Below are positions 1 through 64,000 of a stretch of 64,000 nt of DNA, piece after piece. The notes beneath the pieces were generated by a model. The model ran no database searches and was not told where the DNA came from. It was given only the letters and a program-made list of their open reading frames with translations. A program made the position numbers and the translations under genes. The stretch spans positions 1-64,000 of IMG/VR virus record IMGVR_UViG_3300009503_000020, one strand, 5' to 3'. Within the stretch, counting starts at the first letter, position 1. The number at the start of each line of letters is the position of its first letter. Source of the stretch: a virus.

Positions 1-2
1 TA

Positions 3-392
3 CAATCCACAATTAAACTCAACGATTGGTTAGTAAACGGCAGAGTTCAACCAGAAAGGACACCCATAAGCTACCCACACGGACATCTTGGCGGATTCCC
101 AACAGTTGCATACCACAGGACAACTAACAGGGTTCAAATTAGTGGCAAATTCACAGTTGCACCCAGAAGTTCAACTGAAAGGGTAAGCCCTACTGAATGC
201 AAATGGTTAAACTATAAATTGCAAGGTGAATTAGTTTGGCAAAATACCACACAGTTAAACTATGAATTGAAAGGTGGAGTAGCCTTTGAGAATACCTCGA
301 AGTTAAACTTTGAGTTGCAAGGACGGTTAGCCTTTAGGAATACTACACAATACAAAACAGTATGGAATACAAGGTATCAACGACGCAGTAAA
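3..392 (+). CDS. C-terminal part of a repeat-bearing structural-type protein (truncated by window start)
   Basis: The frame beginning at base 3 is open from the window edge to a TAA at 390-392, giving 129 residues with no start codon needed inside the window. The last 60 residues hold three imperfect repeats of about 18-20 residues, each like LNYELKGGVAFENTSK or LNFELQGRLAFRNTTQ. Alternating hydrophobic/polar repeats rich in Asn and Thr resemble beta-repeat regions of adhesins, tail fibres or S-layer-like proteins. I cannot name the family. No start is visible, so the gene extends upstream of the window. Confidence 0.6.
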
Positions 393-397
393 TCGTA

Positions 398-500
398 AGT
401 GCAACTGACAAGTGCAACTGACAAGTGCAACTGACAGGGACAACCTAAAAGTGCAACTGTGAAGTGCAACTGCAAAAACAACCCATGAGTGCAACTACAG
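398..500 (+). repeat. Short direct-repeat array, 13-bp unit AAGTGCAACTGAC
   Basis: Three perfect head-to-tail copies lie at 398-410, 411-423 and 424-436, and diverged copies at 450-462, 463-475 and 488-500 keep the core AGTGCAACT. The array starts just after the stop of the preceding gene. The rest of the 393-651 gap holds a TATA-like CATATAATG near 531 and two copies of a GTTC..AAGTTTAC element at about 555-585, but no gene. The array could be an iteron-type origin or a regulator-binding array; it lacks the spacer structure of a CRISPR. Confidence 0.7.
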
Positions 501-651
501 TAACACGCACAGTAGCCCGTTCAGGCACACATATAATGTAATGTTCCGTATCCCGTTCCAAGTTTACTCGTTCACAAGTTTACCATTCACATATCATCAT
601 GTATCATGTTCACATCTAAACGATGTGATAAGTTTAAGGAGGTGAAATAAA

Positions 652-774
652 ATGAGGTTTGAATGTGACAAATGTTTGAGTGGTTACTCGTGCCACTACG
701 AAGACATACCCATCGGTTGTCTATCAGTAGTCAAATGCACCAGATGTGGTAGACGGTTAAGAAGAACTGCTTAA
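652..774 (+). CDS. Zinc-ribbon mini-protein, 40 aa
   Basis: Starts at an ATG seven bases after a strong AAGGAGGTGA ribosome binding site. The 40-residue product has two CxxC knuckles, CDKC near residue 5 and CTRC near residue 30, plus an Arg-rich tail, which is the layout of a minimal zinc ribbon. Such proteins commonly bind nucleic acid or protein partners; nothing more specific can be said. The DNA contains a small inverted repeat AGTGG/CCACT around 675-695. Confidence 0.65.
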   Translation: MRFECDKCLSGYSCHYEDIPIGCLSVVKCTRCGRRLRRTA

Positions 775-865
775 AACACCTGAAGAATCCGTGCAATATA
801 GACAAACAACCCACTTTATTTGGTTGTCAGTGCATAAAGTTAGTAGCATGTGATTAATTCACTCA

Positions 866-897
866 CCTACTCGTTTCTGAGTAGGAACATTTATAAG
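866..897 (+). promoter_or_regulatory. Hairpin plus archaeal TATA box upstream of the structured transcript
   Basis: CCTACTC (866-872) and GAGTAGG (879-885) form a perfect 7-bp palindrome with a 6-base loop. It is followed at once by TTTATAA (890-896), a good archaeal TATA box. A start site would be expected near 917-922, placing the hairpin directly upstream of the TATA box where an activator or BRE-region regulator could bind. The following transcript would carry a long 5' leader before the gene at 1010. The gap 775-1009 has no gene. Confidence 0.45.
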
Positions 898-1009
898 AAG
901 TCATGACTATATCATGTCACGACGCTCATAGGGTAAGGGTAGGTGGAAAGTGATTCGCTCACTCACCTACACCACCCATCATAGTCATGCCAAAGGAGGT
1001 GAAACGAAT

Positions 1010-1219
1010 ATGAATACGGGACAAGTAGAACGACATGCCCACAGAATCGGGTATGCCCTTTGCCCAAGATGTAGTGAGACATTAGAAGCTCACACAGTAA
1101 CAGAGCTTCTAATGACAGTCGAGGGTGAAGTCATGCTGTCAGTGTATACCGTGTGGGCATGTCGACAGTGTGGATGGCTTAAGAGGGTAATCTTCGAGAA
1201 GGTAATTGATACCTCATAG
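1010..1219 (+). CDS. Zinc-ribbon protein, 69 aa, encoded on strongly self-complementary RNA
   Basis: I place the start at 1010, after AAAGGAGGTGAAACG; an in-frame ATT/ATG-less extension upstream lacks such a site. The product has CPRC near residue 18 and CRQC near residue 50, a typical zinc ribbon. The coding DNA is unusual: it carries perfect inverted repeats of 13 bp (1031-1043 with 1152-1164), 11 bp (1081-1091 with 1103-1113) and 10 plus 11 bp (1167-1195 with 1219-1241). The mRNA should therefore fold into long hairpins continuous with the structured region downstream. The protein is plausible, but the RNA structure may be the more important product. Confidence 0.55.
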   Translation: MNTGQVERHAHRIGYALCPRCSETLEAHTVTELLMTVEGEVMLSVYTVWACRQCGWLKRVIFEKVIDTS

Positions 1220-1951
1220 AAGATTACCCAACATCCACACTTTCATACTTACCTATCACAAGAGCCTGATGGCTCTATCACAGTCATCACTTCATGTGGT
1301 GACGCAGTGCAGTGAATTTCGGGTTCATTGCACTGCTACGAGGAACAGGGCATGAAATCCCATAAGTGCCCTGTCTCCGATGAAGCATGCATAGGTCTGG
1401 GTAAGCGGGACCAAAGTGGTGGCTTACCTTAGCCGATGAACCCACCAGCCACGGTAAAGTGGTTCCCCGAGATGGGGCTAAGTGGGTAAAGTGAGCACAT
1501 ATGGTGTGAACCATACGAGGCTCACTGGGGAGGTGAGAGGGAACTCACACAATTCCCGAAGGGAACACCGTCGAGGTTTACCCGAAATAAACCTCAATAG
1601 TGGAGTGGCAACCACACTAACAAAACGAATTGTGTGATTAAAGGGAAGACTTCAGCCCTCTCGAACAGACCTATGACGGGCAAATTGCATAGGAAAATAC
1701 CCGTAGAATGGGAGACCACGGGTCGACGACTAAAGACGCAAGCTCTCTCTGAGGAACATAACGTGCCCACGAAAGTGGGAAGACGAACTAACTCGGAGAG
1801 ACAATGCAACCTGAAGTCGTCAAGCCAAATCGTATTGGCAACGGGGTTCTTAACCATACTCTACAGTTCCAGCACTCCGAACCAAAAACACCACAGAGCG
1901 AAAGACACCTCTGCCCCGTTAGAGGTGATGAGGAGTGGTCTGCCTGTAGAG

Positions 1952-1957
1952 TTTTTT
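1952..1957 (+). terminator. T-run terminator of the structured RNA
   Basis: Six consecutive T residues follow the last paired segment of the structured region. Archaeal RNA polymerase terminates at U-runs, so this is a reasonable 3' end for the RNA and separates it from the gene at 2031. Confidence 0.4.
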
Positions 1958-1986
1958 CTGTATTCACACTTATCATATTACACCTT

Positions 1987-2007
1987 AGCGTCCTGGGACG
2001 CTAGGGT
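1987..2007. promoter_or_regulatory. 16-bp palindrome, possible ParB/operator site, repeated at 39713
   Basis: AGCGTCCTGGGACGCT (1987-2002) has 7-bp arms around a TG centre and is followed by AGGGT. The reverse complement of this palindrome, again followed by AGGGT on the same strand, occurs at 39713-39733 inside the ParB-like gene. Here it sits between a TATA-like TTATCATATTAC and the start at 2031, so it could be a centromere-type site, an operator, or both. Confidence 0.45.
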
Positions 2008-2030
2008 TCATAGGTATAGGAGGGATGTGT

Positions 2031-2315
2031 ATGGAATATAAAGGAAAGTATAGTAGAGGATGGAAACCTGTTCCTGATACCTATTGGATGTGTGAAGGTA
2101 TCTCTAAGGATGGAATATCCTTAGAGTATCTGGGAGTCATAAAGGTATCAGGAAAGGAAGTCTCGAGGGAAATGGATGAACACCAGAGTATCAAAGACTA
2201 CATGCCTTACAAGATAGCTAAACGAGTAGCTAAGGAACATTTCCCTCAAGTCAATCCTATTATAGTAACTCAAATAGGGAGGGATGTGTATGATAGGAAG
2301 AATAGAAAACCTTAG
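2031..2315 (+). CDS. Hypothetical protein, 94 aa
   Basis: The site AGGAGGG abuts an ATG at 2025, so the second in-frame ATG at 2031 has the better spacing. The product is a basic, aromatic-rich small protein with no Cys pairs, signal or membrane segment that I recognise. Its stop overlaps the next gene's start by 26 bases, so the two are probably translated together. It opens the long + strand gene run. Confidence 0.6.
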   Translation: MEYKGKYSRGWKPVPDTYWMCEGISKDGISLEYLGVIKVSGKEVSREMDEHQSIKDYMPYKIAKRVAKEHFPQVNPIIVTQIGRDVYDRKNRKP

Positions 2316-2820
2316 GAAGATACGAGTCAGCGACATAGCATTTGCATACACACATCAGACAAGACTTGAGCCAGACAGACCTATGGTAGTCAATAGATTT
2401 CCAGAGGCAGACAGACTACACGAAGAGTACAGTAAGATTAATGGAACAATGAAGCCTGAGGACTTAGATGCAAGTCTAAGATATCTGAGTAGGTTCACTG
2501 GAAACATTCTCATCGTAGGAAGACCAGATGGCATCAGAGTAAGTAATGACACAGTAAGTCTAGTAGAGTTCAAGACAGTATGGGGTGAAGAACCTCACAT
2601 AGATACAATCAGACTAGGAATACTTCAAGTGCAATTGTATGCATGGCTGATAGAACCACACCTAAGAAGACTAGGATTCAAGCTCAGTGATGTGCATTAT
2701 GTAGAGATAATCAACAGACAGAATGGAGAACTAGTAGCAAGCATAAGAGTACCAACACTACCTAATCCTGAAGAACTCATTTGGCAGACAGTATATAACT
2801 TTCTGGATAAGGAGGAATAG
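2290..2820 (+). CDS. Cas4/RecB-like PD-(D/E)XK nuclease, 176 aa
   Basis: Start at 2290 rather than 2284, because GGGAGGG needs spacing; the leader GGGATGTGTATG is the same as that of the preceding gene. The central segment GRPDGIRV...LVEFKTVWG matches the G-x-PD ... E-x-K core of the PD-(D/E)XK exonuclease fold, followed by a region with GILQVQLYAW that supplies the Q-x-x-x-Y motif. Unlike the larger Cas4-like protein at 38488 it has no terminal cysteine cluster, so it probably lacks an Fe-S cluster. Likely role: DNA end processing in replication or recombination. Confidence 0.65.
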   Translation: MIGRIENLRKIRVSDIAFAYTHQTRLEPDRPMVVNRFPEADRLHEEYSKINGTMKPEDLDASLRYLSRFTGNILIVGRPDGIRVSNDTVSLVEFKTVWGEEPHIDTIRLGILQVQLYAWLIEPHLRRLGFKLSDVHYVEIINRQNGELVASIRVPTLPNPEELIWQTVYNFLDKEE

Positions 2821-2822
2821 AT

Positions 2823-3371
2823 ATGGATAGTGAAGAAGAAGGAGAACGAGAGATAGCACTTTACAGGTATAAGAACATTCCACTGTCTCTAAGACTACAC
2901 GATGGCAAGTGGTATGAAGGTTACTGTGGGATGAGACACAATGGCTTACGAGTGACTGAAGCTAAGATTATACTAGGTACTAAAGACATACCATCTCAAG
3001 ACCATCTGTTAGTTATCTTCCTACATGAACTAGGACATCTCGAAGACAAGCTACTTTTCAAGCCAGAGGACTTTGCTAAGGAAGAAGAGATGAAGTTCCT
3101 CTTCAAGCTCTTTGGTTTCTCTGAGGAGTATATTGAGTACAGATTCAAGCAGGAGATAAGTGCATGGAAGAGAGCTCTTGTCTGGTGTGTTCAGTTTGGC
3201 ATATCTTTGCAAGCATTCCTTGAAGCACTGTGTATCTGCATAAGTCCACTGAGCAAGTCACTACTGCTCAAGTTCCTTGATATGTTTAGGAAAGAGTTAG
3301 ACAGTATTCAACAAGAAGGAGGTCTGAAAAATGGAACAGAAGAAAAGAGAGAAGACGATATTCATCAATGA
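2823..3371 (+). CDS. HExxH zinc metallopeptidase-like protein, 182 aa
   Basis: Preceded by AAGGAGG. LLVIFLHELGHLEDKL (about residues 61-76) is a zinc-binding HExxH motif in a hydrophobic helix, like ImmA/IrrE-type or other small metallopeptidases. The C-terminal half contains a long helix pair with Cys residues. No partner repressor gene is adjacent, so assignment to ImmA/IrrE is not secure. Confidence 0.55.
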   Translation: MDSEEEGEREIALYRYKNIPLSLRLHDGKWYEGYCGMRHNGLRVTEAKIILGTKDIPSQDHLLVIFLHELGHLEDKLLFKPEDFAKEEEMKFLFKLFGFSEEYIEYRFKQEISAWKRALVWCVQFGISLQAFLEALCICISPLSKSLLLKFLDMFRKELDSIQQEGGLKNGTEEKREDDIHQ

Positions 3372-3507
3372 CATACCTTTTCTATACCCAGAACACAATG
3401 TAGCAAGACAACTACAGATAGAAGTATGGCTTAACCCAGACATGATAGACTTAGGAGAACAGAAGCAGGTGAAGAGAGATGACCCTACTAAATACTACAT
3501 ATGCTAA
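3331..3507 (+). CDS. Hypothetical protein, 58 aa, overlapping the metallopeptidase gene
   Basis: ATG follows GAAGGAGGTCTGAAAA and the frame overlaps the preceding gene by 41 bases. The product is basic at the N-terminus with a hydrophobic middle and ends KYYIC. No family recognised. Confidence 0.5.
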   Translation: MEQKKREKTIFINDIPFLYPEHNVARQLQIEVWLNPDMIDLGEQKQVKRDDPTKYYIC

Positions 3508-3564
3508 TGAGATGACAGTCCAAATAGGACGGATAAAAATAAAAAGAAAAGGAGGTAGAAAGAA

Positions 3565-3699
3565 ATGAAGTGTCCTAACTGTGAATATCCGAGACTTAGA
3601 TACAATCTGAAAGTGCAGAGTGGAAAGAAACGAACAGACTTCAGTGCTGAATGTCCTAAATGTAAATGGACAGGAGAGATAGGAAATGAAAAAGAATAA
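3565..3699 (+). CDS. Zinc-ribbon mini-protein, 44 aa
   Basis: ATG after AAAGGAGGTAGAAAGAA. CPNC near residue 3 and CPKC near residue 30 make a complete two-knuckle zinc ribbon. The stop overlaps the next start by 14 bases. Confidence 0.7.
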   Translation: MKCPNCEYPRLRYNLKVQSGKKRTDFSAECPKCKWTGEIGNEKE

Positions 3700-4036
3700 G
3701 AATCCAAAGATAAAGAGATGCCACAGATGTGGAGGACTAATGGTGCAGTCTGACACAGAATGGGTCTGCTTAGGCAAGTGCAAACTACGAGAACCAAGAT
3801 TCCTCAAACCAGAGACACCATTCCTCTTCTTAAACATCAAAGCTAAGGATGAGAAGACACAGAAGTTTCTCGAAGACATAATGCAGAGACCAGAGACTGA
3901 AGTATTCAAAGACATCAAAGAGGATGGGACTGTGTTTGTCAAAGAGAGACTACCAGATGGTAGTGTAAGGATCCTTGATGTGACAACTATTCAGAAACTA
4001 TGTGACAAGATGGCTAGGGAGATAAGAGAACAATGA
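3686..4036 (+). CDS. Zinc-ribbon protein, 116 aa
   Basis: N-terminal zinc ribbon CHRCGG (residue 12) and CLGKC (residue 28), then a charged region of about 80 residues with an acidic/basic alternation and no known domain. Overlaps both neighbours, as expected for coupled translation. Confidence 0.65.
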   Translation: MKKNKNPKIKRCHRCGGLMVQSDTEWVCLGKCKLREPRFLKPETPFLFLNIKAKDEKTQKFLEDIMQRPETEVFKDIKEDGTVFVKERLPDGSVRILDVTTIQKLCDKMAREIREQ

Positions 4037-4230
4037 GATTAAAGAAATACTTGAGAGTTATCTGTTTCGGTGAACTAGCTTTTACATCTCTAATGTGGAT
4101 ATTAGTCTTCAGTGCATATCCAATAATTGAACCTAATGCCATCATAAGGAAAATAGAACAGATATTCTTTGTGGTCTTAGGAACAATTAGCCTCTACTTA
4201 GCATGGGATGAAGTAGTAAACGAAGAGTGA
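4033..4230 (+). CDS. Small membrane protein, 65 aa, two TM segments
   Basis: ATG overlaps the preceding TGA (ATGA). Two hydrophobic segments at about residues 8-28 and 42-58 are joined by a short polar loop, with a basic N-terminus. Function unknown. Confidence 0.6.
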   Translation: MRLKKYLRVICFGELAFTSLMWILVFSAYPIIEPNAIIRKIEQIFFVVLGTISLYLAWDEVVNEE

Positions 4231-4256
4231 TAATCGACAAGAGGAGAGTGGAAGAC

Positions 4257-4415
4257 ATGGAGAATGAAACAGACATTATCAACGAGAAGAACCAGAAGGT
4301 CTGTAAGTGTGGAAACAAGACATGGCTAGCTTACTTCAGTGGAATCCACTACACACTAGTTCTCAAATGCCCTAAATGCAATGCTACAGTGGAGTATGAA
4401 ATACTGGATTGGTAA
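4257..4415 (+). CDS. Zinc-ribbon mini-protein, 52 aa
   Basis: ATG at 4257 is preferred over an upstream GTG at 4227 because GAGGAG lies 10 bases before it. CKC near residue 16 and CPKC near residue 38 suggest a zinc ribbon with a shortened first knuckle. Confidence 0.55.
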   Translation: MENETDIINEKNQKVCKCGNKTWLAYFSGIHYTLVLKCPKCNATVEYEILDW

Positions 4416-4429
4416 GAGAGGTGAGAATA

Positions 4430-4600
4430 ATGACAAATGAGGATGAGTTAGAGAAGATAAGCAAGACTCTTGAAGACATTCTATATCTTGTAAAGAGAGA
4501 CATTCTAGAATGCTGGAAGAAGAAGTTAAACAATGAAGAGCCTGATGTCACTTGTGAGGACTGTGACTATTCTCCAATTTGTGACCAATTCTTAAAGTGA
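4430..4600 (+). CDS. Small protein with C-x2-C-x5-C tail, 56 aa
   Basis: ATG after GAGGTGAGAATA. An N-terminal amphipathic helix is followed by CEDCDYSPICDQ near the C-terminus, a metal-binding-like cysteine triplet of the kind seen repeatedly in this window. Confidence 0.55.
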   Translation: MTNEDELEKISKTLEDILYLVKRDILECWKKKLNNEEPDVTCEDCDYSPICDQFLK

Positions 4601-4622
4601 AGATGCAAAGAGATGATGTGAC

Positions 4623-4823
4623 ATGTTATGGGCTTTCGGTCTTTATAAAAAGCCAATATACAAAGTCTATGACTGCTTAGTACGCTATAACCTTCCATGT
4701 ATTATCCAAGACTTGTTTGATGTCATTATTGACAACAACCTTCTCATTGAAGTTCTTTGGGACTTGAGAGATAGAGTCATAGAGCATATCAAATGGATTA
4801 TACATGGGAGAGTGGAAGACTAA
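4623..4823 (+). CDS. Hypothetical hydrophobic protein, 66 aa
   Basis: ATG start with only a weak purine-rich site. Aromatic- and Ile/Leu-rich with no clear transmembrane segment. No family recognised. Confidence 0.45.
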   Translation: MLWAFGLYKKPIYKVYDCLVRYNLPCIIQDLFDVIIDNNLLIEVLWDLRDRVIEHIKWIIHGRVED

Positions 4824-4899
4824 TGAAGAGAGTTAACAGAATCAAAAGACAAGTCTTGAAGAGAAAGATGACAGGAGTAATTAGATAGGAGGGAAGTGT

Positions 4900-5013
4900 A
4901 TGACAAAGAAACCACAGAAGTGTAAAAACATAGACGGTTGTGCAGGACTCTGTGAGAGTTGTGAACAATATCTTTCAGAGACTGAACTTCAGAGTAGAAG
5001 TAGAGGAAACTAA
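4900..5013 (+). CDS. Cysteine-rich mini-protein, 37 aa
   Basis: Strong site TAGGAGGGAAGTGT before the ATG. Four cysteines in the pattern C-x5-C-x3-C-x2-C within residues 8-21 suggest a tiny metal-binding knuckle. Confidence 0.5.
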   Translation: MTKKPQKCKNIDGCAGLCESCEQYLSETELQSRSRGN

Positions 5014-5014
5014 G

Positions 5015-5197
5015 ATGAACAGGAAGAAAAAGTTAAAAGTCATAGCTACATTTCTTCTAATGCATGGTGGTGTATTGTTATACTGTGCTGCACCTTATGC
5101 TACAAAACCTCTCTATATTTTCCTAGTGCAACTAGCAGGACTAGGTGTAACAGTATTAGGATTCTTTACCTTCTTCAAGCAACTCTCATCTGACTGA
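5015..5197 (+). CDS. Small membrane protein, 60 aa
   Basis: ATG at 5015, just after the previous stop, with GAGGAAACT upstream. Basic N-terminus MNRKKKLK and two hydrophobic segments (about 9-25 and 34-54). A longer in-frame version back to 4940 would overlap the Cys-rich gene and is less likely. Confidence 0.6.
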   Translation: MNRKKKLKVIATFLLMHGGVLLYCAAPYATKPLYIFLVQLAGLGVTVLGFFTFFKQLSSD

Positions 5198-5207
5198 AGG
5201 GAATTAT

Positions 5208-5363
5208 ATGACACCTGAAGATATATTTCGTGAGACATTTGCTAAGTACTGGAGTCAGATGATGGGTCAAGCATTTGCTATCATCTTCCTGATACTGTTG
5301 TTACTGATGGCCTTAGCAGGAATAGAGTTCTGGATTAAGTGGAATGAGACTAAGTTAAGATAG
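5208..5363 (+). CDS. Single-pass membrane protein, 51 aa
   Basis: ATG after GAAGGGAATTAT. A polar N-terminal third is followed by one strong hydrophobic segment (about residues 22-41) and a charged tail. Confidence 0.55.
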   Translation: MTPEDIFRETFAKYWSQMMGQAFAIIFLILLLLMALAGIEFWIKWNETKLR

Positions 5364-5375
5364 GAGGGTAGTCTC

Positions 5376-5579
5376 TTGAACAAAGACTTTACTCAGTGGT
5401 TAATGGAATTGCTTAACAAACTACAACCACAGCGTGTCTATGTAAATGCAGATGAACCTATTGTAGGCTATGTCTGGAATAACAGGAAGAAGTACCTGTA
5501 CTTCATATCTCAGAGAGAAGCAAACAAGCTTGATAGGCAACACATTGTCTGGAAACCTTTAGGAGAAGACTGGAAGTAA
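5376..5579 (+). CDS. Hypothetical protein, 67 aa, TTG start
   Basis: TTG lies eight bases after TAGGAGGG, so a TTG start is required. The product is aromatic-rich (YVNADEPIVGYVW) and could form a small beta-rich fold. Family unknown. Confidence 0.5.
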   Translation: MNKDFTQWLMELLNKLQPQRVYVNADEPIVGYVWNNRKKYLYFISQREANKLDRQHIVWKPLGEDWK

Positions 5580-5593
5580 GAGGAGGGATAGAG

Positions 5594-5788
5594 ATGAAGA
5601 AACAACACCCAATGATAGATGCACATTGGTATGGTATGGTAGAAGGAAGTGTTGAGACGATTGCTTCAATGGCTACTGCAATAGCTATTGTAGAACATAA
5701 CATATACCTTGTCCCTATTGCAATATTAGGTTACATTGCAGGCTTCTATATGCATAGAAAGTTTCAGAAGCTATTCAGGGAAGTGTAG
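5594..5788 (+). CDS. Small membrane protein, 64 aa, two TM segments
   Basis: ATG after GAGGAGGGATAGAG. Hydrophobic segments at about residues 19-35 and 38-54, with a basic C-terminus. Confidence 0.6.
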   Translation: MKKQHPMIDAHWYGMVEGSVETIASMATAIAIVEHNIYLVPIAILGYIAGFYMHRKFQKLFREV

Positions 5789-5791
5789 AGT

Positions 5792-6046
5792 ATGAGAATA
5801 GCAGTTGTGATTGATGCCTCTGCTTCTATAGTAGCTTTCTTGAGACTATATACTTTAGCTGAAGACCTGACAGAGATATTCTATCCACTGTCTATTGGAA
5901 TGGACATCCAGAAATTGAATGCACTAACTAAGAAGTATGATCAGGTCTACTTCTTCACTGATGGCTTGTTCCCTAAGGACGATGCTGAACTGATGATGAA
6001 CATAATCTCTAACAAGATAAAAATAATTAAGGTAGGAGGGTGGTAA
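5792..6046 (+). CDS. Miniature VWA-like protein, 84 aa
   Basis: Starts MRIAVVIDASASIVAFL: a beta strand followed by D-x-S-x-S, the metal-ion-dependent adhesion site of von Willebrand A domains. Later VYFFTDGLF (about residues 52-60) matches the VWA strand ending in TDG/SDG. At 84 residues it is about half a normal VWA domain. The larger VWA proteins of this window (11428 and 47834) show the same two motifs further apart, so this may be a degenerate or minimal relative. Confidence 0.5.
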   Translation: MRIAVVIDASASIVAFLRLYTLAEDLTEIFYPLSIGMDIQKLNALTKKYDQVYFFTDGLFPKDDAELMMNIISNKIKIIKVGGW

Positions 6047-6047
6047 G

Positions 6048-6212
6048 ATGAACTGGAGAGCTGTTTCAGCTATAGGTGTAGATATCTGGCTAGCAACCTT
6101 CTTAATCTTGACAGAGACAGGACATGCAGGATCATTCTCCTGGTGGGTATCTCTGTTTGAGTTTGGAGTCAATGCAATAATGTGCTTTATAGCTGAAGAT
6201 AAGAAGGAGTAA
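6048..6212 (+). CDS. Small membrane protein, 54 aa
   Basis: ATG after GTAGGAGGGTGGTAAG. Hydrophobic segments near residues 5-22 and 30-48 with short charged ends. Function unknown. Confidence 0.55.
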   Translation: MNWRAVSAIGVDIWLATFLILTETGHAGSFSWWVSLFEFGVNAIMCFIAEDKKE

Positions 6213-6216
6213 TACT

Positions 6217-6606
6217 ATGTCAGACTATGATTGGATGGAACCAAAGACAGAGGAAGATGCAGTCAAGCAAGCAATTAAACGTATAGATAGACTGAACAAG
6301 CCAGGTCTCCTTAATGACCTATTCAAGATGTCAAAGGAATGCCACAAAGCATTAGAGACTGGTGAAGGAGATCCTAGTGAACATCTACCCATGTCCTTTG
6401 TAAGATATGAAGGCTCAGGGCCAGAAGATCCACAAGAGTGCTTCCATATCTGTAGGAAATGTATCTCTAAATACCTAATGGAACATCCAGAAACTATAGA
6501 CAAGATTACTGTCCTGAGAGGAGATGTCACTGAAGAGTGTAAGATGTTCTTTGCTAAGAGGGCTGAAGAGAATGCTAGAAAGAATGCTACTCAGGACAAG
6601 ACCTAG
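6217..6606 (+). CDS. Hypothetical acidic protein, 129 aa
   Basis: Helical, charged protein with a central CFHICRKC cysteine cluster (about residue 75-82) that could bind a metal together with Cys 43 or Cys 108. No family recognised. Confidence 0.6.
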   Translation: MSDYDWMEPKTEEDAVKQAIKRIDRLNKPGLLNDLFKMSKECHKALETGEGDPSEHLPMSFVRYEGSGPEDPQECFHICRKCISKYLMEHPETIDKITVLRGDVTEECKMFFAKRAEENARKNATQDKT

Positions 6607-6748
6607 ATTCATCTGGATATACTTCAACTGGGGTCAGTTCTGCAGGGACAAGAGAATAGTCCTAGAAGTATTCATACAGGTAAAGAGACACATCAGAGGA
6701 TTTACTGTGGGTTGGTCAAATGAAGAGGGACTTATGCTCAAGCTATAG
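6584..6748 (+). CDS. Hypothetical basic protein, 54 aa
   Basis: Shortest sensible start is the ATG at 6584, overlapping the preceding gene by 23 bases. Contains the aromatic run FIWIYFNWGQF. Start and reality are moderately uncertain. Confidence 0.4.
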   Translation: MLLRTRPRFIWIYFNWGQFCRDKRIVLEVFIQVKRHIRGFTVGWSNEEGLMLKL

Positions 6749-6761
6749 AAGGAATGAGAGT

Positions 6762-7094
6762 ATGAACAACACTAGAAGATATGTCCTAGAAATAAGAGAG
6801 AAGTTTCAGAAGCTTAAGGAACAAAGCAAAACATGTGAAGCTTGTCTCTGGGAACGTGCATTAGGTTCCTTACCTTTCTGTCAACTCCACCTTGAAGCAC
6901 TTCTTTGGGAACTACACTTATTGGCTAAAGAAGACCAAGTATCCTTTGTCAAAGCAAGTTTGAAACTGAAAGACATGCTTGAAGAACTAGCAATTGTTTT
7001 ACTTGACAAGAGATTCATTTATGTAGAGAGAGATGAGAACAAGTTTAAAAGATGGGAGGAATCCTGGAGGAAAGTATATGAAAGTAGGAGTTAA
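6762..7094 (+). CDS. Hypothetical helical protein, 110 aa
   Basis: ATG after AAGGAATGAGAGT. Contains CEACLW near residue 25 and C near residue 43, then a long amphipathic helical region. No family recognised. Confidence 0.55.
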   Translation: MNNTRRYVLEIREKFQKLKEQSKTCEACLWERALGSLPFCQLHLEALLWELHLLAKEDQVSFVKASLKLKDMLEELAIVLLDKRFIYVERDENKFKRWEESWRKVYESRS

Positions 7095-7278
7095 GAAAGC
7101 AAGTGATGCATGGTATGAGGAAATTAGAGAATTCAAGACAACCAGGGATTTCTTTAATTGGTTAAAGAAGACTTACACAAGATGGATTCTGTTCTTCAAA
7201 GAAGATGAAGACTTCAAAGGATACCACTTTGAGAACTGTGATCTGATAGCTATGATCTATGATGACTATATAGAATGA
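7078..7278 (+). CDS. Hypothetical protein, 66 aa
   Basis: ATG after GGAGGAAAGTAT, overlapping the preceding gene by 17 bases. Small alpha/beta protein, aromatic-rich, no cysteine motif. Confidence 0.5.
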   Translation: MKVGVKKASDAWYEEIREFKTTRDFFNWLKKTYTRWILFFKEDEDFKGYHFENCDLIAMIYDDYIE

Positions 7279-7291
7279 TTGAGGGAGAATT

Positions 7292-7510
7292 ATGAATATA
7301 AATGAGAAGGTCTACAGAAGGAAATCACCAGAAGCACTAGCCTTAGAGAATACTGTTGCTAGATACATCTTGTTTCTAGACAAAAACTTAGAAGCCACTG
7401 CTGAACGTGAACTCACTCAAAGCTTCATAGACTTAGAATTAGAAAAGAAGGCACAAGAGTTAGCATATGTCGAAGATAGAGACATGAAGATGAAAGGCTA
7501 TGTCTCCTGA
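7292..7510 (+). CDS. Hypothetical helical protein, 72 aa
   Basis: ATG after GAGGGAGAATT. Predominantly charged helical protein; overlaps the next start by 11 bases. Confidence 0.55.
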   Translation: MNINEKVYRRKSPEALALENTVARYILFLDKNLEATAERELTQSFIDLELEKKAQELAYVEDRDMKMKGYVS

Positions 7511-7925
7511 AAAGCCTAAGGCTAAAACATATTATGTGAGGCTAAGTGTTCTAGAGAAGATAGTACCTGGTGGTATGATAGCTCACTGGGCACATTGGCA
7601 ACTATATCAAGTAAATGATGACCTTCACTGGGGTCTTCACTACAGGTTAGCAGACTTAGGTACTCCATGCAAGAGTAACCTACACAAAGTCCTCAAAGGA
7701 CTACTGCATGACTGGGATTGGAAGAGAGAAGGAGATATAGAAGTAACAGAGGAACAAGCTAAGTATCTAAAGATAATGATGGAGAACCAGAAGGACTACA
7801 AGTACTGGAAACAGGCTCTGGATATTCTAAAGATTAAAGGTAAAGAAGAAGGCTGGAAGTGGATAGTTGAGAACACTCCACTGCTTAAACTAAGAAATGA
7901 ACTGAAGGTGAATACTGATGTGTGA
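7500..7925 (+). CDS. Hypothetical protein, 141 aa
   Basis: Has a Trp/His-rich core (IAHWAHWQLYQVNDDLHWGLHYRL) in its first half and a charged helical second half. No domain recognised. Confidence 0.55.
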   Translation: MSPEKPKAKTYYVRLSVLEKIVPGGMIAHWAHWQLYQVNDDLHWGLHYRLADLGTPCKSNLHKVLKGLLHDWDWKREGDIEVTEEQAKYLKIMMENQKDYKYWKQALDILKIKGKEEGWKWIVENTPLLKLRNELKVNTDV

Positions 7926-8229
7926 GAAGATTAAGGAACTATACTTGTGGGATAACTTCCAGCCACTCCCAGTAGGAACTAAGGTTAAGTTCATTAAGAA
8001 CCTGTGCCGTCCTATATTCAAAGGACAACCATGGTATGAAAGTAGAGAAGCACTTTTAGGAGCAACAGGGATAATAACAGAGGTACTTGAAAAGAAGAAC
8101 CTTGAGGATGTGTCTACTGCTGACTACTTCTACAGGAGACCTAACAAGTACTTCTACCTAATAGAGTTCCCAACTAAAAGAAACTGGACATTCTTCTGCA
8201 TACGGGAGGAACTTGAAGTTGTCAGCTAA
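7918..8229 (+). CDS. SH3/KOW-like small protein, 103 aa
   Basis: The segment PVGTKVKFI ... GATGIITEV ... YFYLIEF has the strand pattern and Gly positions of a KOW/SH3-like barrel, the fold used by many nucleic-acid or protein-binding domains. At least four neighbours (8213, 8616, 19244, 22342) share this pattern. Confidence 0.55.
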   Translation: MCEKIKELYLWDNFQPLPVGTKVKFIKNLCRPIFKGQPWYESREALLGATGIITEVLEKKNLEDVSTADYFYRRPNKYFYLIEFPTKRNWTFFCIREELEVVS

Positions 8230-8443
8230 AGAACTCTGGAGTAAGATATTACCACCTAAACCAGGAGATAAGGTAAAGATAATCTCTGCTAGTCTCTATG
8301 AAGAGGGTAAGTTCACGAAGTTCATCATAGGTAAGACAGGAGTAGTAGTTGAAGTAATAGCTGATGAATACTTTGTCAAGATACAGAGAGGCAAAACAAA
8401 AATCATAGTACACCTAAAGAGGAGTGATATACTCTATGAATAA
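8213..8443 (+). CDS. KOW/SH3-like protein with N-terminal LWSKIL motif, 76 aa
   Basis: TTG start placed after ACGGGAGGAAC. After MKLSAKELWSKIL comes KPGDKVKIISA ... IGKTGVVVEVIADEYFVKI, a KOW-like barrel. The N-terminal W-x-K-I-L element recurs in several unrelated small proteins here. Confidence 0.55.
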   Translation: MKLSAKELWSKILPPKPGDKVKIISASLYEEGKFTKFIIGKTGVVVEVIADEYFVKIQRGKTKIIVHLKRSDILYE

Positions 8444-8612
8444 AGTAAAACTAATATTAGCTATAGTACTGTGGATAGAATTCATAGCATTCAATATTAT
8501 ATTCATGATGTGTCTGCCTATGCAATTGCAAGTAGCACTCCTGATATGGACAATACTGGTTAGCATATGTGCAGGTTATTTTGCTTACTCAGAACACTTG
8601 AGGAGAGAATAG
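8436..8612 (+). CDS. Small membrane protein, 58 aa
   Basis: ATG at 8436 after GAGGAGTGATATACTCT. Two hydrophobic segments (about 5-25 and 33-50) and a charged C-terminus EHLRRE. Confidence 0.6.
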   Translation: MNKVKLILAIVLWIEFIAFNIIFMMCLPMQLQVALLIWTILVSICAGYFAYSEHLRRE

Positions 8613-8615
8613 ACT

Positions 8616-8867
8616 ATGAAAGAGGAAGAGATATGGAACAGAATACTTCTATGTCTTGAGGTAGGAGACATTGTCAGATTCAAAAATGGTAAGGTCAATT
8701 GGGAGGTATTTGCTATAAGTAACTTTAATGGTAAACAACAGATCAAGTTGAGGAGACTCAGGAATTCTAAGTTTGGATGGCGTAGGTACTACATATACAA
8801 ATGGATAACTCAGGGGTCTTCTGCATACTATAAACTAAGGATAGTGAAACCACATGAAAGTCCCTAA
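8616..8867 (+). CDS. SH3-like protein with N-terminal IWNRIL motif, 83 aa
   Basis: MKEEEIWNRILLCLEVGDIVRF starts with the shared W-x-x-I-L element and runs into a VGDIVRF strand typical of KOW/SH3-like barrels. Rich in Arg and aromatic residues at the C-terminal end, which fits nucleic-acid binding. Confidence 0.55.
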   Translation: MKEEEIWNRILLCLEVGDIVRFKNGKVNWEVFAISNFNGKQQIKLRRLRNSKFGWRRYYIYKWITQGSSAYYKLRIVKPHESP

Positions 8868-9057
8868 GAACTTAACTGAGGAAGAGAGGAAGGTCTTCAT
8901 CATGAACACTATCCTATATGGAAGATATTGTTTTGGAGACTGGAACTGTTTGACTGATGGTTGGAGATGGAGTAATATAGCTAATGGTAAAGATGAGTGG
9001 GAGAAGTGTCCATATCGTGATGCATGTAGAGCAGAACACCACAGGAGGGATAAGTGA
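8854..9057 (+). CDS. Cysteine-rich small protein, 67 aa
   Basis: Contains C-x4-C near residue 27-32 and KCPYRDACRAEHH near the C-terminus. The CPxxxxC signature recurs in at least seven other small genes of the window. Confidence 0.55.
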   Translation: MKVPKNLTEEERKVFIMNTILYGRYCFGDWNCLTDGWRWSNIANGKDEWEKCPYRDACRAEHHRRDK

Positions 9058-9356
9058 TGACATCTAGAAAAGAAATAGAAGTATGGAAGAAGCTACTAGG
9101 AACTAAGATAAACTCTTTCACACATAGAGGACATCAATACACTGTATTCTTTGGAGAGAATGGTTGGGAATGTGAGTGCATGGACTGGAAGGTACGTAAG
9201 GGTTCACACACATATCTATTCAATGACAATGGAGAACTGAAACAACTCCAGGCATGCAAGCATATTGCTCAAGCTATAGCTAATTCAGGTATAGAGATAT
9301 GGGAAGTGTTTGGCTTTGGTCAGAAAGTCAAGATCCAACCACAGACAAGTACTTAA
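9057..9356 (+). CDS. SWIM zinc-finger protein, 99 aa
   Basis: ATG at 9057 gives the right spacing from ACAGGAGGG. Begins MTSRKEIEVWKKLLG, the shared terminal motif, then has CECMDW (about residue 39) and ACKHIAQAI (about residue 71). C-x-C-x(n)-C-x-H is the SWIM zinc finger, found in DNA- or protein-binding factors. Probably a nucleic-acid-binding accessory protein. Confidence 0.65.
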   Translation: MTSRKEIEVWKKLLGTKINSFTHRGHQYTVFFGENGWECECMDWKVRKGSHTYLFNDNGELKQLQACKHIAQAIANSGIEIWEVFGFGQKVKIQPQTST

Positions 9357-9372
9357 CAGAAAAGAGCAAGAG

Positions 9373-9582
9373 ATGCTAATCAAGACACTCTGTCCTTGCT
9401 TTGGAGAATTCAGGTGTGGAAATACAGAACACACTGCATACGGAGATCCTAAGGAATGTCCAGTAGCAAAGAAGTGCCTTGACAAGTTCTTTAGAAACCT
9501 GTACCGTGGACAGAGCAAGACAGCAAAAGAAGTGCTGAGTGCTCTAAAGGAACAGATCTTAACAGATCTGAAACTCAAATAG
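9373..9582 (+). CDS. Cysteine-rich small protein, 69 aa
   Basis: ATG after AAGAGCAAGAG. Cysteines at CPCFGEFRC near residue 7-15 and ECPVAKKC near residue 29-36. Related in layout to the gene at 62327 (CFGEYGTRLDC ... CPQSLAC), so a paralogue pair. Confidence 0.6.
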   Translation: MLIKTLCPCFGEFRCGNTEHTAYGDPKECPVAKKCLDKFFRNLYRGQSKTAKEVLSALKEQILTDLKLK

Positions 9583-9595
9583 GAGAGAATATTTC

Positions 9596-9745
9596 ATGTC
9601 ACAGTCATCCCTCAATGGGAAGACCCTTCTCCCTGGGTGGTTAAAGGGAATTGGTGAGAGTATGAATAAGACATACTCGTTTGAAGTAAGAGAGCTATGG
9701 CACTCAGAGGGAAACCTCTATATCGCTGTGCCAAATATAAAATAA
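9596..9745 (+). CDS. Hypothetical protein, 49 aa
   Basis: ATG after TAGGAGAGAATATTTC; 49 codons to TAA. Contains SFEVRELWHSEGNLYIAV, likely two beta strands. Just upstream of the MoxR-type ATPase gene, possibly co-transcribed with it. Confidence 0.5.
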   Translation: MSQSSLNGKTLLPGWLKGIGESMNKTYSFEVRELWHSEGNLYIAVPNIK

Positions 9746-9764
9746 AAAAGGAGAGTGAGGAAAT

Positions 9765-10889
9765 ATGGTTGGAAAAGCTGAACAAGTTTCAGTAGCAGTA
9801 CAGGTCAAACATGACCAACTGAAAGAACTAGTCAAGCTATACTATAAAGCTAAGAAAGCTCTATTCGTATGGGGAGCAACTGGTGTAGGTAAATCACAAG
9901 TAGTCAGACAAGCAGCTATGGAATTAGCTCAAGAGTTAGGTCTTGAGTATACAGAAGATGTCAAACACCTCAACGATGAGAAGTACTTTGTAGTGATAGA
10001 CATACGACTCTCTCAGTCCGACCCGAGCGACTTACGAGGTATACCAATATACGATAAAGAACACATGGCTACTGTGTGGTTGCCACCTGAACTATTCCCA
10101 CGAAAAGGCTGTGGAATCATATTCTTTGATGAGTTGAATCTGTCTCCACCATTAGTACAAGCTAGTGCATACCAATTGATACTAGACAGACGATTAGGAA
10201 CTTATGTTGTTCCTGATGGCTACCTATTAGTAGCAGCAGGAAACAGACTAGAAGATAGAGCAGCTGTCTTTGAAATGAGTGGTCCTCTTAAGAACAGATT
10301 TGGTCACTGTGAACTAATGATACCATCAGTAGAGGACTGGACTAACTGGGCAGTGAAACATGGAATAGACATGAGGATAATCGGTTTCCTTAACTTCAAG
10401 AGAATGGCAATCTTTGGCTTTGACCCTAAGCTAAAGGAAAATGCATTCCCAACTCCTAGGTCATGGGAACACCTATCTAACCTAATTAAAGACATCAAGA
10501 GTGACCAGCTAGACTTGATACAGGAAATAGCAGCAACTCAGATAGGTGTAGGGACTGCAGGAGAATTTGCTACATTTATTAGAATCAAAGACAGACTTAA
10601 GCCAATGAAATACTACTTAGAAGACCCTGATAGCTGTGAACTACCAGATGAGAATACACAGCCAGATCTTGTATGGGCACTCATAACTAGCTTAGCAGAA
10701 TACTACAGAGACCACTCGGATTCAGCAACACTTGAGAAGATAATTGGAGTACTTAGAAGGATGAATGAAGAGTATGCTGTATTCACTCTGAAACTAATGG
10801 TCAGTGTAGACAAAGCATTGACACAGAAGATAATAAAGATAAAGGCTGCAAGTCAACTTGCTCGGAGGCTAATAGATTTCTTCAATTAA
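9765..10889 (+). CDS. MoxR-family AAA+ ATPase, 374 aa
   Basis: ATG after AAAGGAGAGTGAGGAAAT. Walker A GATGVGKS (about residues 37-44), Walker B GIIFFDEL (about 121-128), sensor AAGNR (about 165) and an arginine-finger region KNRFGH (about 183) are all present in the order of MoxR-type AAA+ proteins. MoxR ATPases typically work with a VWA-domain partner to remodel or insert metal cofactors into protein complexes. The next + strand gene is such a partner, with HEVLH and VWA motifs. A minus-strand HNH gene lies between them. Confidence 0.85.
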   Translation: MVGKAEQVSVAVQVKHDQLKELVKLYYKAKKALFVWGATGVGKSQVVRQAAMELAQELGLEYTEDVKHLNDEKYFVVIDIRLSQSDPSDLRGIPIYDKEHMATVWLPPELFPRKGCGIIFFDELNLSPPLVQASAYQLILDRRLGTYVVPDGYLLVAAGNRLEDRAAVFEMSGPLKNRFGHCELMIPSVEDWTNWAVKHGIDMRIIGFLNFKRMAIFGFDPKLKENAFPTPRSWEHLSNLIKDIKSDQLDLIQEIAATQIGVGTAGEFATFIRIKDRLKPMKYYLEDPDSCELPDENTQPDLVWALITSLAEYYRDHSDSATLEKIIGVLRRMNEEYAVFTLKLMVSVDKALTQKIIKIKAASQLARRLIDFFN

Positions 10890-10897
10890 GAAGAAAG

Positions 10898-11353
10898 TTA
10901 AGACTTCTTTGAGTGAGTTGACTTGCAAGCAAGGGAGGATTTGAATTGAAGGTATTTCTCGATGAGTCCAGTACCAAAGATATCAGCCTTCTCACAAAGA
11001 CCATGACAGAAAGAACAGACCCAAATGCCTTTCATAAAGTCTCCATCATCCCAATGGTGATAGACCAATTTGACCTTGTCACCACAAAGCTCACAAGAGC
11101 CATCCGCTGGATAGGGACGTTTGGAAACTTTCCTATGTTTTCCATTGACAGTAATCCAAGTTTCTCTCTGTTGACGAAGAATCTTCTCTCTATCCCTATA
11201 ATAACGCAACCTACCCCACTCCAAGTGTTTCGCCCTGTAAATAGGATCTGTTCTATACCTTCTCTGACGGTTGGCATTGTAACAATCCTTACAGATTCTC
11301 AGCCTAGCATAATAAGGCTCAAAGAACTCACCGCACTGAGGACAGATAGGCAA
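10898..11353 (-). CDS. Free-standing HNH endonuclease, 151 aa, minus strand
   Basis: N-terminal zinc ribbon CPQCGEFF ... CKDC, a basic helical linker rich in Arg/Tyr, then CELCGDKVKLVYHHW ... CSFCHGLC, an HNH/treble-clef endonuclease core. This architecture is common in intergenic homing endonucleases of viruses and plasmids. It runs against all neighbours and separates the ATPase gene from its VWA partner, which suggests insertion. The 3' end faces the ATPase stop with a small inverted repeat AAGAAG/ACTTCTT that could serve both transcripts. Confidence 0.75.
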   Translation of the reverse strand: MPICPQCGEFFEPYYARLRICKDCYNANRQRRYRTDPIYRAKHLEWGRLRYYRDREKILRQQRETWITVNGKHRKVSKRPYPADGSCELCGDKVKLVYHHWDDGDFMKGIWVCSFCHGLCEKADIFGTGLIEKYLQFKSSLACKSTHSKKS

Positions 11354-11386
11354 CTAATGTCACCTAGCAAAGAAATAGCAAAGAAA

Positions 11387-11396
11387 ATATTTAAGA
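11387..11396 (+). promoter_or_regulatory. Archaeal TATA-like box before the metallopeptidase/VWA gene
   Basis: ATATTTAAGA lies about 35 bases before the ATG at 11428, giving this gene its own promoter now that the HNH gene separates it from the ATPase gene. Confidence 0.4.
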
Positions 11397-11427
11397 GTAT
11401 TGTATAAGGAACAGGAGGTGAAACAGG

Positions 11428-12670
11428 ATGGTAAAGAGTAACTTGACACCACGTGAGAGGATTGCAAAAGCCAGGATAAACTTGTTAACTGATTACCCAT
11501 TTTTTCGGGAACCTCGCAATGAAACTAATACCAAGAGAGGTCTCTGATGAAGAGGCTAAGATGTTTGGTATCAACACTATGGGAGTAGACCTATATGGGA
11601 ACCTTGTCTATAATCCACATTGGGTAGATGCTCAGACAGACACTGCACTCAAGTGTGCAGTAACGCATGAGGTGCTTCATGTTGTTCTGAAGCACTTAGA
11701 GAGACTAGGGACAAGACAACAGGAACTATGGAATGTAGCTGTAGATGCTGCAGTCAATGAGATACTAAGTCATACTTTCCAGATACCAGACAAGTGGATA
11801 CGGATTCCAGAGATGAAAGGAAAGTGTGCAGAGGAGATATACGACTGGTTAATTAAGAATGCAAAGATATACAAAGTACCTGTAGGAGGAGGATTTGACT
11901 CTCATATCTTTGGAGGTGACAAAGACCAACAAGGACAAGGTCAAGGACAGAATCAGACAAGTGGACAAGGAAATGCTAATTCACCATTCTACCAACCAGG
12001 ACAGCAACCGTTTGATACTGCAAGGGCAGTTAGAGAAGCATACAACTTTGCTAAGTCTCAAGGCAAGATGCCTGCAGGTATTGAAAGGATGTTTGCAGAC
12101 ATTCTCAATCCACAATTAGACTGGAAGGATGTCTTGAGACGCTTCATAGTGCAAGTGATACCACATGACTTCAGCTATACAAGACCAGCTAAGAAATCCT
12201 ATTCAGTAGGATACTATATGCCTATGATAAAGAGAGAGTCAATAGAACTAGTGATAGGTGTAGACTCTTCAGGGTCTATATCAGATGAGGAATACGCTGA
12301 ATTCCTCTCAGAGATATATGCAATGTGCAAGCAATTTGAAAGCCTGAAGGCTACAGTAATTGTATGTGATGCAGCAGTGCAAGAGGTAATGGAAATAGAT
12401 GAGAACTTTGACCCATATTGTGTCAAAGGTAGAGGCTATGGTGGTACTGATAGCAGACCAGTATACAACTACATTGAAGAGAACATGAATATTCATAATG
12501 TGAAACTGCTAGTCTATTTCTCAGACGGATACATTAACATACCAGACAAGGAGTATCCATTTCCAACTCTATGGATAATAACACAGAATGGTAGGACAGA
12601 GGAAGTAGAGAAGATGAAGAATGCTGTTGTGATACAGATACCAAAGAACGGTGAGAGGGATGACTACTAA
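11428..12670 (+). CDS. DUF2201-like metallopeptidase/VWA protein with a +1 frameshift near 11506
   Basis: Translation starts at 11428 after AGGAGGTGAAACAGG and reads RERIAKARINLLTDYPFF, the expected N-terminus of DUF2201-type proteins. Reading must then move +1 at TTTTTTC (11500-11506) to continue GNLAMKLIPREV in the frame that stays open to 12670. One T fewer would restore a single frame. Downstream, VTHEVLHVVLKH is an HExxH zinc motif followed by VDAAVNEIL, a Gln/Gly-rich linker, then a VWA-like domain with GVDSSGSIS and VYFSDG. It is the partner of the MoxR ATPase at 9765. Either a programmed +1 shift (UUU slipping to UUC before a rare CGG codon), a mutation, or an assembly error in a T-run. 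Confidence 0.75.
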
Positions 12671-12703
12671 CCTCTCACTCAATAAACATACAAGAGGGAA
12701 ATG

Positions 12704-12916
12704 ATGTTTAGAAAAAGAATTATCACATGTCCATTCATTAAAACATGTAATCTAAACGTAACTAAAGAACACTATCAGACATTCTGTAGAGTAGGAACTA
12801 GATTACCTCAAACCACATATCAACATTGTTACAAATACAGACTCTTGACTATAGAACAAAATGAAAGGAAGAAGCCAAATGAGTGGAACTCTTGTGAGCA
12901 AGAGAAAGGACAATAA
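12704..12916 (+). CDS. CPxxxxC-family small protein, 70 aa
   Basis: ATG at 12704 after AAGAGGGAA. ITCPFIKTCNLNV ... FCRV ... HC ... KKPNEW matches the genes at 35795 and 42923 in the order CPxxxxC, F-x-x-x-C, C and a final K-x-P-x-EW. The three form a paralogous family of probable metal-binding proteins. Confidence 0.6.
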   Translation: MFRKRIITCPFIKTCNLNVTKEHYQTFCRVGTRLPQTTYQHCYKYRLLTIEQNERKKPNEWNSCEQEKGQ

Positions 12917-13106
12917 TGCATTACTCAAAGTAGCCTTCAAGTTTGGTCTTCAACCATTGACATGTATAGCTAACTGCAAGTATCAACACACCTATCAAGA
13001 GGAAAATGTTTGCTTCAACCCAAATGCTTATGAGGACTGTGCAGTGATTATGTACAACTATATAGTTTTACAATGTCCACTCTTTGAACCGAGGGAAAGG
13101 AAATGA
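12879..13106 (+). CDS. Cysteine-rich small protein, 75 aa
   Basis: Start at 12879 after GGAAGCCAA, overlapping the preceding gene. Cysteines at CIANC, C and C with a C-terminal CPLFEPRERK. Related in style to its neighbours; no named family. Confidence 0.5.
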   Translation: MSGTLVSKRKDNNALLKVAFKFGLQPLTCIANCKYQHTYQEENVCFNPNAYEDCAVIMYNYIVLQCPLFEPRERK

Positions 13107-13537
13107 ATAAGGAATACATTGGTATGTGGAGATATGCCTTAACTAAGAAGCTAAGAAAGAGAATCAACAAGGTAGCTACACTCAAGCTATGCCTTAAGTT
13201 AGATGAGAATACCTGGAGTGAGGGCATACATACTCACTGTGGAACAAACCTCTATGTGGATTGTCCTTTCCATGTGCCAAGTAAGAATCCTCAAACACTA
13301 GGCTACTGCTTAGCTCCAAATGTAGACTCCTATTGGCATGAAGAGATGAAGAGACAAAGAGAGTTCATATCTCCTAGATATGGAGACAAGGTTGTAGGGT
13401 GCTATCTTCAGGTTTTTGCTAAGAAAGGTTATGAGAACTATCTACGAATACAGGCATGGAAACGAAGGAGTAAGGTAAATGTCAAAGGAAGAAAAGAGGA
13501 TACTCATCTTAGATGCTCGCAGGACTCTAAGCCATAG
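13103..13537 (+). CDS. Cysteine-containing hypothetical protein, 144 aa
   Basis: ATG overlaps the preceding TGA. Basic N-terminal helix, then HCGTNLYVDCPFHV and GYCLAP, which could form one metal site, and a basic C-terminus. Overlaps the next gene by 59 bases, more than usual here, so one of the two boundaries may be wrong. Confidence 0.5.
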   Translation: MNKEYIGMWRYALTKKLRKRINKVATLKLCLKLDENTWSEGIHTHCGTNLYVDCPFHVPSKNPQTLGYCLAPNVDSYWHEEMKRQREFISPRYGDKVVGCYLQVFAKKGYENYLRIQAWKRRSKVNVKGRKEDTHLRCSQDSKP

Positions 13538-13721
13538 GTGGGAGATAATCATTCAAGGAAAGCATGAACCATGTGTAAAGAGTCCCACTACAGGTCATTG
13601 CACATGTTACTCTTGTACAATGTATCCTTGTTCTCTTTGGGATGAGAGACCTTTGTTTATGTCTGAATACAGAATTGTAAAACTTAAAGACAAGGAGAAT
13701 AAAGATGACAGACCCAGTTAA
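13479..13721 (+). CDS. Cysteine-rich protein, 80 aa
   Basis: ATG with AAGGTAA upstream. Central cluster CVKSPTTGHCTCYSCTMYPC holds five cysteines and a His within 20 residues, a likely zinc or Fe-S site. C-terminus acidic/basic. Confidence 0.5.
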   Translation: MSKEEKRILILDARRTLSHRWEIIIQGKHEPCVKSPTTGHCTCYSCTMYPCSLWDERPLFMSEYRIVKLKDKENKDDRPS

Positions 13722-14142
13722 GAGGTTAATGAGGAGACTTACTCTACCAAGAGAAGTAGCTCTTCTTGAGGAAGCTTGTGAGCAGACTTACACTTTCAAG
13801 TGGAAGTGGTTCAAGGTACCTCAAGTCACTATAAGACATGGAGTCATAAAACAATTCAGAGCAACAAGTCTCCCAATAACCTACTGCACAAGGCTCTTCT
13901 TCTATATTAATAGACAGAGATTAACAGGCTGTATTGAACTATCTCTGTGGAAGTTTGGGAGACCATTCTACTTAGAGTATCTGGAACAAGCATTTAGACA
14001 CATACTAACTAATGACTTAGACAAGAGAGCTGGATGTCATGTGAGTGAATCTAAAGAAGCAGCAAAGGAACTGATTAAGAAACTCTATGGGGTTGAACCA
14101 GTTGAGGTTGCAAAAGACTCCAAGACTCGTCTTCCCTCGTAA
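13705..14142 (+). CDS. Hypothetical protein, 145 aa
   Basis: ATG after AAGGAGAATAAAG. Alternating strands and helices with a basic N-terminus; no motif recognised. Confidence 0.55.
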   Translation: MTDPVKRLMRRLTLPREVALLEEACEQTYTFKWKWFKVPQVTIRHGVIKQFRATSLPITYCTRLFFYINRQRLTGCIELSLWKFGRPFYLEYLEQAFRHILTNDLDKRAGCHVSESKEAAKELIKKLYGVEPVEVAKDSKTRLPS

Positions 14143-14374
14143 GAAGCTACCAAGATGCAAACATAGAGTCTTAGAAAGCAACAAGTGGTTGAGGATTCTT
14201 GAGGGAAAACCCAAGACACCAATCTGTGGAAATACACAATGGGTGCTGAAGTGTTCTCTGAGAAAACCAGATGGTCATTGTATGATAGTCAGGTGTGATT
14301 TGAATCCAAGTCAGGGATGTTGTTACTGGTGTCCTTACAACTATAAAGCAAGGATGAGAGAAGATGGGACTTGA
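14087..14374 (+). CDS. Cysteine-rich basic protein, 95 aa
   Basis: Overlaps the preceding gene by 56 bases; a later start is possible. After NKWLRILEG, a W-x-x-I-L element, come C-x8-C, C-x6-C and CCYWC, suggesting one or two metal sites. Confidence 0.5.
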   Translation: MGLNQLRLQKTPRLVFPRKKLPRCKHRVLESNKWLRILEGKPKTPICGNTQWVLKCSLRKPDGHCMIVRCDLNPSQGCCYWCPYNYKARMREDGT

Positions 14375-14756
14375 TATTGTCTGTGAGTGTGGACATGTTA
14401 GCTTCAGAGCTGGTAGCTACTCTGGATTTGATGAATTCAGACACTGGTTAGCAAGAGGTCTTGGATTCAACTTAGAGGACTACTGGTTTGGAAAGATAAA
14501 GGTGAGAACTCCCTTCAGACCTCTCTTAATGCACTCTGACTGTGACGGATACTTGACACCAAAACAGTGCAAGAGGATGATTGAGCCTATGAGAGAGTTT
14601 ATCAAGACAAGAAAGAAGAAGCTCAAGAACCCTTGGAATGTAATCTTAGGAGAAGTAGATGAAGACTATGAGACTTATCTCCTCTCTAAATGTAAGATGT
14701 GGCTGGAAGCCTTTGAGCATTCAGCAGAGAAAAACTGTAGGCTCATATTCACTTGA
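14364..14756 (+). CDS. Hypothetical protein, 130 aa
   Basis: N-terminal CECGH resembles half of a zinc ribbon; SDCDGYLTP (about residue 58) is reminiscent of a metal-binding loop. Helical C-terminal half containing NPWNVILGEVD. Widely spaced Cys residues. Family not recognised, although the layout resembles small phage proteins. Confidence 0.55.
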   Translation: MGLDIVCECGHVSFRAGSYSGFDEFRHWLARGLGFNLEDYWFGKIKVRTPFRPLLMHSDCDGYLTPKQCKRMIEPMREFIKTRKKKLKNPWNVILGEVDEDYETYLLSKCKMWLEAFEHSAEKNCRLIFT

Positions 14757-14770
14757 AAGGAGGGAAACAG

Positions 14771-14905
14771 ATGTTAGTTGAGTTGGTAGAGGCATATATA
14801 ACTGCTCAACTGCTCATGATGTTGTATTCCCTTGTGAGAGCTGAATATAGACTTAGGAAACTGAAGAAAGACTTGAGGAAAGAATATGAAGCTATGGAGA
14901 AATAG
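14771..14905 (+). CDS. Small hydrophobic N-terminus plus coiled coil, 44 aa
   Basis: ATG after GGAGGGAAACAG. One hydrophobic segment (residues 2-22) is followed by a charged helix. Overlaps the next start by 20 bases. Confidence 0.5.
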   Translation: MLVELVEAYITAQLLMMLYSLVRAEYRLRKLKKDLRKEYEAMEK

Positions 14906-15104
14906 AAGTGACAATGCCACTTGCACTTGCTGTGGTCTAAAGATAAGCTGTGGAGAAGTGTGTGTTAAGATAGAGACATTATACTTCTATCATGGTGCAA
15001 GGAGTTGCTATCTACATATACACTGTATTGATGACTTCTGCAGAGACTTGAAGCAACTCAAGAAGAAGAATGCTCTCAAGTATATCTCATGGAAATTGAG
15101 GTAG
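14886..15104 (+). CDS. Treble-clef/PARP-type zinc-finger-like protein, 72 aa
   Basis: CTCCGLKISCGEVC ... SCYLHIHCIDDFC resembles the C-x-x-C ... H-x-x-C arrangement of PARP-type zinc fingers. A related layout occurs at 15323 and 35583. Confidence 0.55.
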   Translation: MKLWRNRSDNATCTCCGLKISCGEVCVKIETLYFYHGARSCYLHIHCIDDFCRDLKQLKKKNALKYISWKLR

Positions 15105-15322
15105 TGAAGTTGAGAACAAGTAAAGAACTTAAGAAGCTAATAGATGTGTTAGACAACAAGATAAGGTTCCAACTAGATACAGACTACCTTACTGAGTGGG
15201 TTTTAGAGGAGATAGCAGAAGAAATTGAAAGACAAGCAGTGGAACACTTGAAGAAGAAAGGAATAGATGTGAATAGAGTTAAGGACTATAATTGGGATAT
15301 AGTAGTGGAGGTGAAGTGTTAG
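15089..15322 (+). CDS. Hypothetical helical protein, 77 aa
   Basis: Charged helical protein ending DIVVEVKC. No motif recognised. Overlaps the previous gene by 16 bases and abuts the next. Confidence 0.5.
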   Translation: MEIEVVKLRTSKELKKLIDVLDNKIRFQLDTDYLTEWVLEEIAEEIERQAVEHLKKKGIDVNRVKDYNWDIVVEVKC

Positions 15323-15745
15323 ATGGAGAAAGAATTTGAAGAGGAATTTCAACATGACTCTGAAAGAGCTTGGTATGGCTATACTCAACAGTTTCAGACT
15401 AACTGCTACTTTATCTTTAGACACAGGAAGAAGTATCAAAGGTCAGTTAGATGCAAGAAATGTGGAGCAAAGATACCTAAAGAAGTGCCAAGGATATTCA
15501 TCTCAGGGTCTTGGTATTACTACACAGGACATTACTGCTTACACTGTGCTGCTGAGAAGATAAGAGAAGACATTATCAAGAAAGAGTATGAGAAGAAAGA
15601 GATTGAGCAGAACCTACAAGACTTGAAGAACTTGTTAGCTATTGTAGAGCATACTAAAGGAAAAGAAGCATACAAGAACTACATGAGCTTGGGAGTCTTG
15701 TGTGCAAAAATAGAACCAAGTAGGGACAAAAGATGGAGGAGTTGA
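15323..15745 (+). CDS. Zinc-finger protein with coiled coil, 140 aa
   Basis: CKKCGAKIPKEVPRIFI ... HYCLHCAAEKI (about residues 44-80) is a C-x2-C ... H-x-C-x2-C treble-clef-like finger, followed by a charged coiled coil. Its ATG abuts the preceding stop. Confidence 0.6.
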   Translation: MEKEFEEEFQHDSERAWYGYTQQFQTNCYFIFRHRKKYQRSVRCKKCGAKIPKEVPRIFISGSWYYYTGHYCLHCAAEKIREDIIKKEYEKKEIEQNLQDLKNLLAIVEHTKGKEAYKNYMSLGVLCAKIEPSRDKRWRS

Positions 15746-16092
15746 GAGTAAGCTACGATGCAGATGGGTTCCAAGGAAGATACTACACTATAGTATATTT
15801 CAATACTAAAGATGACAGACTAGGAATGGGAGCTAGCACTTTAGCTGCTGAAGGTATCTACAGGCTGTTTGTCTCTGGAAAGAAGGTAGTGGGTTTGCCA
15901 TGCTCCTATACAGTGAAGCTAACTAACAGAGAAGCTAAAGTCTTCCAACTAATAGCAAGAGCTGAATACCATCTGAAGAGAGCAATATGGAAAGACTTTG
16001 TCACTAAGAGAGTAAGCAAGGAGGAGATGTTGAAGAGACTTGAGAAGGAGTTGCCTGTATGCATACTCGGAAAGAAACTAAAACAAGAGTGA
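15733..16092 (+). CDS. Hypothetical protein, 119 aa
   Basis: N-terminal beta-rich segment and helical, basic C-terminal half. No recognised domain. Overlaps both neighbours. Confidence 0.5.
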   Translation: MEELRVSYDADGFQGRYYTIVYFNTKDDRLGMGASTLAAEGIYRLFVSGKKVVGLPCSYTVKLTNREAKVFQLIARAEYHLKRAIWKDFVTKRVSKEEMLKRLEKELPVCILGKKLKQE

Positions 16093-16310
16093 GTGTCTTT
16101 GTTCCTTGTCCTCGCTGTCTGAGTTGGAACACTCTACAGATAGACAAGGAGAAGCAACTGTGGCGTTGTATGCATATGAACTGTCAGCAAGTATTCTCAC
16201 TGAAGAACCATCATGCTCTACTCTTTAAGGATGGCAAGTTCTACAGAGTAAATAAGGATTCTCCAAAGGAACTAAGAGTCATAGTTAGCAAGGTGTTGAG
16301 AGATGTTTGA
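16059..16310 (+). CDS. Zinc-ribbon protein, 83 aa
   Basis: CPRCLSWNTLQID ... LWRCMHMNCQQVFSL is a canonical zinc ribbon, followed by a beta-hairpin and a basic helix. Confidence 0.6.
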   Translation: MHTRKETKTRVSVFVPCPRCLSWNTLQIDKEKQLWRCMHMNCQQVFSLKNHHALLFKDGKFYRVNKDSPKELRVIVSKVLRDV

Positions 16311-16686
16311 CTTGACTAAGAAGAAGAGACAAGAGTTAGAGAAGATACTAACCAAAGCAGAGAACTCTAAAAAGATACTACACAGAAAGAGAAAGGAGAC
16401 TGCGAGAAAGGTCTGGGACTACAAATGTTCTGAAGATAAGCTATGGTGGTTCATTCAATATTGCAGGAGAGAAATAGGAAGAAGAAAAGCAACACGCTGT
16501 GGAGTGTTACAGAAGCATATCTTACCTTCATGGGGACCATCCTATTCCTGTGGAGCAAAAGACACCTTGCTCTTTAGGAGAGTAGAAGTGTTGTATGAGA
16601 AAGTATGTTACAAATGCAAGTGGACTCCTGAACAGGCTAAGATAAGAAAAGTGCTGTTAAAGATAAGAGGTAGGAGACATGGATAG
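16303..16686 (+). CDS. Coiled-coil plus cysteine-rich protein, 127 aa (paralogue of 16679)
   Basis: Basic coiled-coil N-terminal half, then C-x(n)-C-x(n)-VCYKCKWTPEQAKI. The downstream neighbour has the same order ending HCYACKLTQEQKKL, so the two look like a tandem duplication. Confidence 0.55.
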   Translation: MFDLTKKKRQELEKILTKAENSKKILHRKRKETARKVWDYKCSEDKLWWFIQYCRREIGRRKATRCGVLQKHILPSWGPSYSCGAKDTLLFRRVEVLYEKVCYKCKWTPEQAKIRKVLLKIRGRRHG

Positions 16687-17092
16687 AAGAAGGCACATGC
16701 AAGAGTATAAAAATAGACAGAAAGAAGACCTATACAAGGTAGTCAAGAAACTACTTGTCCAGAAGAGAGAGACTTCAAGGAAGATGAAAGAAGCACATGA
16801 GACTTTAAGAGATTTACGAGAAGAGATGTGGATTCTAAGTGGGAAGTTAGATGCAGCCAAGACAGCCTTAGGTCAAATGAATGCTAGCAACTGTCCAGCC
16901 TTGCTGACTACTCGGAAGTATAATGTGAAGATATATACTTGTAGAGCCAAGAACTTCAAGCATCCTTGTTGGACTAAGGAGAACATGTTTAGACTTCATT
17001 GCTATGCCTGTAAGCTAACTCAAGAACAGAAGAAACTGTTAATGCAATATCAGGTGATACTGCATGGTAAGAAGAACAATGACTCAGATTGA
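16679..17092 (+). CDS. Coiled-coil plus cysteine-rich protein, 137 aa (paralogue of 16303)
   Basis: Long basic coiled coil (residues 5-65), then CPALL ... YTCRAKNFKHPC ... HCYACKLTQEQKK. Matches the upstream neighbour in layout and in the final CY[AK]CK-x-T-x-EQ motif. Confidence 0.55.
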   Translation: MDRRRHMQEYKNRQKEDLYKVVKKLLVQKRETSRKMKEAHETLRDLREEMWILSGKLDAAKTALGQMNASNCPALLTTRKYNVKIYTCRAKNFKHPCWTKENMFRLHCYACKLTQEQKKLLMQYQVILHGKKNNDSD

Positions 17093-17549
17093 GTTCCTTA
17101 GGAGATTTGAGAAATTAGAGGAATCAGACAGGACAACACCAGAGTTCATCTTGTCAGCAGATGCAACTCTAGGAGTGCCAAGGTTATCTGATAGTGAGTC
17201 TAGGTTCTTCTCTTTTGGGAGACTCAAAATAAAGAAAAGAGTGAAGAGAGGAGCACTCATGCTTACAAATACTATATGGGTAGATGTTGGTAGAGTCTAC
17301 AGAGCAATGAGAATCTTGAGAAGAAGAAAGAGAGTAGAGCTAGGGCTGTTTCAGCTAGATAGAGCTCTCCTCCCTGCAACTAGAGATGGTGAGCATATTA
17401 TAGTCATAGCACCTCTATACCATACAGACTGGACACAGAAAGAAGCTATACCTCTGGAGGACTTTGTTGAGAGATACCCTGAGAAGAGAATAAGAGAATT
17501 AGAAACATGGATAAGGATACTGGGGTTTGAGTATGGACAAGAAAAGTAA
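17079..17549 (+). CDS. Hypothetical protein, 156 aa
   Basis: Start at 17079 preferred (AAGAAG upstream); an ATG 15 bases earlier is possible. Basic protein with a beta-rich centre and C-terminal ETWIRILGFEYG, another W-x-x-I-L element near a terminus. No family recognised. Confidence 0.5.
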   Translation: MTQIEFLRRFEKLEESDRTTPEFILSADATLGVPRLSDSESRFFSFGRLKIKKRVKRGALMLTNTIWVDVGRVYRAMRILRRRKRVELGLFQLDRALLPATRDGEHIIVIAPLYHTDWTQKEAIPLEDFVERYPEKRIRELETWIRILGFEYGQEK

Positions 17550-17808
17550 GAGAATATTAGAATACATCCTGTTAGGGAAAGAAGAAGCACAGAAAAGAAA
17601 CCGTATCAGGAGAAGAGAAAAGTATTTATTCTGGAAGAAGGTATACAAGAGACTAAAGGCAACGAAGAGTAAAGCGGATGTGATGAGGTTAATCTTTGAG
17701 TGTATAGATGCAAGGAACGGATGGCACTATGCAAGTCAGGCTGTATACGCTGAAGAGGCTCTGAACTTGTTCCTTGAGGATTATGGTTTAGAAAAGAAAA
17801 GGAGGTGA
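17533..17808 (+). CDS. Hypothetical basic helical protein, 91 aa
   Basis: Lys/Arg-rich helical protein. No motif recognised. Confidence 0.5.
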   Translation: MDKKSKRILEYILLGKEEAQKRNRIRRREKYLFWKKVYKRLKATKSKADVMRLIFECIDARNGWHYASQAVYAEEALNLFLEDYGLEKKRR

Positions 17809-17813
17809 AGAAG

Positions 17814-19235
17814 GTGTGGAGAGAAAATGTGAAACTCCAAGACATAAAGGATGAGGAAGTATCTAAGAAGATAGACTTGGACTTGAAGCTCTATGCTTTC
17901 AACTTGACTAGAAAACAACTTGAGGAAATGCTAGTCTACAAAGGAGCTGTCCTGCACAAGCTATCTCAAGGATACACAAACAGTTTGCTTCTAGTCAGAG
18001 CAGAGAAGGTCATTGTTAATGAGAGAGACTCACTCCACTTGGTTGTGTGGAGCAATGGTCAGTTCTCTCTCTTCAATAAAGAAGCTAAGTGTGAAGATAT
18101 TCCAATGATATACAGAGGTTGGGGTAAAGGATATGGAAGTATATGGGATGACTTGAAAGAGGGGGTCTATGCTGTATTTGCAGAGAGCTGGAAGACCTAT
18201 GAGCTAGCTTGTCTAACAGACTGTAAGACAGAAGAAGAGGCTAAGAAATGGGTTGCTCTGTATACAGAGTGTCTAAGACTAAAAGACAAGTATTATACCT
18301 ATGAGGAATTCAACTCAGTAGAACACTTGAGTGAGGAAAGCATTGTTACTCTTGCAAACTTAGAAGACTACAAGAAGAAAATAGATGAGACTGTCAAGAA
18401 GATAGAGAGGCTTGAGGCTAGAGAGCTAGTCTTGAAGAACACTGCTCTTCAGGAAAGAATAAAGATAGAAGGAAACAAGATAACAATAAAGGGACTAGAT
18501 GACCATACTTATGAGATAGAAGCAGATGTTACTTGGAAGAAGGAAGACTTTGCTAGCTTTGTATACAGACACAGATATAATTGGAAGCCATCTGACCAGA
18601 GTGATGTGAAACTGGCTACTCTATTCCCAAGTCTGATAGAGAAACTAAGACCTTGGATAAGCCTCTTCAAGCTATCTGTAGATGGTAAAGACCCTGTCAA
18701 GATAGAGACAAAGATAGTCAAGAATAGAAGAGGACAACCTACAACAATGACCTACTTAGATGACAGGAGAGTAGCTTTTGAGGACATGTATCAAGCACTG
18801 TGGAACTACTTCATAAAAGGAAGTCCTTTAGTGCATCCAGCAGAGGAGAAAGAGGAAGAGAAAAAGGACAAGGAAGAGCTTCTGAACATAAAGAAACAGA
18901 GAGAAGAGAAGCTGACTGCTGAGGGTATATCTGGATACATTACTGACTTGGAAGGAGAGACACCAATAACTCTTGGCTTTGAGAAGGTAAAGAACAATTG
19001 GTATCTTGTTATTGGAGAGAAGAAGATACTACTCAAAGGAGGAATAGAGACTATACACTCTCTGGAGAGAGTATTGAAGGGAACAGCTCAAGGATACAAT
19101 GCAAGACATAGCACAGAGGAATTCTACAATAGACTGTCAAGAGTCTTAAGTCCTGAAGAGGCTCTTGAGATAATCACTGAAGCAAAGCAACTTGGTAAAC
19201 TCTGCAAGGCAATAGGTCCTAACTCTAACAACTGA
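17814..19235 (+). CDS. Hypothetical protein, about 473 aa, largest unknown of the left half
   Basis: AAAAGGAGGTGAAGAAGGTG favours GTG at 17814 over the in-frame GTG at 17805. The protein has an N-terminal alpha/beta part, a central coiled coil (about residues 185-215), a beta-rich part, a highly charged EKEEEKKDKEE linker (about 340) and a C-terminal alpha/beta part. It has no paired cysteines, unlike its neighbours. I recognise no family; size and position suggest a structural or scaffold role. Confidence 0.6.
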   Translation: MWRENVKLQDIKDEEVSKKIDLDLKLYAFNLTRKQLEEMLVYKGAVLHKLSQGYTNSLLLVRAEKVIVNERDSLHLVVWSNGQFSLFNKEAKCEDIPMIYRGWGKGYGSIWDDLKEGVYAVFAESWKTYELACLTDCKTEEEAKKWVALYTECLRLKDKYYTYEEFNSVEHLSEESIVTLANLEDYKKKIDETVKKIERLEARELVLKNTALQERIKIEGNKITIKGLDDHTYEIEADVTWKKEDFASFVYRHRYNWKPSDQSDVKLATLFPSLIEKLRPWISLFKLSVDGKDPVKIETKIVKNRRGQPTTMTYLDDRRVAFEDMYQALWNYFIKGSPLVHPAEEKEEEKKDKEELLNIKKQREEKLTAEGISGYITDLEGETPITLGFEKVKNNWYLVIGEKKILLKGGIETIHSLERVLKGTAQGYNARHSTEEFYNRLSRVLSPEEALEIITEAKQLGKLCKAIGPNSNN

Positions 19236-19243
19236 GGGAGAGT

Positions 19244-19462
19244 ATGAGAAGGAAAGAAAGAGAAGTGTTGACTAAAGTCTTAGGTCTAAGAGTTGGAGAT
19301 AGAGTCAGAATAGAGTGGAAAAAGTGGAACCTTGAAGGGACATATCCAAGATATGGGACAGTAGTCAAAACAAGCAAGCTAGGCTATGTAGTCCAGTTTG
19401 ACAATGGTGGAAGATATTGGGTAGGACTCAACTTAGTAGTGTTAGCTGAAAGGAGGAGGTGA
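19244..19462 (+). CDS. KOW/SH3-like protein, 72 aa
   Basis: ATG after TGAGGGAGAGT. VLTKVLGLRVGDRVRIEW ... RYGTVVKTSKLGYVVQFDNG is a clear SH3/KOW-like barrel. The N-terminus resembles the shared W-x-K-I-L element without the Trp. Confidence 0.6.
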   Translation: MRRKEREVLTKVLGLRVGDRVRIEWKKWNLEGTYPRYGTVVKTSKLGYVVQFDNGGRYWVGLNLVVLAERRR

Positions 19463-19467
19463 GTAGT

Positions 19468-19806
19468 TTGAATACCTTGAAGGAAGTTCTAATGTCAATA
19501 AAGCATCTTGTGACCTTGATACGCACTGCTTATGCAGGTGGATTCTCAGAATGCACAGACTCTCAAGGAATGAGATGGCACATTGCTGAAGACTCCAACC
19601 GGGCAATGAGGATTGAAGGTCCCAAGAGAATATGGCTTAATGACATAGAAGACCTGATGTCAAATATTGAAGAGGTCTTCTTTATAGCTTCAAAGGCTGT
19701 TGACTTCTTGAAAGATAGCCTAGAGACATATGAGAGTGTTAAGAATATCCTTGCTCCTTTCATACTGCAAGAGAAGATAAGCAAGACACTGGAGGTGAGA
19801 AAGTGA
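19468..19806 (+). CDS. Hypothetical protein, 112 aa, TTG start
   Basis: AAAGGAGGAGGTGAGTAGT places translation at the TTG at 19468. Helical with one beta hairpin (MRWHIAED...MRIEG). No family recognised. Confidence 0.5.
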   Translation: MNTLKEVLMSIKHLVTLIRTAYAGGFSECTDSQGMRWHIAEDSNRAMRIEGPKRIWLNDIEDLMSNIEEVFFIASKAVDFLKDSLETYESVKNILAPFILQEKISKTLEVRK

Positions 19807-19946
19807 GAGTAAAGATAGACAGGAAACGAAAGCTCATAGCCCTATACCATTCAGATGGCAAACGCTTTATCTGGCTGAAGTGGGAGACTTGGCAGAAGCT
19901 CAAAGAGGAAATAGACCGTAAGGTGACCAAGAGCCATGCTTTCTAA
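19803..19946 (+). CDS. Hypothetical basic protein, 47 aa
   Basis: GTG start overlapping the preceding stop, with GGAGGTGAG ten bases upstream. Small basic protein with FIWLKWETW. Confidence 0.45.
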   Translation: MRVKIDRKRKLIALYHSDGKRFIWLKWETWQKLKEEIDRKVTKSHAF

Positions 19947-19960
19947 AGGAGGGAAGACAG

Positions 19961-20080
19961 GTGAGAGAGAAAGTCTACTACTGTAATGTGTGTGGTCAAG
20001 TATCTAAGACAAAGAAATGTCAAGCATGTGGAAATGAGTGTGTGGTCATAGAGATACCAGACCACTTAGAAACACTCTGA
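19961..20080 (+). CDS. Zinc-ribbon mini-protein, 39 aa
   Basis: GTG after AAAGGAGGGAAGACAG. CNVCGQ near residue 8 and CQACG near residue 20 form a complete zinc ribbon. Confidence 0.55.
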   Translation: MREKVYYCNVCGQVSKTKKCQACGNECVVIEIPDHLETL

Positions 20081-20138
20081 GTGACAGTCTAGACAGTTCA
20101 ACTCAGAGGCTCCCTATGCATAAAACAGAGGCTGTAAC

Positions 20139-20297
20139 TTGACATACTTCTGTAAGTGGAGATCTGACTACTGTGGGAAGAGGATATGCTGTCGTTCTTG
20201 TAGACTGAAGAAGGAATGCCCTAAAGTATGCTCTCTAACTTACAAGCCCTGTGAATATAGAGTGAGCACTTGGAAACTAATCTTGGAGGGTGGTTGA
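20139..20297 (+). CDS. CC-type cysteine-rich mini-protein, array member 1, 52 aa
   Basis: TTG is the only possible start in an ORF bounded upstream by a stop at 20121. Core FCKWRSDYCGKRICCRSC, then CPKVC, C and C-terminal STWKLILEGG. The C-x-KK-x-CC-x2-C core, second C-x3-C pair and W-x-x-I-L tail are shared by the next four genes. Confidence 0.6.
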   Translation: MTYFCKWRSDYCGKRICCRSCRLKKECPKVCSLTYKPCEYRVSTWKLILEGG

Positions 20298-20402
20298 ACT
20301 AACAGTGACCTTGAGTGTTCTCCGAAAAGGATATAAGTCCTAACCCTCTAAATGTCTATAGCAATAAACGAAAGGTGCTGCACGTTAAAGAGAGGATAGA
20401 AG

Positions 20403-20567
20403 TTGACCAGGAGAATAACTAAGATATATTGTGGTAAGAGACCATGTGAACAAGGCAAGAGACTGTGCTGCAGATACTGCCCAGAGAAGTGCTCTGTTAG
20501 ATGTAAAGTCAAAGGATGCAATTTCAGAACATATCTCTGGGACAAAATATTTGAGGAAGGGACTTGA
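20403..20567 (+). CDS. CC-type cysteine-rich mini-protein, array member 2, 54 aa
   Basis: TTG after GAGAGGATAGAAG. GKRLCCRYCPEKCSVRC, C, then TYLWDKIFEEGT. Same order of motifs as its neighbours. Its TGA overlaps the TTG of member 3 (TTGA). Confidence 0.6.
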   Translation: MTRRITKIYCGKRPCEQGKRLCCRYCPEKCSVRCKVKGCNFRTYLWDKIFEEGT

Positions 20568-20728
20568 AGAAGATATACTGTTGGTCTTGGGAGTTCTGTC
20601 CTCTAAAGAAGAAGATCTGTTGTGTGTATTGCAAGGAAGACTGTCCTCAAAGGTGTTCAGCATCCAGAAAAGGAGAAGACACCTCTAAGTGCAGAGTAAC
20701 TTTATGGGAGTTGATTTTAGAGACATGA
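20564..20728 (+). CDS. CC-type cysteine-rich mini-protein, array member 3, 54 aa
   Basis: TTG overlapping the previous stop, with GAGGAAGGG upstream. YCWSWEFCPLKKKICCVYC, CPQRC, C, then TLWELILET. Its stop overlaps the ATG of member 4. Confidence 0.65.
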   Translation: MKKIYCWSWEFCPLKKKICCVYCKEDCPQRCSASRKGEDTSKCRVTLWELILET

Positions 20729-20883
20729 GGAAGAGATACTGTCCTACATGGTGGTTATGTCCTAAAAAGAAGAAGGTGTGCTGTAGGTTCTGCAATGAAA
20801 GAGACAGTTGTCCTCAAGAGTGTGTTTCAACAGACTGTGAGCCAGTCAACTTCTGGGAACTACTGCTGGGTGAAGGAGCTTGA
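20725..20883 (+). CDS. CC-type cysteine-rich mini-protein, array member 4, 52 aa
   Basis: ATG in ATGA overlap with member 3. YCPTWWLCPKKKKVCCRFC, CPQEC, C, then NFWELLLGEGA. Confidence 0.65.
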   Translation: MRKRYCPTWWLCPKKKKVCCRFCNERDSCPQECVSTDCEPVNFWELLLGEGA

Positions 20884-21029
20884 GATACTGTAAGGCATGG
20901 TATTGGAGAGACTGTCACAAGAAGATATGCTGTAAAGACTGCAAGAACAAGAGATGCAAGAAGAGATGTCATTGGCTAATAGACTGTGAATGGGAAGGAA
21001 CAGTATGGAATATAGTCTTAGACACATGA
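20880..21029 (+). CDS. CC-type cysteine-rich mini-protein, array member 5, 49 aa
   Basis: TTG in TTGA overlap with member 4. YCKAWYWRDCHKKICCKDC, C-x3-C, C, then TVWNIVLDT. A sixth, more distant relative with LCCKDCKKLDTCRIPC lies at 31987. Confidence 0.65.
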   Translation: MRYCKAWYWRDCHKKICCKDCKNKRCKKRCHWLIDCEWEGTVWNIVLDT

Positions 21030-21184
21030 GGAATGGAGAGACAGACAAGCGAATATACCTAATTAGTAGGCTATTCCTATCCTTAGAGAGAGTAAGTATA
21101 AGGTATCTTAGACATGTTAAGACAGTTGGAAGTGTCTGTATTGGCTCACGTAATTGCATGGATAATTGTTGTTGGAATTGTTGA
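21026..21184 (+). CDS. Possible small protein, 52 aa (weak)
   Basis: ATG in ATGA overlap with array member 5 and a cysteine-rich end, but it lacks the CC core and overlaps the better gene at 21114 by 71 bases. It may be an eroded sixth array member or not a gene. Confidence 0.25.
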   Translation: MRNGETDKRIYLISRLFLSLERVSIRYLRHVKTVGSVCIGSRNCMDNCCWNC

Positions 21185-21380
21185 TGTATTGGGTTTAGCC
21201 TTCTCTGGAATACTCAAGATTATATGGTTAGTTATTAAGAAGGTGTATTCTCTATTTAGAAAACAACAGAAGAAAGAAAACAAACAGAGGGTATCCTTCT
21301 TTGGAGATACTGAAAAGAAACTTGAGTATGAACCTTATGGTGAAAGCACAGCAGAGTTAGATGAGGAGGATGAGGAATAA
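21114..21380 (+). CDS. Membrane protein with acidic tail, 88 aa
   Basis: Hydrophobic segments at about residues 8-30 and 31-45, a basic stretch RKQQKKENKQR and an acidic tail ELDEEDEE. The next ATG is separated by no bases. Confidence 0.55.
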   Translation: MLRQLEVSVLAHVIAWIIVVGIVDVLGLAFSGILKIIWLVIKKVYSLFRKQQKKENKQRVSFFGDTEKKLEYEPYGESTAELDEEDEE

Positions 21381-21725
21381 ATGAGGAGAGATGAAAGTCT
21401 TAAAGAGTTGGAGAATTACTTGAGATGGATGAAGATCCTTAAATCTGAAGAAGTAAAAGTAAGAGTAAGGGAATTTCCATGTTTAGAACATTATGCTAAT
21501 AAAGTCTTGAAATATCCCAGAGTTCAACATGAAACTCTTGGAGAGTTAGTTCCATACTCTACAATAGATGACAATGAGAATTGGGAAGATGTAGTTTTTA
21601 AGGGAGTAGGTTTCTATTACTCAGTTCCTTCAAGGGCTTTTGTCTTTAAAGATTATCCAAGAGAAAGAGGATGTGATAGAGCATGGAAATGGTTTCAGAC
21701 ATTAAAAAGGAGGAGAGAAATATGA
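21381..21725 (+). CDS. Hypothetical protein, 114 aa
   Basis: Starts directly after the preceding stop. Contains YLRWMKILKSEE near the N-terminus, similar to the shared W-x-x-I-L element, and an aromatic core. No family recognised. Confidence 0.55.
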   Translation: MRRDESLKELENYLRWMKILKSEEVKVRVREFPCLEHYANKVLKYPRVQHETLGELVPYSTIDDNENWEDVVFKGVGFYYSVPSRAFVFKDYPRERGCDRAWKWFQTLKRRREI

Positions 21726-22330
21726 AGGAGTTTCATTTCTCTAAAGGGAATACTAAACTGTCTAAGAATGTCTTAATATGGAACCTTCCAGCAATAACTA
21801 CTTGCCCTGGGAGTTCAACTGAGTGTAGAAGATTCTGTTATGCCCTAAAGGCTGAACGTCTGTATCCCTCTTGCTTACCCTCGAGGAAAAAGAATCTGGA
21901 GTTCTCTAAGAGACAAGACTTTGTTGAACAGATAGTAGCATACTTGAAGAAACGTAAAGAGACAATTATTAGAGTGCACGAATCGGGAGACTTCTACAAC
22001 TACCTATACTTACAGAAATGGTGTGAAATAGCAAGACAACTTCCAGAGAAGACTTTCTATGCATATACTAAGTCATACTACATGGCTAACTTCTGGAAGG
22101 ATATACCAAACAACTTGAAGTTAATCCAGAGTGTTGAATCAAGATTTCCTCAGACAGTAGACTGGCAAAAGTCAACTGCAAGAGTAATAAGAGAGATAAC
22201 TGAAAGACTACCTAATGAGTTTATCTGTCCAGAACAGATGGCTAAGAAAAGAGGCAAGAGAATTAAATGTATGCAAGAGTGTCAGATGTGCTTAAGAGAT
22301 AATATACATGTTTGTTTCCTCCTACACTAA
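21722..22330 (+). CDS. GP88-like protein, 202 aa
   Basis: ATG after AAAAAGGAGGAGAGAAAT. NVLIWNLPAITTCPGSSTEC, FCYALKAERLYPSCLPSRK and a central RVHESGDFYNYLYLQKW match the phage GP88-like family (after mycobacteriophage gene product 88), in which N-terminal cysteines precede a RVHxSGDF core. A C-terminal CMQECQMC cluster is present. Function in phages is not established; cysteine layout suggests metal or Fe-S binding. Typical of viral and plasmid genomes. Confidence 0.7.
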   Translation: MKEFHFSKGNTKLSKNVLIWNLPAITTCPGSSTECRRFCYALKAERLYPSCLPSRKKNLEFSKRQDFVEQIVAYLKKRKETIIRVHESGDFYNYLYLQKWCEIARQLPEKTFYAYTKSYYMANFWKDIPNNLKLIQSVESRFPQTVDWQKSTARVIREITERLPNEFICPEQMAKKRGKRIKCMQECQMCLRDNIHVCFLLH

Positions 22331-22341
22331 GAGGAAAGAAT

Positions 22342-22578
22342 ATGGAGACATCAAAGCATCCAGATATCAAACTCTGGAGGAAAGTCTTGGGATATTCTGA
22401 AGGTGAAAAACTAAAGTTAATCAGACCTTACAAGTATCCAAGAGTTAAAAAGGGAGAAATAGGAACAATTGTAAACTGTTGGGATACTGGAGATGAAATT
22501 CTTGGTTGGTGTTTTATTCTTAAGTTTCCAAGAAAGAGGAAACTTGTTGTATTTAGTGATGAAGTGGAGGAAGTCTGA
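22342..22578 (+). CDS. KOW/SH3-like protein with N-terminal LWRKVLG motif, 78 aa
   Basis: ATG after GAGGAAAGAAT. METSKHPDIKLWRKVLGYSEGEKLKLI is followed by KKGEIGTIVN ... GWCFILKFP, a KOW-like barrel. Clear paralogue of the 8213 protein in motif plus barrel. Confidence 0.6.
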   Translation: METSKHPDIKLWRKVLGYSEGEKLKLIRPYKYPRVKKGEIGTIVNCWDTGDEILGWCFILKFPRKRKLVVFSDEVEEV

Positions 22579-22580
22579 CA

Positions 22581-22835
22581 ATGGTAGTAAGGTATCAAAG
22601 GAAGGGAGGACTTCCCTACTTGGCTTACTCATCTTATGAGGATACACCATTTATTGAGAAGACTTATCCTATCAGGCTAAGTGTGTGGAATAGGTTCTTA
22701 GAGGAGATATTAGTTATTCCCTTTGCTGAGGCAAATAGCAAGGAACTCAAGAGAATGTTTCCAGAAGGAATTATCTGTTCTTGTGGTAATCATTTTAAGG
22801 AGACAATTGTCATAATCTTTTCTGGTGAAACTTGA
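22581..22835 (+). CDS. Hypothetical protein, 84 aa
   Basis: Contains SVWNRFLEEILV in the middle and CSCGNHF near the C-terminus. No family recognised. Confidence 0.5.
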   Translation: MVVRYQRKGGLPYLAYSSYEDTPFIEKTYPIRLSVWNRFLEEILVIPFAEANSKELKRMFPEGIICSCGNHFKETIVIIFSGET

Positions 22836-22836
22836 C

Positions 22837-23541
22837 ATGAAAGAGAAAGGATTTGATAAACCTGTAAAGTATATCTTCATAGGAGAACCAAATACCACGA
22901 AGACTTGGCTTGCAGAGAGGACTGGCTTGAGATACTTTGAGACAGATGGCTTAACAGAAAACCAACTCCTTGACATTAGTTCTTATCCAAGAGATGCAGA
23001 TATAATCATTATAGGTGGTAAGTGGATAAACTATGCACAGAGAATATGTTACATGTTACATGAAGCCTACAAGGAAGATTATCATCTCATAGAAGTCAAG
23101 TTTAAGGATGCAACTCTTAACACTCTCAAGTTTGTTATTGAGAGACATGGATCGGAAGTTTCTGATTCTATAGATTATGATGTTTACATTGCAACTGAGA
23201 ACAATATCTGTGTTGTTGCTTTAGATGGTCAAGATGGCTATAGGAGTTCTGCAGAGGTTGTTCCAGAGAGTGAGGTTGATCCCTTACAATTCTGGTTAAA
23301 GATAGAGGGTGGAAAAGAGAAGGTCTTAGAGACAGAGTATGACAGGATAGAGTTCAATCGAGTAACAGGCTCAACCGAATACTTGGTGAGGGCATTCTTG
23401 AATGGGAAAGTAGTCTTTGAGATAGGGACATGGAATATAGATGATTACTATCCAAGCTATTTCTTGACATACAAAGGGAAAGGCATAGAGGCTCTCGTTG
23501 AGGAATTAGGTCTAGTAAAGAAGAGTAGAGAGGATGATTGA
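22837..23541 (+). CDS. Hypothetical protein with Walker-A-like GEPNTTKT, about 234 aa
   Basis: The N-terminal KYIFIGEPNTTKTWLAERTG looks like a degenerate P-loop (G-x4-T-K-T instead of G-x4-G-K-T) after a beta strand, and DADIIIIGG could be the Walker B strand. No conventional ATPase family fits. GTG at 22825 is an alternative start. Confidence 0.5.
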   Translation: MKEKGFDKPVKYIFIGEPNTTKTWLAERTGLRYFETDGLTENQLLDISSYPRDADIIIIGGKWINYAQRICYMLHEAYKEDYHLIEVKFKDATLNTLKFVIERHGSEVSDSIDYDVYIATENNICVVALDGQDGYRSSAEVVPESEVDPLQFWLKIEGGKEKVLETEYDRIEFNRVTGSTEYLVRAFLNGKVVFEIGTWNIDDYYPSYFLTYKGKGIEALVEELGLVKKSREDD

Positions 23542-23884
23542 TAGGAAATTGAAGAAGAGGAAAGATAAGGAAGAGGTTTCAACATATCCTTGGAGAAAGA
23601 TACTCAATCAATCACTTTGCTCTACAGAATGTGCAAGATGCTGTTGGAAGTGTCAATACTTAGATGAGTGTATTCAGAAGTGGGAACAAGGAGTTATCTA
23701 TTGTAAGGCTACAGATGACAATAGATACTGTTCAAGAGCATTGATAGAATACTACAAGGTGTTTCAAAATCTAGATAAGAAATCTCTAGACAGAAAGGTA
23801 AAGGAAGTTGTTAGGAGAATTCAGTTGAAACAAGGAGAACACTTTGAAGGCTGGGAACAAGCAGAATTAGAATCAGATGATTAA
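23534..23884 (+). CDS. Cysteine-rich protein with YPWRKIL motif, 116 aa
   Basis: STYPWRKILNQSLCSTECARCCWKCQYLDEC combines the shared W-x-K-I-L element with a CC-type core C-x3-C-x2-CC-x2-C-x5-C like the 20139-21029 array and the 31987 protein. Helical C-terminal half. Confidence 0.6.
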   Translation: MIDRKLKKRKDKEEVSTYPWRKILNQSLCSTECARCCWKCQYLDECIQKWEQGVIYCKATDDNRYCSRALIEYYKVFQNLDKKSLDRKVKEVVRRIQLKQGEHFEGWEQAELESDD

Positions 23885-23899
23885 CAGGAGGTCAAGGCT

Positions 23900-24274
23900 G
23901 TGAGTTATCATTTAGAATATGCTGGTGAATTCACTAGAAGAGTAAGAGTAGGGATATATGATATTCTGACTAGATATGCTATTTGGAATTGCTTCAAAGG
24001 AGATTGCTTTCTTGGGTCTAAAAGTTTAACTGCAGACTGTTACCTCAATAAGTTTCTTGAGGCTATTCGAGAAGGCAACAACATACCTCTAAATGAAACA
24101 CAGTATAAGATAATCAATTGCTGTTTCTCTCACACTAGTAAATGGAAACCATTCTATGAAGCTAAGAAGGTTCTGATTGCTAAAGGTAGAGAAGAGGCAC
24201 TCAAGTATCTTGAAGAGCAGTTTTCAGTTGTTTTCTTGGGAGACCAGTTAGAACCTAAGGGTGATAGAAGATGA
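23900..24274 (+). CDS. Hypothetical protein, 124 aa, GTG start
   Basis: GTG after AACAGGAGGTCAAGGCT. Contains C-x5-C and CC in the centre; mixed alpha/beta. Overlaps the next ATG by four bases (ATGA). Confidence 0.5.
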   Translation: MSYHLEYAGEFTRRVRVGIYDILTRYAIWNCFKGDCFLGSKSLTADCYLNKFLEAIREGNNIPLNETQYKIINCCFSHTSKWKPFYEAKKVLIAKGREEALKYLEEQFSVVFLGDQLEPKGDRR

Positions 24275-24570
24275 ACAGTAGAGACTTATTAGAGAGACTA
24301 GTAGATGCATTGGTTACTCTCCTTCTTCCTTTCTATAATATAGTTCACTACTTCAAGCAAAGGAAATATAGACAAGAGTTTAGAACAAAACAGATATGGG
24401 AGTTCATGATGTATGGATACAAGTCTTGTGCATATTACAGAGAAGGTGAATGTGGACTGGGGTATTGTTATAGGGAAAGAGAGGAAGGCTTTTTCTACAA
24501 CAGAGGAGTGAAGCTATGCAAGAAGTCTCCAAAATGCAAGCACTATGTGAGGGATCCTTTCCATTATTGA
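24271..24570 (+). CDS. CxYYREGxC-family cysteine protein, 99 aa
   Basis: A hydrophobic/amphipathic N-terminus, IWEFMMYG, then CAYYREGECGLGYC ... CKKSPKC. The core parallels CVFYSRGLC (31221) and CIYYMRGDC (34490), a three-member paralogous family. Confidence 0.6.
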   Translation: MNSRDLLERLVDALVTLLLPFYNIVHYFKQRKYRQEFRTKQIWEFMMYGYKSCAYYREGECGLGYCYREREEGFFYNRGVKLCKKSPKCKHYVRDPFHY

Positions 24571-24614
24571 AAGGCTTATATCTGAGAAGAGTACAAGTTT
24601 AGAGAGGTGAAGAC

Positions 24615-24932
24615 ATGAAGAATAGGTTATTGAAAGGAATCAGTTCAAGAAGTAGGAAGATAACAACTGTCTCTACTATAGCTTTATTCCTATACTATTA
24701 CTTCTTGTGGCAATTTGACCACCATATAGCTCCACTTGTGTGGGCTTTACCAGAGAACTATAAGATAGCTGATGGTTGGTGGTTAGAGAAGATAATAGGT
24801 GTAGCTCCCTTCTATGCAAGGAATTTCTATAATATATGTATGATATTCCTAATGTTCATGCCTTTGATTGTCTATGTAACATGGAGCTATCCAGAATATA
24901 AGAAAGCAGTAAGAAAACTATTGAAGAGATGA
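24615..24932 (+). CDS. Membrane protein, 105 aa, two TM segments
   Basis: ATG after AGAGGTGAAGAC. Basic N-terminus, hydrophobic segments at about residues 17-37 and 73-92, basic C-terminus. Confidence 0.6.
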   Translation: MKNRLLKGISSRSRKITTVSTIALFLYYYFLWQFDHHIAPLVWALPENYKIADGWWLEKIIGVAPFYARNFYNICMIFLMFMPLIVYVTWSYPEYKKAVRKLLKR

Positions 24933-24936
24933 GGGT

Positions 24937-25329
24937 ATGGATAAACGTAAACTCAACGTAAAGCTAAGTCCCTTCATGGTATTCAATAGAGAAGGAGAAC
25001 TTATCTTCTACTCAGACCCACCATGCCCTAAGTGTGATGGGTATATGGGAGGAGAAACTTCAGGTGCTTTCTCTTGTGAGTTCTGTGGCTATTCAGAAAT
25101 AGAGGAGTTATCTTCTCCTCATGGATACTCTTATCTTCTAGAAGGGACTTGGAAGGTAATGAGAGTATTTCTACCTTGCAAGAGACTAAAGTGGGAAGTA
25201 TCTAGAATATTGTATGGTATACACTCTAGACTAGAAACCATATACTTGAGAGGAAGACACAAACTGGTGTATGCAGATGGAGAATATATGTGGGATTGGG
25301 AGGGAAAGAAATGGGTAAAGTTCATATGA
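24937..25329 (+). CDS. Zinc-ribbon protein, 130 aa
   Basis: CPKCDGYMGG ... FSCEFCGYSE (about residues 30-55) is a canonical zinc ribbon; the rest is aromatic-rich and ends YMWDWEGKKWVKFI. Overlaps the transposase start by 19 bases. Confidence 0.6.
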   Translation: MDKRKLNVKLSPFMVFNREGELIFYSDPPCPKCDGYMGGETSGAFSCEFCGYSEIEELSSPHGYSYLLEGTWKVMRVFLPCKRLKWEVSRILYGIHSRLETIYLRGRHKLVYADGEYMWDWEGKKWVKFI

Positions 25330-26342
25330 ATAAGCAGACAGGGATGGTCAGTGTCTTCATTGACTGGGGTAGGAAGAAAAAGAGTGTGGGCTTAGTAGAG
25401 AATTCTAGAGGTGAGATTAAGTCTGGCATCTCATTCCAATTCTCTACTATTAAGGAGCTTCGTTCCAAGATAAAGTCTTATCCCGAGGTTAAGTCTACTC
25501 ATATGGCAAACTTTTTCTTGGAAACAGGAGCTCCCAAAGTCCACTTCCTATACCCACTATGTGACATTGGAAATGTCTATCTAGTGCCAGGCAAACGAAT
25601 AAAAGACTTGAGAGAAGAAAGAAAGATACCTAAGTCAGATGTCAATGATGTATTTCTGATACGAGACTACTACAAAGAACACCCAGAGCATTTCCATAAG
25701 ATAGAGAAGGAAGACCTAGATCTTGCTATAGCTGTCTCTAAATATGACTACATTACTAAAGAAATGGTAAGACTAGAGAATGCTGAGAATGCTTTCAAAA
25801 AAGAGTTTGGTAAGGAGAATGAACTGTTCTTGAAATTGCTAGAAGAACTCAAACCTGCAAAGGAGAAGCTTGAAAGGGAAATAAAGAAACAGTTTCCATA
25901 TCTTACTAAACATTGCCAAGCAATTGGAATTAAAGGTCTAGGAGAGATAACCTTAGCAAGATACTTAGCCCGTGCACATCCTAAGAGGTTTCCTTCACTC
26001 AGTTCTTGGTTAGGTTACATGTTTCTAAAAGCCTACAAGAAATACAAGAACCCTGCTCTGGGATATAAGAAAGACAATATCAACAAGAGTTCATTTGGAG
26101 GATTGCATTACGTCTTTGCTAAAAATCTAAGGATGGCAAAAGACCCTCTATATAAGAAGATACATGCTGACTTAGAGAAGAAATTTCCAGATACAGGCAA
26201 GAAAAACTACGGAGCAGAACTGAACGCAAGGACTATGAATAGACTAGTTACAATACGATTGAAGCAAATCTGGCAGTACTTTAAAGGGCCTGGTTCTATT
26301 GTTGAGGTCAAGTCTACAGAAGGATTGAAACCAGACTCTTAA
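25311..26342 (+). CDS. IS110-family transposase (DEDD recombinase), 343 aa
   Basis: ATG after TGGGAGGGAAAGAA. N-terminal RuvC-like part with VFIDWGRKKKS (first Asp), FFLETGAP (Glu) and KSDVNDVFLIRDYY, which matches the K-x-D-x-x-D-A motif of IS110 proteins. A coiled coil then leads to GIKGLGEITLARYLARAHP, the Transposase_20 helix-hairpin-helix, and SSFGGLHYVFAKNL with the serine expected there. IS110 enzymes use a bridge RNA from the element's non-coding end; four stem-loops lie directly downstream. The gene overlaps its upstream neighbour, so it may be domesticated or inserted precisely. Confidence 0.8.
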   Translation: MGKVHMNKQTGMVSVFIDWGRKKKSVGLVENSRGEIKSGISFQFSTIKELRSKIKSYPEVKSTHMANFFLETGAPKVHFLYPLCDIGNVYLVPGKRIKDLREERKIPKSDVNDVFLIRDYYKEHPEHFHKIEKEDLDLAIAVSKYDYITKEMVRLENAENAFKKEFGKENELFLKLLEELKPAKEKLEREIKKQFPYLTKHCQAIGIKGLGEITLARYLARAHPKRFPSLSSWLGYMFLKAYKKYKNPALGYKKDNINKSSFGGLHYVFAKNLRMAKDPLYKKIHADLEKKFPDTGKKNYGAELNARTMNRLVTIRLKQIWQYFKGPGSIVEVKSTEGLKPDS

Positions 26343-26590
26343 GTACAAATGGCAAGAGGACTTAACAACTGGTCAAGTCTTTGTGTATTCTGTACCTCTA
26401 CCACTTCAAGGAGCCAAGTCTATCTCTAAGTCTTATTAAAACTTCAACTTGGCTCCTCTCAGAGTACTAGGCAGGGTCTTCAGAGATTGTTAAGTCTATT
26501 GAAGGTCTGAACTCTGCCAAGTACAAAGGAGTAGCAAGTCTGAAGCCTTACTCAAGTCTCTAGTAATAATTAACTTGCTACTCCTTACCA
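26343..26590 (+). ncRNA. Candidate IS110/IS1111-type bridge RNA region (four stem-loops)
   Basis: Between the transposase stop and the convergent gene lie: a GTACA/TGTAC-closed loop (26343-26395); a perfect 10-bp stem 26410-26419 with 26447-26456 around a 27-base loop; an 8-bp stem 26470-26477 with 26511-26518; and a perfect 12-bp stem 26528-26539 with 26573-26584 around a 33-base loop. The element AAGTCT recurs in nearly every loop or stem top. Large internal loops on stable stems next to an IS110-type gene are what a bridge RNA looks like; a role as a set of convergent terminators cannot be excluded. Confidence 0.45.
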
Positions 26591-26596
26591 GATAAT

Positions 26597-27304
26597 TCAA
26601 GCAGGAAATTCAACTATAGCATCCGAAGTAGTTACATGATAGATAGCATCTTGAGGAACTAGCAACTTAGGCTTGTATTTGATAGGTATAATAACTTCAG
26701 TATGACTACCATAAGTAACAAAGCTGAATGTCTGTCCTTGCATCTTTAAGGTTAGCTTGTCTTTGATGTAGGGAAGTATAATATTTACATCAGTATCAGC
26801 TACCTGAACAATATGATACTGAATACCTAACCTAATATTTTGACAGTGGAAAATCCATCTCTCATTAGTAAGCAGGTAATCTTCAAGATTCTCATCTATT
26901 TTCTCTTGTTGAGTAATTAACTTCTCTAAGTTGAACATCCCTGAGGATAAATCTTCAACTTCCTTCCATGCAGACTTGATGAGAGCATCTGTAGGCATCT
27001 TTGAATAGTGAACATCATATATAGTCAAGAAGATACCAATAGCAAGAGACTCTTCATTATAGTCCTTGTCTTGAAGTAAATCCCTGAGTGTGAATTTTTT
27101 TCCTTTGATATTCAAGTACTCAGCATCTGGTTTGACTACTTTAGCATGCAATATTACTCCATCATTTGGAGAATAGAACTTAGCAGGAGAATAAGAAACA
27201 GGAAGGATAGGGTTTCTGTTGAACTCCTTTTCAAAGATCTCCTTCCAACTTAGTGAACGGATGCGTTGGACTTCACTTGATGTTAACCAGTCTTTTAGTT
27301 TCAT
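26597..27304 (-). CDS. Phosphatidylserine-decarboxylase-like pyruvoyl enzyme, 235 aa
   Basis: FYSPNDGVI, IKGKKFTLRDLL and LTIYDVHYSKMPTDAL reproduce the PSD motifs SPADG-V, IKG-x-x-Y-S-L-x-x-LL and L-x-x-x-DYHR-x-H-x-P in order. FVTYGSHTEVIIP near the C-terminus matches the G-S site at which PSD proenzymes self-cleave to form the pyruvoyl group, with GSH in place of GST. Length suits a short soluble PSD. It is the second gene of a minus-strand pair with an amidinotransferase-like gene, unlike almost everything else here. Substrate may not be phosphatidylserine; PSD relatives also decarboxylate amino-acid derivatives. Confidence 0.65.
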   Translation of the reverse strand: MKLKDWLTSSEVQRIRSLSWKEIFEKEFNRNPILPVSYSPAKFYSPNDGVILHAKVVKPDAEYLNIKGKKFTLRDLLQDKDYNEESLAIGIFLTIYDVHYSKMPTDALIKSAWKEVEDLSSGMFNLEKLITQQEKIDENLEDYLLTNERWIFHCQNIRLGIQYHIVQVADTDVNIILPYIKDKLTLKMQGQTFSFVTYGSHTEVIIPIKYKPKLLVPQDAIYHVTTSDAIVEFPA

Positions 27305-27318
27305 CAAGACAGGTCACT

Positions 27319-28200
27319 CTATCCTAGATAACTTTGTTCCCAAGCTAGATGAAGTATCATGCATGAGAGTAAAGCTCCTGACTTCAAGTACTCTGATAAG
27401 TCTATGTAAACTGGTGTCAGACCTAGCTTGGTACAAATCTCATTCAGTACAGCCTGTTCAGACTGAATCTGTTTCAGTGCCTGAGGACTGTTCTTGTAAC
27501 CCTTAGAGACATCAGCATTAAGGACTAAGTCATTTAGTTTAAAGCTATTAGTTATCCCTTCTAAACATGCATTGTAGTTTACTTCTATTACATTAGTATA
27601 TTTCTTGATCTCATCCTTAGTATCTGAAGGTATGTCTTCATTAATTATACAATAGTCATTACTGATAGGGAAGATTAGACAGTCTAAGTGGTATAGCCAC
27701 TCATCAGTCTCTACTGGAATAATCTTGCAACCAAACTCTTGAGTGAGCCAAGTGTGTGCTCTTTTGGATGTTCTAATGCCATATCCTCCAACATAGACAT
27801 TGTCATTCAACCACTTAAGCTCAGCTTCTCCTTCAAAGTAATATGGACATTGATATATTTCATATCCTAAGTTCTCTGCTAACTTTTTGAACTCAATCTC
27901 TTCTCCTGCTCTACCTGCAGCCTTAAAGTTAGAGAGGATAGCTACATTTCTCTTCTGGTCTATTTGCATATGAGGAAGAACTTCTGCTGCATTCACTACA
28001 TAAACCTGATCCTGAAGCCCCTGTTTGGGTGGAACAAGATAGACAACACTCCCTTGAGTTAATATAGAATATAGATTAAACCACTGTCTCTGAGCTATTT
28101 CAAGATTGACTTTTCTTTCTTCAGGAGGAATATCCTCCATCCAAGCATTGTTTGCAATGTCAGCACTCAAATAAGTAGGTTCGACTAGTGCTAGTTTCAT
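27319..28200 (-). CDS. Amidinotransferase/dimethylargininase-superfamily protein, 293 aa
   Basis: ATG at 28200 is preferred; an in-frame GTG lies at 28209. The pentein-type pattern is present: FEGEAELKWL, GGYGIRTSKRAHTWL, YHLDCLIFPI with the catalytic His, and a C-terminal SGALLSCMILHL that corresponds to the G-G-S-x-R-C-x-T loop with the catalytic Cys. Such enzymes act on arginine-like guanidinium substrates. It is followed 14 bases later by the PSD-like decarboxylase on the same strand, suggesting consecutive steps on one substrate. Confidence 0.65.
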   Translation of the reverse strand: MKLALVEPTYLSADIANNAWMEDIPPEERKVNLEIAQRQWFNLYSILTQGSVVYLVPPKQGLQDQVYVVNAAEVLPHMQIDQKRNVAILSNFKAAGRAGEEIEFKKLAENLGYEIYQCPYYFEGEAELKWLNDNVYVGGYGIRTSKRAHTWLTQEFGCKIIPVETDEWLYHLDCLIFPISNDYCIINEDIPSDTKDEIKKYTNVIEVNYNACLEGITNSFKLNDLVLNADVSKGYKNSPQALKQIQSEQAVLNEICTKLGLTPVYIDLSEYLKSGALLSCMILHLAWEQSYLG

Positions 28201-28217
28201 TAGGGTCACAAGAATCT

Positions 28218-28262
28218 TACTTGTTTTTCATTTATTAAACTCTTATCTAGAAAGGTTAATAA
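28218..28262. promoter_or_regulatory. Divergent promoter region between the minus-strand pair and eS30
   Basis: On the minus strand AGTTTAATAAATG lies about 25-30 bases before the amidinotransferase start. On the plus strand AAAGGTTAATAAG lies about 40 bases before the eS30 ATG. Both are acceptable archaeal TATA boxes, so the two units are transcribed divergently. Confidence 0.4.
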
Positions 28263-28293
28263 GTCAGATTGTGTAGAATATGAGAGGATAAAT

Positions 28294-28530
28294 ATGCCTT
28301 CACATGGTTCATTAGCAAAAAGCGGAAAGGTTAGATCACAACAACCAAAGCAGTGGAATAAGTTAGGACACAAGAACAAGAAAGGTGTTCTCCAGAGACA
28401 TTACAAGAAGCATCACATTCCAAGAGTATCCAACAGAAGAAGGTTCGAGAAGAGAGTCTTACTTGAAAGAGAATCTGGACAGAACTGGCTAAGACCTCAA
28501 GAACCTTCTCTAAGATACACTGAGAGATAA
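28294..28530 (+). CDS. rps30e: Archaeal-type ribosomal protein eS30, 78 aa
   Basis: [19 protein letters not shown] followed by [17 protein letters not shown] matches the archaeal eS30 signature HGSL-x-x-AGKVR-x-QTP ... R-x-x-NRR-x-YEKR. It is very basic and of normal archaeal length, with a short C-terminal extension. eS30 is a small-subunit protein near the mRNA entry/decoding region in eukaryotes and some archaea. It has its own promoter. A ribosomal protein on a mobile or viral-looking element suggests modification of host ribosomes or a captured host gene. Confidence 0.75.
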
Positions 28531-28531
28531 G

Positions 28532-28539
28532 TTTATAAG
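28532..28539 (+). promoter_or_regulatory. Archaeal TATA box TTTATAAG
   Basis: Lies just after the eS30 stop and about 35 bases before the ATG at 28571, so the following run of small genes is likely transcribed from here. Confidence 0.5.
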
Positions 28540-28570
28540 ACACGATGAGAAAAGAAGAAGTGTGATCTGG

Positions 28571-28861
28571 ATGGATAGGAAGAAACGTTACAGACTCCAC
28601 CACGTAAAATGTGCAGAATGTGGTAAGGAGGGTTTAGTAGAGATAGATGAACTAGGGCACATACTAACCAAAGGTTGGTACTACTTTGGTAAGATAAATG
28701 TCAATGAATGCCAAACTAGTAAGTATGTTTATGAAGTACCAGAAGGTTTCACTCTTGACACTAAGAAATGGAAACGTGTCAGGAATCCATGTTATAATCC
28801 TAAAGTAAAGCGTAAGTTTGTAGAGTATTGGGAATGTGAGGAGTGTTTTAACAAAGGTTGA
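28571..28861 (+). CDS. Zinc-ribbon protein, 96 aa
   Basis: CAECGKEG (residue 14) and CEECFN (near the C-terminus) are separated by about 75 residues; a distal pairing of knuckles into one zinc site is likely. ATG at 28571 is the first ATG after the promoter. Confidence 0.55.
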   Translation: MDRKKRYRLHHVKCAECGKEGLVEIDELGHILTKGWYYFGKINVNECQTSKYVYEVPEGFTLDTKKWKRVRNPCYNPKVKRKFVEYWECEECFNKG

Positions 28862-28865
28862 GAAT

Positions 28866-29204
28866 ATGAAAGTCAAACTCTATGTGAGATGCAGGTATGG
28901 AGACTTGAACTGGTTTAATGGAGACCATTGGCAGAGACTTACTTCAGATGACATCCTTCGTTGTCTCTTGTCCTTTACAGAAGTTACATCCTTCAATTCC
29001 ACTTTCAACTACAAAGACCACTCTTGGATAGCAGTTGTAGACATAATTCCCCTAACTGAAAGGATGATAGTGAGGAACTTACAAGAAGAGTTTCAGAGAC
29101 TATTCAAGAAAGATGTAGATGTAGAAGTTCTAGAGAGGAAATTAGGAAAAGGAGAGACTAAGAAAGTAATCACTTCCTTAATGATGGAGAAACTGGAGAA
29201 GTGA
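28866..29204 (+). CDS. Hypothetical protein, 112 aa
   Basis: ATG after AAAGGTTGAGAAT. Alpha/beta protein with an N-terminal KVKLYVRCRYGDLNWFNGDHW strand pair similar to those at 29209 and 31620, which also open with beta hairpins describing X-Y-x-G-K/D-W. The three may be related. Confidence 0.5.
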   Translation: MKVKLYVRCRYGDLNWFNGDHWQRLTSDDILRCLLSFTEVTSFNSTFNYKDHSWIAVVDIIPLTERMIVRNLQEEFQRLFKKDVDVEVLERKLGKGETKKVITSLMMEKLEK

Positions 29205-29208
29205 GAGA

Positions 29209-29610
29209 ATGGAAGAATCTCCCTATGCAGTAGAAATAAGTCAATACAATGGTAAAGTGTACCTATATGAGAAGAGGGATGACACTTTCATTTCCATAGG
29301 AGAAGTGCCTTCTGATTATTCTATAGATAGAGTTCTATTAGCTGTAATCTCTGAGAAGGTAACAAAGTTTCCTCCTTTCCTAGTATCTCAAGGAGGCAAG
29401 ATGTACATAGTACCTAAGGACTTGGGAGAAGTAGTAAAGCTCCACTCTAAAGTGTTTAGCATGTTGCCTTCTTTCTATGAGAAGCTCTTATATGTTGAGA
29501 GACTGCAATTCTTTACTCTAATGGGAGAAGAGAACTATAAGGAATTAATTAGGAGATTGGAAGTGTATTACATGACTAAGAAAGTAGAACAGAGTCAGGA
29601 GGAAAGTTGA
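29209..29610 (+). CDS. Hypothetical protein, 133 aa
   Basis: N-terminal beta-rich domain and C-terminal helices. No motif recognised. Overlaps the next ATG by one base. Confidence 0.5.
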   Translation: MEESPYAVEISQYNGKVYLYEKRDDTFISIGEVPSDYSIDRVLLAVISEKVTKFPPFLVSQGGKMYIVPKDLGEVVKLHSKVFSMLPSFYEKLLYVERLQFFTLMGEENYKELIRRLEVYYMTKKVEQSQEES

Positions 29611-29795
29611 TGGGTAGAATAAGCAGAATATTAGGTACATTTGCATGGACTGTAGAACATGTTCTGTGGGGCAATGAATTCCTTAGAAGACTAGGAGAAG
29701 TCTGGTATCAATTCTGGATATCAACACCAGTAGATGCAAACAATTCTCTCTGTCTATTTTGTAAGAAGGAAGAAAGGAAGGAAGAGGTGAGGTGA
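29610..29795 (+). CDS. Hypothetical protein, 61 aa
   Basis: ATG after CAGGAGGAAAGTTG. Amphipathic, Trp-rich helices and a single C-terminal CLFC pair. Confidence 0.5.
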   Translation: MGRISRILGTFAWTVEHVLWGNEFLRRLGEVWYQFWISTPVDANNSLCLFCKKEERKEEVR

Positions 29796-29796
29796 C

Positions 29797-30057
29797 ATGG
29801 TAGGAGGATTGGCAGCTAGTTCCAGAAAGTGGTACTTTGAACAGATACTCAAAGCAATACAGAAGAATGGAGGCAAGGCATCAGTAGCTCAGATAGTGTA
29901 TGAGTTGAACAAGCTAAACCAGAAACGATATCCTATTCAGACAGACAGAATAATTGCTTTGCTTAAAGAGTTGAGAGCTGTGGGAGTCTTAAGGTACCAC
30001 AAGTCAGAACAGAAAACACAGATAAGAAGCAAATGGGAACTGAGGAAAGATGAGTAA
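29797..30057 (+). CDS. Winged-helix DNA-binding protein, 86 aa
   Basis: ILKAIQKNGGKASVAQIVYELNK ... PIQTDRIIALLKELRAVGVLRYH ... SKWELR has the helix-helix-helix-wing layout of a winged helix. Likely a transcription regulator of the element. Confidence 0.6.
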   Translation: MVGGLAASSRKWYFEQILKAIQKNGGKASVAQIVYELNKLNQKRYPIQTDRIIALLKELRAVGVLRYHKSEQKTQIRSKWELRKDE

Positions 30058-30072
30058 AGAGGAGGGATTGAA

Positions 30073-30174
30073 ATGACAAATCCATTTGTACCTGTAATTG
30101 TCTTGATTCTTTGCTTGCTTTTCACTTGGTGGATATGTAATCGGCTAGAAAGAGAAGAGCATAAAAATGAGTAG
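30073..30174 (+). CDS. Single-pass membrane mini-protein, 33 aa
   Basis: ATG after AGAGGAGGGATTGAA. Residues 5-20 are hydrophobic, then a charged tail. Stop overlaps the next start by eight bases. Confidence 0.5.
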   Translation: MTNPFVPVIVLILCLLFTWWICNRLEREEHKNE

Positions 30175-30367
30175 CTTAAAAGAATGTATTGAATGTCAGA
30201 AAAAATATGGAGTAAATATTGATAGGTGTCTTGCTTGTGTCAAACGAAAGCAAAGCTTCAGTATTGGTGAAATACTGGAAGTTTCTCCAAAAGAAAGAGA
30301 GGAATTCCTAAAGAAAGCAGAGGAAGTTGTTTGCTCCAAATTAAAAGAGGCAAAAAAACATGAGTGA
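30167..30367 (+). CDS. Cysteine-paired small protein, 66 aa
   Basis: CIECQKKYGVNIDRCLACVKRK (residues 7-25) contains two CxxC knuckles; helical C-terminus. Confidence 0.55.
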   Translation: MSSLKECIECQKKYGVNIDRCLACVKRKQSFSIGEILEVSPKEREEFLKKAEEVVCSKLKEAKKHE

Positions 30368-30548
30368 GAGTAAACAGAGAGTCTTTCCTCTTGGAAGCAT
30401 AGCTTCAATTCTATTGTTCATTGCTACTGTGTACTTTGATATCTGGAGTAAACTCAATAGCTTAGGTCAAACACTCTTAGCCTTAGCTCTTATCCTGTTA
30501 TTTTTTGAAGACTATCAAGAAGTGGTGAGGAAAAATGTCAGAGGCTAA
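30360..30548 (+). CDS. Small membrane protein, 62 aa
   Basis: ATGA overlap with the preceding gene. Two hydrophobic segments (about 11-27 and 33-49). Confidence 0.55.
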   Translation: MSESKQRVFPLGSIASILLFIATVYFDIWSKLNSLGQTLLALALILLFFEDYQEVVRKNVRG

Positions 30549-30741
30549 GAAATCAAACGGGCAACGTCTCATAAGTGCTAAGAGAAAGAAAAGAGCTATA
30601 CAGCTACTCTCAGCTACTTTAGTTGACTCAGGGTGGTTAGGACTAATGTATTTCCTCTGGATATCATATAACATAATTGGAATATTTCTCTCAGTGCTCT
30701 GCATCTTTGCTGGAGACGTAACTGCATTGTTCAAGGATTGA
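30535..30741 (+). CDS. Small membrane protein, 68 aa
   Basis: Basic N-terminus and hydrophobic segments at about residues 24-42 and 44-62. Overlaps the preceding membrane gene, suggesting a co-translated pair. Confidence 0.55.
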   Translation: MSEAKKSNGQRLISAKRKKRAIQLLSATLVDSGWLGLMYFLWISYNIIGIFLSVLCIFAGDVTALFKD

Positions 30742-30745
30742 GACT

Positions 30746-31231
30746 ATGAGTTTAGGATTTGAACGTTTAAGAGATAATCTCTGGGAAAGTGATGATGCTT
30801 TTATCTTCGAACTGAAGCAACCAATAACTGATGTTGAGGAGTTTGGCAGGATATTACAATTATATCTCAAAGGCAAGAAGCTACCTTTCCATGTAAGAAA
30901 AGCTTACCTAGTCTTCAAGCAGAGAAGAGTTGACAAATCTCTCAGGCCTTATTGGAAGTTAGGATTCCTTATTATGCACATCAAAAGAAGACCATTAAGT
31001 TCTTACTTCAATCCTTGGCACGATGAATTCAAAGGTTCAGAGACAGTAGTCATTGGATGGGAATTGGGACAAGATTTCTTCTTCACTTACAATGAAGTAA
31101 AAGAACCTCTTGTCTATCACTGGCACTTCACTTGGGAACAAATAGAAGAGTACTTCAAGATTCTAAAAGACTTTGCTAATAAAGATGATGTCTATAAATT
31201 ACTATTAAGATGTGCTAAAGATGGATCCTAA
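30746..31231 (+). CDS. Hypothetical protein, 161 aa
   Basis: Mixed alpha/beta, aromatic-rich protein; no recognised motif. Overlaps the next start by 11 bases. Confidence 0.5.
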   Translation: MSLGFERLRDNLWESDDAFIFELKQPITDVEEFGRILQLYLKGKKLPFHVRKAYLVFKQRRVDKSLRPYWKLGFLIMHIKRRPLSSYFNPWHDEFKGSETVVIGWELGQDFFFTYNEVKEPLVYHWHFTWEQIEEYFKILKDFANKDDVYKLLLRCAKDGS

Positions 31232-31394
31232 GACAGTGTGGAACAAAATACTTCACAAGAAAGAACAGTGTGTCTTTTACTCTAGAGGACTATGCATTCT
31301 CAAAGTAGACTGTCGTGTTCAAATAGAAAAGCCAGAAGCTTTAGCATGCGAAGGTATATGTGAGCACTTTCTCCTTGACACAGAGAAGGGATGA
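31221..31394 (+). CDS. CxFYSRGxC-family protein with VWNKIL motif, 57 aa
   Basis: MDPKTVWNKILHKKEQ opens with the shared W-x-K-I-L element. CVFYSRGLCILKVDC and ACEGICEHF follow. Closest relative is the 34490 protein, which has the same order. Confidence 0.65.
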   Translation: MDPKTVWNKILHKKEQCVFYSRGLCILKVDCRVQIEKPEALACEGICEHFLLDTEKG

Positions 31395-31399
31395 ACTAG

Positions 31400-31630
31400 A
31401 TGAGTGAAGAACTTACTTGGAGAAAGATCTTAGGACAATTTACCATCTTAAGACTAAGAGATGGTTGGACATCTGAGGCTCTTAAAGTCTATGCTGATGA
31501 GGATATTGTTTGGAAATACTTCAGAACTTGGAAAATGAAAACAGCTATGAAGAATGAAAATGAGACAATCATCTCCTTTAAAACTTACCTACAAGAGAAT
31601 GGGATACCTGTAGAGGAGTGTGACGAGTAG
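31400..31630 (+). CDS. Small protein with N-terminal TWRKILG motif, 76 aa
   Basis: MSEELTWRKILGQFTILRL shows the shared element directly after the start. The rest is helical with no cysteine pairs. Confidence 0.55.
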   Translation: MSEELTWRKILGQFTILRLRDGWTSEALKVYADEDIVWKYFRTWKMKTAMKNENETIISFKTYLQENGIPVEECDE

Positions 31631-32003
31631 CTTGGAATTAACTATTAGAATAGGGTTTAGAAGAGGATTTTATAGTCCAAATGGGAAAGGTTGGATTCCT
31701 CTAGAGTCTACTGTAGATTTCTTGCTATCTTGGCTAGCTAAAGTAGCAATACAAGTCTATTCTATTAAGGAAGTTGAAGATCCTGAAAGAGGCAAGGTGT
31801 TTGAAGTAGTCTTTAAACCTAAAGAACTATCTACAGAGTCTTTTGGAGACTTGGAGAAGAACTTGCATTCAAGTCTTTTACAAGAGGAAAGTGTGGAATA
31901 CTGTCAAGTGAAAATCATAGGGATAGAGTTTACTAGCAAAGACTGGAGAACACAGCTGGCAAAGACATTAATGGAGAAAGTCTCAAATGAGAAGAAAACT
32001 TAG
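31620..32003 (+). CDS. Hypothetical protein, about 127 aa
   Basis: GTG at 31620 has GAGGAG close upstream; TTG at 31632 is an alternative. Beta-hairpin N-terminus and helical middle. No family. Confidence 0.45.
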   Translation: MTSSLELTIRIGFRRGFYSPNGKGWIPLESTVDFLLSWLAKVAIQVYSIKEVEDPERGKVFEVVFKPKELSTESFGDLEKNLHSSLLQEESVEYCQVKIIGIEFTSKDWRTQLAKTLMEKVSNEKKT

Positions 32004-32250
32004 ATGCAATGCTAAACTAATCTTAGGAGAGAATCTGGGACAGATGTGGTCTTCTTGTAAGTTGAGATTGAATGGTCTATGCTGTAAAGATTGCAAGAAG
32101 TTAGACACATGTCGAATACCTTGTTCACTCTTAGCACGTTACTATGACCATGCTGAGGATAAATTCAAGTTCAAGAACTTTAATTGTGAATATTACTGTA
32201 CTAAAATGGAGGCTCTGTTTAAGAGAATAACAAATGAGAGAGGACATTGA
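31987..32250 (+). CDS. CC-type cysteine-rich protein, 87 aa
   Basis: CKLRLNGLCCKDCKKLDTC, then C and CEYYC. The L-CC-K-D-C core repeats that of the 20880 mini-protein (ICCKDC), so this is a dispersed relative of the five-gene array. Confidence 0.55.
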   Translation: MRRKLRCNAKLILGENLGQMWSSCKLRLNGLCCKDCKKLDTCRIPCSLLARYYDHAEDKFKFKNFNCEYYCTKMEALFKRITNERGH

Positions 32251-32251
32251 T

Positions 32252-32539
32252 ATGGGATTGTATGATTCCTTTATTGCTAAGATAAGGTGTCCTATCTGCA
32301 AGAAAGTAGGAGAGTTTGAATTTCAGACCAAGGATTTAGTATGCTTGCTGTTGTGTTTCAGGAAAGGAGACAAAGTAGAAACAGATACCTTGATAATAAA
32401 AGATGGAATAGTTAAAGATGCTATAGGTAGATGTCCTCATTGTCAAGAGTTACTCACTGGTGATATAGTAATAAAGAATCATCGTTTCAAGACAATTAAG
32501 AACATAAAGAAATGGGTAAGTCCAAAGGAAGAAGTATAA
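32252..32539 (+). CDS. Zinc-ribbon protein, 95 aa
   Basis: Start at 32252 after GAGAGGACATTG. CPICKKVGEFEFQTKD ... RCPHCQELLTGD is a zinc ribbon with a long insertion between knuckles. Confidence 0.6.
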   Translation: MGLYDSFIAKIRCPICKKVGEFEFQTKDLVCLLLCFRKGDKVETDTLIIKDGIVKDAIGRCPHCQELLTGDIVIKNHRFKTIKNIKKWVSPKEEV

Positions 32540-32554
32540 GGAGGGAAGAGAGAA

Positions 32555-32824
32555 ATGCCTTACATAATTAAAGAAAAGAGAGAACGTTTTGAACCTGCAG
32601 TAGCTAACCTAGTAGCTTTGCTCCAAGAAGATCCAGAGAATGTAGCTGGCAATCTCAACTATGTGATAACTGCTGTTCTTAAGAGGCTGATAGCTACTAA
32701 CAAGAGATACAAGACAATGAATGACTTGATAGGTGCACTGGAGTGTTGCAAGTTAGAACTCTATAGAAGAGTAGTTGGACCATATGAGGATACGGCAATA
32801 GAACGCAATAGTGATGTAGAATGA
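32555..32824 (+). CDS. DUF6899-like conserved small protein, 89 aa
   Basis: MPYIIKEKRERFEPAV ... NLNYVITAVLKRL ... IGALECCKLELYRR closely matches a small protein very widespread in phages and prokaryotes (MPYI ... NLNYVIT ... GVLECVKLELYRR). Function is not known to me. ATG after AAGGAGGGAAGAGAA. Confidence 0.7.
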   Translation: MPYIIKEKRERFEPAVANLVALLQEDPENVAGNLNYVITAVLKRLIATNKRYKTMNDLIGALECCKLELYRRVVGPYEDTAIERNSDVE

Positions 32825-33051
32825 AGAAGTGTGACTACTGTAAGAAGGATATCCATGAGATGAATTATATACAAGTAACCTTCTTAGGTGAAACTCAACG
32901 GATAGCTCAGTTCTTCAGGAGACCTATTCAACTAGAGTTCTGTTCCTTTAATTGCTTTCAAGAATACTTCAATCTAATGATAAAAGAACAAGCAGTAGAG
33001 GAAGAAAGAGTAAGACAGGAGAGAGAACGACAAGCTCAGATGAAAACTTGA
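32821..33051 (+). CDS. TRASH/MYM-like zinc-finger protein, 76 aa
   Basis: CDYCKKDIHEMN ... LEFCSFNCFQEYF has the C-x2-C ... FCS-x-x-C order of TRASH/MYM-type zinc fingers. Charged coiled-coil tail. Confidence 0.6.
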   Translation: MKKCDYCKKDIHEMNYIQVTFLGETQRIAQFFRRPIQLEFCSFNCFQEYFNLMIKEQAVEEERVRQERERQAQMKT

Positions 33052-33061
33052 GGTGGTGATA

Positions 33062-33490
33062 GTGAATAAGAAAAATACTAAGAAGTTAATGAAGGACTTT
33101 CCTAAACTGTATCCAGAATACAATCCTCTATTTGCTAGTAGAGTAAGGATGCCTTTTGTTTTTGACTGTCAAGATGGATGGTTTGATCTCATCTACAAAT
33201 TAAGTCAAGATATTCAGAGAGTAATAGACAATACTCCAGACTCTACTCTCTTCAAAGACTTTTTCGTTATGCAAGTGAAACAGAAATGGGGACTCTTGAG
33301 ATACTATGTCTCATATGGAACTGATGAGATCTTTGATTTAATTCACAAAGCAGAGGGAGAGAGTGGACATATCTGTGAAATATGTGGCAAGCCTGGAACA
33401 TTAACTGTTAAACATGGCTTCTTGCAAACACTATGTCCATATCACAGAAAGAAGAAAGGAGCTAAAGAGGTAGAGCCTGAAGAGGAATAG
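33062..33490 (+). CDS. Conserved phage-type protein with C-terminal zinc ribbon, 142 aa
   Basis: GTG at 33062 fits the AGGTGGTGAT site. CQDGWFDLIYKLSQDI, VMQVKQKWGLLRYYV and HICEICGKPGTL ... TLCPYH appear in the same order as in a common phage family of unknown function (GDGWF ... QVKEKFGGLRFY ... CE-x-CG). The end is very acidic. Confidence 0.65.
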   Translation: MNKKNTKKLMKDFPKLYPEYNPLFASRVRMPFVFDCQDGWFDLIYKLSQDIQRVIDNTPDSTLFKDFFVMQVKQKWGLLRYYVSYGTDEIFDLIHKAEGESGHICEICGKPGTLTVKHGFLQTLCPYHRKKKGAKEVEPEEE

Positions 33491-33492
33491 AA

Positions 33493-33801
33493 ATGAGAAA
33501 GAAGAAAGTGAGTTACGCATACTTCTGTGACATCTGTGGGAAGCAGATACTTGATGTTGGACAAGAGGTACCCAGATGTGCTCTCTGTGGGAAGGAGATA
33601 TGTCTAGACTGTTCTCGTTTTATCTGTAAAAGGGCTCCAGTAGCTCAAGGAACATCAGGTGGCTTCTCTTGGCAACTTATTCCATCTCCACAGTATACTG
33701 AGGAACTTAGAATATGCAAGGAGTGCACTGATTCTCTCAAGCTTACTCTTCATGTAGTTGCTAGGAAGAATAAAAATGGAAATAAAGATAACAGACATTA
33801 A
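33493..33801 (+). CDS. FYVE/RING-like zinc protein, 102 aa (paralogue of 34764)
   Basis: CDICGKQIL, CALCGKEICLDC, and CKEC give eight cysteines in cross-brace-like order, followed by LKLTLHVVARKNKNGNKD. The 34764 protein has the same order. Confidence 0.6.
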   Translation: MRKKKVSYAYFCDICGKQILDVGQEVPRCALCGKEICLDCSRFICKRAPVAQGTSGGFSWQLIPSPQYTEELRICKECTDSLKLTLHVVARKNKNGNKDNRH

Positions 33802-34117
33802 AGTCTACCACCATAGCTTGTTGCCATCGGAGAAAGCAGTAGACATAGAAGTATTCTTTGTAGCCAAGAAAGGTGAGTACTTCTTCTGTGCTAGTTCAGG
33901 AGTATTCACTTTGTATTCGTGGTTGTCTGAAGATGATATGAAGACTGTCATCTATAGACAGATAGTAGAGATGGCTAAAAAAGAATATGAGAAGTGGAAA
34001 GAAAAGAAACAAGAAGAAGATAAACTGTTAAGAAACTATCCTTGGGTTAGACAATTGAAAGGAAAAGTTCCTGAAGTCTATATCCTGTCAGATAAGTTAG
34101 AGGAGAAACCTAAATGA
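33776..34117 (+). CDS. Hypothetical protein, 113 aa
   Basis: ATG after TAGGAAGAATAAAA. Beta-rich N-terminal half, helical C-terminal half. Overlaps the phosphatase ATG by four bases. Confidence 0.5.
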   Translation: MEIKITDIKVYHHSLLPSEKAVDIEVFFVAKKGEYFFCASSGVFTLYSWLSEDDMKTVIYRQIVEMAKKEYEKWKEKKQEEDKLLRNYPWVRQLKGKVPEVYILSDKLEEKPK

Positions 34118-34512
34118 CTACTTGGGTAACTAAAGTCTTGGGCTTTCAGTCTATGACTGATGTCTTTCCTAAAGATGCTATTGCTATCTCCTTACTAGAC
34201 TTACAAGATGGATACAATGAGCCAGAACTTATCTTCAGAAAAGCAAAGAAGATACTAGAAGAACTAGCAAGAGGAAAGAGAGTTATTTTGTTCTGTGCAG
34301 CAGGTCTGAGCAGAAGTCCTGGAATGGTAGCATTGATAATTGCCTTTGAGACTTATATGCCTTACAGAGAAACCTTGTACTTGATTAAAGATGACATAGC
34401 TCCTTGGATTCAAGTTAACCCTGACTTTCAAGATGCTTGTGAACAAGCTCTCTCAATCATGAATGCTAAACTAGTAAAGAGGAGTAAATATGAAGCTCAA
34501 ACCGAAGGCTGA
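34114..34512 (+). CDS. Dual-specificity/tyrosine phosphatase-like protein, 132 aa
   Basis: VILFCAAGLSRSPGM (about residues 64-78) is a C-x5-R-S phosphatase loop, preceded by a GKR strand as in dual-specificity phosphatases. A likely general acid is in LLDLQDG (about 28-34). Short for the family, so a minimal domain. Could act on host phosphoproteins or on RNA 5' triphosphates. Confidence 0.65.
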   Translation: MTTWVTKVLGFQSMTDVFPKDAIAISLLDLQDGYNEPELIFRKAKKILEELARGKRVILFCAAGLSRSPGMVALIIAFETYMPYRETLYLIKDDIAPWIQVNPDFQDACEQALSIMNAKLVKRSKYEAQTEG

Positions 34513-34744
34513 GAATTCTAAGAACAAGGAAGACCTTCTTGCCTGGAACAAAATACTTTACACACCAGAGTCTTGTATCTATTATATGAGAGGAGATTGT
34601 TACTTGAAATGCTTATATGGTAAGTTCTCAGGTGATGGTTTAGCCTGTAGAGGTATTTGCAAGGCTTTTATTCCTATGACTAGAGAAAATACAAGTCCTT
34701 CAAAATACTTATATGACCTAGAAACTCAAGCTAAGATGTATTAA
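34490..34744 (+). CDS. CxYYMRGxC-family protein with AWNKIL motif, 84 aa
   Basis: LLAWNKILYTPES precedes CIYYMRGDCYLKC and ACRGICKAF. Near-identical motif order to the 31221 protein, so a recent paralogue. Confidence 0.65.
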   Translation: MKLKPKAENSKNKEDLLAWNKILYTPESCIYYMRGDCYLKCLYGKFSGDGLACRGICKAFIPMTRENTSPSKYLYDLETQAKMY

Positions 34745-34763
34745 ACAAGATAGGAGCAATAAA

Positions 34764-35192
34764 ATGTTTGGACATAAGAAGAAGAAAAGCATGGGTACAC
34801 CTGCTAATGTCTCTTATTCAACTTCCAGTTCATCTTCAACAAGCTCTACATCTGCAGTTACTCCTGTTATTTATACAACCAGCATAGTGCCTTGTGTTCT
34901 CCCAGAAGTTGGGAGATGTGAGATCTGTGGAGAGAAAGTATATGGACAAATCTATGAATGTCAACTTTGTGGGAAGAAGACCTGTGGAGAGCATATTAGA
35001 GTGATAACTCGTCTTTCTCATTTCTATGTGACTTCTTCAACATTTGTAGTTTACACTGTTTCTCCAACTCCTGTTAACCCTATAGCTCAAGATGATATCT
35101 ATATCTGTACTTCTTGTGCAGATATTCTCAAGCTATCATTAAGAGTAGCAGCTAAAAACGGAGAGAACAAAAATGACCAACCAGAGAAATGA
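34764..35192 (+). CDS. FYVE/RING-like zinc protein with Ser/Thr-rich N-terminus, 142 aa
   Basis: The N-terminal 35 residues are Ser/Thr-rich, then CEICGEKVYG, CQLCGKKTCGEH and CTSC, ending ILKLSLRVAAKNGENKND. Paralogue of the 33493 protein with an added disordered N-terminus. Confidence 0.6.
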   Translation: MFGHKKKKSMGTPANVSYSTSSSSSTSSTSAVTPVIYTTSIVPCVLPEVGRCEICGEKVYGQIYECQLCGKKTCGEHIRVITRLSHFYVTSSTFVVYTVSPTPVNPIAQDDIYICTSCADILKLSLRVAAKNGENKNDQPEK

Positions 35193-35583
35193 GTTAGCTA
35201 AGAAGTTAGATGAAAAAGCATACTATGAATATATTAGAGAAAGAGATAAGAAGAGAAAGGAGAGAATAGAGCGAATAGTTAGCTTCATACTTCACTTAAC
35301 TGGAACTCATGTCATAGACTACTCTCCAACGGTTGTTTACTTAGGAAAAGAAGCTCGTAATTTCTACAAGTGCAAAGTCTGTAAAGCAGAATTCACTTCT
35401 GATGGTTTAAAAGTGCAAGCTTTCAAGTGGTTTGCAACACTTGTTGGACTTGTCTCAGCTACAGCAGTAAATGAAGCTATTGGATTCTATAAAGATCAAA
35501 TCTTCTTAGTTTTGTTTCCTCTGCTCATACTACATTTAGCTACAGGAATAATAAACTTATTTGCATGTGTGCGGGAACACTGA
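35173..35583 (+). CDS. Membrane protein with CxxC pair, 136 aa
   Basis: Basic coiled-coil N-terminus, CKVCKAEF in the middle and two hydrophobic segments at about residues 85-100 and 108-130. Confidence 0.55.
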   Translation: MTNQRNELAKKLDEKAYYEYIRERDKKRKERIERIVSFILHLTGTHVIDYSPTVVYLGKEARNFYKCKVCKAEFTSDGLKVQAFKWFATLVGLVSATAVNEAIGFYKDQIFLVLFPLLILHLATGIINLFACVREH

Positions 35584-35798
35584 TGGAAGAGAAAATATGT
35601 GCTAGGTGTGGTAAGCCTATCAAAGATAGGAAACGCTTTCTTCTTATCTTAGAGGAGAGACCTCGTTACAGAACCTATTACCAACCAACTCCTTTAGGTC
35701 TATACTTTCATGAACGGTGTGTCAAGAGAATATCAGTGAATGTTAGAAATCTCTATGACCTGATTAAAGTAATGAACAAGTTAAGTGATCAAAAATGA
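35583..35798 (+). CDS. Treble-clef-like zinc protein, 71 aa
   Basis: ATG overlaps the preceding TGA. CARCGKPI ... YFHERCVKRI gives C-x2-C ... H-x2-C. Similar to small PARP/LIM-like single fingers. Confidence 0.55.
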   Translation: MEEKICARCGKPIKDRKRFLLILEERPRYRTYYQPTPLGLYFHERCVKRISVNVRNLYDLIKVMNKLSDQK

Positions 35799-36019
35799 AG
35801 GAGAAAAAGAAGACACAAGATATCTGGGTAGCACCTAAGAGGTGTCCTCTTATGAAGAGTTGTGAAGAGGATGTTCCTTGGGATACTTTTGAAGCTATAT
35901 GTGAGACTCAGAACTGGGTATTCTGCAAGAAAGCAGAGAAGGCTGCTAAGAAGTATAAACGTAAACCATATGAGTGGAAGCTTATACATGAACTTGGAGG
36001 TTTGCCACATGGAGTTTAG
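35795..36019 (+). CDS. CPxxxxC-family small protein, 74 aa
   Basis: KRCPLMKSCEEDVPWDTFEAIC, FCKKAE and KRKPYEWKLI follow the order seen at 12704 and 42923. ATGA overlap with the preceding gene. Confidence 0.6.
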   Translation: MKEKKKTQDIWVAPKRCPLMKSCEEDVPWDTFEAICETQNWVFCKKAEKAAKKYKRKPYEWKLIHELGGLPHGV

Positions 36020-36067
36020 AAAGGTTTATCAATATTCAAAGATAGAAAATACTCAGGGAAACAAATC

Positions 36068-36187
36068 ATGGTCAAGAGAAAGAGAAGAGCCATCAGAGGA
36101 ATCTGTGAAGACTGTGGAAACTACGACACCCTCCAAGAAGTTGACGGACTGTGGCTCTGTGAGACATGCAGAAGAATGCGATCATGA
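36068..36187 (+). CDS. Zinc-ribbon mini-protein, 39 aa
   Basis: ATG after CAGGGAAACAAATC. Highly basic start MVKRKRRAIRG, then CEDCGNYD and CETCRR: a canonical zinc ribbon. This frame is more convincing than the competing frame across 36009-36160. Confidence 0.55.
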   Translation: MVKRKRRAIRGICEDCGNYDTLQEVDGLWLCETCRRMRS

Positions 36188-36356
36188 TTGGGAAGAAATT
36201 GGATGTCTGATTACATATCCTAAAGATGAAGTAACTGATGGTGGAAGACCTTATTCAGGATATATGGAAGTACAAGATGAGTTTGTTGTATGTTTATGTA
36301 AGAAATGTGGAGAAGTGAAGTTGAAATGGAATCCATGGAAGAGAATACTAGAGTAA
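36159..36356 (+). CDS. Zinc-binding small protein, 65 aa
   Basis: GTG start assumed at 36159. CDHDWEEIGC at the start and CLCKKCGEVK near the end are a common zinc-knuckle layout (C-x-H-x-W ... C-x-x-CG). C-terminus NPWKRILE is a W-x-x-I-L element. Confidence 0.5.
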   Translation: MRHAEECDHDWEEIGCLITYPKDEVTDGGRPYSGYMEVQDEFVVCLCKKCGEVKLKWNPWKRILE

Positions 36357-37579
36357 AAGAATGGGAATCACCTGCAGAACGACTAGACAAGTTGGCTAAG
36401 GAATTGAAGAGAAAGAGAAGCCTACAACGCATAAGAGGCATAGTTTCTGATATCTTAGTATGCAAACCTTCTGACTTGCAAGACTTTTCATTTAATGTAG
36501 GTGCACACAAGTTCAGAGGAGTTCTTTATTCTAAGAGAAATAGTCTGATGGGTACTCTGATTTATCTTTGGGATAACAAGCCTGGCATCCTCAGAGGTTA
36601 CCCAAAAATCAAGTATTCAGAAGACTCGAGGTTGCTTGGGAAAGAAGTTATTGCACAAGAAAAGTGCGACGGGACGAATCTGTTGCTTTGGAAGTTCCCA
36701 GATGGAACAATAGGTGGAAAGACTCGCTTGACTCCATATTGGAAAGGTCACAAATCATTCTTCTTCAAGACAGAAACATGGGAAGATCTCTTAAAGAAAG
36801 CAGACAATGGAGAAACTTATCCTAAGATAAAGAAACTCTTAGAGGACATGAATGTTGCTGTATGTGGAGAATTGTATGGATCAGAGTTAGCTCATGACTT
36901 TGTACACTACAAGTTTCCTCCTATAGGATTTAAGGTATTTGATATCATTGACAGAGAGACTATGAGATTCCTTCCTCCTTTGAAAGCTCTTAAGATAGCA
37001 GATGACTATGGAATTCCTAGAGTAGAAGTAAGATGGCAAGGAATATTAACTAAGAAAGAAGTTGAACGCATTGAATTTGAATTGACTAAGTCTCTTGATA
37101 TAGAAGAAGGATGGGTTGCTAAAGCATACTTCCCTAAAGAGAATGATTGTTATTTCTGTAAACTTAAGTGTGAAAGTGTTAAGGAACGCTGTTGGGAAAC
37201 TACACACAAAGAAGGAATACCTAGAACAATTATCAGGAAAGCTATCCGTAAAGTATTAGAGAACTATCCTGAAGATAATACAATTGAGAGTATGGAACCT
37301 CATGTTATTGAAGAATTAAGAGAGGAAGTTGAACAGAGTTTCATAGATAAATCAATAGATAGAATAAGAGAGCAAATTAGGTACACACTTGTTCCTAATG
37401 ATGAGGCTCTCTTTAAACTAGTTATTGAGAAGATGAGAGAACTTAAAAAGAAAGGGTTAGACTTGACAGACAAGAAATCAGTCCTGCACAACTTAGCTAA
37501 TGAACTAGGAAACATAAATGGAAGCAAGATATACTTCCTGTATCTACAATCATTAAAGAAGCTAGAACAAGAAAAATAA
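36326..37579 (+). CDS. ATP-dependent RNA ligase-like nucleotidyltransferase, about 417 aa
   Basis: IAQEKCDGTNLLLW contains motif I (K-x-DG) with the lysine that would be adenylylated, GGKTR matches the conserved Arg region, VCGELYG motif III, KVFDI motif IIIa, EGWVAKAY motif IV and FCKLKCE motif V. The order is that of the RNA-ligase branch of covalent nucleotidyltransferases. The helical C-terminal 150 residues resemble the extra domain of archaeal ligases. Likely seals RNA breaks, perhaps tRNA cleavage by host defences. Exact start (36326 or 36335) uncertain. Confidence 0.7.
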   Translation: MESMEENTRVKEWESPAERLDKLAKELKRKRSLQRIRGIVSDILVCKPSDLQDFSFNVGAHKFRGVLYSKRNSLMGTLIYLWDNKPGILRGYPKIKYSEDSRLLGKEVIAQEKCDGTNLLLWKFPDGTIGGKTRLTPYWKGHKSFFFKTETWEDLLKKADNGETYPKIKKLLEDMNVAVCGELYGSELAHDFVHYKFPPIGFKVFDIIDRETMRFLPPLKALKIADDYGIPRVEVRWQGILTKKEVERIEFELTKSLDIEEGWVAKAYFPKENDCYFCKLKCESVKERCWETTHKEGIPRTIIRKAIRKVLENYPEDNTIESMEPHVIEELREEVEQSFIDKSIDRIREQIRYTLVPNDEALFKLVIEKMRELKKKGLDLTDKKSVLHNLANELGNINGSKIYFLYLQSLKKLEQEK

Positions 37580-37604
37580 AGCTACCATGTTCATATGTAG
37601 GTAA

Positions 37605-37614
37605 CATATTAAAG
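37605..37614 (+). promoter_or_regulatory. Archaeal TATA-like box CATATTAAAG
   Basis: Lies about 33 bases before the ATG at 37647 in a 67-base intergenic gap. Confidence 0.35.
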
Positions 37615-37646
37615 CAACCTGAGATGCCGATATAAGGTGTGGAGAA

Positions 37647-38054
37647 ATGAAGATTACAAACAAGCCCTCATTTGAGTATAAGACTGCTAGAAAGGACCAT
37701 GTCTGCATGTTCTGTGGTGACATAATTCCAAAAGGTACAAAGTATTACTCTAAATCAGAGTACTCAAAGGAGTTGAGGAGACTCTTAGAAGAGAGAACTG
37801 GTTTTGATATCTATACAATAAAGAAACGTACTCACTTCTGGTATGTAGATAAAGTCTCTTGGGCATTCTGTAGTCTAAAGTGCATGTCGTTCTTCACTTG
37901 CTTGTCAGAAGATAAACTTCCAGAAGAAGTTAAGAAAAGGAAACAAGACAAGATAAACTCTATAGTAAATAATATAAGTGATACCCTAAATATGATGGCT
38001 TCTCTAGGTGGGTTAGAAGATAAACGAAAGCAAGATCCTCCTTGTACTTGTTGA
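37647..38054 (+). CDS. Treble-clef zinc protein, 135 aa
   Basis: YKTARKDHVCMFCGDIIPKGTKY and WAFCSLKCMSFF form a C-x2-C ... C-x3-C finger typical of small phage proteins that begin with this element. Helical tail ending PPCTC. Confidence 0.6.
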   Translation: MKITNKPSFEYKTARKDHVCMFCGDIIPKGTKYYSKSEYSKELRRLLEERTGFDIYTIKKRTHFWYVDKVSWAFCSLKCMSFFTCLSEDKLPEEVKKRKQDKINSIVNNISDTLNMMASLGGLEDKRKQDPPCTC

Positions 38055-38060
38055 GTAACA

Positions 38061-38067
38061 TATATAT
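38061..38067 (+). promoter_or_regulatory. Archaeal TATA box TATATAT
   Basis: About 35 bases before the ATG at 38100; a second AT-rich element ATTTAAAG follows at about 38080. Confidence 0.4.
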
Positions 38068-38099
38068 TTCCAGAGTAACATTTAAAGGATGTGAAACGT

Positions 38100-38372
38100 A
38101 TGAAAGAAGAGAAAACCAAGTTAGGAGATAAGGTGCTAATCTCAAGCAAAACTGAATGTGTTCCTGAAGGTCTATCAATGAAAGAAGTTCCTCAGGGAAA
38201 AGTCTTTGACATAAGATACTACAGAGACAGAGAATGGGTCTTAATCTTCATGGATAAGAAAACATTTGAGTCTCTTAAAGCCTTGTGTGACAAGAGGAAC
38301 TTGGACATTAGAAAAGTGCTATATGGTTCTCTAATGAAGACTAAAGATTTGCTAGGTGGTAAAGATGAGTGA
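38100..38372 (+). CDS. Hypothetical protein, 90 aa
   Basis: ATG after AAAGGATGTGAAACGT. Beta-rich core (KVLISSK ... EWVLIFMD) and a helical C-terminus. Overlaps the next ATG by eight bases. Confidence 0.5.
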   Translation: MKEEKTKLGDKVLISSKTECVPEGLSMKEVPQGKVFDIRYYRDREWVLIFMDKKTFESLKALCDKRNLDIRKVLYGSLMKTKDLLGGKDE

Positions 38373-38487
38373 AGAAAACAAGTTAGATGGAGAGAGATTA
38401 GAGACTGAAGAAAGAGAAGACAGACAGAAGCAAAGGTGGTCTAACTTCAGAAGACAAGAAGAAGAACTTTCTAAGGAAGGATATTGA
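38365..38487 (+). CDS. Hypothetical charged protein, 40 aa
   Basis: Highly charged helix with no hydrophobic core. Its TGA abuts the ATG of the Cas4-like gene, so it may act in translational coupling. Confidence 0.4.
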   Translation: MSEENKLDGERLETEEREDRQKQRWSNFRRQEEELSKEGY

Positions 38488-39348
38488 ATGCAAGAGAACC
38501 CAAGTTTTAAACAGGAGAACATGGAAGAGAGAAAGTCTATCAGAGTGTCTGAGCTAACAGACATTTGCCCAAGAAAGTTGCAGTTTGAATACCTTAACTA
38601 TCAAACAGATCCAGAGAAATATGAGACTGTGTTAGGCAGACTAAAGCACTACTTGTTTGAGACATACCTTAAGATTAATCCTGATGCTTACCAGAGCTAT
38701 TACATGACTAAGGTGCATCCCATAGTCCAAGTTCTTCTACCAAGAGATGCTCCTAAGTTTGCTATTGATATCCAAGAAACAGAAAAGAAGATTAAAACCT
38801 TCATGAAGAGTGATGAGGGTACAAGACTTAGGAATAACCCTATCTTACATATAGAGAAGGACTTGACAGTTAGGATTCCTTGTGAGCTACTTCCTGAGTA
38901 CAAGATACCAATAAATAAACCAATAGAGACTTTGAAACAATACTGCCTGTCTGGAAGACCAGACTTCAAAGTCAATAAGGAAATCTTTGAGATCAAGAGT
39001 AGAGAAAGTCTAAAGAAAGAAGAGGGCCTCCAAGCTGTTGCCTACAAGCTAATGTTTGATATAATAGAACCAGAAGTGAAGCATGTAAACAAGTATATCC
39101 TTCTTGGAGGTAAAACAATTAGAGTAAGTAGGAAACCATTCCTCACTTGGTTCTTAAAAGATGCAAGGAAAGAACTAGGCAAGAAGATAGAAGAAATGAT
39201 AGATGTCTATGAGAGAGTTGAGACCTCTGAGGAACTTCTTGAGAGAAATATAAGTTCAGACAAGTGTCAGTTCTGTGAATATCACTCAGTTTGTAATTCA
39301 ATATATAGACCTAGAAGAAATTGGAGAGTAATTAAAGTCAAGAGGTGA
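38488..39348 (+). CDS. Cas4-like Fe-S exonuclease, 286 aa
   Basis: RVSELTDICPRKL near residue 20-31 gives the N-terminal cysteine. LSGRPDFKV (about 155) and FEIKS (about 167) form the PD ... E-x-K core, then LQAVAYKLM gives the Q-x-x-x-Y motif. CQFCEYHSVC near residue 255 supplies three more cysteines, so a 4Fe-4S cluster is expected. No other cas gene or CRISPR array is present. Such stand-alone Cas4-like nucleases in archaeal viruses and plasmids process DNA ends during recombination. ATG at 38521 after AACAGGAGAAC is an alternative start. Confidence 0.75.
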   Translation: MQENPSFKQENMEERKSIRVSELTDICPRKLQFEYLNYQTDPEKYETVLGRLKHYLFETYLKINPDAYQSYYMTKVHPIVQVLLPRDAPKFAIDIQETEKKIKTFMKSDEGTRLRNNPILHIEKDLTVRIPCELLPEYKIPINKPIETLKQYCLSGRPDFKVNKEIFEIKSRESLKKEEGLQAVAYKLMFDIIEPEVKHVNKYILLGGKTIRVSRKPFLTWFLKDARKELGKKIEEMIDVYERVETSEELLERNISSDKCQFCEYHSVCNSIYRPRRNWRVIKVKR

Positions 39349-39353
39349 ATTGT

Positions 39354-40310
39354 ATGGAATTAAAAATAAACCCTATACTAGAGAAGGCTATTCCACCACT
39401 TAGTCCAGAAAAACAGAAAGCTCTGAAGAAGTCTATTCAGAAGTATGGTCAGAGAGAATCAATAGATGTTATGCCTGATGGAACTATCATAGATGGACAC
39501 CACCGTTACAAGATAATCAAAGAACTTGGACTCGAACCAAAGTATAAGGTTAATGAAGACATAACTACTATAGAACAAGCTCTAGAACTAGGCGAGTCTT
39601 TAAACACTGACAGAAGGCACTACAATACAGCTATGGCAATCTTGCATGCATACAATGTAGAAAAGTCTAAATTAGCTGCAGAAGCTGAGAAGAGAAAGAA
39701 AAGAGGAACCTCAGCGTCCCAGGACGCTAGGGTAGGTAAAACTGCTGGGATTATAGCAGAGAGGTTAGGGATCTCTGAACGCACTGTTGAAAGAGGTTTC
39801 AAGATAATCAGAGATGCTCCTGAAGAAATAAAGCAGTTATGGTTAGGTGAACAGGTGCTTACTCAACCAACTGCCACAGCTATAGAAGCTTTAGAAAGCA
39901 TTCCAGATGAGTACAAGGATAGGAAACAAGTCTTAATAGACATGGTTGTCAAAGATCCAGAGAGAATCACCGAAATCAAGAAGATAGTTGGAGAGACAAA
40001 TGCAGTAATTGCCATGTTGGATGGGGAACCAGATAAAGTCAGAGTTGAAGCAGAGAAGGTACTGAAACCATTATTCTTCACTCCAGACTTAAACATCAAA
40101 GAAGCACTGTGGAAAGTTGAAGAGATAGCAAAGACAGGGCATGTGATCACTAAAGGCAGGAAATGGGCTGATGAGATTGGAGAGACTTGGGAAGAAGCTC
40201 AAGCATGGTTTGCTCACTATGGAGGATATTGCATTGGAGAAGTGAAGGGCTGGGAAGGAGAATGGGATCACCAAAGAGAACAACTAGAAAAGAAAGAGCA
40301 GAAAGAGTAG
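39354..40310 (+). CDS. ParB-like DNA-binding/partition protein, 318 aa
   Basis: ATG after AGAGGTGAATTGT. N-terminal ParB domain with SIDVMPDGTIIDGHHRYKI, then a helix-turn-helix VGKTAGIIAERLGISERTVERG of the KorB/ParB kind, and a helical C-terminal third. No ParA gene is in the window. A 16-bp palindrome with its AGGGT flank, also at 1987, lies inside this gene. ParB-like proteins of this type also act as transcription regulators. Confidence 0.7.
   Translation: MELKINPILEKAIPPLSPEKQKALKKSIQKYGQRESIDVMPDGTIIDGHHRYKIIKELGLEPKYKVNEDITTIEQALELGESLNTDRRHYNTAMAILHAYNVEKSKLAAEAEKRKKRGTSASQDARVGKTAGIIAERLGISERTVERGFKIIRDAPEEIKQLWLGEQVLTQPTATAIEALESIPDEYKDRKQVLIDMVVKDPERITEIKKIVGETNAVIAMLDGEPDKVRVEAEKVLKPLFFTPDLNIKEALWKVEEIAKTGHVITKGRKWADEIGETWEEAQAWFAHYGGYCIGEVKGWEGEWDHQREQLEKKEQKE
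39713..39733. promoter_or_regulatory. 16-bp palindrome inside the ParB-like gene, matching 1987
   Basis: AGCGTCCCAGGACGCT followed by AGGGT. The palindrome is the exact reverse complement of the one at 1987-2002 and has the same 3' flank. It encodes SASQDARV at the edge of the helix-turn-helix, so codon constraint alone cannot explain the copy outside the gene. Confidence 0.45.
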
Positions 40311-41002
40311 CTTCTTGGCTAAAATGGCACCCAAACAATCCCATTCTCTCTCCAGAAGAGACCAGAACGTTTCTTGATTGTATAGAAGAAGTGAAACCTA
40401 TAGATGATCCTACCAGCAAAGTTGGAGATATAGTAGAAGCTCTTGTTCCTAATCTTCACTATGCTTACAATGTCTACCAGTGTCCTTTCTGTGAGAAAGT
40501 TTACAGTTCAGATGAAGCCATGCAGAAACATATAGAGCAGGTGAAGGAACAGGTAAAAGAAGTGGAAGAGGGAGAAGCAATTAGCCATCCTATTGTAGAG
40601 AAGAAGGACTTCAAGGAACTGCAGTCTGATATCTTTCTGAAGAGAGCTAGGGTTTACTATGAAGTAGTTAGGCCTGAAGAAACCCTTCCAATACCTTCGT
40701 CAGTAGAATACTCAGATGAGCATAAAAGAATAGCAACACCTAAGGCAAGAGAGCAACATGATTTAGACATGAGAGAATGGAGAGAACACATGAAAGCAAC
40801 AAACGGGAAAAGAAAGGCTGTGTTTCCAATACTTCCACATGGAAGCCTTCAAGAGAAAGGAGGCAAGGGTTGGTGGTACTGGACTGTCCAAATATGGAAT
40901 GAAGAACTTAAGATGTGGTTGCCAATGCCTGTCAAGTTAGCAAATTCTGTTCCAGAGAAAGTAAGAGTATTATGCTTAATAGCTATAGTGCCAGATGAGT
41001 AA
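40262..41002 (+). CDS. Hypothetical protein with C2H2-like finger, 246 aa
   Basis: ATG after GGGAAGGAGA; an upstream extension in the ParB gene lacks a site. A basic N-terminus, YQCPFCEKVYSSDEAMQKHI (about residues 72-91; one C2H2-like half), an acidic helix, and a C-terminal domain with GGKGWWYWTVQIWNEELKMW. Family not recognised. Confidence 0.55.
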   Translation: MGSPKRTTRKERAERVASWLKWHPNNPILSPEETRTFLDCIEEVKPIDDPTSKVGDIVEALVPNLHYAYNVYQCPFCEKVYSSDEAMQKHIEQVKEQVKEVEEGEAISHPIVEKKDFKELQSDIFLKRARVYYEVVRPEETLPIPSSVEYSDEHKRIATPKAREQHDLDMREWREHMKATNGKRKAVFPILPHGSLQEKGGKGWWYWTVQIWNEELKMWLPMPVKLANSVPEKVRVLCLIAIVPDE

Positions 41003-41249
41003 CATGATAATCCTGTATACCTTACCAAGCTGTCCCAAGTGTCAAGTAATCAAAATGTATCTTACTACTTTAGGTGTCCCCTTTACAGAGAGAAATGCTA
41101 GTAACTTCCTTGCCTACTTAACATCTAAAGGCTTCAGAGAAGTACCAATCCTTGAGATCAATGGTGAGCTTTTCAACTGCACTTCTGTTCAAGAAGTAAT
41201 GTTTATCTTACGAAGCAAAGGATACTTAAGTGTGAGAGATGCATGGTAG
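40995..41249 (+). CDS. Glutaredoxin/thioredoxin-like protein, 84 aa
   Basis: IILYTLPSCPKCQVIKMYL contains the redox CPKC active site after the first beta strand, and REVPILEING supplies the cis-proline loop. Length is right for a glutaredoxin-like protein. Small redoxins in viruses often serve ribonucleotide reductase or protein disulfide control. Confidence 0.75.
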   Translation: MSNMIILYTLPSCPKCQVIKMYLTTLGVPFTERNASNFLAYLTSKGFREVPILEINGELFNCTSVQEVMFILRSKGYLSVRDAW

Positions 41250-41473
41250 AAATCTATGACTGTAGACAGAGAGAAAAGATAGTAACTAAAAGAGTAGGTG
41301 GAGACTTCGAACTAGCTGTGTATGATGACAAAGGAAACTTGATTACTAAGTATTGGTTAGAGATGAAGAGACCTTATAAGAAAACATTTGAGGAATTAGA
41401 AAAATTAATGGAGGAGTTTAAATGGCATCTAAAGAAACAGGGGAGAAGAAGAGCTTCTTCCAGACTTGGTTGA
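41243..41473 (+). CDS. Hypothetical protein, 76 aa
   Basis: N-terminal beta strands and a charged helix. Overlaps its neighbours by 7 and 52 bases. Confidence 0.45.
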   Translation: MVEIYDCRQREKIVTKRVGGDFELAVYDDKGNLITKYWLEMKRPYKKTFEELEKLMEEFKWHLKKQGRRRASSRLG

Positions 41474-41760
41474 AAGTGAGGAGACTTAAGAAGAAAAGGC
41501 AGAAGTTCTTTTCTGAGGAGATAGGTCCCTCCAAGTATTCGATATTCCTTAGAGAAGTAGACAGTGCAGTGTTGAATATCTTGAAGGACTACCCTGACAA
41601 TGTCTCACTGTTAGACAAACTTGGAGAAGAATCCTCAAGATGGTTGAATGATATGCCTAAGATTAACCTCTCATCTTTCAAAGCAGGAGTTGTCTATGGA
41701 ATGTATGCTCTTCTTAAATCCAAGAGAGAGACTACAGCAAAAGAAAGCTATGTAGTTTAG
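41422..41760 (+). CDS. Hypothetical helical protein, 112 aa
   Basis: ATG after GGAGGAGTTTAA. Basic helical N-terminus; no motif recognised. Confidence 0.5.
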   Translation: MASKETGEKKSFFQTWLKVRRLKKKRQKFFSEEIGPSKYSIFLREVDSAVLNILKDYPDNVSLLDKLGEESSRWLNDMPKINLSSFKAGVVYGMYALLKSKRETTAKESYVV

Positions 41761-41772
41761 GAGGTGAAGAGA

Positions 41773-42120
41773 GTGGCAACTAGAAAAATTCACATTGGAA
41801 CTTATGTCACTTTAGTTACTAGCATAGCTGCTTTGATGGCAGGAATACTTGAAGCAGGAGTAGGAGGTTTGCTAACCATTCCTCTTGTTCTTATTGCTCT
41901 GTTTGGTTCACTGCTAGGGTTAGTTCCATTCATTGGTCCTCTACTGTACTATTATGCAATAGGATATCTCTTTGGAATAATCCAGGAAGGAGCTCATGTT
42001 AGCATGCCTATTGCCTCACTTATCATCTTCTACACACACTTTGTCTTCTCAATAGTCTACTTCTTCATAACATCAACAGTGACTATCCTGTACTTGCTAG
42101 CTAAGAGGAAGAAAAGGTGA
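41773..42120 (+). CDS. Membrane protein, 115 aa, three to four TM segments
   Basis: TAGGAGGTGAAGAGA fits a GTG at 41773. Hydrophobic segments at about residues 9-28, 33-53, 56-75 and 88-108 with a basic end LAKRKKR. Confidence 0.6.
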   Translation: MATRKIHIGTYVTLVTSIAALMAGILEAGVGGLLTIPLVLIALFGSLLGLVPFIGPLLYYYAIGYLFGIIQEGAHVSMPIASLIIFYTHFVFSIVYFFITSTVTILYLLAKRKKR

Positions 42121-42139
42121 GGAGTTTTAAGCTAACATG

Positions 42140-42146
42140 TTTATAT
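42140..42146 (+). promoter_or_regulatory. Archaeal TATA box TTTATAT
   Basis: Lies in a 75-base intergenic gap about 50 bases before the GTG at 42196. Confidence 0.4.
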
Positions 42147-42195
42147 CTCACATTCTTCCTCCTGTATATCAAACTACTGAAATATTAAGAGGAGA

Positions 42196-42456
42196 GTGGT
42201 TAAATTAGGTAAACGCAATCAACTCTATGCTCAGTATGTGAGGATAATGCAGTCAGCAGAGGATCCAAATGAGATCTACCTGGTTCTCAGGAAAGATGCT
42301 CCTATGGATAGGAAATACATAAGGCAATTTGACAACATGTTTGCAGGGAAAGACATCATAGTATCTCTAACTTTATTGAAGAGAGGCCTTAGCAAGCAAA
42401 AAGCTAACGAAGAAGAGGAACAGGAGGAGAATCCATTTTGGCAGGTAGAAACATAA
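42196..42456 (+). CDS. Hypothetical protein, 86 aa
   Basis: GTG start close to AGAGGAGA. Helical and charged, with an acidic C-terminus EEEEQEENPFWQ. Confidence 0.45.
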   Translation: MVKLGKRNQLYAQYVRIMQSAEDPNEIYLVLRKDAPMDRKYIRQFDNMFAGKDIIVSLTLLKRGLSKQKANEEEEQEENPFWQVET

Positions 42457-42701
42457 ACAAATGTCCTAGTCGTGGTTACAAGAAAGGATGGCTAACAGGA
42501 TATGAGATAGAGAGACGTTACAATATCAGTGTAATCTTGGTTCCTCTTGAAGCATATATGTCTCCTATTTGTATCTGTGGCCATCATGCAAAGTACCACA
42601 AGAATCCTGGTTCTGCTGGTATATGTACAAAGTGTACAAAATGTGAAGGAGAAGTCCATAACTTTATTCCAAGAGAGCATGCTAAAGTGGTGAAGATATG
42701 A
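42438..42701 (+). CDS. CxCGHxxxxH zinc-binding protein, 87 aa
   Basis: AGGAGGAGAATCCATT supports TTG at 42438. CICGHHAKYHK ... CTKCTKCEGEVHNFIP is a well-known small zinc motif in phage and prokaryotic proteins (C-x-CGH-x4-H ... C-x2-C-x2-C-x-x-F-x-P). Confidence 0.6.
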   Translation: MAGRNINKCPSRGYKKGWLTGYEIERRYNISVILVPLEAYMSPICICGHHAKYHKNPGSAGICTKCTKCEGEVHNFIPREHAKVVKI

Positions 42702-42877
42702 CACACTATGGAGAGAAAGGCTACTGTAGTCTTTGCCAGAAATGGATACCCAAAGAGCAACTCAAGAAACTATACATTAGAAAACTTAAAGTCTATGCCT
42801 ATTATTGTCCAGTACACCTCAAGCAAGTCAGAATGAAAGCAAGAGGCGTACCAATGTCAAAGGTAAAGGAGGGATAG
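42698..42877 (+). CDS. Zinc-binding mini-protein, 59 aa
   Basis: CSLCQKWIPKEQLKKL ... YYCPVHLKQVR is a C-x2-C ... C-x2-H knuckle. Overlaps the preceding TGA by four bases. Confidence 0.55.
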   Translation: MTHYGEKGYCSLCQKWIPKEQLKKLYIRKLKVYAYYCPVHLKQVRMKARGVPMSKVKEG

Positions 42878-42922
42878 GATACGACAGAAAAAGACAAAGA
42901 GCAGCTTAAGAGACTTGAAGAA

Positions 42923-43138
42923 ATGATGAAGAAAAGAGCCAAGCCTGTTGATTGCCCATACAAAGATACTTGCACTCAGAAGGTCTTGCAAGGTGAAGCA
43001 GAGTTCCTTTGTAAAGACTTAGAGACAGATAGAGATGCTGTAATGCTACACATGAACAATAGACATGGTTGGGAAATGTGCAAAGTCTACCAAGACAAGA
43101 AACGGGAAGCTGAAGGCAAGCTTCCTCGAGAGTGGTAA
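42923..43138 (+). CDS. CPxxxxC-family small protein, 71 aa
   Basis: VDCPYKDTCTQKV, FLC, WEMC and KLPREW follow the order of 12704 and 35795. AAAGGAGGGATAGGAT lies far upstream (42865-42880) with an open in-frame stretch starting ACG at 42881 and no ATG/GTG/TTG before 42923, so translation may begin at a non-standard codon. Confidence 0.55.
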   Translation: MMKKRAKPVDCPYKDTCTQKVLQGEAEFLCKDLETDRDAVMLHMNNRHGWEMCKVYQDKKREAEGKLPREW

Positions 43139-43515
43139 GCTGCTTGTGTATTGAGAAATTATTTCCTCAAGTAACCAGAGACTTTAATGAATACAAGGAA
43201 CTAAGTGGTTCTGATTTACAGAAGCCATCTAAGGGAGTTAAAGCATACTATTACAATGGAATAATCTGGATTAAAGATCTTGATCCACTTAGGATAGCAC
43301 ATGAATACACACATTACATCTTGAACAGCTTGGGCAATTCCAATTTTTTAACTAGAAGATTTTTAGACTTAATAGATTTCATACAGGATAGTTTCTATCA
43401 TTATCTAAGATACAAAGGATCTAGAGATTTAGAAGCTAGACAAGTTATGATTGAAGGAATACACGAAATAGTAGAAGACATAAAAATGTGGATTACTTGT
43501 GAAGAGGTTTGCTGA
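43132..43515 (+). CDS. HExxH metallopeptidase-like protein, 127 aa
   Basis: GTG start overlapping the preceding TAA. RIAHEYTHYILNSLGN is an HExxH zinc motif, and the later EGIHEIVEDIKMW may supply a third ligand. It lies just before the second ATPase/VWA module, but a strong promoter separates them. Confidence 0.55.
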   Translation: MVSCLCIEKLFPQVTRDFNEYKELSGSDLQKPSKGVKAYYYNGIIWIKDLDPLRIAHEYTHYILNSLGNSNFLTRRFLDLIDFIQDSFYHYLRYKGSRDLEARQVMIEGIHEIVEDIKMWITCEEVC

Positions 43516-43540
43516 CAAGACTACAAATACAAGTGAAATG

Positions 43541-43548
43541 TTTATATG
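43541..43548 (+). promoter_or_regulatory. Archaeal TATA box TTTATATG
   Basis: Centred about 40 bases before the ATG at 43584, in a 68-base gap; likely drives the whole ATPase, metallopeptidase and VWA module. Confidence 0.5.
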
Positions 43549-43583
43549 AAATGACTCTTGCAAGATAAGATGGAGAATAAAAT

Positions 43584-45143
43584 ATGGAAGAAGTAAGAGA
43601 CAAGATCCTACGTCAAATAGATGAGTTGGAGAAAACCCTCTTTGGCATGAGAGATGTTATAAAGATCTACATATTAAGCAAGGCTTGTGATTTGACTGTT
43701 CTATTGTTAGGAGCACATGCAACAGCTAAGTCTGCTCTCTCAAGAATGTGGTCAATAACCACTGGTTTGAACTATAGAATAGTAACTAGTTCTGAAGTCG
43801 ATGAAAGTTTGATTGCCTACATTGACCCTGCAGTCTTTAGAGAGAAGAACATTGTTCAAATGAGGCGAGGAGAACTTATGGAGAAGAACCACATCATAGT
43901 TGATGAATACTTTTTATGGCTTAACAAGTATAGAGCTAAGCTGCACCAACTCTTGGAAGAGAAAACATATGCTGGTCTAGATTCGCTTGTTTTCACATAT
44001 ACGTTTCTCTCCAACCCCTTATCAGACTTCTATGCAGGACAGATACCAGAAATTAATATGGCTTCAATTGACAGAATAGACTTATTTGTTCCAGTTAATC
44101 AACCATCAATAGTTCCTGCAGAGACTATGATGAGGAAGTTCTCTAAATATGGTAGAAAAGAAAGACCTCTGTCTCAGATATCTACATGGGAAGATTACTT
44201 GAAGGCTAGAGAGGAAATAATGCAAGTAAAAGTCCCTTCAAAGATAATAATCTGGCTAACGCTGTTTGCTCACTCTATGGCCTCATGCAAACATGTTAAA
44301 GACAAATGGAGCCTCTCTACTGCTAAACTCAAGAAGATGTGTCTCAATTGTAATGAAGTCAATCACTTGTGTAGCAAAGTCTGCCTTTCCAAACCTAGGT
44401 TCTTAAGAGCTACAATTTTACTTTCTAAAGGACTTGCTTGGTTAAATGGAAGAGATACTGTAACATTTCAAGATATCAATGAGGCTATCCTGTACACTCT
44501 TCCTCATAGACTAGCTTGGATACAAGAAGAACTCTCATACTCAGAATCTCTTGAGAAAGTACATGAGCTAGTTCAACAATTTAATGATGACATGCTAGTC
44601 TGGAAGAACAGAGGAGTGTTTTCTCAACTAGCCAAGATAATAGAATCAAGCAAAAGTGTTCCACCTAAGTATGAAGATAAGATAGGCCAAGAACTGAGTG
44701 CAGATGTCTCAGAGATTCACATACTGAAGGAGTTCATTGCTGAAACCTTAAACTCAGTTAAAGAGGATGTTAGTAGTTACTACTTTGTAGAAGCTAGCAA
44801 TAAGACTTACAAGACACTGAAAGAACTACAGGAATTCCTAGAGAAGTCAGGACTTAGTCCTTTTGAAAGAGATGTTCTTGCATTCAAGATAAGTCCTCCT
44901 AACTTGTCTTACATAATTCCAAATAATCCTGAGAACATAGAGAAGTTAATTGACACTCTAATCAACTGGCACACAAGAGAACAAGTAACTATAGATGATA
45001 AGACAATACTTGAGAGGAAGTTCTCCGAAGCAATAATCTTTGACTCAGAACTAGTCAAGATACAAGAAGAAACAGGAAGTGCTAAGTTGCTGTTTCCAGA
45101 TGAGAAGAAAAGGAATGCATTTGTGAAACTGTGGGAGGCATAA
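43584..45143 (+). CDS. RavA/MoxR-type AAA+ ATPase, 519 aa
   Basis: VLLLGAHATAKSAL (about residues 40-53) is a Walker A in the G-x4-[GA]-K-S form typical of RavA-like proteins. NHIIVDEYFLW (about 97) is Walker B and TFLSNP (about 132) sensor 1. A four-cysteine insertion CLNCNEVNHLCSKVC (about 253-267) is unusual and could bind zinc. The C-terminal 200 residues are helical. In RavA-ViaA-like systems the ATPase works with a VWA protein; the VWA gene at 47834 and an HExxH gene at 45626 follow in the same run. Confidence 0.75.
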   Translation: MEEVRDKILRQIDELEKTLFGMRDVIKIYILSKACDLTVLLLGAHATAKSALSRMWSITTGLNYRIVTSSEVDESLIAYIDPAVFREKNIVQMRRGELMEKNHIIVDEYFLWLNKYRAKLHQLLEEKTYAGLDSLVFTYTFLSNPLSDFYAGQIPEINMASIDRIDLFVPVNQPSIVPAETMMRKFSKYGRKERPLSQISTWEDYLKAREEIMQVKVPSKIIIWLTLFAHSMASCKHVKDKWSLSTAKLKKMCLNCNEVNHLCSKVCLSKPRFLRATILLSKGLAWLNGRDTVTFQDINEAILYTLPHRLAWIQEELSYSESLEKVHELVQQFNDDMLVWKNRGVFSQLAKIIESSKSVPPKYEDKIGQELSADVSEIHILKEFIAETLNSVKEDVSSYYFVEASNKTYKTLKELQEFLEKSGLSPFERDVLAFKISPPNLSYIIPNNPENIEKLIDTLINWHTREQVTIDDKTILERKFSEAIIFDSELVKIQEETGSAKLLFPDEKKRNAFVKLWEA

Positions 45144-45144
45144 C

Positions 45145-45633
45145 ATGTCAACTACTCCTCAAGATATAGAGAAGAAGTTTCCTGAAGTTTATGGCTATTC
45201 TATAAAGAAGGAGAGGAAAGAACAGGTAACCATAAAAGGAATTTCTCTTGAGATAAAGAAGTATACAACTACACTTAAGACAGGTGGAATTAGAGTCTCA
45301 CTTATAGACAACACTAGTGAGTTCTTTCTCAAGTACAATGAGTACCTTGCATCTATAGAGAGTTTTAGACCTGCAGAAGAGAAAGCAATGAACATGTGGT
45401 CTTTCACTACTCTGTGCACAGCAGATCCAAGTCTAGAAGAGATGGGAGGAGCAGGGTTCTATGTGTATCAGAATCACCTTGTGTTCAATGAAGAAGAGAA
45501 GAGTGCTCCTCCTATAGATAGACTTACTAAGTTTATAGAACACTACAAGAAGAAGTTTGGTATTAGAACAAGACTCAAGGAAGATGATTTCTCAGACTTG
45601 GATGTTCTAGAGAGGACAACAGAGAATGAATAA
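45145..45633 (+). CDS. Hypothetical component of the ATPase/VWA module, 162 aa
   Basis: Starts one base after the ATPase stop and overlaps the metallopeptidase gene by eight bases, so it is probably an obligate partner. Mostly beta-rich with a C-terminal helix; no recognised domain. Confidence 0.55.
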   Translation: MSTTPQDIEKKFPEVYGYSIKKERKEQVTIKGISLEIKKYTTTLKTGGIRVSLIDNTSEFFLKYNEYLASIESFRPAEEKAMNMWSFTTLCTADPSLEEMGGAGFYVYQNHLVFNEEEKSAPPIDRLTKFIEHYKKKFGIRTRLKEDDFSDLDVLERTTENE

Positions 45634-47449
45634 GGAACTAATTACTAAGAAGAATTTCAACAAGATAGCTAAGAGATTAGAGGAACTGCAAGTACGCAGT
45701 TGGAAGATGTCTAGACCTATATTCCCTAAGATGACTCTATACTTCAAAGTATTTCCTATAGAATCATATTTCTCTACTGTAGGTCAGATCTGGTGGGTCA
45801 CACCTTACTGGAGAGGAGATGCTTTTGCTCTCTCTATTTTGTTCCATGAAGGACATCACTGGAACATCTATCCACTAGATATATTTAGAGCTATCAAAGA
45901 TATCTTTGAAGCTAGAAGACTTCTTGCTGAGGAGATAGGATTCGTACCTGAGAAAATCCAGAAGTCTCTTTGGAGAGTAGAAGAAGACTGGAGTCAGTTT
46001 GCATACTCTACAGCTGAACTTCAGTTCGTTGAAAATATTCTCGGAGATTACTGTCTTGAAGGAACGACAAAGATCCTACTCCCTGGTGGTGCAGAAAAAG
46101 AAATCAGAGAGATAAAAGAAGGAGATATAATCCTAGGAGTAAGAAATGGAAAAGTGGTACCTACTCGGGTCTTAGGGATTGGGAAAACTCTTCACACTGA
46201 AATAATTGAATTCAGAGATGGAAAACGCCATTTAGTCACCTCCCCTGAACATAAAATTTTTTCTTATCCAGACTTTCAACTTAAACTAGCAAAAGAGTTT
46301 AATAATGAGAGTGTTTACTATTACTTGGATGATAAACTTGGGCAAAAGAACCTGGACAGAAGAACAGATACAATTCCTGAAGGAAAATTATCCGAAGATG
46401 ACAGCAAAAGAAATAGCAGCAAGACTAGGAAAAACAGTTCACAGTGTTCAAGGCTATGTTTACCTTCACGTAGATACTCTCTCCAAGCGAGAACTCTCAA
46501 GAAAAAGATGCCACCAGATAGTCACTTCATTTACAGAAACGGAGAAAGCTTATATTGCTGGAATTGTCGATGGGGAAGGAACGATTACGATCGTGGGAAA
46601 GAAATATCGACAACCAATGATATCAATATCCAACACTTCTTTCCTTCTCAAAGAATATTTCGAACGACTTGGCTTTCAAACTCGAGTGAAGACAAATTGG
46701 GCAGGAACAGAATACTTCTCACTTTACATAACAGGGCAACACAATATCAGAGAATTCCTAGTTGCTATCAAAGATTACTTAGTAATCAAGAAGGAACATG
46801 CCCAACTCTTGCTGCAGTGGTTAGAACTGAAAGCTCAACAGAAGGTTCATGGCAAAGACACTCCTCAAATGGAGGAACTATTCAAACGCTTGAAACTTTT
46901 GAACTCAAGACATCCACATTTAAGGTTATCAGAAAGAAAAAAACTGATCCAGTAATTCTCTATGATCTAAAAACTTCAACCGGTTCATTCTTTGCTAACA
47001 GGATTCTAGTCCACAATTGTGTGAATTTACATATACATGACAACTATCCTCTAGTGTGGAATGATCTCTGGCATTTCCTCTCAGTTGAAGGTACATTTTA
47101 TGAGAAAGAGAAAGCACTCAAGAGAGACACTACTTTCCTGTTATACTTAGCAGTCTATCCAGAGCTAATTCCAGGTTTAGAACAGATACCAGTCAAAGAG
47201 AAAGTTTCTGAAGAGAAGATACCTAAGATAGCTCACATTGTTAAACTATGTAAAGAAGGAAGGATTTCTACTCCCTATGCTATTAAAGAGCTAGCTAAGT
47301 TATTCCATGACAATATCCAACAGGATCTCAAAGAAGCAGAAGGAGAAGGGAAAGAAGGAGATTTCAAATGCCCCAAATGCCACTCAGATGAAGGGTGGGA
47401 GATAGTCTCATACTTTGATGAACAGAAAGGAAAGTGGTTAGATGTCTGA
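45626..47449 (+). CDS. HExxH metallopeptidase-like protein interrupted by an intein, 607 aa (285 aa after splicing)
   Basis: The N-extein (142 aa) has FALSILFHEGHHWNIYPL with a zinc-binding HEGHH, and ends VENILGDY. The C-extein begins CVNLHIHDNYP and ends with a CPKCHSDEG knuckle. The join restores GDYCVNLHI, which aligns with VDAAVNEIL of the DUF2201-like protein at 11428, so the intein sits in the predicted active-site helix. The 322-residue intein is 46052-47017. The metallopeptidase and the VWA domain that are fused in the first module are separate genes here. Confidence 0.75.
   Translation: MNKELITKKNFNKIAKRLEELQVRSWKMSRPIFPKMTLYFKVFPIESYFSTVGQIWWVTPYWRGDAFALSILFHEGHHWNIYPLDIFRAIKDIFEARRLLAEEIGFVPEKIQKSLWRVEEDWSQFAYSTAELQFVENILGDYCLEGTTKILLPGGAEKEIREIKEGDIILGVRNGKVVPTRVLGIGKTLHTEIIEFRDGKRHLVTSPEHKIFSYPDFQLKLAKEFNNESVYYYLDDKLGQKNLDRRTDTIPEGKLSEDDSKRNSSKTRKNSSQCSRLCLPSRRYSLQARTLKKKMPPDSHFIYRNGESLYCWNCRWGRNDYDRGKEISTTNDINIQHFFPSQRIFRTTWLSNSSEDKLGRNRILLTLHNRATQYQRIPSCYQRLLSNQEGTCPTLAAVVRTESSTEGSWQRHSSNGGTIQTLETFELKTSTFKVIRKKKTDPVILYDLKTSTGSFFANRILVHNCVNLHIHDNYPLVWNDLWHFLSVEGTFYEKEKALKRDTTFLLYLAVYPELIPGLEQIPVKEKVSEEKIPKIAHIVKLCKEGRISTPYAIKELAKLFHDNIQQDLKEAEGEGKEGDFKCPKCHSDEGWEIVSYFDEQKGKWLDV
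46052..47017 (+). other. Intein 1 (322 aa, Cys1 to terminal Asn) in the metallopeptidase-like gene
   Basis: Begins CLEGTTKILLPGG (block A) and HLVTSPEHKIF (block B with T-x-x-H), and ends VILYDLKTSTGSFFANRILVHN before Cys+1 (blocks F and G). These are the splicing blocks of an active-looking Hint domain. Between them, about 215 residues in the intein frame are Ser/Arg/Thr/Gln-rich and resemble no protein, because that DNA encodes a LAGLIDADG endonuclease in the +1 frame. Confidence 0.85.
46305..46955 (+). CDS. LAGLIDADG homing endonuclease encoded in the +1 frame inside intein 1, 216 aa
   Basis: ATG at 46305 with a weak AAAAGAG upstream. RTWTEEQIQFLKENYP ... KEIAARLGKTVHSVQGYV is a SANT/helix-turn-helix DNA-binding part, then EKAYIAGIVDGEGTITIVG is a LAGLIDADG motif and FLVAIKDYLVIKKEHAQLL the typical following helix. 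Its frame differs by +1 from the intein frame, which has no stop across it. T-ending codons are never followed by AA-, AG- or GA-starting codons: Phe is TTC before GAA or AAA, and Ile is ATC before AAA, AAG or AGA. Confidence 0.8.
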   Translation: MRVFTITWMINLGKRTWTEEQIQFLKENYPKMTAKEIAARLGKTVHSVQGYVYLHVDTLSKRELSRKRCHQIVTSFTETEKAYIAGIVDGEGTITIVGKKYRQPMISISNTSFLLKEYFERLGFQTRVKTNWAGTEYFSLYITGQHNIREFLVAIKDYLVIKKEHAQLLLQWLELKAQQKVHGKDTPQMEELFKRLKLLNSRHPHLRLSERKKLIQ

Positions 47450-47615
47450 AGAGTTTGAGTTCATTACTGAATGTCCCAAGTGTAAGCAGATAGTAACTGT
47501 AAGACGCATATTCTCTAAAGCAAAGTGTCCCTACTGTGGGTATAAGTTTGAACCAAAGATGCTAGCTGCAAGGAAAGCTTTCAACCCGTCTCTAAGGAGG
47601 AAAGAGAATGTCTAG
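47442..47615 (+). CDS. Zinc-ribbon mini-protein, 57 aa
   Basis: CPKCKQIV (residue 11) and CPYCGYKF (residue 29) form a zinc ribbon; basic tail. Overlaps the metallopeptidase stop by eight bases. Confidence 0.6.
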   Translation: MSEEFEFITECPKCKQIVTVRRIFSKAKCPYCGYKFEPKMLAARKAFNPSLRRKENV

Positions 47616-47844
47616 AACATCTCTGAAATGTCCTAAATGTGGCTATCCTTTAAAGCCTCAAATCAGAACTAGATTAGGAGATCCTTTTGAAGTACCATTC
47701 AGGTGTGAACATTGCAATACAACTTGGATATGGCACAGTTGGCAAGAATACTATGAGAGTTGTTTCTTTGAAGATCTAGTTAGATTTGTGACTAAGAATT
47801 TTAATCCATCAATAAAGGGGAGTACTTTAAAACATGAAAGTTAG
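47608..47844 (+). CDS. Zinc-ribbon protein, 78 aa
   Basis: CPKCGYPLK and CEHCNTTW (about residues 8 and 33) form a zinc ribbon, then an aromatic helix. ATG after AAGGAGGAAAGAGA. Confidence 0.6.
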   Translation: MSRTSLKCPKCGYPLKPQIRTRLGDPFEVPFRCEHCNTTWIWHSWQEYYESCFFEDLVRFVTKNFNPSIKGSTLKHES

Positions 47845-48826
47845 AATAAAATGCAAGAACTGTGGTTACACTTGGGAAACTGATTTGCAACTTAGTCCAC
47901 TTGGGAGTCTTAAACCAGGCAAGAAAGGACCACTCTCAAGAATCAAGATAGACAAAGGCTCTCTAGATAAAATACTTGACATTGCTGCAGGAGCTTCTAG
48001 AGATGACCTAGAGAAATTAGGATTAGAGATAGACATAGAGGAATGGGAAGATGCTGTGGAGAGGCTAGCTCTTAGGAAATTCCTTCTTGAAAATTTAAGA
48101 GTATGTAGAGAAAAGAAACAGAAAACAGGAGAGAAGTATGTAGTAGGTACTGAACCGTTTGTTATGGGAGATAGTTTCAAGGATGTTGACATCCCGTCAA
48201 GTGAAGTGAAGAGTCTTGGTGTAGAAGACTTGAGAATGATACCAGGAGTTACTCTCCAAAAGAAGGTATATAGTATAACAAGAGGAAGAGATGAAGAAGA
48301 GCTAAAAGGTATTAAGTGCTTTGTGATTATAGATGGTAGTGGATCTATGATAACTGGGAAAGGACTCACATTCTCTGGAGGCAAGATAGGCAAAGCTCTC
48401 CTAATAGGGAAAGAGATCTATGAGATAACTAAGAAATTTGGATTTGATTATCAGCTTGCACTCTTCTCTGATGCAGGTGTGAGAGTGCCAAAGGAGAAAC
48501 TTAGAGAGTTCTGGGCTGATGCTAGTGAGAGAGCTAACTACAGGATATGGAATGGAGGTACAAGATTACAACGAGGCTTGGAACAGTTTACTGAGCAAGA
48601 ATACAGGGATGCTAACTTGATAGTTATCTCAGACATGGACTTAGGAGACTTCCAAGAAACTAAAGATGAGATCCTTAAGATATCTAAACTAACAAATAGC
48701 TTCAAGATAATTATAATAGAGACTCAAGACATAGACTTAGTTGAAAGAGAGAAGCAAGTGCGTGAGATATTTCCACCTGAAGCTCAATTGCAGATAATGG
48801 TAATACCTTTATCTGAAGGAAGTTAA
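47834..48826 (+). CDS. VWA-domain protein with N-terminal zinc knuckle, 330 aa
   Basis: CKNCGYTWETD near residue 7 is half of a zinc ribbon. A linker leads to KCFVIIDGSGSMITGKG (about 158-174) with the MIDAS D-x-S-x-S, GGTRLQRGLEQF with the MIDAS Thr, and LIVISDMDLGD with the MIDAS Asp. The MIDAS is thus complete, so a metal-dependent partner contact is expected, most simply with the RavA-like ATPase at 43584. Confidence 0.8.
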   Translation: MKVRIKCKNCGYTWETDLQLSPLGSLKPGKKGPLSRIKIDKGSLDKILDIAAGASRDDLEKLGLEIDIEEWEDAVERLALRKFLLENLRVCREKKQKTGEKYVVGTEPFVMGDSFKDVDIPSSEVKSLGVEDLRMIPGVTLQKKVYSITRGRDEEELKGIKCFVIIDGSGSMITGKGLTFSGGKIGKALLIGKEIYEITKKFGFDYQLALFSDAGVRVPKEKLREFWADASERANYRIWNGGTRLQRGLEQFTEQEYRDANLIVISDMDLGDFQETKDEILKISKLTNSFKIIIIETQDIDLVEREKQVREIFPPEAQLQIMVIPLSEGS

Positions 48827-48861
48827 AAATAGGTCTAAATGGATAGGAAGTATGAGAGTAT

Positions 48862-49053
48862 ATGGCTAAGTTTAGAATGAAGAATGACTACTATGAAATT
48901 GTAATCAAGACAGGAACTGCCGAGAAACTAGAGATTGAAATTACTTTTAATGAGAAAGAAATAGCAGAACAGGAATTGAGAAATCTAGAGACATCTCTTC
49001 GTTTACTCTTGGAAGCATGCGGAAGATTTATCCCTAATCCCTCTAAAAGATGA
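48862..49053 (+). CDS. Hypothetical protein, 63 aa
   Basis: ATG preceded by AGGAAGTATGAGAGTAT. Beta-hairpin plus helix; no motif recognised. Confidence 0.5.
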   Translation: MAKFRMKNDYYEIVIKTGTAEKLEIEITFNEKEIAEQELRNLETSLRLLLEACGRFIPNPSKR

Positions 49054-49059
49054 TATGCC

Positions 49060-49512
49060 TTGTTCAGATATAGCTTTGTTAAGTTCTCTCCTTACTACAA
49101 GAAACATGTCATGGAATTCCTCTCTTCTCTAAGTCTAGAGACAAGGAGCAACTTATCTCTGTCTGGAGTCGATCCTCAGACAATATATCATTCATTTAAA
49201 GAAGACTGGAACACAACAACTCCTGTTATGTTATTTAGAGACAATCAAGTATTGGCTATTGGAAAACTGAGACCCTATGAGGATGGAGTTTACTTGTCCT
49301 GTTTGGTTGTTAGAGATGATTATCAGAATCAGCACTTAGGAACTAGACTAGTAAAGTATATGTTTGCCTTATCCCTTCTGAATGGTTTTAATACTATGTA
49401 CACTGAAGTCAAGAAGGATAACCTAAGAGCACTAGCCTTCTTCAAATCACTTCACTTCAAGAGAATTGTAGAGAAAGAGATGACCTATTTAATGAAGAGG
49501 GACCTGCAATGA
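49060..49512 (+). CDS. GNAT-family acetyltransferase, 150 aa
   Basis: VYLSCLVVRDDYQNQHLGTRLVKYMFA matches GNAT motif A, with Q-N-Q-H-L-G-T in place of R-x-x-G-x-G/A for acetyl-CoA pyrophosphate binding. VKKDNLRALAFFKSLHFKRI matches motif B. TTG start. Substrate unknown. Confidence 0.7.
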   Translation: MFRYSFVKFSPYYKKHVMEFLSSLSLETRSNLSLSGVDPQTIYHSFKEDWNTTTPVMLFRDNQVLAIGKLRPYEDGVYLSCLVVRDDYQNQHLGTRLVKYMFALSLLNGFNTMYTEVKKDNLRALAFFKSLHFKRIVEKEMTYLMKRDLQ

Positions 49513-49697
49513 GAATGAGAAAGGAGAGAGTAGAACAATTGCTAGAAGAAGTTGAAGAACGTCTTAAAGAAACTAGACAACGGCTCTTGCATTATAAGGA
49601 AGAGGTTGAACTCTTGACATGTGCTAAGGCTTATCTTGAGTTTATCCTGCATGGCTTAGAAAGTAATCCTTCAAAGAAGAGGGGTAAGAATGCATAA
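49509..49697 (+). CDS. Coiled-coil protein, 62 aa
   Basis: ATGA overlap with the acetyltransferase. Nearly all one charged coiled coil with a basic tail. Confidence 0.5.
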   Translation: MRMRKERVEQLLEEVEERLKETRQRLLHYKEEVELLTCAKAYLEFILHGLESNPSKKRGKNA

Positions 49698-49923
49698 AGC
49701 ATTATGGGAATGGTTTGGCAGAAGGATACGGAGCAAAGAAGAAGTTCCTCCAGGAATGGATTTCTGTGATAGTTGTGGAAGGCTATTCCCTAAAGAAGAA
49801 ATGCATCATGTGTTGATACCTGGAGAAGGAGAAGTAATTATATGTGAAGAATGCAGTGACAAGCCACCATCATCATTAAGATTCTTCTATAGAAGGTGGA
49901 GAAAGAAGAATGCAGAAGAGTAA
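49690..49923 (+). CDS. Zinc-finger protein, 77 aa
   Basis: FCDSCGRLFPKEEMHHVLI ... ICEECSD is a C-x2-C ... C-x2-C finger with an HH pair, similar to DksA/TraR-like or treble-clef knuckles; basic aromatic ends. Confidence 0.55.
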   Translation: MHKALWEWFGRRIRSKEEVPPGMDFCDSCGRLFPKEEMHHVLIPGEGEVIICEECSDKPPSSLRFFYRRWRKKNAEE

Positions 49924-50329
49924 AGTATTCTATATAGATGGGTCTAGTACAGGCTTGTATGGGTTTTATGATCCAGAGACAAACCAGATGAACATCTTTG
50001 AAGACTATCCATGCACTAACAACCAAGGTGAGTGGTTAGCTTTATATTCTCTTGTATTGACCTTGCCTGAGTATTGGAGTGGAGTTGTGTATTCTGACTC
50101 TCAACTTATAGTGAACCAGTTCAATGGAAACTACAAGATTAAGAACTTGGAATTGAAGAGAATACATGACTTAGTTAAGACAGTCTGTTCAGAGAAGAAT
50201 CTGAAGCTAGAACTGAAGTGGGTCCCAAGAGAACAGAACATAGCAGGGAAGAAAATAGAGAAGGAATTGGCACATAGGAAGGTAAAGGTTTGGGAACACG
50301 AACGCATTCAAGCTTTCAATAAAGACTAG
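49910..50329 (+). CDS. RNase HI-like protein, 139 aa
   Basis: FYIDGSSTGLYGFY supplies the first Asp, NNQGEWLALYSLV the Glu and VVYSDSQLIVNQ the second Asp of the DEDD active site. The last motif WVPREQNIAGKKIE has Gly where the fourth Asp normally stands, so activity may be weakened or the ligand shifted. Likely role is RNA-primer or RNA-DNA hybrid processing; it sits just before topoisomerase IB. Confidence 0.75.
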   Translation: MQKSKVFYIDGSSTGLYGFYDPETNQMNIFEDYPCTNNQGEWLALYSLVLTLPEYWSGVVYSDSQLIVNQFNGNYKIKNLELKRIHDLVKTVCSEKNLKLELKWVPREQNIAGKKIEKELAHRKVKVWEHERIQAFNKD

Positions 50330-50337
50330 GTGAAAAT

Positions 50338-51891
50338 ATGCAGACTTTAATTCATTCAGGAGTGTATTTACCAACATATAATCCAATAGGTCTGACAATC
50401 AAGTTCAAAGGAAAAGAGATAGAACTAGAGCCTGAAGCAGAGTGCATGGCAATTGCTTTTGCTAAGAAATTTGATACACCATACTTAAATGATAATGTGT
50501 TTGTTACCAACTTCCTTCTAGACTTCTCTACCAAGCTAGGAATAGAGAAAGAAGATGGTTGTTTAGACTTAAAGAACTATGACTTTGAAGCTATCAAAAA
50601 ATACTTAGAAGAGACAAAAGCTAAGACAGAGGGTATGACTAAAGAAGAGAAGAAATTAGCTACTACTTTAAAGAAACAACTAAGAGAGCAACTGAAAGAA
50701 AAATATGGATATGCCTTAGTAGATGGAGTGAAGACTCCTGTAATGAATTGGGCAGTTGAACCTCCCTCGATATTTATGAGCAAAGGAAAGAACCCTCTCA
50801 GAGGACACTGGAAGAGAGCAATACGCAAAGAAGAGATTATACTTAATTCCTCTCAACCAATGGAAGGTTGGAATACAGTCTGGGAACCTAATGAGTTGTG
50901 GATAGCTAAATGGAAGGATGTCTTTGACCCTACTCGTTGGAAGTATGTCTGGTTGTCACCTGCCTCTCAGCTTAGACAAGAAAGAGAAAAGAAGAAGTTT
51001 GAAAAGGCAGAGAACTTAGCTAAGAATATTAAGAAACTAGAAGTATTCATAGACAAAGAACTGAAGAGTCCAGATGTAACTAGGAGAAAGCTAGCTACTG
51101 TATGTTGGTTAATGAAGAATTTAGGTATTCGAGTCGGAGATGAACGTATCGCAGGAGAACGTGGCACACTTGGTTGTACTACTCTCAAGGCAGAGAATGT
51201 CAAACTAGGTAAAGATGGTACAGTTTATCTAGACTTCACAGGCAAAGATTATGTTCATTGGATGAAGTCTTTCAAGCCACCAGAACAAGTCTACAAGAAC
51301 TTACAAGAGTTCAAAGAAACAGCTAAGGATGACTTTCTCTTTAAAGGACTTGACTCCAACAAAGTTTCTCGCTTCCTCAGAGAAGTCTTGCCTGGGATGT
51401 CAGCTAAGGTCTTCAGAACTTATCTAGCAGGAACAGTGTGGGATGAGAATGCTAAGGAGCATCTCAAGCTAGTAGATGGAAGAACTTCACTCCCTGTTAG
51501 ACTTTACCTGTTTAAGATGACTAACTTAGCAGTAGCCAAAACATTAAACCATAGAAGAGCCTTACCAAAGAATTACCAAGAGAGAATTGCTAAGAAAGAA
51601 GAACAACTAAAGAAGGAAACAGCTAAGCTAGAATCCTTGAAAGAAGCTCCTGAGTCTAAACTACTAAAACAACAGAGGAAGGCAGAGAAAATAGCTTGTG
51701 AGTTAAATCTCTTGAAAGAGACAGCAGAGTGGAACCTGAACACTAGTCTGACTAGTTATATTTCCCCTAAGAAGACACTCTACTTCTGCAAGAAAGCTGG
51801 ACTTAAACCAGAACAGATATATTCCAAGAGTCTCCAAGAGAAGTTTAGTTGGATAATTAAGAGGGATGAGGACGATACAGAGGAGAGCTGA
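50338..51891 (+). CDS. Type IB DNA topoisomerase, eukaryote/thaumarchaeote type, 517 aa
   Basis: WAVEPPSIFMSKGKNPLRG matches the N-terminal core region of eukaryotic topoisomerase I. KYVWLSPASQLRQEREKKKF, LGIRVGDERIAGERGTLGCT (catalytic Arg in IRVG, then T-x-GC), MSAKVFRTYLAG (second catalytic Arg) and, after a coiled-coil linker, NTSLTSYISPKKTLYF with the nucleophilic Tyr complete the set. The linker and the large N-terminal domain separate it from the short poxvirus/bacterial IB enzymes. Among archaea this enzyme is a hallmark of Thaumarchaeota and relatives. It would relax supercoils during replication and transcription. Confidence 0.85.
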   Translation: MQTLIHSGVYLPTYNPIGLTIKFKGKEIELEPEAECMAIAFAKKFDTPYLNDNVFVTNFLLDFSTKLGIEKEDGCLDLKNYDFEAIKKYLEETKAKTEGMTKEEKKLATTLKKQLREQLKEKYGYALVDGVKTPVMNWAVEPPSIFMSKGKNPLRGHWKRAIRKEEIILNSSQPMEGWNTVWEPNELWIAKWKDVFDPTRWKYVWLSPASQLRQEREKKKFEKAENLAKNIKKLEVFIDKELKSPDVTRRKLATVCWLMKNLGIRVGDERIAGERGTLGCTTLKAENVKLGKDGTVYLDFTGKDYVHWMKSFKPPEQVYKNLQEFKETAKDDFLFKGLDSNKVSRFLREVLPGMSAKVFRTYLAGTVWDENAKEHLKLVDGRTSLPVRLYLFKMTNLAVAKTLNHRRALPKNYQERIAKKEEQLKKETAKLESLKEAPESKLLKQQRKAEKIACELNLLKETAEWNLNTSLTSYISPKKTLYFCKKAGLKPEQIYSKSLQEKFSWIIKRDEDDTEES

Positions 51892-52213
51892 AGAATTCTA
51901 CAAAGGACTTAAAGAAGGTACTTGGTATTGTTTCCTATCTTACAGAGGAGAACTTGTTTGGTCTAATGATGAGAACAAGGTATGGTGCTCATTACTTAAC
52001 GATACCAAGTTTGATAGCAAATGGAAGTGGAATGCAGAGGAATCTCTTTGGGAAATAACTCTTGTGCCTAATAAGTCCTGTTATGTAGATGAGATAAGAG
52101 TCGAAGTATTAACTAAGAATGGGCTAATCTATGAAAGAACTATTTCCTTTGCTCCAATTTATATTGACAAAGGTGATGACTTCATCTGTCAAATTAAATT
52201 TGAAGGGTGGTAG
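51866..52213 (+). CDS. Hypothetical beta-rich protein, 115 aa
   Basis: Overlaps the topoisomerase gene by 26 bases. Trp- and Tyr-rich strands throughout, no cysteine pair; a small beta-sandwich is plausible. A later start is possible. Confidence 0.5.
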   Translation: MRTIQRRAEEFYKGLKEGTWYCFLSYRGELVWSNDENKVWCSLLNDTKFDSKWKWNAEESLWEITLVPNKSCYVDEIRVEVLTKNGLIYERTISFAPIYIDKGDDFICQIKFEGW

Positions 52214-52215
52214 TT

Positions 52216-52482
52216 TTGAAGACTTGTATTCTTTGCAATGCACCAATAGAAGACGGACAAACCTTATGTGAGAAGTGCTTACATAGAACTCTAGAAGCAT
52301 TAGAGAAAGAAGGAGGAGAATTAGTGCATAAACTAAAAGGTAGAGCTAAGAGTGATTTAACTAAACTAATCCAAGAAATATGCAAACATTGTCCTTACTT
52401 TCACAAAGACATCTCAGACCCTGCTTGCTCAACTTGCACTTACAAAGAAAAAGAGAAGCTTATACGAGCTTTCTTGGAGTAG
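52216..52482 (+). CDS. Zinc-binding helical protein, 88 aa
   Basis: TTG after GAAGGGTGGTAGT. CILCNAPIEDGQTLCEKC (residues 4-21) is a zinc ribbon; a second set CKHC and CSTC follows near the C-terminus, so two metal sites are likely. Confidence 0.55.
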   Translation: MKTCILCNAPIEDGQTLCEKCLHRTLEALEKEGGELVHKLKGRAKSDLTKLIQEICKHCPYFHKDISDPACSTCTYKEKEKLIRAFLE

Positions 52483-52487
52483 TAGAG

Positions 52488-52742
52488 ATGCATAAACACA
52501 AGGTATCTGAAACTCGTATTCGAAGCCTTTTGAAGACTGTATCTGCTAGGTTATTGGAAATACTTATAGACACTCTTCTTTTAGGGGTAATTTACTCTCT
52601 TCTAGGGATATCTAGACCCTATGAAATAGCTTTTAGTTTGTCAGTAGTTATAGAATGCTTGTGTGCTCTTGCTACTTATATCAATGAGAGGTTGTGGAAT
52701 AAAGTTCAATGGGGTAGGGAAGTAAGAGATGTCAGCAGCTGA
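52488..52742 (+). CDS. DUF2061-like membrane protein, 84 aa
   Basis: RSLLKTVSARLLEILIDTLLLGVIYSLL ... ATYINERLWNKVQWG reproduces the DUF2061 pattern (R-S-L-x-K-x-x-x-x-R ... Y-x-x-H/N-E-R-x-W-x-x-x-x-WG) with two TM segments. Confidence 0.65.
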   Translation: MHKHKVSETRIRSLLKTVSARLLEILIDTLLLGVIYSLLGISRPYEIAFSLSVVIECLCALATYINERLWNKVQWGREVRDVSS

Positions 52743-53076
52743 TTCTTGTAAGAATTCTCTATACTTTCAAAACCATAAGAGATTATTGAAGTGCCCTTTC
52801 TGCGGGTATAAGATGTCATGGTATGTGATATTTGCTTATGATACTACTTTAAAATACTGGTATTGTACAAAGTGTGGCTGTCAAGTCCCTGACAAGGAAA
52901 GATACTCCAAAAGTGAGTTATCTGCTATTAGGAAAAGGTATAAAGCTTCTTTAAAGGAAGACATTGAGAAGCTAGAAAAACAACTAGAGAAGAGACGAGA
53001 AGCACTCTCTCTTTGGGGTAAGTTTATGTCAGAGAAGAAGAAGGTTGAACTTCTTGCAGAAGAACTCCAGACTTAG
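52729..53076 (+). CDS. Zinc-ribbon plus coiled-coil protein, 115 aa
   Basis: CPFCGYKMSW (residue 22) and CTKCGCQV (residue 46) form a zinc ribbon, followed by a charged coiled coil. Confidence 0.6.
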   Translation: MSAADSCKNSLYFQNHKRLLKCPFCGYKMSWYVIFAYDTTLKYWYCTKCGCQVPDKERYSKSELSAIRKRYKASLKEDIEKLEKQLEKRREALSLWGKFMSEKKKVELLAEELQT

Positions 53077-53080
53077 AATA

Positions 53081-53425
53081 ATGTTCTACAAAGATCACAG
53101 GTTTCCTGTTGTCTCATATCTAGATGAAGAGAAATGGAAAGCTGGAGTGTTTTATTTTCATGATATTCCTATGTGGTTGTACTTCTGGAATTGTTTACAA
53201 GACTTTGAGAGCTGGGCTGATGACAAGTGTGTTGTCTTTTACTTACCTCAAGAAGCTTCAGAAGGAATTCAATTGCTGTTTGAATTCTTAGAGAAGAGGA
53301 AGGAAGCTCACCTTACTCCCGAATTGTTTAGTCTAATTAAAGACAAGAAATGGGATGAGCTAGCTGATACCTTGGCTGTACGTAAACTAGCTAAGAGGAT
53401 AGATGTGGAAAATGAAGAAAGTTAA
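53081..53425 (+). CDS. Hypothetical protein, 114 aa
   Basis: ATG at 53081 just after the previous stop. Aromatic alpha/beta protein with acidic segments. No family. Confidence 0.5.
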   Translation: MFYKDHRFPVVSYLDEEKWKAGVFYFHDIPMWLYFWNCLQDFESWADDKCVVFYLPQEASEGIQLLFEFLEKRKEAHLTPELFSLIKDKKWDELADTLAVRKLAKRIDVENEES

Positions 53426-53996
53426 AGTACCTACTGAAGAGCTTAGCTATCCATGTCCATCATGTGGTACCTACAATCTGCCTTACATGCACTCTAGAGA
53501 TGGCTATGCATACATGCTATGCAAGAAATGCAAGAAGCAGTATCGTACTTCAACAGCAGTGAGTGCTAACTTCAGGAAATTCTGCAGTAAGGTAGGATCT
53601 AAGCCAAATCGTTCACCTACATTCTACACTTCAAGTGAGAAGTCAGCTAAGCAGTACTTTGACAGGTTAGGATACAGAGAAGGGTTAGACTATTGGCATA
53701 ATGTAAGAGTTAAGTTGAATGGTACCTATTGCTGGTTGGACTTCTACTTCCCTAAGCTAGACTTGGCTGTTGAGATATCTCCTTCTGTGTGGCATAGAAT
53801 GTGGAACAGGCAAGAGGCAGACAAGAAGAAAGAAGATGCACTGAAGAAAGCAGGAGTAACCGTTATCTCATATCCTGAAGGCTGGATACGTAAGTTGAGA
53901 CATATAAAGAAACCAAAGCAGACTCTTGAGTATCTCACTAACCCAATGAACTTTGTCAGGAGAAAGCCTAAAGATGTTGTTCCGAAGAAACCCTGA
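53412..53996 (+). CDS. Zinc ribbon plus Vsr/DUF559-like endonuclease domain, 194 aa
   Basis: CPSCGTYNLPYM ... LCKKCKKQY is an N-terminal zinc ribbon. Then CWLDFYFPKLDLAVEISPSVWH and DALKKAGVTVISYPEGW resemble the D ... E-x-D/x ... H layout of very-short-patch-repair/DUF559 endonucleases. The residue after the Glu strand is Ser rather than the expected Asp or Lys, so catalysis is uncertain. Confidence 0.6.
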   Translation: MKKVKVPTEELSYPCPSCGTYNLPYMHSRDGYAYMLCKKCKKQYRTSTAVSANFRKFCSKVGSKPNRSPTFYTSSEKSAKQYFDRLGYREGLDYWHNVRVKLNGTYCWLDFYFPKLDLAVEISPSVWHRMWNRQEADKKKEDALKKAGVTVISYPEGWIRKLRHIKKPKQTLEYLTNPMNFVRRKPKDVVPKKP

Positions 53997-54032
53997 AAAA
54001 GGCCATGAGTCAAATAATAAGGAGGGACAGAA

Positions 54033-54287
54033 GTGATAATTGAAGCTGTGGGATATCTTGGTATGGGACTAGTGTTAGCTACACTTTATCTAAGCAGAAA
54101 GCATTTCCTGGAATCACAAGTGTGCAGTCTAATAGGAGGAGTTTGTTTAACAGCTAATGCAACTCTCATTGGTCCACCTGCAAATCCCTTTCAGATACTC
54201 AATGGTATTTGGACTATCATAAGCATTTTCAATATCTACAAGACACTGAGGGAGAGAAATGTCAAAGCAAGAAAGAAAATGTCCTAG
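54033..54287 (+). CDS. CBU_0592-like membrane protein, 84 aa
   Basis: GTG after GGAGGGACAGAA. Three hydrophobic segments, with GYLGMGLVLATLYLSR and NATLIGPPANPFQILNGIWTIISI resembling small transporter-like CBU_0592 family proteins. Overlaps the next gene by 29 bases. Confidence 0.5.
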   Translation: MIIEAVGYLGMGLVLATLYLSRKHFLESQVCSLIGGVCLTANATLIGPPANPFQILNGIWTIISIFNIYKTLRERNVKARKKMS

Positions 54288-54420
54288 CTGTGGTTCAACA
54301 GATGTCAAAGTCCTTTCTCTACCTTTAAATGATGAAGAGGAGTTTATCTATTGCAATACCTGTAAGAGTGTTAATGTAGTTACAAAGGTGAAAGTGAATG
54401 GGAAACAAACTAAAGAGTAG
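54259..54420 (+). CDS. Zinc-ribbon mini-protein, 53 aa
   Basis: ATG after GAGGGAGAGAA. CPSCGSTDVKV and YCNTCKSV form a zinc ribbon with the common G-S-T-D turn. Confidence 0.6.
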   Translation: MSKQERKCPSCGSTDVKVLSLPLNDEEEFIYCNTCKSVNVVTKVKVNGKQTKE

Positions 54421-54700
54421 AAAGAAATGTCCTTTCTGTTTCAGTGAAGGTTATTTGTATAAGACTAAGAACGGACTAATGAGACATGTTATGTTTAATC
54501 ATATGTATGATAATCATTACAAACTAGTTTACCCTGGTTCTTACACTTGTGTATATCTTAGAGTAGAAACAGCAAAAGGATCTACATTTATCAAGATAAA
54601 AGATTGGGCTGAGGTTGAAGAATTCCTTGAAGATTATGTAACAGGATATAGGAATCCAAGTAAGAGGAGTATGAGGTTCTGGAAATATGTCACACCCTGA
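54398..54700 (+). CDS. C2H2 zinc-finger protein, 100 aa
   Basis: CPFCFSEGYLYKTKNGLMRH is followed by VMFNH, a C2H2 finger, as seen in many archaeal virus proteins. The rest contains a beta-hairpin and a basic end. Confidence 0.6.
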   Translation: MGNKLKSRKKCPFCFSEGYLYKTKNGLMRHVMFNHMYDNHYKLVYPGSYTCVYLRVETAKGSTFIKIKDWAEVEEFLEDYVTGYRNPSKRSMRFWKYVTP

Positions 54701-55064
54701 AGAGAAAGAGTGGCAAGAGTTAGAGGAAACAGGAAAGAAATATGAGGATATACTGTCTGAGATAAACAAGCTCTTCAGGCAGGAAGTAAGGAAGTTAGGT
54801 GTTAAGAAAAACGTCATACCTATGAAGTATATTCTACCAAAAGGTTATATTACCAGGTTACTAGAATATCCTGTGTTCAGGAGAGCATGGGAAAGAAAAC
54901 TCCTCTGGATATATCTGAAAAGTGATGATGAAAGGGAAGGACAGTGGCACTGTGTGCAATCCTTCCCTAATATCGGAGGAGTTCCTGTTGAAGAAGGGTC
55001 TGAATTAAGAGTAGAAATAGTTAGAATACCTAGAAGAAAGAGGAAACCAAAATGCCAAGCATAG
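54687..55064 (+). CDS. Hypothetical protein, 125 aa
   Basis: Charged helical N-terminal half, beta-rich C-terminal half and basic tail RRKRKPKC. No family recognised. Confidence 0.5.
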   Translation: MSHPEEKEWQELEETGKKYEDILSEINKLFRQEVRKLGVKKNVIPMKYILPKGYITRLLEYPVFRRAWERKLLWIYLKSDDEREGQWHCVQSFPNIGGVPVEEGSELRVEIVRIPRRKRKPKCQA

Positions 55065-55615
55065 ACCTAGAGAGTATATTCAAGCAACGGAGACTAAGTA
55101 CTGTACCCATCTACCAGACACTGAAAAAGGATGAGATACATATCTACTTAGCTGGTCCAATCTCCTTTGCTGAAGATCTCCAGGACTACAGAAGGCAGCT
55201 ACGAGAAGGTCTAATGAAGATATCTCCAAAGTTTAGGATACATGATCCTTGGGAGAGAGAACAGGTTACTCATCCAACTAAGATAGACTTAGAGCCAGAA
55301 GGAATTGAAGAGAGAAAGCAGATGGCTGAAGAGATAATAACTACAGACCTGAAAGACATAGCTGCATGTGATATAGTACTAGCTTACCTATTTAGGATTG
55401 GAATGGGTAGTTCAATGGAGATCTTCTTTGCTTCAAGAATACTAAAGAAACCTGTTATAGTTATCTACCAACCAACTGAAGAAGGAAGTGGACATGTGCC
55501 TCTGTGGTTGCTAGGACATGCAAACTTGATATTTCAATCTAAGAGAGGTTTGTATGCTTGGTTAAGGAAAGCATTTGAGGAGTTGGGAGAAGATGAGAAT
55601 CAAATCAAAACCTGA
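55052..55615 (+). CDS. Nucleoside 2-deoxyribosyltransferase-like protein, 187 aa
   Basis: IHIYLAGPISFAEDLQDYR, IHDPW, DLKDIAACDIVLAYL and GSSMEIFFASRILKKPVIVIY match the fold and active-site order of nucleoside 2-deoxyribosyltransferase-like enzymes (GPI, D-x-x-x-I-x-x-x-D, G-S/T-x-x-E). The Glu in SSMEI would be the nucleophile. Probable role in nucleotide salvage or modification. Confidence 0.65.
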   Translation: MPSIDLESIFKQRRLSTVPIYQTLKKDEIHIYLAGPISFAEDLQDYRRQLREGLMKISPKFRIHDPWEREQVTHPTKIDLEPEGIEERKQMAEEIITTDLKDIAACDIVLAYLFRIGMGSSMEIFFASRILKKPVIVIYQPTEEGSGHVPLWLLGHANLIFQSKRGLYAWLRKAFEELGEDENQIKT

Positions 55616-56201
55616 ACCAGAGACACCTGAAGCTCCAGAAACTTGGGAGATAGTTAGCAAACAAAGCCAAGTGGATGATACTGTAGAGATGACTCTCCTA
55701 AAGAATAACACTATAGTCTTACATGGAGAACTAACAGAAGACTTATGCAATAAAGTATGCAAACGACTTCTCTACCTAGCCTTCTCTGGAGCTAAAGAGA
55801 TAAAGATAATTCTCAATTCAGTTGGTGGAGAAGTGTACCATGGTCTATTGCTTTTCAATACACTAGAAGACCTAAAGAAGAAAGGCATTCAAATAGATAT
55901 AGAAGCTAGAGGTTTATGTGCTAGCATGGGTGTCCTCATTCTTATGGGAGGAAGCACTAGGACTGCAAGCAAGTATACCAGATTCTTGCTTCATGAGACT
56001 TCTTCATTCACATATGGTAAAGTATCTGAGATGAAAGAAGGAGTAGAGGAACTGGAACGCTTGAATGCTATGCTAGATGAGATAATAATAGAGAGGACTA
56101 AAATTAATGCTACTCTCTTGAAGAACAAGACAAAGAAACGAGAGTGGTGGCTAAGTGCTGAAGAAGCACTCAAGTATGAGATAATAACCAAGATTGTGTA
56201 A
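55593..56201 (+). CDS. ClpP-like serine protease, 202 aa
   Basis: ATG after GGGAGAAG. IILNSVGGEVYHGLLLFNTL is the oxyanion strand/helix, RGLCASMGVLILMGG contains the catalytic Ser, and RFLLHETS the catalytic His. The third residue is not obvious. Viral ClpP homologues often act in capsid or prohead maturation. Overlaps the deoxyribosyltransferase-like gene by 23 bases. Confidence 0.75.
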   Translation: MRIKSKPEPETPEAPETWEIVSKQSQVDDTVEMTLLKNNTIVLHGELTEDLCNKVCKRLLYLAFSGAKEIKIILNSVGGEVYHGLLLFNTLEDLKKKGIQIDIEARGLCASMGVLILMGGSTRTASKYTRFLLHETSSFTYGKVSEMKEGVEELERLNAMLDEIIIERTKINATLLKNKTKKREWWLSAEEALKYEIITKIV

Positions 56202-56203
56202 AG

Positions 56204-56210
56204 TTTATAT
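56204..56210 (+). promoter_or_regulatory. Archaeal TATA box TTTATAT
   Basis: About 30 bases before the ATG at 56237 and directly after the preceding stop; very good match to an archaeal promoter. Confidence 0.55.
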
Positions 56211-56236
56211 TTCCTAGTAAGATAAAAGGAGTGAGG

Positions 56237-57229
56237 ATGGAAATGCAAATAAATTCAGGAGTTGTTTTAGATACAAAAGAGTCAGAGATTCCTGTCATAG
56301 AAATTAAACCTAAGAAAGGAAAAACCTATGGTGAGATTTGTTTCATGGGAGACTGGCATCTTGGTAGTGGCAATTTCTCTCTTGGACAATACATAGAATA
56401 TGTCAAGTTTCTTTCTAAGCACCCAGAGATTAAAGTAGTCTTGATGGGTGATTTGATAGAGATGGGAAGCTTAAGTCCTTATGGAGCTTCAGAGGAGAAA
56501 GTAGGTTCGGTGCAGTTACTAGATGTTGTCAGACTCTTAGAGCCAATAAAGGATAGAATAATTGTAATGCTAGAAGGTAACCATGAAGAACGATTCTGGA
56601 GAGCTACTAAGGGAACTGACTCAATTACAAGGTCAATAGCAGATGCTTTGAAGATTAAACCATTACTACCTGGACCAGAGAGAGGACAACTCTTTATGAT
56701 TAAAATAGGTAAGCAAGTTTATTCTGTCTATGCAATACATGGTTCTACAGGAGCAACAGTCTACAAAGCTTCACAACTTGGTAAGATGTTTAGCAACATT
56801 CACACTTCACTAGCAGTACATGGACATAACCACCAGATCTTTAAAGATCATAGAACATATTATGGGGTAAGAGAGGCAGGAGGCAAATACTATATTTCAG
56901 TTCATGAACAGTATTGGCTCACTACAGGATGCTTTGTAAAGAATCTAGGATATGCTGAAGCCAAGTCTATGCCAGTAACTAAGATAGGAGCTCCATTTGT
57001 AAGGTTCTATGCTAACAGAGAAGCAATAGAGATAATAGATGACCCAAGGATAACCTATAGTGTAGGAACAGGAAGTGAAGCAAGATTAGAGGACTTAGGT
57101 CTAGCTGGACTTGACTTGTCAAAATATGAAGAGAGAGCAGGATTTGGTGGGACAGAAGTAGTCAAGAAGAGATGGAATGAGGTGAAGTTATGCCCTTCAG
57201 AGAAATTAAACGAGGAGCAGGAAAGCTAG
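56237..57229 (+). CDS. Calcineurin-like metallophosphoesterase, 330 aa
   Basis: ATG after AAAAGGAGTGAGG. FMGDWHLGSG, MGDLIEMG, EGNHEERFW, AIHGSTG and VHGHNHQIF are the five metal-binding blocks in order. The C-terminal 100 residues carry a distinct domain. Likely a nuclease or phosphodiesterase, in the Mre11/YfcE broad class. Confidence 0.75.
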   Translation: MEMQINSGVVLDTKESEIPVIEIKPKKGKTYGEICFMGDWHLGSGNFSLGQYIEYVKFLSKHPEIKVVLMGDLIEMGSLSPYGASEEKVGSVQLLDVVRLLEPIKDRIIVMLEGNHEERFWRATKGTDSITRSIADALKIKPLLPGPERGQLFMIKIGKQVYSVYAIHGSTGATVYKASQLGKMFSNIHTSLAVHGHNHQIFKDHRTYYGVREAGGKYYISVHEQYWLTTGCFVKNLGYAEAKSMPVTKIGAPFVRFYANREAIEIIDDPRITYSVGTGSEARLEDLGLAGLDLSKYEERAGFGGTEVVKKRWNEVKLCPSEKLNEEQES

Positions 57230-57486
57230 TAATCAGATCTGAAGGATATATCAAGATACCTATCCTTTATAGGCACGAATTCTCTAAGAATGTGAAGATC
57301 TTATTTGATCCAGAACAGAATCTTCTAGCCTTGCAACCATCTAATGACTTAGGTGATTATCCTATTACAAGATGGAGAATCTTCTGCACACAGTTCCTAA
57401 GAACCTACAAGATCTCCTCTCAAGAAATAGAAACCGTATGGGATAGAAAGAACAAGTACTTAATAGCAAGAGTAAAACGAGGCTAG
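57190..57486 (+). CDS. Hypothetical protein, 98 aa
   Basis: Beta-rich, basic, with IKIPILYRHEF and KILFDPEQNLLALQPS. The pattern is reminiscent of AbrB/SpoVT-like barrels. Overlaps the phosphoesterase gene by 40 bases. Confidence 0.45.
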   Translation: MPFREIKRGAGKLVIRSEGYIKIPILYRHEFSKNVKILFDPEQNLLALQPSNDLGDYPITRWRIFCTQFLRTYKISSQEIETVWDRKNKYLIARVKRG

Positions 57487-57497
57487 GAAGTGTAGAC

Positions 57498-57755
57498 ATG
57501 GAACCTTTAGAACTTGTGTTCAATCTAATAAATGTAGGATTCATAGGTAGTTTTGCTATCTATAGAACATATGTCAATTATAAGTCTCTGAAAGTGCAAC
57601 AGGTAATGCTAGAAGAATCAAGAGACTATTGGAACAGTTGGAAAGAGAGAAGCAAGGATGTAGCTAGGAAGGTATTAGAGGAGATCTCTACTGAAGATTT
57701 GAAAGCAGAACTTAGAAAAAGGCAAAGAGTGAGAAAGATAAAGAGGAGAAGTTGA
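57498..57755 (+). CDS. Membrane-anchored coiled-coil protein, 85 aa
   Basis: Hydrophobic residues 5-24, then a charged helix with a basic end KIKRRS. Confidence 0.55.
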   Translation: MEPLELVFNLINVGFIGSFAIYRTYVNYKSLKVQQVMLEESRDYWNSWKERSKDVARKVLEEISTEDLKAELRKRQRVRKIKRRS

Positions 57756-57756
57756 A

Positions 57757-58230
57757 ATGTCTGAGCAGAAAAGAGTACCCAAATATGAAATTCTTAGGCA
57801 GATGAGGAAAAGGAAAAGAAGAGTGAAAATACAGTGTCCTATCTGTAAGGTAGAAATGAAGAGGAAAGGAAAGAAAGGAAGAGATGAGTATTTCAAGTGT
57901 CCTAAATGTAAAGGGAAACTGTTTAGCAATGGTATCTTTAAACAAGCTGTACCAAAAGATTCTCTAGACATTAGAAATTATCAGTTGAAGGAAGAGAGGA
58001 AAGAAATAGCTCTTAGGAAGTTAATTAGGAGACTTAAGAAAGAAAAATACTTAGGATATCACACCTTCCAGTGGGAAGGAAAGATAATAGACTTAAATGA
58101 CTATGATGTGGATGGTATCTCTTTTGCAGAGAAGAAGGAGGCAGAAGAAGCTAGGAAGAAACAAGAAGAGGAACTAAAGCAAAAGCAAGAACAAGAACAG
58201 AAAGAGGAAGGAAAACAGAATGTGTCGTAA
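57757..58230 (+). CDS. Zinc-ribbon plus coiled-coil protein, 157 aa
   Basis: CPICKVEMKRKGKKG ... FKCPKCKGKLF (residues 27-56) is a zinc ribbon; the C-terminal 35 residues are Glu/Lys/Gln coiled coil. Confidence 0.6.
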   Translation: MSEQKRVPKYEILRQMRKRKRRVKIQCPICKVEMKRKGKKGRDEYFKCPKCKGKLFSNGIFKQAVPKDSLDIRNYQLKEERKEIALRKLIRRLKKEKYLGYHTFQWEGKIIDLNDYDVDGISFAEKKEAEEARKKQEEELKQKQEQEQKEEGKQNVS

Positions 58231-58633
58231 CTGTGCATTTGCAATAGGAGACTCACCAAGCAACAGTGAAGAGTGCTCTATTTGTCTACGAAATCCAAAG
58301 ATAATCTCTCAAAAATTTGAACCTAAGATATACAATGAAGAGCAGATAGATAGACCAATTGATATGTATGTCTCAAAGGAGTTCTGGAGAATACTTCAAT
58401 CAGTAATCCTAAAAAGAATAACAAAAGCACTCTCTCAAAGAGATAAGGAAGTCATTCCTTGGTTCCCTTGGTATCCAACAACTTGGAATGACAACACTTG
58501 GAGCTTCCACCTAGTAGAAGAGGATCCTGTAAACTATGAGGTTAAAATCTCTACTCCTATTCCAATAGAGAAAAAGAACAGGAGAAGGAAAGGAAGGAAG
58601 AATGAAACTAAACAAGTCCCCATTCACAGTTAA
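58220..58633 (+). CDS. Zinc-binding protein, 137 aa
   Basis: CRNCAFAIGD ... CSICLRNPK near the N-terminus is a zinc knuckle; EFWRILQSVIL follows, then a Trp-rich strand region and basic linker. Confidence 0.55.
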   Translation: MCRNCAFAIGDSPSNSEECSICLRNPKIISQKFEPKIYNEEQIDRPIDMYVSKEFWRILQSVILKRITKALSQRDKEVIPWFPWYPTTWNDNTWSFHLVEEDPVNYEVKISTPIPIEKKNRRRKGRKNETKQVPIHS

Positions 58634-59795
58634 GTTCTTTAAACAAGCATATGATACTTACAGAGAACCAGGATTGTTCTGGGCAACTCTAACTCTATTC
58701 TCTTCTTGTTTTGTAGTTACCAATGACAAGTGGTTGTTAATGAAGTTTGGTTCCTCAGGTGTAGGAAAGACAATAAGTGATAGAGTAGCAATAGAGTGTT
58801 TTGGTAGTAGATTAAACCCACTAGTTATCTCAGGAAGACTAACTCCTGCAGGGATGGCTAAGGTAATGAAGAAAGCAGAGAAGAGTCCAGAGGCTAAGAA
58901 TAACTTGGAAAGGTTCAGACAAGCTAAACTGATATTTGTAGAAGACCTTAGCAGGTGCACTACTCACTACTTGAAACTAGCATCTCTACAGTTCTTAGCA
59001 GGTTTAACTAAGACTACATCTTTAGATGACCTCACTTCTGAAGGAGGAACATTTGGAGGAGACTTAGGACCTGAACCAAAGAAGAGCATGGTAGCTGGAA
59101 CTCCTTCAGACTGGGAAGAGATAGCATCTACTTCACTATACAATGAATTCATAGACAGGAGATCATTAACTGGAATCTCTCTCATGTCACCTAGAGAGTG
59201 GCAAGCAAGAGAGCAGCTAGCAAAGCAACAGAAACTGCTGAAGGAAGACTGGCAGATTATCCTAAGCTGGAAAGATATGATAAGAAGTGTGGATGTTCAG
59301 ACTTACTATGGTCCAATGAAACTCCCAGAACATGGTTCTCACAGGCTATTACTGTATGAGAAGCTCTCTGCCTTCAAACGCTTTCCTGAGAATGTTCTCC
59401 TAATGATAGATTCTCTTGCTGAAGGACATGCTAGACTTAACAGTAGAGATCAGGTTATACCAGAGGATTATGAAGTAATCAACAAGCTATTCTCTAGACT
59501 ATTAACAATAGCAGATATGAAGAAGAAGGAGTTGTTTATAGTAGAGGAGTTGGTTAGATCTCATGGCATGCTTGCCCTCGAAGAACTTTGTTACAGGCTA
59601 CGCAAGAGAGCTAGGAACGAAGATCTACCAGACTTGATGATAGTAGAAAAGACAATAAGTAACTATGCTAATGCTTCTAAATATCTGAATAAGACAAGAG
59701 CATGTAAGAACAAACCAGCTTACATACTGCTATCACAAGCATTGAGAGATCTCTTCAATAATTGGGACAAGGAAGTTAAGGAGATGCTTAGATAA
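58602..59795 (+). CDS. P-loop ATPase with C-terminal winged-helix-like domain, 397 aa
   Basis: MKFGSSGVGKTIS (about residues 47-59) is Walker A, KLIFVEDLSR (about 107) Walker B, and SMVAGTPSD a sensor. The tail contains helices with ELVRSHGMLALEELCYRLRK, resembling a winged helix. This layout resembles replicative or packaging AAA+ ATPases of phages. Could be the element's helicase loader or helicase. Overlaps the previous gene by 32 bases. Confidence 0.65.
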   Translation: MKLNKSPFTVKFFKQAYDTYREPGLFWATLTLFSSCFVVTNDKWLLMKFGSSGVGKTISDRVAIECFGSRLNPLVISGRLTPAGMAKVMKKAEKSPEAKNNLERFRQAKLIFVEDLSRCTTHYLKLASLQFLAGLTKTTSLDDLTSEGGTFGGDLGPEPKKSMVAGTPSDWEEIASTSLYNEFIDRRSLTGISLMSPREWQAREQLAKQQKLLKEDWQIILSWKDMIRSVDVQTYYGPMKLPEHGSHRLLLYEKLSAFKRFPENVLLMIDSLAEGHARLNSRDQVIPEDYEVINKLFSRLLTIADMKKKELFIVEELVRSHGMLALEELCYRLRKRARNEDLPDLMIVEKTISNYANASKYLNKTRACKNKPAYILLSQALRDLFNNWDKEVKEMLR

Positions 59796-59986
59796 TGTTG
59801 TCTAGAATTAAACATGCAATTGATATTAAGGACTGGACTAAGGAAGAGATAGCAAATAAACTGCAAGAGATTGTTCTAAAAGAACAAGGTCTAACATGGA
59901 TAAGAGTAGAACCGCTTCTCATTGAGTATGAAACTGTCCTAGATCAACCTCTAAAGTTTAATCCAAGTTTGAGGCATTCAAAATGA
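59795..59986 (+). CDS. Hypothetical helical protein, 63 aa
   Basis: Overlaps the ATPase stop by one base and the nucleotidyltransferase ATG by four. No motif recognised. Confidence 0.5.
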   Translation: MLSRIKHAIDIKDWTKEEIANKLQEIVLKEQGLTWIRVEPLLIEYETVLDQPLKFNPSLRHSK

Positions 59987-60681
59987 AAGAAGCTATTGTT
60001 CTTGCTGGTGGTAAAGGCTTAAGACTTAAAGGACAGATAGATGTACCTAAGCCTTTCTTGATAGTGCATCCAGAAACTGGAGAGACACTTTTAGAAGCAC
60101 AGTTGAAGTGGTTAACTGCATATGACTTTGAACATGTCATTGTAGCTATTTCAAGAGAGAACTTCAAGTTCATGAGAGTAAACTATGCTAAACTCTTGAA
60201 TATACCTTGGTTGGATACTTCTATAGAAGAAGAACAACTGGGTACAGGAGGAGGACTCAAGAAAGCTTTAGACTTAGTTGAAGAGCCTGATTTCTATTGT
60301 ATGAATTTAGATGATGTGTGTTTCTTTGACCCCACTGAGTTGTTTAATGCACAGAAAGGATTAAATGCTATCTTAATCCAACAAGCTAAACTACCATTTG
60401 GAGCAGTGCAGGTAGGGGAAGATATGAAGGTAATAGACTTCATAGAGAAACCTCTTATTGATAAGTTTGTATCTTGTGGTCACTATGCTTTCAATAGAAA
60501 ACAGATAGAACCTTATTTGCCAGATGAGGGAGACTTGGAAATGACTCTCCTCAAAGCCTTAGCGAAGAATAATCTCCTATATGCACATATCTTGAAAGGA
60601 AAGTGGATAACAATTAATACATATAAAGAGCTACTTGAAGCAAGAGGGATTATGAATGAGTCAAGAGAAGAGCAAGACTGA
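59983..60681 (+). CDS. Sugar-1-phosphate nucleotidyltransferase, 232 aa
   Basis: EAIVLAGGKGLRLKGQIDVPKPFL is the G-G-x-G-x-R-L-x4-x-x-PKP nucleotide-binding signature, with a shortened loop. EEEQLGTGGGLKKAL and MNLDDV (metal Asp) follow, then DFIEKP. Makes NDP-sugars for glycosylation of surface proteins, polysaccharide or DNA bases; no glycosyltransferase is obvious nearby. Confidence 0.8.
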   Translation: MKEAIVLAGGKGLRLKGQIDVPKPFLIVHPETGETLLEAQLKWLTAYDFEHVIVAISRENFKFMRVNYAKLLNIPWLDTSIEEEQLGTGGGLKKALDLVEEPDFYCMNLDDVCFFDPTELFNAQKGLNAILIQQAKLPFGAVQVGEDMKVIDFIEKPLIDKFVSCGHYAFNRKQIEPYLPDEGDLEMTLLKALAKNNLLYAHILKGKWITINTYKELLEARGIMNESREEQD

Positions 60682-60892
60682 ACCTGAAAGTCTAAAGAAT
60701 CCGTCTTTTAAAGTGACTAAAGAAGAGTCTGTGGAGAGAGAGAAATTAGAAGAATTGAGGCTTTACCTTAATCACCTTAGGCGAGAGAATGAAGACATTA
60801 GAGAGCAGTGGCACAGATACTATTCAAGAGCTTGCCTGGTCTTCTTCATAACAGGAATTCTGATAGGGTTTATTGTAGGGATGCTACTGTGA
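60656..60892 (+). CDS. Coiled-coil protein with C-terminal TM anchor, 78 aa
   Basis: Charged coiled coil (residues 22-50) followed by a hydrophobic C-terminal segment (59-77), i.e. a tail-anchored layout. Confidence 0.5.
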   Translation: MSQEKSKTEPESLKNPSFKVTKEESVEREKLEELRLYLNHLRRENEDIREQWHRYYSRACLVFFITGILIGFIVGMLL

Positions 60893-61131
60893 TAGACCAC
60901 CTAAGTGAAGAATTGAATTGGATTAAAGAGAACATAAAAGGAGTGCTGAAGTATCCATATTTCTTTACAGGAGATACTCTAGTAATTTCTTCAGAAGACG
61001 TTCCTAGAGTGGAAAGACGTTTAAAGGAACGGATCTGGATAGACCGAAATGGGCAAAGGAGATTATGGTTCCACAAGATAATCATATATCACTCTCAGGA
61101 GGAATATGCATGGTTGAGAATACTGAAATAG
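60889..61131 (+). CDS. Hypothetical protein, 80 aa
   Basis: GTG at 60889 overlaps the preceding TGA. Contains RLWFHKIIIYHS and ends EYAWLRILK, a terminal W-x-x-I-L element. Confidence 0.45.
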   Translation: MIDHLSEELNWIKENIKGVLKYPYFFTGDTLVISSEDVPRVERRLKERIWIDRNGQRRLWFHKIIIYHSQEEYAWLRILK

Positions 61132-61478
61132 AAGAACTAGCTGCTGAATTGAGAAAGCATTTCAAGAGTGGACATCCTGACTTCTACACTCTACTAATTA
61201 AGATGGCAGAAATACACAACATAAAGAATAAAGGATATGGTTTAGGAGACCCTCTTGGTAATTTTCTAGAATCAGAACGCTTTGGAGTGGAAGCTTGGAA
61301 AGGTTGCTTGGTTAGGCTCTCAGACAAGTGGAGTAGACTGTGCAATTTGGCTTCTAAACTAGAAGACCCAGAATATCAGGATGCAATCAAACTAGAGAAT
61401 CTAGAGGATACTCTTATAGACTTAGCTAACTATTCTCTCTTGTGTATAATTTTACTTAGGAGGAGATCCAAGGAATGA
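61110..61478 (+). CDS. MazG-like/Nmad1 (DUF1599-type) protein, 122 aa
   Basis: ATG after CAGGAGGAATATGC. HNIKNKGYGLGDPLGNF, GCLVRLSDKWSRLCNLA and TLIDLANYSLLCI match DUF1599-type proteins, an all-alpha MazG-like family linked to nucleotide modification in phages. The E/D ladder for metal binding is in LSDKWSRL ... NLEDTLIDL. Confidence 0.65.
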   Translation: MVENTEIEELAAELRKHFKSGHPDFYTLLIKMAEIHNIKNKGYGLGDPLGNFLESERFGVEAWKGCLVRLSDKWSRLCNLASKLEDPEYQDAIKLENLEDTLIDLANYSLLCIILLRRRSKE

Positions 61479-61618
61479 GATGCCCCAAGTGCATGTCAAC
61501 AGACATAGACCAATGCCCTACTTGTAGGAAAGGATTAAAGAAATGTAAGAACTGTGGCTTTGTAGCTGAACAGAAGTACTTTGAAGGAGAACCACTCCCA
61601 TCTGAAAGGAAGGAATAG
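61475..61618 (+). CDS. Zinc-ribbon mini-protein, 47 aa
   Basis: ATGA overlap with the preceding gene. CPKC, CPTC and CKNCG within the first 30 residues give three knuckles. Confidence 0.6.
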   Translation: MRCPKCMSTDIDQCPTCRKGLKKCKNCGFVAEQKYFEGEPLPSERKE

Positions 61619-61619
61619 C

Positions 61620-61916
61620 ATGGATCTGCAAGAATATATAAAAAAATGTGGAGAGGCTGCCAACAAGAAAGGGTGGCTAGTTACCTGGGACATGTATCCT
61701 CCATATCTTTTAGCAACTATAGATGAACTGACAGACTCCTTTGAATCTGGGTGGAGAGATGACAACAAGGAGAAAGCCTTTGAAGAACTAGGAGATGCTC
61801 TTGTGAGGCTATTTCATATTATACATGATTTAGATATTCCAATTGAAGACATACTTAGAAAGATAATGCAAGAAAATGAAACAAGACCATATCTCCACAA
61901 TCACAAGAGGATTTAA
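61620..61916 (+). CDS. MazG-like nucleotide pyrophosphohydrolase, 98 aa
   Basis: ATG after GAAAGGAAGGAATAGC. TIDELTDSFESGWRDD and KAFEELGDALVRLFHII give E-x3-E/D ladders typical of MazG-like enzymes, and KIMQENETRPYLHNHKR the conserved end (N-x-x-R-x-x-x-H). Hydrolyses NTPs or dNTPs to monophosphates. Confidence 0.7.
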   Translation: MDLQEYIKKCGEAANKKGWLVTWDMYPPYLLATIDELTDSFESGWRDDNKEKAFEELGDALVRLFHIIHDLDIPIEDILRKIMQENETRPYLHNHKRI

Positions 61917-61918
61917 AT
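61912..61918 (+). promoter_or_regulatory. Archaeal TATA box TTTAAAT
   Basis: About 40 bases before the ATG at 61958; the 41-base gap is otherwise empty. Confidence 0.4.
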
Positions 61919-61957
61919 AGAAGAGAAGCCTACAGTAAGAGCTGCAAAGGGACCAAC

Positions 61958-62209
61958 ATGGATCATCTAGTTGAGAGATATATGGATGAAGAGACTATTC
62001 GTGTGTTCTGTTTCTTTCTAAAGAATAAATTCAATCCTAAAGATAAAGTCTGTGAAGGCTGTGCACGTTATGCATTGTGTAGCAATGATGCCTTCAAGAT
62101 GCTTTCTTTTCTAGGATATATACCTTGGCTAGAAAAAGACAACAACGAAATTTCAACATTAATTGAGAAGATGTATGGTCATCAAAGATGCAAACAGTGT
62201 CTGATATGA
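61958..62209 (+). CDS. Cysteine-containing small protein, 83 aa
   Basis: KVCEGCARYALC (C-x2-C-x5-C) and CKQC at the C-terminus; same C-x2-C-x5-C style as the gene at 4430. Confidence 0.55.
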   Translation: MDHLVERYMDEETIRVFCFFLKNKFNPKDKVCEGCARYALCSNDAFKMLSFLGYIPWLEKDNNEISTLIEKMYGHQRCKQCLI

Positions 62210-62385
62210 AACCTCAATGTAATGCTTGTCTCAAATTTATAGACATATCAGAGTATCTTGAGAATGGTGGTTACTGTAAAGAATGCTCTAAGGAAGTAGA
62301 TAGAATCTACAAGGAAGAAGGAAGTAATGGAGTCAGAAGATACATTATCAGAAAAAGAAAAGAAGCTATGCAAGAACAACTTTGA
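62206..62385 (+). CDS. Zinc-ribbon mini-protein, 59 aa
   Basis: ATGA overlap. CNACLKFIDISEYLENGGYCKEC (residues 5-27) is a zinc ribbon with basic tail. Confidence 0.6.
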   Translation: MKPQCNACLKFIDISEYLENGGYCKECSKEVDRIYKEEGSNGVRRYIIRKRKEAMQEQL

Positions 62386-62542
62386 GTGCTTTGGAGAATA
62401 TGGTACTAGATTAGATTGCAAAGAATGTCCTCAGAGCCTAGCATGCAGAAACTTTTCTCACAGTTTACAAGAAGGCTTATATCTCCGAAACAAGACCAAA
62501 TACAAAGGAAGAGGGAAGACTAGAAGAAAAGATAAGTATTAG
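62327..62542 (+). CDS. Cysteine-rich small protein, 71 aa
   Basis: LCKNNFECFGEYGTRLDCKECPQSLAC resembles the 9373 protein (CPCFGEFRC ... ECPVAKKC). Basic tail. Overlaps the preceding gene by 59 bases. Confidence 0.55.
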   Translation: MESEDTLSEKEKKLCKNNFECFGEYGTRLDCKECPQSLACRNFSHSLQEGLYLRNKTKYKGRGKTRRKDKY

Positions 62543-62545
62543 AGG

Positions 62546-64000
62546 ATGGAAGCTTTGCAGGTATTAAGCAAGAAAGAGATTATGGAATTAAAGAAGAAAA
62601 TAGAACCTATAAAGAAACTAGCTCTGCATGACGATGCAGATGGTGTAACTTCTGCAGTACTTATGTCTTATGTGTTTAAGATAAACAAAGTATGGGCTCC
62701 AGATGACTTTGGAGAGTGGCCTGTTGCTCCTTATAAAGTTCAAGGGCAAGAACAACTAGAGCTTCCACCAGATGTTTGTGTGGATATGGTACCAGCTAAT
62801 CCTGAATGGGTTGGTTTAGCAATAGACCACCATCCAAATCACCCTCCTGAAGGAAAGAGAAGTTACCAGCTTATCTATGGAGAAGCACCTGCTTCTGTTA
62901 TTGTCTATACTCTCTTTAAAGAATTAATTCCACAAGAACATAGATGGAAAGTAGTAGTTGGCTGCCTGTCCAAGGACACGGAAATACTTACTCCAAGTGG
63001 GCAAATTGAAATCAAAGATCTTAATACTTTGGATTCTGGAATAGGTCTAGATGAACATGGAAAGCTTTGTAAAAATTTACTGTTTACAATACCTAAAGGA
63101 CGGAAAGAACTGCTGCGAATCACTACCAGAAAGAGAGAGATATTAGTAACTCCTGAGCATAGGCTGTTTACACAAAGAGGTCTTGTTGAAGCAAAGGACT
63201 TAAATATTGGAGACTACTTGGTGGTATACTTGAGGAGTTTAGATGACTTCTCAAAGAAAGTTAGAAGCAAACAGGAAGAATTTAGAGAAAGCACGCCAAG
63301 TCTTAAAACTATTAAGCGGAAATCCCAGCTGGAAGAGCTGGTGGCTTGGGAGAGTGAAAGCATCAATTACAGAAGAGAAAAGACAGAAGCTCAGAGAAGC
63401 AGCTATGAAGAATGGAACAAGAGAACGAATTCTTCTTCACAATCTCAGTCATCGAGAGACGAGAATGTGCCCAATATGTGGGAAAGAGTTTACGGTAAAG
63501 AAATCTTCAAGAAAGAAATATTGCTCAATGAGATGCTCAGGCAAAGCAAACTTGAAGAACCTTGGCAAATATACAGGTTCACACAGTGGGCGAGAAAACC
63601 CAAATTGGAAAGGTGGAACTTCAGCCAAGCCATATCATTGGGAAATGAAGAAAAAAGAATGGAGAAACCTTTTGTATCAGAAGGTCGGGTACAAATGTCA
63701 ACTTTGTGGCAACAAAGGCAAACTCAACATTCATCACATAAACAGAGACAAGATGGATGGAAGGCCAGAGAATTTGCTTATACTCTGCCCAAGTTGTCAT
63801 TTAAAAGTTCACAAATTGGTTTGGAAAGGATTGAAAGCATAGACTATGAGGGCAGAGAAGAAGTATTTGACATACACTGGGCCTCTACCAACAATTTCTT
63901 CTTAGCTAATGGAATTCTTTCCCACAATTGCGTTGGAGACGGACAACCAGAACTTATACCTCCAGAGATATGGAGAGAATTTCCTATCTTACTGGAAGAG
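62546..64000 (+). CDS. DHH-family phosphoesterase interrupted by an intein (3' end outside window)
   Basis: Open from 62546 to the window end without a stop, ATG after AGAGG. The N-extein (139 aa) has LALHDDADGVTSAVL (DHH motif I), DVCVDMVPAN (motif II) and AIDHHPNHPP (motif III, the DHH signature). The intein is inserted before CVGDGQPE (motif IV, GD). DHH proteins are RecJ-like exonucleases or nanoRNases; in archaea they join replication complexes (GAN-like). The C-terminal DHHA1 part is beyond the window. Confidence 0.8.
   Translation, partial: MEALQVLSKKEIMELKKKIEPIKKLALHDDADGVTSAVLMSYVFKINKVWAPDDFGEWPVAPYKVQGQEQLELPPDVCVDMVPANPEWVGLAIDHHPNHPPEGKRSYQLIYGEAPASVIVYTLFKELIPQEHRWKVVVGCLSKDTEILTPSGQIEIKDLNTLDSGIGLDEHGKLCKNLLFTIPKGRKELLRITTRKREILVTPEHRLFTQRGLVEAKDLNIGDYLVVYLRSLDDFSKKVRSKQEEFRESTPSLKTIKRKSQLEELVAWESESINYRREKTEAQRSSYEEWNKRTNSSSQSQSSRDENVPNMWERVYGKEIFKKEILLNEMLRQSKLEEPWQIYRFTQWARKPKLERWNFSQAISLGNEEKRMEKPFVSEGRVQMSTLWQQRQTQHSSHKQRQDGWKAREFAYTLPKLSFKSSQIGLERIESIDYEGREEVFDIHWASTNNFFLANGILSHNCVGDGQPELIPPEIWREFPILLEE
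62963..63928 (+). other. Intein 2 (322 aa, Cys1 to terminal Asn) in the DHH phosphoesterase gene
   Basis: Starts CLSKDTEILTPSGQ (block A), has ILVTPEHRLFTQRG and EAKDLNIGDYLVVY (block B region) and ends EVFDIHWASTNNFFLANGILSHN before Cys+1 (blocks F and G). The region between is open in the intein frame but looks random there, because the +1 frame encodes an HNH endonuclease. Exactly the same length (966 nt) as intein 1. Confidence 0.85.
63243..63842 (+). CDS. HNH homing endonuclease encoded in the +1 frame inside intein 2, 199 aa
   Basis: Own ribosome binding site GAGGAG (63232-63237) five bases before the ATG. Basic helical N-terminus, zinc ribbon CPICGKEFTVKK ... CSMRC, HSGRENPNWKGG (typical of HNH homing enzymes) and YKCQLCGNKGKLNIHHINRD ... 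ILCPSCHLKVHK, the HNH core. No T-ending codon precedes a codon starting AA, AG or GA: Tyr is TAC before AAA but TAT before TGC, ACA, CAT and CAG. This keeps the intein frame free of stops. Confidence 0.8.
   Translation: MTSQRKLEANRKNLEKARQVLKLLSGNPSWKSWWLGRVKASITEEKRQKLREAAMKNGTRERILLHNLSHRETRMCPICGKEFTVKKSSRKKYCSMRCSGKANLKNLGKYTGSHSGRENPNWKGGTSAKPYHWEMKKKEWRNLLYQKVGYKCQLCGNKGKLNIHHINRDKMDGRPENLLILCPSCHLKVHKLVWKGLKA

What the first reader, a model, noticed from the sequence alone, without database searches (positions are those of the whole stretch)
25311..26590. IS110-type transposase followed by a four-stem-loop RNA candidate
IS110-family recombinases use a bridge RNA from their non-coding end, upstream in one group and downstream in the IS1111-like group. 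Here 248 bases directly after the gene fold into four stems with 11-33-base loops, two of them on perfect 10- and 12-bp stems, with AAGTCT recurring about seven times. This is a good candidate for an archaeal bridge/seek RNA.
Basis: partly seen in the sequence, partly recalled or inferred. Interest (0 to 1): 0.75.

Follow-up and report, generated by a model that had tools for sequence, protein, structure and literature searches.

The report
Viral TIGR-Tas nuclease with nested guides
An archaeal-type virus carries an RNA-guided DNA-cutting system of the recently described TIGR-Tas kind, not an IS110 transposon, and some of its hairpin guide units appear to be written inside the nuclease gene itself.

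Summary
The hairpins are real, but they are not an IS110 bridge/seek RNA. The gene (25311-26342) is a TasR-like protein: a RuvC/DEDD nuclease domain plus a Nop-type RNA-binding domain, without the catalytic-serine segment of IS110 transposases. The array obeys one strict unit: stem - CT - 10 nt - T[T/C]AA - GTCT - 10 nt - 3 nt - stem. Six ungapped units share this 33-nt loop while their stems differ and still pair (89.6% of cells; shuffles 58.8%). A seventh hairpin has a 27-nt loop. All lie on the + strand of one 1.2-kb locus in a 120.7-kb virus. This is the stem-loop form of TIGR array described by Faure et al. 2025 (PMC12045711). Three strict units lie inside the tas reading frame; 0 of 20,000 synonymous shuffles gave three. 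The only homolog found (Asgard genome, 27-30% identity) has two units with the same motifs and spacing just upstream of its gene, though with weak stems. A syntenic sister virus lacks gene, array and two neighbours. No spacer target was found. New: a stem-loop array beside a TasR with all four acidic residues, and guides nested in the effector ORF. No expression data; function inferred.

The parts
25311..26342 (+). tasR-like gene, 343 aa: RuvC/DEDD nuclease domain (about 12-130; D18, E71, D110, D113), coiled coil (133-194), Nop-type C-terminal domain
   Evidence: NF052498 TIGR_Tas_endo 19.2 bits for this protein and 48.9 for its homolog; AF2 model pLDDT 71.5, Foldseek top hits TIGR-TasR 9mty; alignment with IS110s
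25393..25449 (+). unit U1 (inside ORF): 12-bp stem, CT|AGAGGTGAGA|TTAA|GTCT|GGCATCTCAT|TCC
   Evidence: synonymous-codon shuffles
25463..25523 (+). unit U2 (inside ORF): 13 of 14 stem pairs, CT|TATCCCGAGG|TTAA|GTCT|ACTCATATGG|CAA
26284..26340 (+). unit U3 (inside ORF, reaching the stop codon): CT|ATTGTTGAGG|TCAA|GTCT|ACAGAAGGAT|TGA; stem CTGGTT/AACCAG plus outer pairs
   Evidence: its free energy alone is not better than shuffles
26350..26403 (+). unit U4: CT|TAACAACTGG|TCAA|GTCT|TTGTGTATTC|TGT; short stem AGAGG/CCTCT plus TGG/CCA, mismatch at the closing pair
   Evidence: loop consensus exact; stem weak, other fold preferred by MFE
26409..26457 (+). unit U5, non-canonical: perfect 11-bp stem, 27-nt loop (first spacer shortened by 6 nt)
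   Evidence: z -4.96
26464..26524 (+). unit U6: CT|TCAGAGATTG|TTAA|GTCT|ATTGAAGGTC|TGA; 14-position stem with a mismatch
   Evidence: z -4.76
26526..26586 (+). unit U7: CT|GAAGCCTTAC|TCAA|GTCT|CTAGTAATAA|TTA; perfect 14-bp stem
   Evidence: z -4.96
26597..27307 (-). neighbour in the same variable block: phosphatidylserine decarboxylase-like protein
   Evidence: PF02666 E 2.6e-19; absent from the sister virus
27319..28209 (-). neighbour in the same variable block: DDAH-like protein
   Evidence: PF19420 E 4e-4, below cut-off; phrog_12759; absent from the sister virus

Best explanation
A TIGR-Tas system with a stem-loop TIGR array. The protein is a TasR-like, Nop-domain RNA-guided DNA nuclease. 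Each hairpin is one guide (tigRNA): the palindromic stem takes the place of the edge repeat, GTCT/CT acts as box C and TNAA/TNA as box D, and the two 10-nt segments are spacer A and spacer B. By analogy with TasR, a dimer would bind one guide; spacer A would pair with one strand and spacer B with the other strand of a contiguous site of about 20 bp, and each RuvC-like domain would nick one strand. Shown here: gene family, four acidic residues, loss of the IS110 serine segment, strict unit architecture, stems kept as pairing, same motif and spacing at the only homolog found, accessory (non-core) status in the virus. Inferred: transcription, processing, DNA cleavage, targets, and the likely role in competition with other mobile elements. 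Three units lie inside the tas ORF; I infer that the mRNA also supplies guides, and that Tas binding to its own message could limit its synthesis.
For: Protein: NF052498 TIGR_Tas_endo is the only NCBIfam match (E 9e-4; homolog 7.5e-13); the homolog's only PDB sequence match with E up to 10 is 9mty (E 1.9e-9), the deposited TIGR-TasR structure; the two-sequence profile gives 9mty at 1.3e-8; the AF2 model's top Foldseek hits are TasR 9mty, then IS621/ISCro4, with TasH also found. DEDD residues kept, IS110 serine segment gapped. RNA: the five best 33-nt-loop hairpins among 1,922 candidates on both strands of the 120.7-kb virus are all here, + strand; 0/3000 dinucleotide shuffles of the locus give even one unit; between-unit pairing exceeds all shuffles and all slid registers. 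Homolog: two AGTCT-N10-T[TC]AAGTCT units 63 nt apart directly upstream of its gene. [quoted passage not shown]
Against: This protein scores far below the NF052498 curated cut-off (19.2 of 100 bits), its homolog too (48.9). Box sequences differ from TasR's UG/CCA, and the 3' box D is loose (TCC, CAA, TGA, TGT, TGA, TTA in the six canonical units). The AF2 alignment contained IS110 rows, and VIA-align does not separate TasR (Z 14.1) from IS621 (14.9). Published stem-loop TasR loci have an inactive RuvC; this one looks active. The U4 stem is weak, U5 has a short first spacer. The homolog's stems are weak and its stretches fold no better than shuffles. No spacer target found. No expression data.
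Confidence: 0.86

Rival explanations
1. IS110/IS1111-type insertion sequence with a bridge or seek RNA: a DEDD-serine recombinase that inserts itself, guided by one RNA with a target-binding and a donor-binding loop.
For: IS110-related DEDD nuclease domain; structural likeness to IS621; structured non-coding DNA next to the gene.
Against: Catalytic-serine segment absent in this protein and its homolog, present in four true Asgard IS110s; single copy; several equivalent units, three in the ORF; spacers match flanks no better than random (mean longest match 5.8 versus 6.3); no 11-of-12 direct or inverted repeats between the flanks; the sister virus has other genes at that place rather than an empty site.
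Confidence: 0.05
2. Domesticated or degenerate IS110-family protein; the hairpins are its regulatory or protein-binding sites (for example RNA operators for autoregulation) and not guides.
For: Protein divergent from all curated families; units inside the ORF would suit autoregulation; no targets found.
Against: Two 10-nt segments vary freely between units whereas box-like motifs and spacing are fixed; operators would be expected to be alike; same two-segment geometry at the homolog with other segment sequences.
Confidence: 0.08
3. The system is TIGR-Tas, but the units inside the ORF are coincidental or merely decayed copies of array units taken into the reading frame, with no function as guides; only U4-U7 (or U3-U7) are real.
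For: U3 lies in a C-terminal tail absent from the homolog; U1 lies in a stretch where the homolog has a gap of 17 residues, about one unit long; the homolog's units lie upstream of its probable start.
Against: U1 and U2 keep a 12-bp perfect stem and a 13-of-14-pair stem around exact 33-nt loops; 0/20,000 synonymous shuffles give three units, 7 give two.
Confidence: 0.35

Closest known systems
TIGR-Tas, stem-loop array type (Faure et al. 2025, PMC12045711, Fig. 7)
   Same: Nop-domain protein; tandem hairpins next to the gene; each loop with two 8-12-nt variable segments bounded by two short box-C/D-like motifs; edge palindromes variable in sequence
   Different: Published stem-loop arrays go with TasA (no nuclease) or, in CPR bacteria, with TasR whose RuvC is inactive; here the four acidic residues are present. 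Box motifs are CT/GTCT and TNAA. Three units lie inside the effector ORF, which the parts of that paper read here do not describe.
TIGR-TasR of a Thermoproteota archaeon (PDB 9MTY)
   Same: RuvC-like + coiled coil + Nop domain order, about 330-343 aa, KxDxND motif, no IS110 serine segment; the homolog aligns to it at E 1.9e-9
   Different: That system has a dual-repeat array with UG/CCA motifs and 9-nt spacers; this one has a stem-loop array with 10-nt spacers
IS110/IS1111 transposases with bridge/seek RNA (PMC11208160, PMC11187229)
   Same: Related DEDD nuclease domain, shared fold
   Different: Here no serine segment, no element ends found, one copy, and many equivalent units instead of a single two-loop RNA
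Box C/D sRNP (Nop5, PDB 3PLA)
   Same: Nop-type domain and box-bounded paired guides (VIA-align Z 7.7, which may be only a common arrangement)
   Different: Nop5 has an inactive RuvC-like domain that recruits fibrillarin and guides RNA methylation; no such partners were seen here

Membership tests
TIGR-Tas (stem-loop array type) | Tas protein with a Nop-type RNA-binding domain related to known Tas proteins | tested here: met
   NF052498 matches, homolog to 9mty E 1.9e-9, Foldseek top hits TasR; below the narrow equivalog cut-off, see next row
NCBIfam NF052498 equivalog (narrow group) | Score above the curated cut-off of 100 bits | tested here: not met
   19.2 bits, homolog 48.9; so it is not filed in that narrow group, only in the wider TIGR-Tas family
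TIGR-Tas (stem-loop array type) | Array of several units, each with two 8-12-nt variable spacers | tested here: met
   Six ungapped units with two 10-nt variable segments
TIGR-Tas (stem-loop array type) | Spacers flanked by repeated box C- and box D-like motifs | tested here: met
   Invariant CT, T.AAGTCT and A; inner and outer box C alike (GTCT/CT), outer box D loose
TIGR-Tas (stem-loop array type) | Variable but palindromic sequences at unit edges | tested here: met
   89.6% of cells paired, 7 of 8 pairs with two-sided changes; weak in U4
TIGR-Tas (TasR) | RuvC active-site acidic residues | tested here: met
   D18, E71, D110, D113 aligned with the DEDD of IS110s; KxDxND aligned with 9mty
TIGR-Tas | Array transcribed and processed into unit RNAs bound by Tas | not testable with these tools
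   needs small-RNA sequencing
TIGR-Tas | Tandem-spacer targeting of both DNA strands | tested here: inconclusive
   No target above chance in own or sister virus; viral collection hits at about chance level
IS110/IS1111 insertion sequence | Catalytic serine segment in the C-terminal transposase domain | tested here: not met
   The segment with WESG/RESAG/MQSG is gapped in P0001 and P0002, present in four Asgard IS110s
IS110/IS1111 insertion sequence | Defined element ends, empty site | tested here: inconclusive
   None found, but the only relative has other genes at that place
IS110/IS1111 insertion sequence | RNA loops match target/donor flanks | tested here: not met
   Spacer-flank matches below the random mean

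The most novel reading that the evidence does not exclude
Guide units of an RNA-guided nuclease are nested in the coding sequence of the nuclease itself (including the DNA for the core of its RuvC domain), so that one RNA must serve as message and as guide precursor; Tas binding or processing of these units would destroy or block its own mRNA, a built-in feedback loop, and guides would evolve under protein-coding constraint.
Probability: 0.45. Interest if true: 0.82.

Novelty: new variant of a known kind. Interest (0 to 1): 0.68.

Why it matters
TIGR systems were described in 2025, and their natural targets, array origin and link to IS110 and box C/D RNPs are open questions. This locus adds a stem-loop array beside a TasR with an intact-looking nuclease site, in a large tailed virus with archaeal features, with a homolog in an Asgard genome. 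It gives exact 10+10-nt spacers that can be tested, and guides that overlap the effector gene, which would be an unusual case of one RNA being both message and guide.

Tried and rejected
IS110 bridge/seek RNA: rejected on the missing serine segment, many equivalent units, no flank match. Known Rfam family: none except a chance match elsewhere. Relatives of the protein by tblastn or pattern in viral contigs, phages, plasmids and genome contigs: none; the AHPKRF pattern gave two unrelated virus genes. Scan of viral contigs for the unit: 107 stretches, one with a stem (L027), in an unrelated gene without any Tas, judged chance. NF052498 search of 227 Asgard genomes: the other four hits are ordinary IS110 transposases. 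Weak hits L141 and L142 are unrelated. Spacer targets: best matches in own and sister genome equal to random pairs; the viral collection gave 1 and 6 hits with 18 fixed bases, about what I estimate for chance; the best (L153) matches U7 at 19 of 20. Single-sequence AF2 failed (pLDDT 42). BFVD gave no significant match.

Full report
WHAT WAS CHECKED. The ORF at 25311-26342 encodes 343 aa. The 261 bases after it fold at -84.3 kcal/mol, z -5.65, 0 of 200 shuffles as good. The window lies in a 120,717-bp virus record with portal, terminase, B-family DNA polymerase and eukaryote/archaea-type topoisomerase IB genes; the topoisomerase's only genome matches were Lokiarchaeota and Thorarchaeota MAGs, 38-39% identity. 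An archaeal, perhaps Asgard, host is therefore plausible but not shown.

THE PROTEIN. Pfam gives no transposase match. NCBIfam gives one match, TIGR_Tas_endo, E 9e-4; PHROGs gives a transposase family over residues 12-134, E 8e-4. Searching 227 Asgard genomes found one true homolog (E 4.6e-20, 27% identity), P0002, next to 2-oxoacid ferredoxin oxidoreductase genes. P0002 matches TIGR_Tas_endo at 48.9 bits, IS110 at 36.6 bits (cut-offs 100 and 140) and Pfam DEDD_Tnp_IS110 at 29.9 bits (cut-off 29). Its only solved relative by sequence is 9mty (E 1.9e-9), the deposited TIGR-TasR structure. In an alignment with four IS110 transposases from Asgard genomes, D18, E71, D110 and D113 align with the DEDD residues, while the segment that carries the catalytic serine (WESG, RESAG, MQSG) is missing from P0001 and P0002. 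AlphaFold2 on that alignment gave pLDDT 71.5 and pTM 0.62; Foldseek ranks TasR 9mty first, then IS621 and ISCro4, with TasH further down; VIA-align ties IS621 (Z 14.9, rmsd 6.2, 284 residues) and TasR (14.1, 5.0, 267). The alignment was mostly IS110 rows, which biases the model towards IS110.

THE ARRAY. Putting the hairpins in one register gives stem - CT - 10 nt - T[T/C]AA - GTCT - 10 nt - 3 nt - stem, a 33-nt loop. Of 1,922 places in the virus where AAGT sits at that loop position, the five best stems (scores 23-34; the next is 18) are all here on the + strand: U1 25393-25449, U2 25463-25523, U3 26284-26340, U6 26464-26524, U7 26526-26586. U4 (26350-26403) fits the loop exactly with a weaker stem; U5 (26409-26457) has a perfect 11-bp stem but a 27-nt loop. 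The loop consensus occurs 9 times in the genome; the six here have stems, the three others none; the sister virus has two, neither with a stem of note. The six units align without gaps; 89.6% of stem cells pair against 58.8% in shuffles, with two-sided changes in 7 of 8 pairs, and sliding the register destroys this. 3,000 dinucleotide shuffles of the locus gave no unit.

UNITS INSIDE THE GENE. U1-U3 lie in the ORF. Permuting synonymous codons 20,000 times never gave three such units and gave two 7 times. The reading frame there is probably real: D18 lies upstream of U1, E71 is encoded in the 3' arm of U2, and the model places these stretches in the RNase H-like core. U3 encodes a C-terminal tail that the homolog lacks. 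In the homolog, two units with the same motifs and the same 18-nt GTCT-to-GTCT period (AGTCT-GTAAACTTTA-TCAA-GTCT-GTACATATGT and AGTCT-AAAGAGTTGA-TTAA-GTCT-CCCCTGTTCG) lie directly upstream of the probable start; in loci not chosen for the pattern it turns up only once elsewhere (L138). Their stems are weak and the stretches fold no better than shuffles, so the homolog supports motif and spacing, not the stem.

CONTEXT. A sister virus (156 kb, terminase 76% identical) is syntenic on both sides (genes 24937 and 28562, 52% and 55% identical), but tas, the array, a phosphatidylserine decarboxylase-like and a DDAH-like gene are replaced there by other small ORFs. The system is an accessory module in a variable site.

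WHAT IT IS. [quoted passage not shown] This locus fits. The published TasR with stem-loop arrays have an inactive RuvC; here the acidic residues are present. I therefore file it in the wider TIGR-Tas family as a new variant, outside the narrow NCBIfam equivalog. Likely mechanism: guides from the array load Tas dimers, spacer A and B pair with opposite strands of a contiguous site (rules), and both strands are nicked; purpose, by analogy and inference only, competition between mobile elements. Targets were not found.

LIMITS. Two protein sequences only; no close relative to measure selection on the nested units; no transcripts; function by analogy.

Noticed in passing
window 62546-64519 and 45626-47449: Intein-like insertions: PF14890 in the first (E 8e-16), weaker in the second (E 3e-4, below cut-off); the sister virus aligns only outside these stretches, so it seems to lack both.
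   Followed up: partly
window 26597-28209: A virus-encoded phosphatidylserine decarboxylase-like gene and a DDAH-like gene sit next to the array on the opposite strand and are missing, with it, from the sister virus.
   Followed up: partly
window 206-472: Tandem repeats near the start of the record: 48-bp unit x3 and 13-bp unit AAGTGCAACTGAC x5.8.
   Followed up: no
window 50338-51891: Eukaryote/archaea-type topoisomerase IB, closest to Asgard MAG proteins (38-39% identity), a hint at the host.
   Followed up: partly
window 1982-2009 and 39706-39733: 28-nt near-palindromic GC-rich inverted copies 37.7 kb apart (89% complementary), unlike the AT-rich surroundings.
   Followed up: no
L143 3508-5776: Two uncharacterised proteins beside the Asgard homolog, one with a very weak BrxB match (E 4e-4).
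   Followed up: no

Follow-up and report, generated by a model that had tools for sequence, protein, structure and literature searches.

Out-of-frame insertion of endonuclease genes into phage genes whose own frame stays open has been described for the ShiLan domain and Pacc40 gp60, both out-of-frame HNH insertions in mycobacteriophage methylases, and no splicing domain was detected in insertions of the ShiLan type by the authors (Arsenault, Gosselin & Gogarten 2025, PMC11855218). The loci reported here resemble ShiLan in that a phage endonuclease ORF (HEG) lies out of frame within a host gene that remains open, and the ShiLan HNH is a distant relative (29% over residues 60-181) of HEG2, one of the two endonucleases dealt with below. 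In contrast to these loci, where intein motifs and a Pfam match to a splicing domain accompany the out-of-frame HEG, ShiLan is not an intein, is known with HNH only, uses the third frame instead of +1 and is GC-rich, so that few chance stops (2.3) are expected there. Canonical LAGLIDADG inteins share with our loci the Hint splicing ends, a conserved insertion site and a LAGLIDADG enzyme, however their endonuclease is normally in frame with the splicing domain and made as a part of the intein, whereas HEG1 and HEG2 are both displaced by +1. The “fractured genes” reportedly described by Dassa and co-workers in 2009 have split inteins on either side of a free-standing endonuclease; there too the endonuclease is a separate ORF between intein halves, but our host gene 1 is a single unbroken ORF, so that cis-splicing would need no assembly of fragments. 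The single-motif LAGLIDADG enzymes I-CreI and I-MsoI, whose fold is that predicted for HEG1, are borne by group I introns, while an Rfam scan of the intein 1 and intein 2 regions gave no match at E<=1; with no ribozyme core recognised and the host frame open, a group I intron was ruled out.

Endonucleases overprinted on real inteins can also be found in deposited genomes of Gordonia phages. In phage Clown (L011, 1297-4056, annotated as terminase only) a terminase intein contains an out-of-frame HNH ORF at about 2060-3007, in the same +1 phase as in our virus. In phages SchottB (L008) and Lennon (L009) the MuF capsid-protein ORFs (1040-4141 and 959-4069, both on the minus strand) hold inteins with an antisense LAGLIDADG ORF (2567-3157 and 2495-3085, plus strand), that is, unlike in our virus, on the opposite strand. 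These genomes have about 64% GC and the openness of the intein frame is weakly significant (P 0.02 for Clown). Actinophage inteins with displaced endonucleases may already be the subject of a 2025 preprint of Gosselin et al. (“Non-Canonical Architecture”) from the group of the ShiLan authors. The arrangement is therefore not wholly new, as out-of-frame HNH insertions have been published and displaced endonucleases are present in deposited Gordonia phage inteins. What is new here is that LAGLIDADG genes overprint inteins on the same strand, that a single virus has two different nucleases placed in this way, that the dual-frame constraint is demonstrated against free-standing controls and, possibly, that an overprinted intein occurs in archaea.

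The stretch of DNA analysed (the window, 64,000 nucleotides) corresponds to positions 1-64000 of a virus record of 120,717 bp. Genes for a portal protein, glycosyltransferases and a DNA polymerase of family B are also present in this record, which therefore belongs to a tailed virus with a bacterial or archaeal host. Host gene 1 (45626-47449, plus strand, as all window features below) is an unbroken ORF of 607 aa, in which an extein of 285 aa with a HEGHH motif is split by intein 1. The gene is flanked by a MoxR-like AAA ATPase gene (43584-45143; AAA_lid_2 E 2e-7) and a vWA-domain gene (47834-48826; VWA_CoxE E 0.0026, below cut-off). Positions 43584-48826 thus form a cassette of the MoxR-like AAA ATPase, a small gene, the HEGHH protein and the vWA protein; it is kept in another virus (L002) and resembles MoxR-vWA ternary systems. 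The extein gave no Pfam match despite its HEGHH motif, and its sole likeness to the DUF2201_N metallopeptidases, which are hosts of related inteins, is a short and weak match (...DYxxN...). The profile comparison with DUF2201_N, with a probability of 1%, is too weak for homology to be claimed, although the stretch that it aligned is the DYxxN one, as expected. The proposal of the sequence-only reading that the intein sits in a metallopeptidase active site consequently keeps the HEGHH motif and the short DYxxN match in its favour but has no Pfam match behind it, and is less secure than the rest.

Intein 1 (46052-47017, 322 codons) begins with Cys1 in CLEGTT, has SPEH in the N-terminal Hint part and ends in ILVHN/C (the slash marks the junction), the C-terminal part being VILYDLKTSTGSFFANRILVHN/C; its frame is open from end to end and 285 aa are left once it is removed. 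Pfam Intein_splicing is matched over residues 154-464 with 20.9 bits (E 3.4e-4), below the curated cut-off of 35.8, and the C-terminal splicing segment alone (46880-47017) with E 0.089; the splicing domain is recognisable, but less strongly than in intein 2 (59 bits). An uninterrupted extein homologue of 285 aa, 68% identical, was found at L002:6001-6858, in a virus with the same gene order AAA-extein-vWA (71%, 68% and 61% identity respectively). The window reads GDY/intein/CVN where L002 reads GDY/LIN, so the latter represents an intein-free allele at the exact site, and it lacks the +1 Cys required for splicing; a Pfam search of the L002 record detected no intein. A second allele of intein 1 was not found, hence its mobility is suggested by presence and absence in one relative.

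HEG1 (46305-46955) is an ORF of 216 aa in the +1 frame relative to the intein. It matches Pfam LAGLIDADG_3 (PF14528) with 24.4 bits (cut-off 22.5, E 3.6e-5), and its AlphaFold model matches I-MsoI, I-CreI and I-CvuI (Foldseek E about 3e-6), so both the LAGLIDADG helix and the fold are present. The motif AYIAGIVDGEGT (46548-46583, conserved columns around A82-T93) falls, when read in the intein frame, within the unstructured linker. Upstream of it an N-terminal, helix-turn-helix-like part with three predicted helices (46350-46469, residues about 16-55) gave a weak GcrA match (E 0.12) and is common to the intein-borne relatives. Bases 46880-46955 serve at the same time as the C-terminal tail of HEG1 and as part of the splicing segment. 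The intein boundaries, the predicted excision product and the complete LAGLIDADG ORF in the +1 frame had all been read from the letters beforehand, and they stand as described.

The DNA of this region is visibly kept free of stops in both frames. When the codons of HEG1 were shuffled synonymously, 9.4 intein-frame stops were expected on average and none is observed; not one of 20,000 permutations was stop-free. Among the 59 HEG1 codons that start with AA, AG or GA not one comes after a codon ending in T, while 25.8% (771/2991) do in other genes of the window (binomial 2e-8), so the stop-avoiding codon choice that had been claimed earlier is confirmed by count and agrees with the permutations. 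The longest shifted-frame open run in the 32 other window genes is 82 codons, and in the whole record of 120,717 bp the only same-strand ORF overlaps of at least 330 nt are intein 1 with HEG1 and intein 2 with HEG2. Free-standing relatives of the endonuclease (n=139), examined in the matching relative frame, contain 2028 stops versus 2094 expected and none of them is stop-free. The nine same-strand overprinted cases, on the other hand, have no stop where 9.4, 6.8, 6.4, 8.6, 9.5, 4.9, 12.6, 3.4 and 11.3 are expected, and their permutation P values lie between <0.001 and 0.02. That codon bias opened the frame by chance is ruled out by the synonymous permutations, the 139 free-standing relatives and the other genes of the window.

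The second example in the same virus lies in host gene 2 (62546-64000, continuing to 64519 in the record), whose extein, with the motifs DD...DHH, gave no Pfam match and an empty homologue scan. Intein 2 (62963-63928, 322 codons, CLSKDT...ILSHN/C) has the terminal residues of its class, as intein 1 does, and scores above the Pfam cut-off. HEG2 (63243-63842) is a 199-aa HNH endonuclease ORF (Pfam HNH E 1.2e-5) with a zinc-finger-like CPIC...YCSMRC; it is unrelated to HEG1, yet placed in the same +1 phase, with 0 intein-frame stops versus 11.4 expected. An AGGAG Shine-Dalgarno-like site (63233-63237) is situated within the intein-coding sequence 5 nt upstream of its start codon, with a duplex of -8.8 kcal/mol, equalled by 1.1% of internal out-of-frame ATGs. 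The best full-length matches of HEG2 are ShiLan-type HNHs, and a scan with HEG2 alone returned nine loci, none overlapping an intein.

As a single query HEG1 found no relative in viral_contigs and alignments were required; the whole host gene 1 ORF found none in phages. Besides many free-standing genes, a first scan that combined HEG1 with more distant relatives gave L097-L100, which are the closest relatives and lie out of frame inside inteins; a second scan added L106 and L175. In all six of these loci, from five viral records and one archaeal MAG and about 28-35% identical, the endonuclease occupies the +1 frame of an open intein frame, with 4.9-12.6 stops expected. The hosts are DUF2201_N metallopeptidase + VWA proteins in L097, L098 and L099, and glycosyltransferases in L100 (about 38% GC), in the viral L106 and in L175, which comes from a Candidatus Terraquivivens MAG. 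Pfam Intein_splicing is above cut-off in intein 2, L100, L106, L175 and Clown. In L097, L099, L100 and L175 the end of the endonuclease stop codon is separated from the intein end by 8 nt, and in L098 by 11 nt, which means that the HEG frame overprints the C-terminal splicing segment. HEG1 of the window forms a clade with L097, L098 and L099 (98/95), every member of which lies out of frame in an intein, whereas L106 with L175, and L100, are placed elsewhere in the tree, and the out-of-frame label needs three changes; the tree allows the arrangement to have arisen once but does not establish it. Other inteins in the same records and genomes had no overlapping LAGLIDADG or HNH ORF; one of them, L274, from the same record as L100, appears to hold its endonuclease in frame. 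In that record (IMGVR_UViG_3300013099_000018) the same loci (L100/L101 and L271/L274) occur in two copies of opposite orientation, close to either end, as inverted repeats or a mirror assembly. In L099, around 3305, the N-terminal residues of the intein and the N-extein are missing upstream of the open intein/HEG overlap, so this locus is truncated, split or an assembly join.

The two frames are constrained in different places, as can be seen from the comparison of L097 with L098. In the middle of the intein identity amounts to 54-57% for the HEG; for the intein frame it is 26-27%, which is inside the range given by synonymous shuffles (mean 23.5%, maximum 30.4%). Over the final ~30 codons it reaches 67% in the intein frame versus 48% in the HEG, and third-position differences of the HEG fall from 0.57 in the middle to 0.23. 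It follows that the linker must only stay open while the splicing end dictates the sequence of the HEG tail. Selection on both frames has the restricted meaning that the intein frame is merely kept open in its middle, amino-acid constraint being detectable only near the splicing end, in this one pair. The structure model of intein 1, confident at residues 1-48 and about 301-322 only and of low confidence at 49-264, agrees with such a predicted open linker.

It is proposed, with a probability of roughly 0.8, that intein 1 is a dual-frame homing intein, i.e. a cis-splicing precursor together with a separate endonuclease driving homing. Frame 0 would encode extein and intein, the precursor consisting of two splicing halves joined by a putatively unstructured linker of roughly 215 residues, and self-splicing would restore the host protein of 285 aa. 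Read at +1, the linker together with part of the C-terminal splicing segment would yield an independent LAGLIDADG endonuclease, whose translation most likely starts internally near 46305-46338. This enzyme may work as an I-CreI-like homodimer and cut L002-like intein-free alleles at the insertion site, after which repair would copy the entire element; selection would act to preserve the endonuclease as a protein, both splicing ends and, in frame 0 of the linker, the freedom from stops. Internal initiation competes here with a programmed +1 or -2 ribosomal frameshift near 46290-46305, by which an N-extein/N-intein-HEG fusion could be made with no internal start. Since the HEG1 frame is open upstream as far as 46290, a ribosome shifting at this point would join the two frames, and the weak Shine-Dalgarno of HEG1 (-2.4 kcal/mol, equalled by half of internal ATGs) leaves frameshifting in play as a minor alternative. 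Nevertheless it is unlikely: no obvious slippery site was seen by inspection, L097-L099 share the position of the ATG (gATGcc or aATGcc, within the G[FY]x[DN]A of the intein), and their start codons, as that of HEG2, have a moderate to strong Shine-Dalgarno.

That an ordinary in-frame endonuclease was shifted by one-base sequencing or assembly errors at both edges deserves almost no credence, even though the locus comes from a single metagenomic record. Two such slips would not clear the about 9 stops expected from the other frame, and the +1 phase is common to two inteins of one record and six relatives of other assemblies. The sequence-only reading had preferred selection on both frames to two slips and had named in-frame relatives as what would overturn it; the relatives examined show the opposite, none being fused in frame to the intein C-terminal motif, while the free-standing ones lack stop avoidance and intein 2 repeats the pattern. 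It is very improbable, too, that translation runs through the insert and leaves it unspliced in the protein, in the manner of ShiLan, whose insertions combine an open host frame with no splicing domain (PMC11855218) and whose HNH is related to HEG2, because Cys1, TxxH/SxxH and ...HN/C are present, Pfam Intein_splicing spans the ends of the insert, and the C-terminal splicing segment is the best-conserved part of the intein frame between L097 and L098. Finally, the endonuclease could be an inactive passenger of an intein persisting by splicing alone, since activity is not judgeable from sequence and no recent transfer was seen. This is quite improbable as well: HEG frames are intact in all members, motif residues are retained, and the HEG middle is conserved while the overlapping frame is not.

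On a more far-reaching view the overlapping frame would uncouple endonuclease dosage from splicing, loss of one frame would come with damage to the other, and such elements could be a stepping stone from canonical inteins to split inteins flanking a free-standing endonuclease. That dual-frame inteins constitute a distinct and persistent class of homing element with these properties can be put forward only tentatively and is rather doubtful at present. Bioinformatically they are a clear example of selection holding two unrelated protein functions, self-splicing and the cutting of DNA, in overlapping frames, and they offer a testable route for the entry of endonucleases into inteins and their exit. 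AT-rich genomes make the signature statistically decisive, which the GC-rich actinophage examples cannot. Intein annotation is also affected, because a long “dead” linker may conceal an endonuclease in another frame.

Several other LAGLIDADG relatives were observed. A free-standing one (L136, 35% over 90 aa) is located within about 12 kb of the empty site in the record that also contains L002 (IMGVR_UViG_3300031999_007842). In L134 a relative (3414-3962, plus strand) is antisense within an SNF2-like helicase ORF (2001-4457, minus strand) in which no intein C-terminal motif was found, and is possibly an antisense ShiLan-like insertion. The relatives in L169 (3447-3989) and L187 (3444-3926) overlap long capsid-like ORFs in antisense, at the 5' part of these, and could be intron- or insert-borne.
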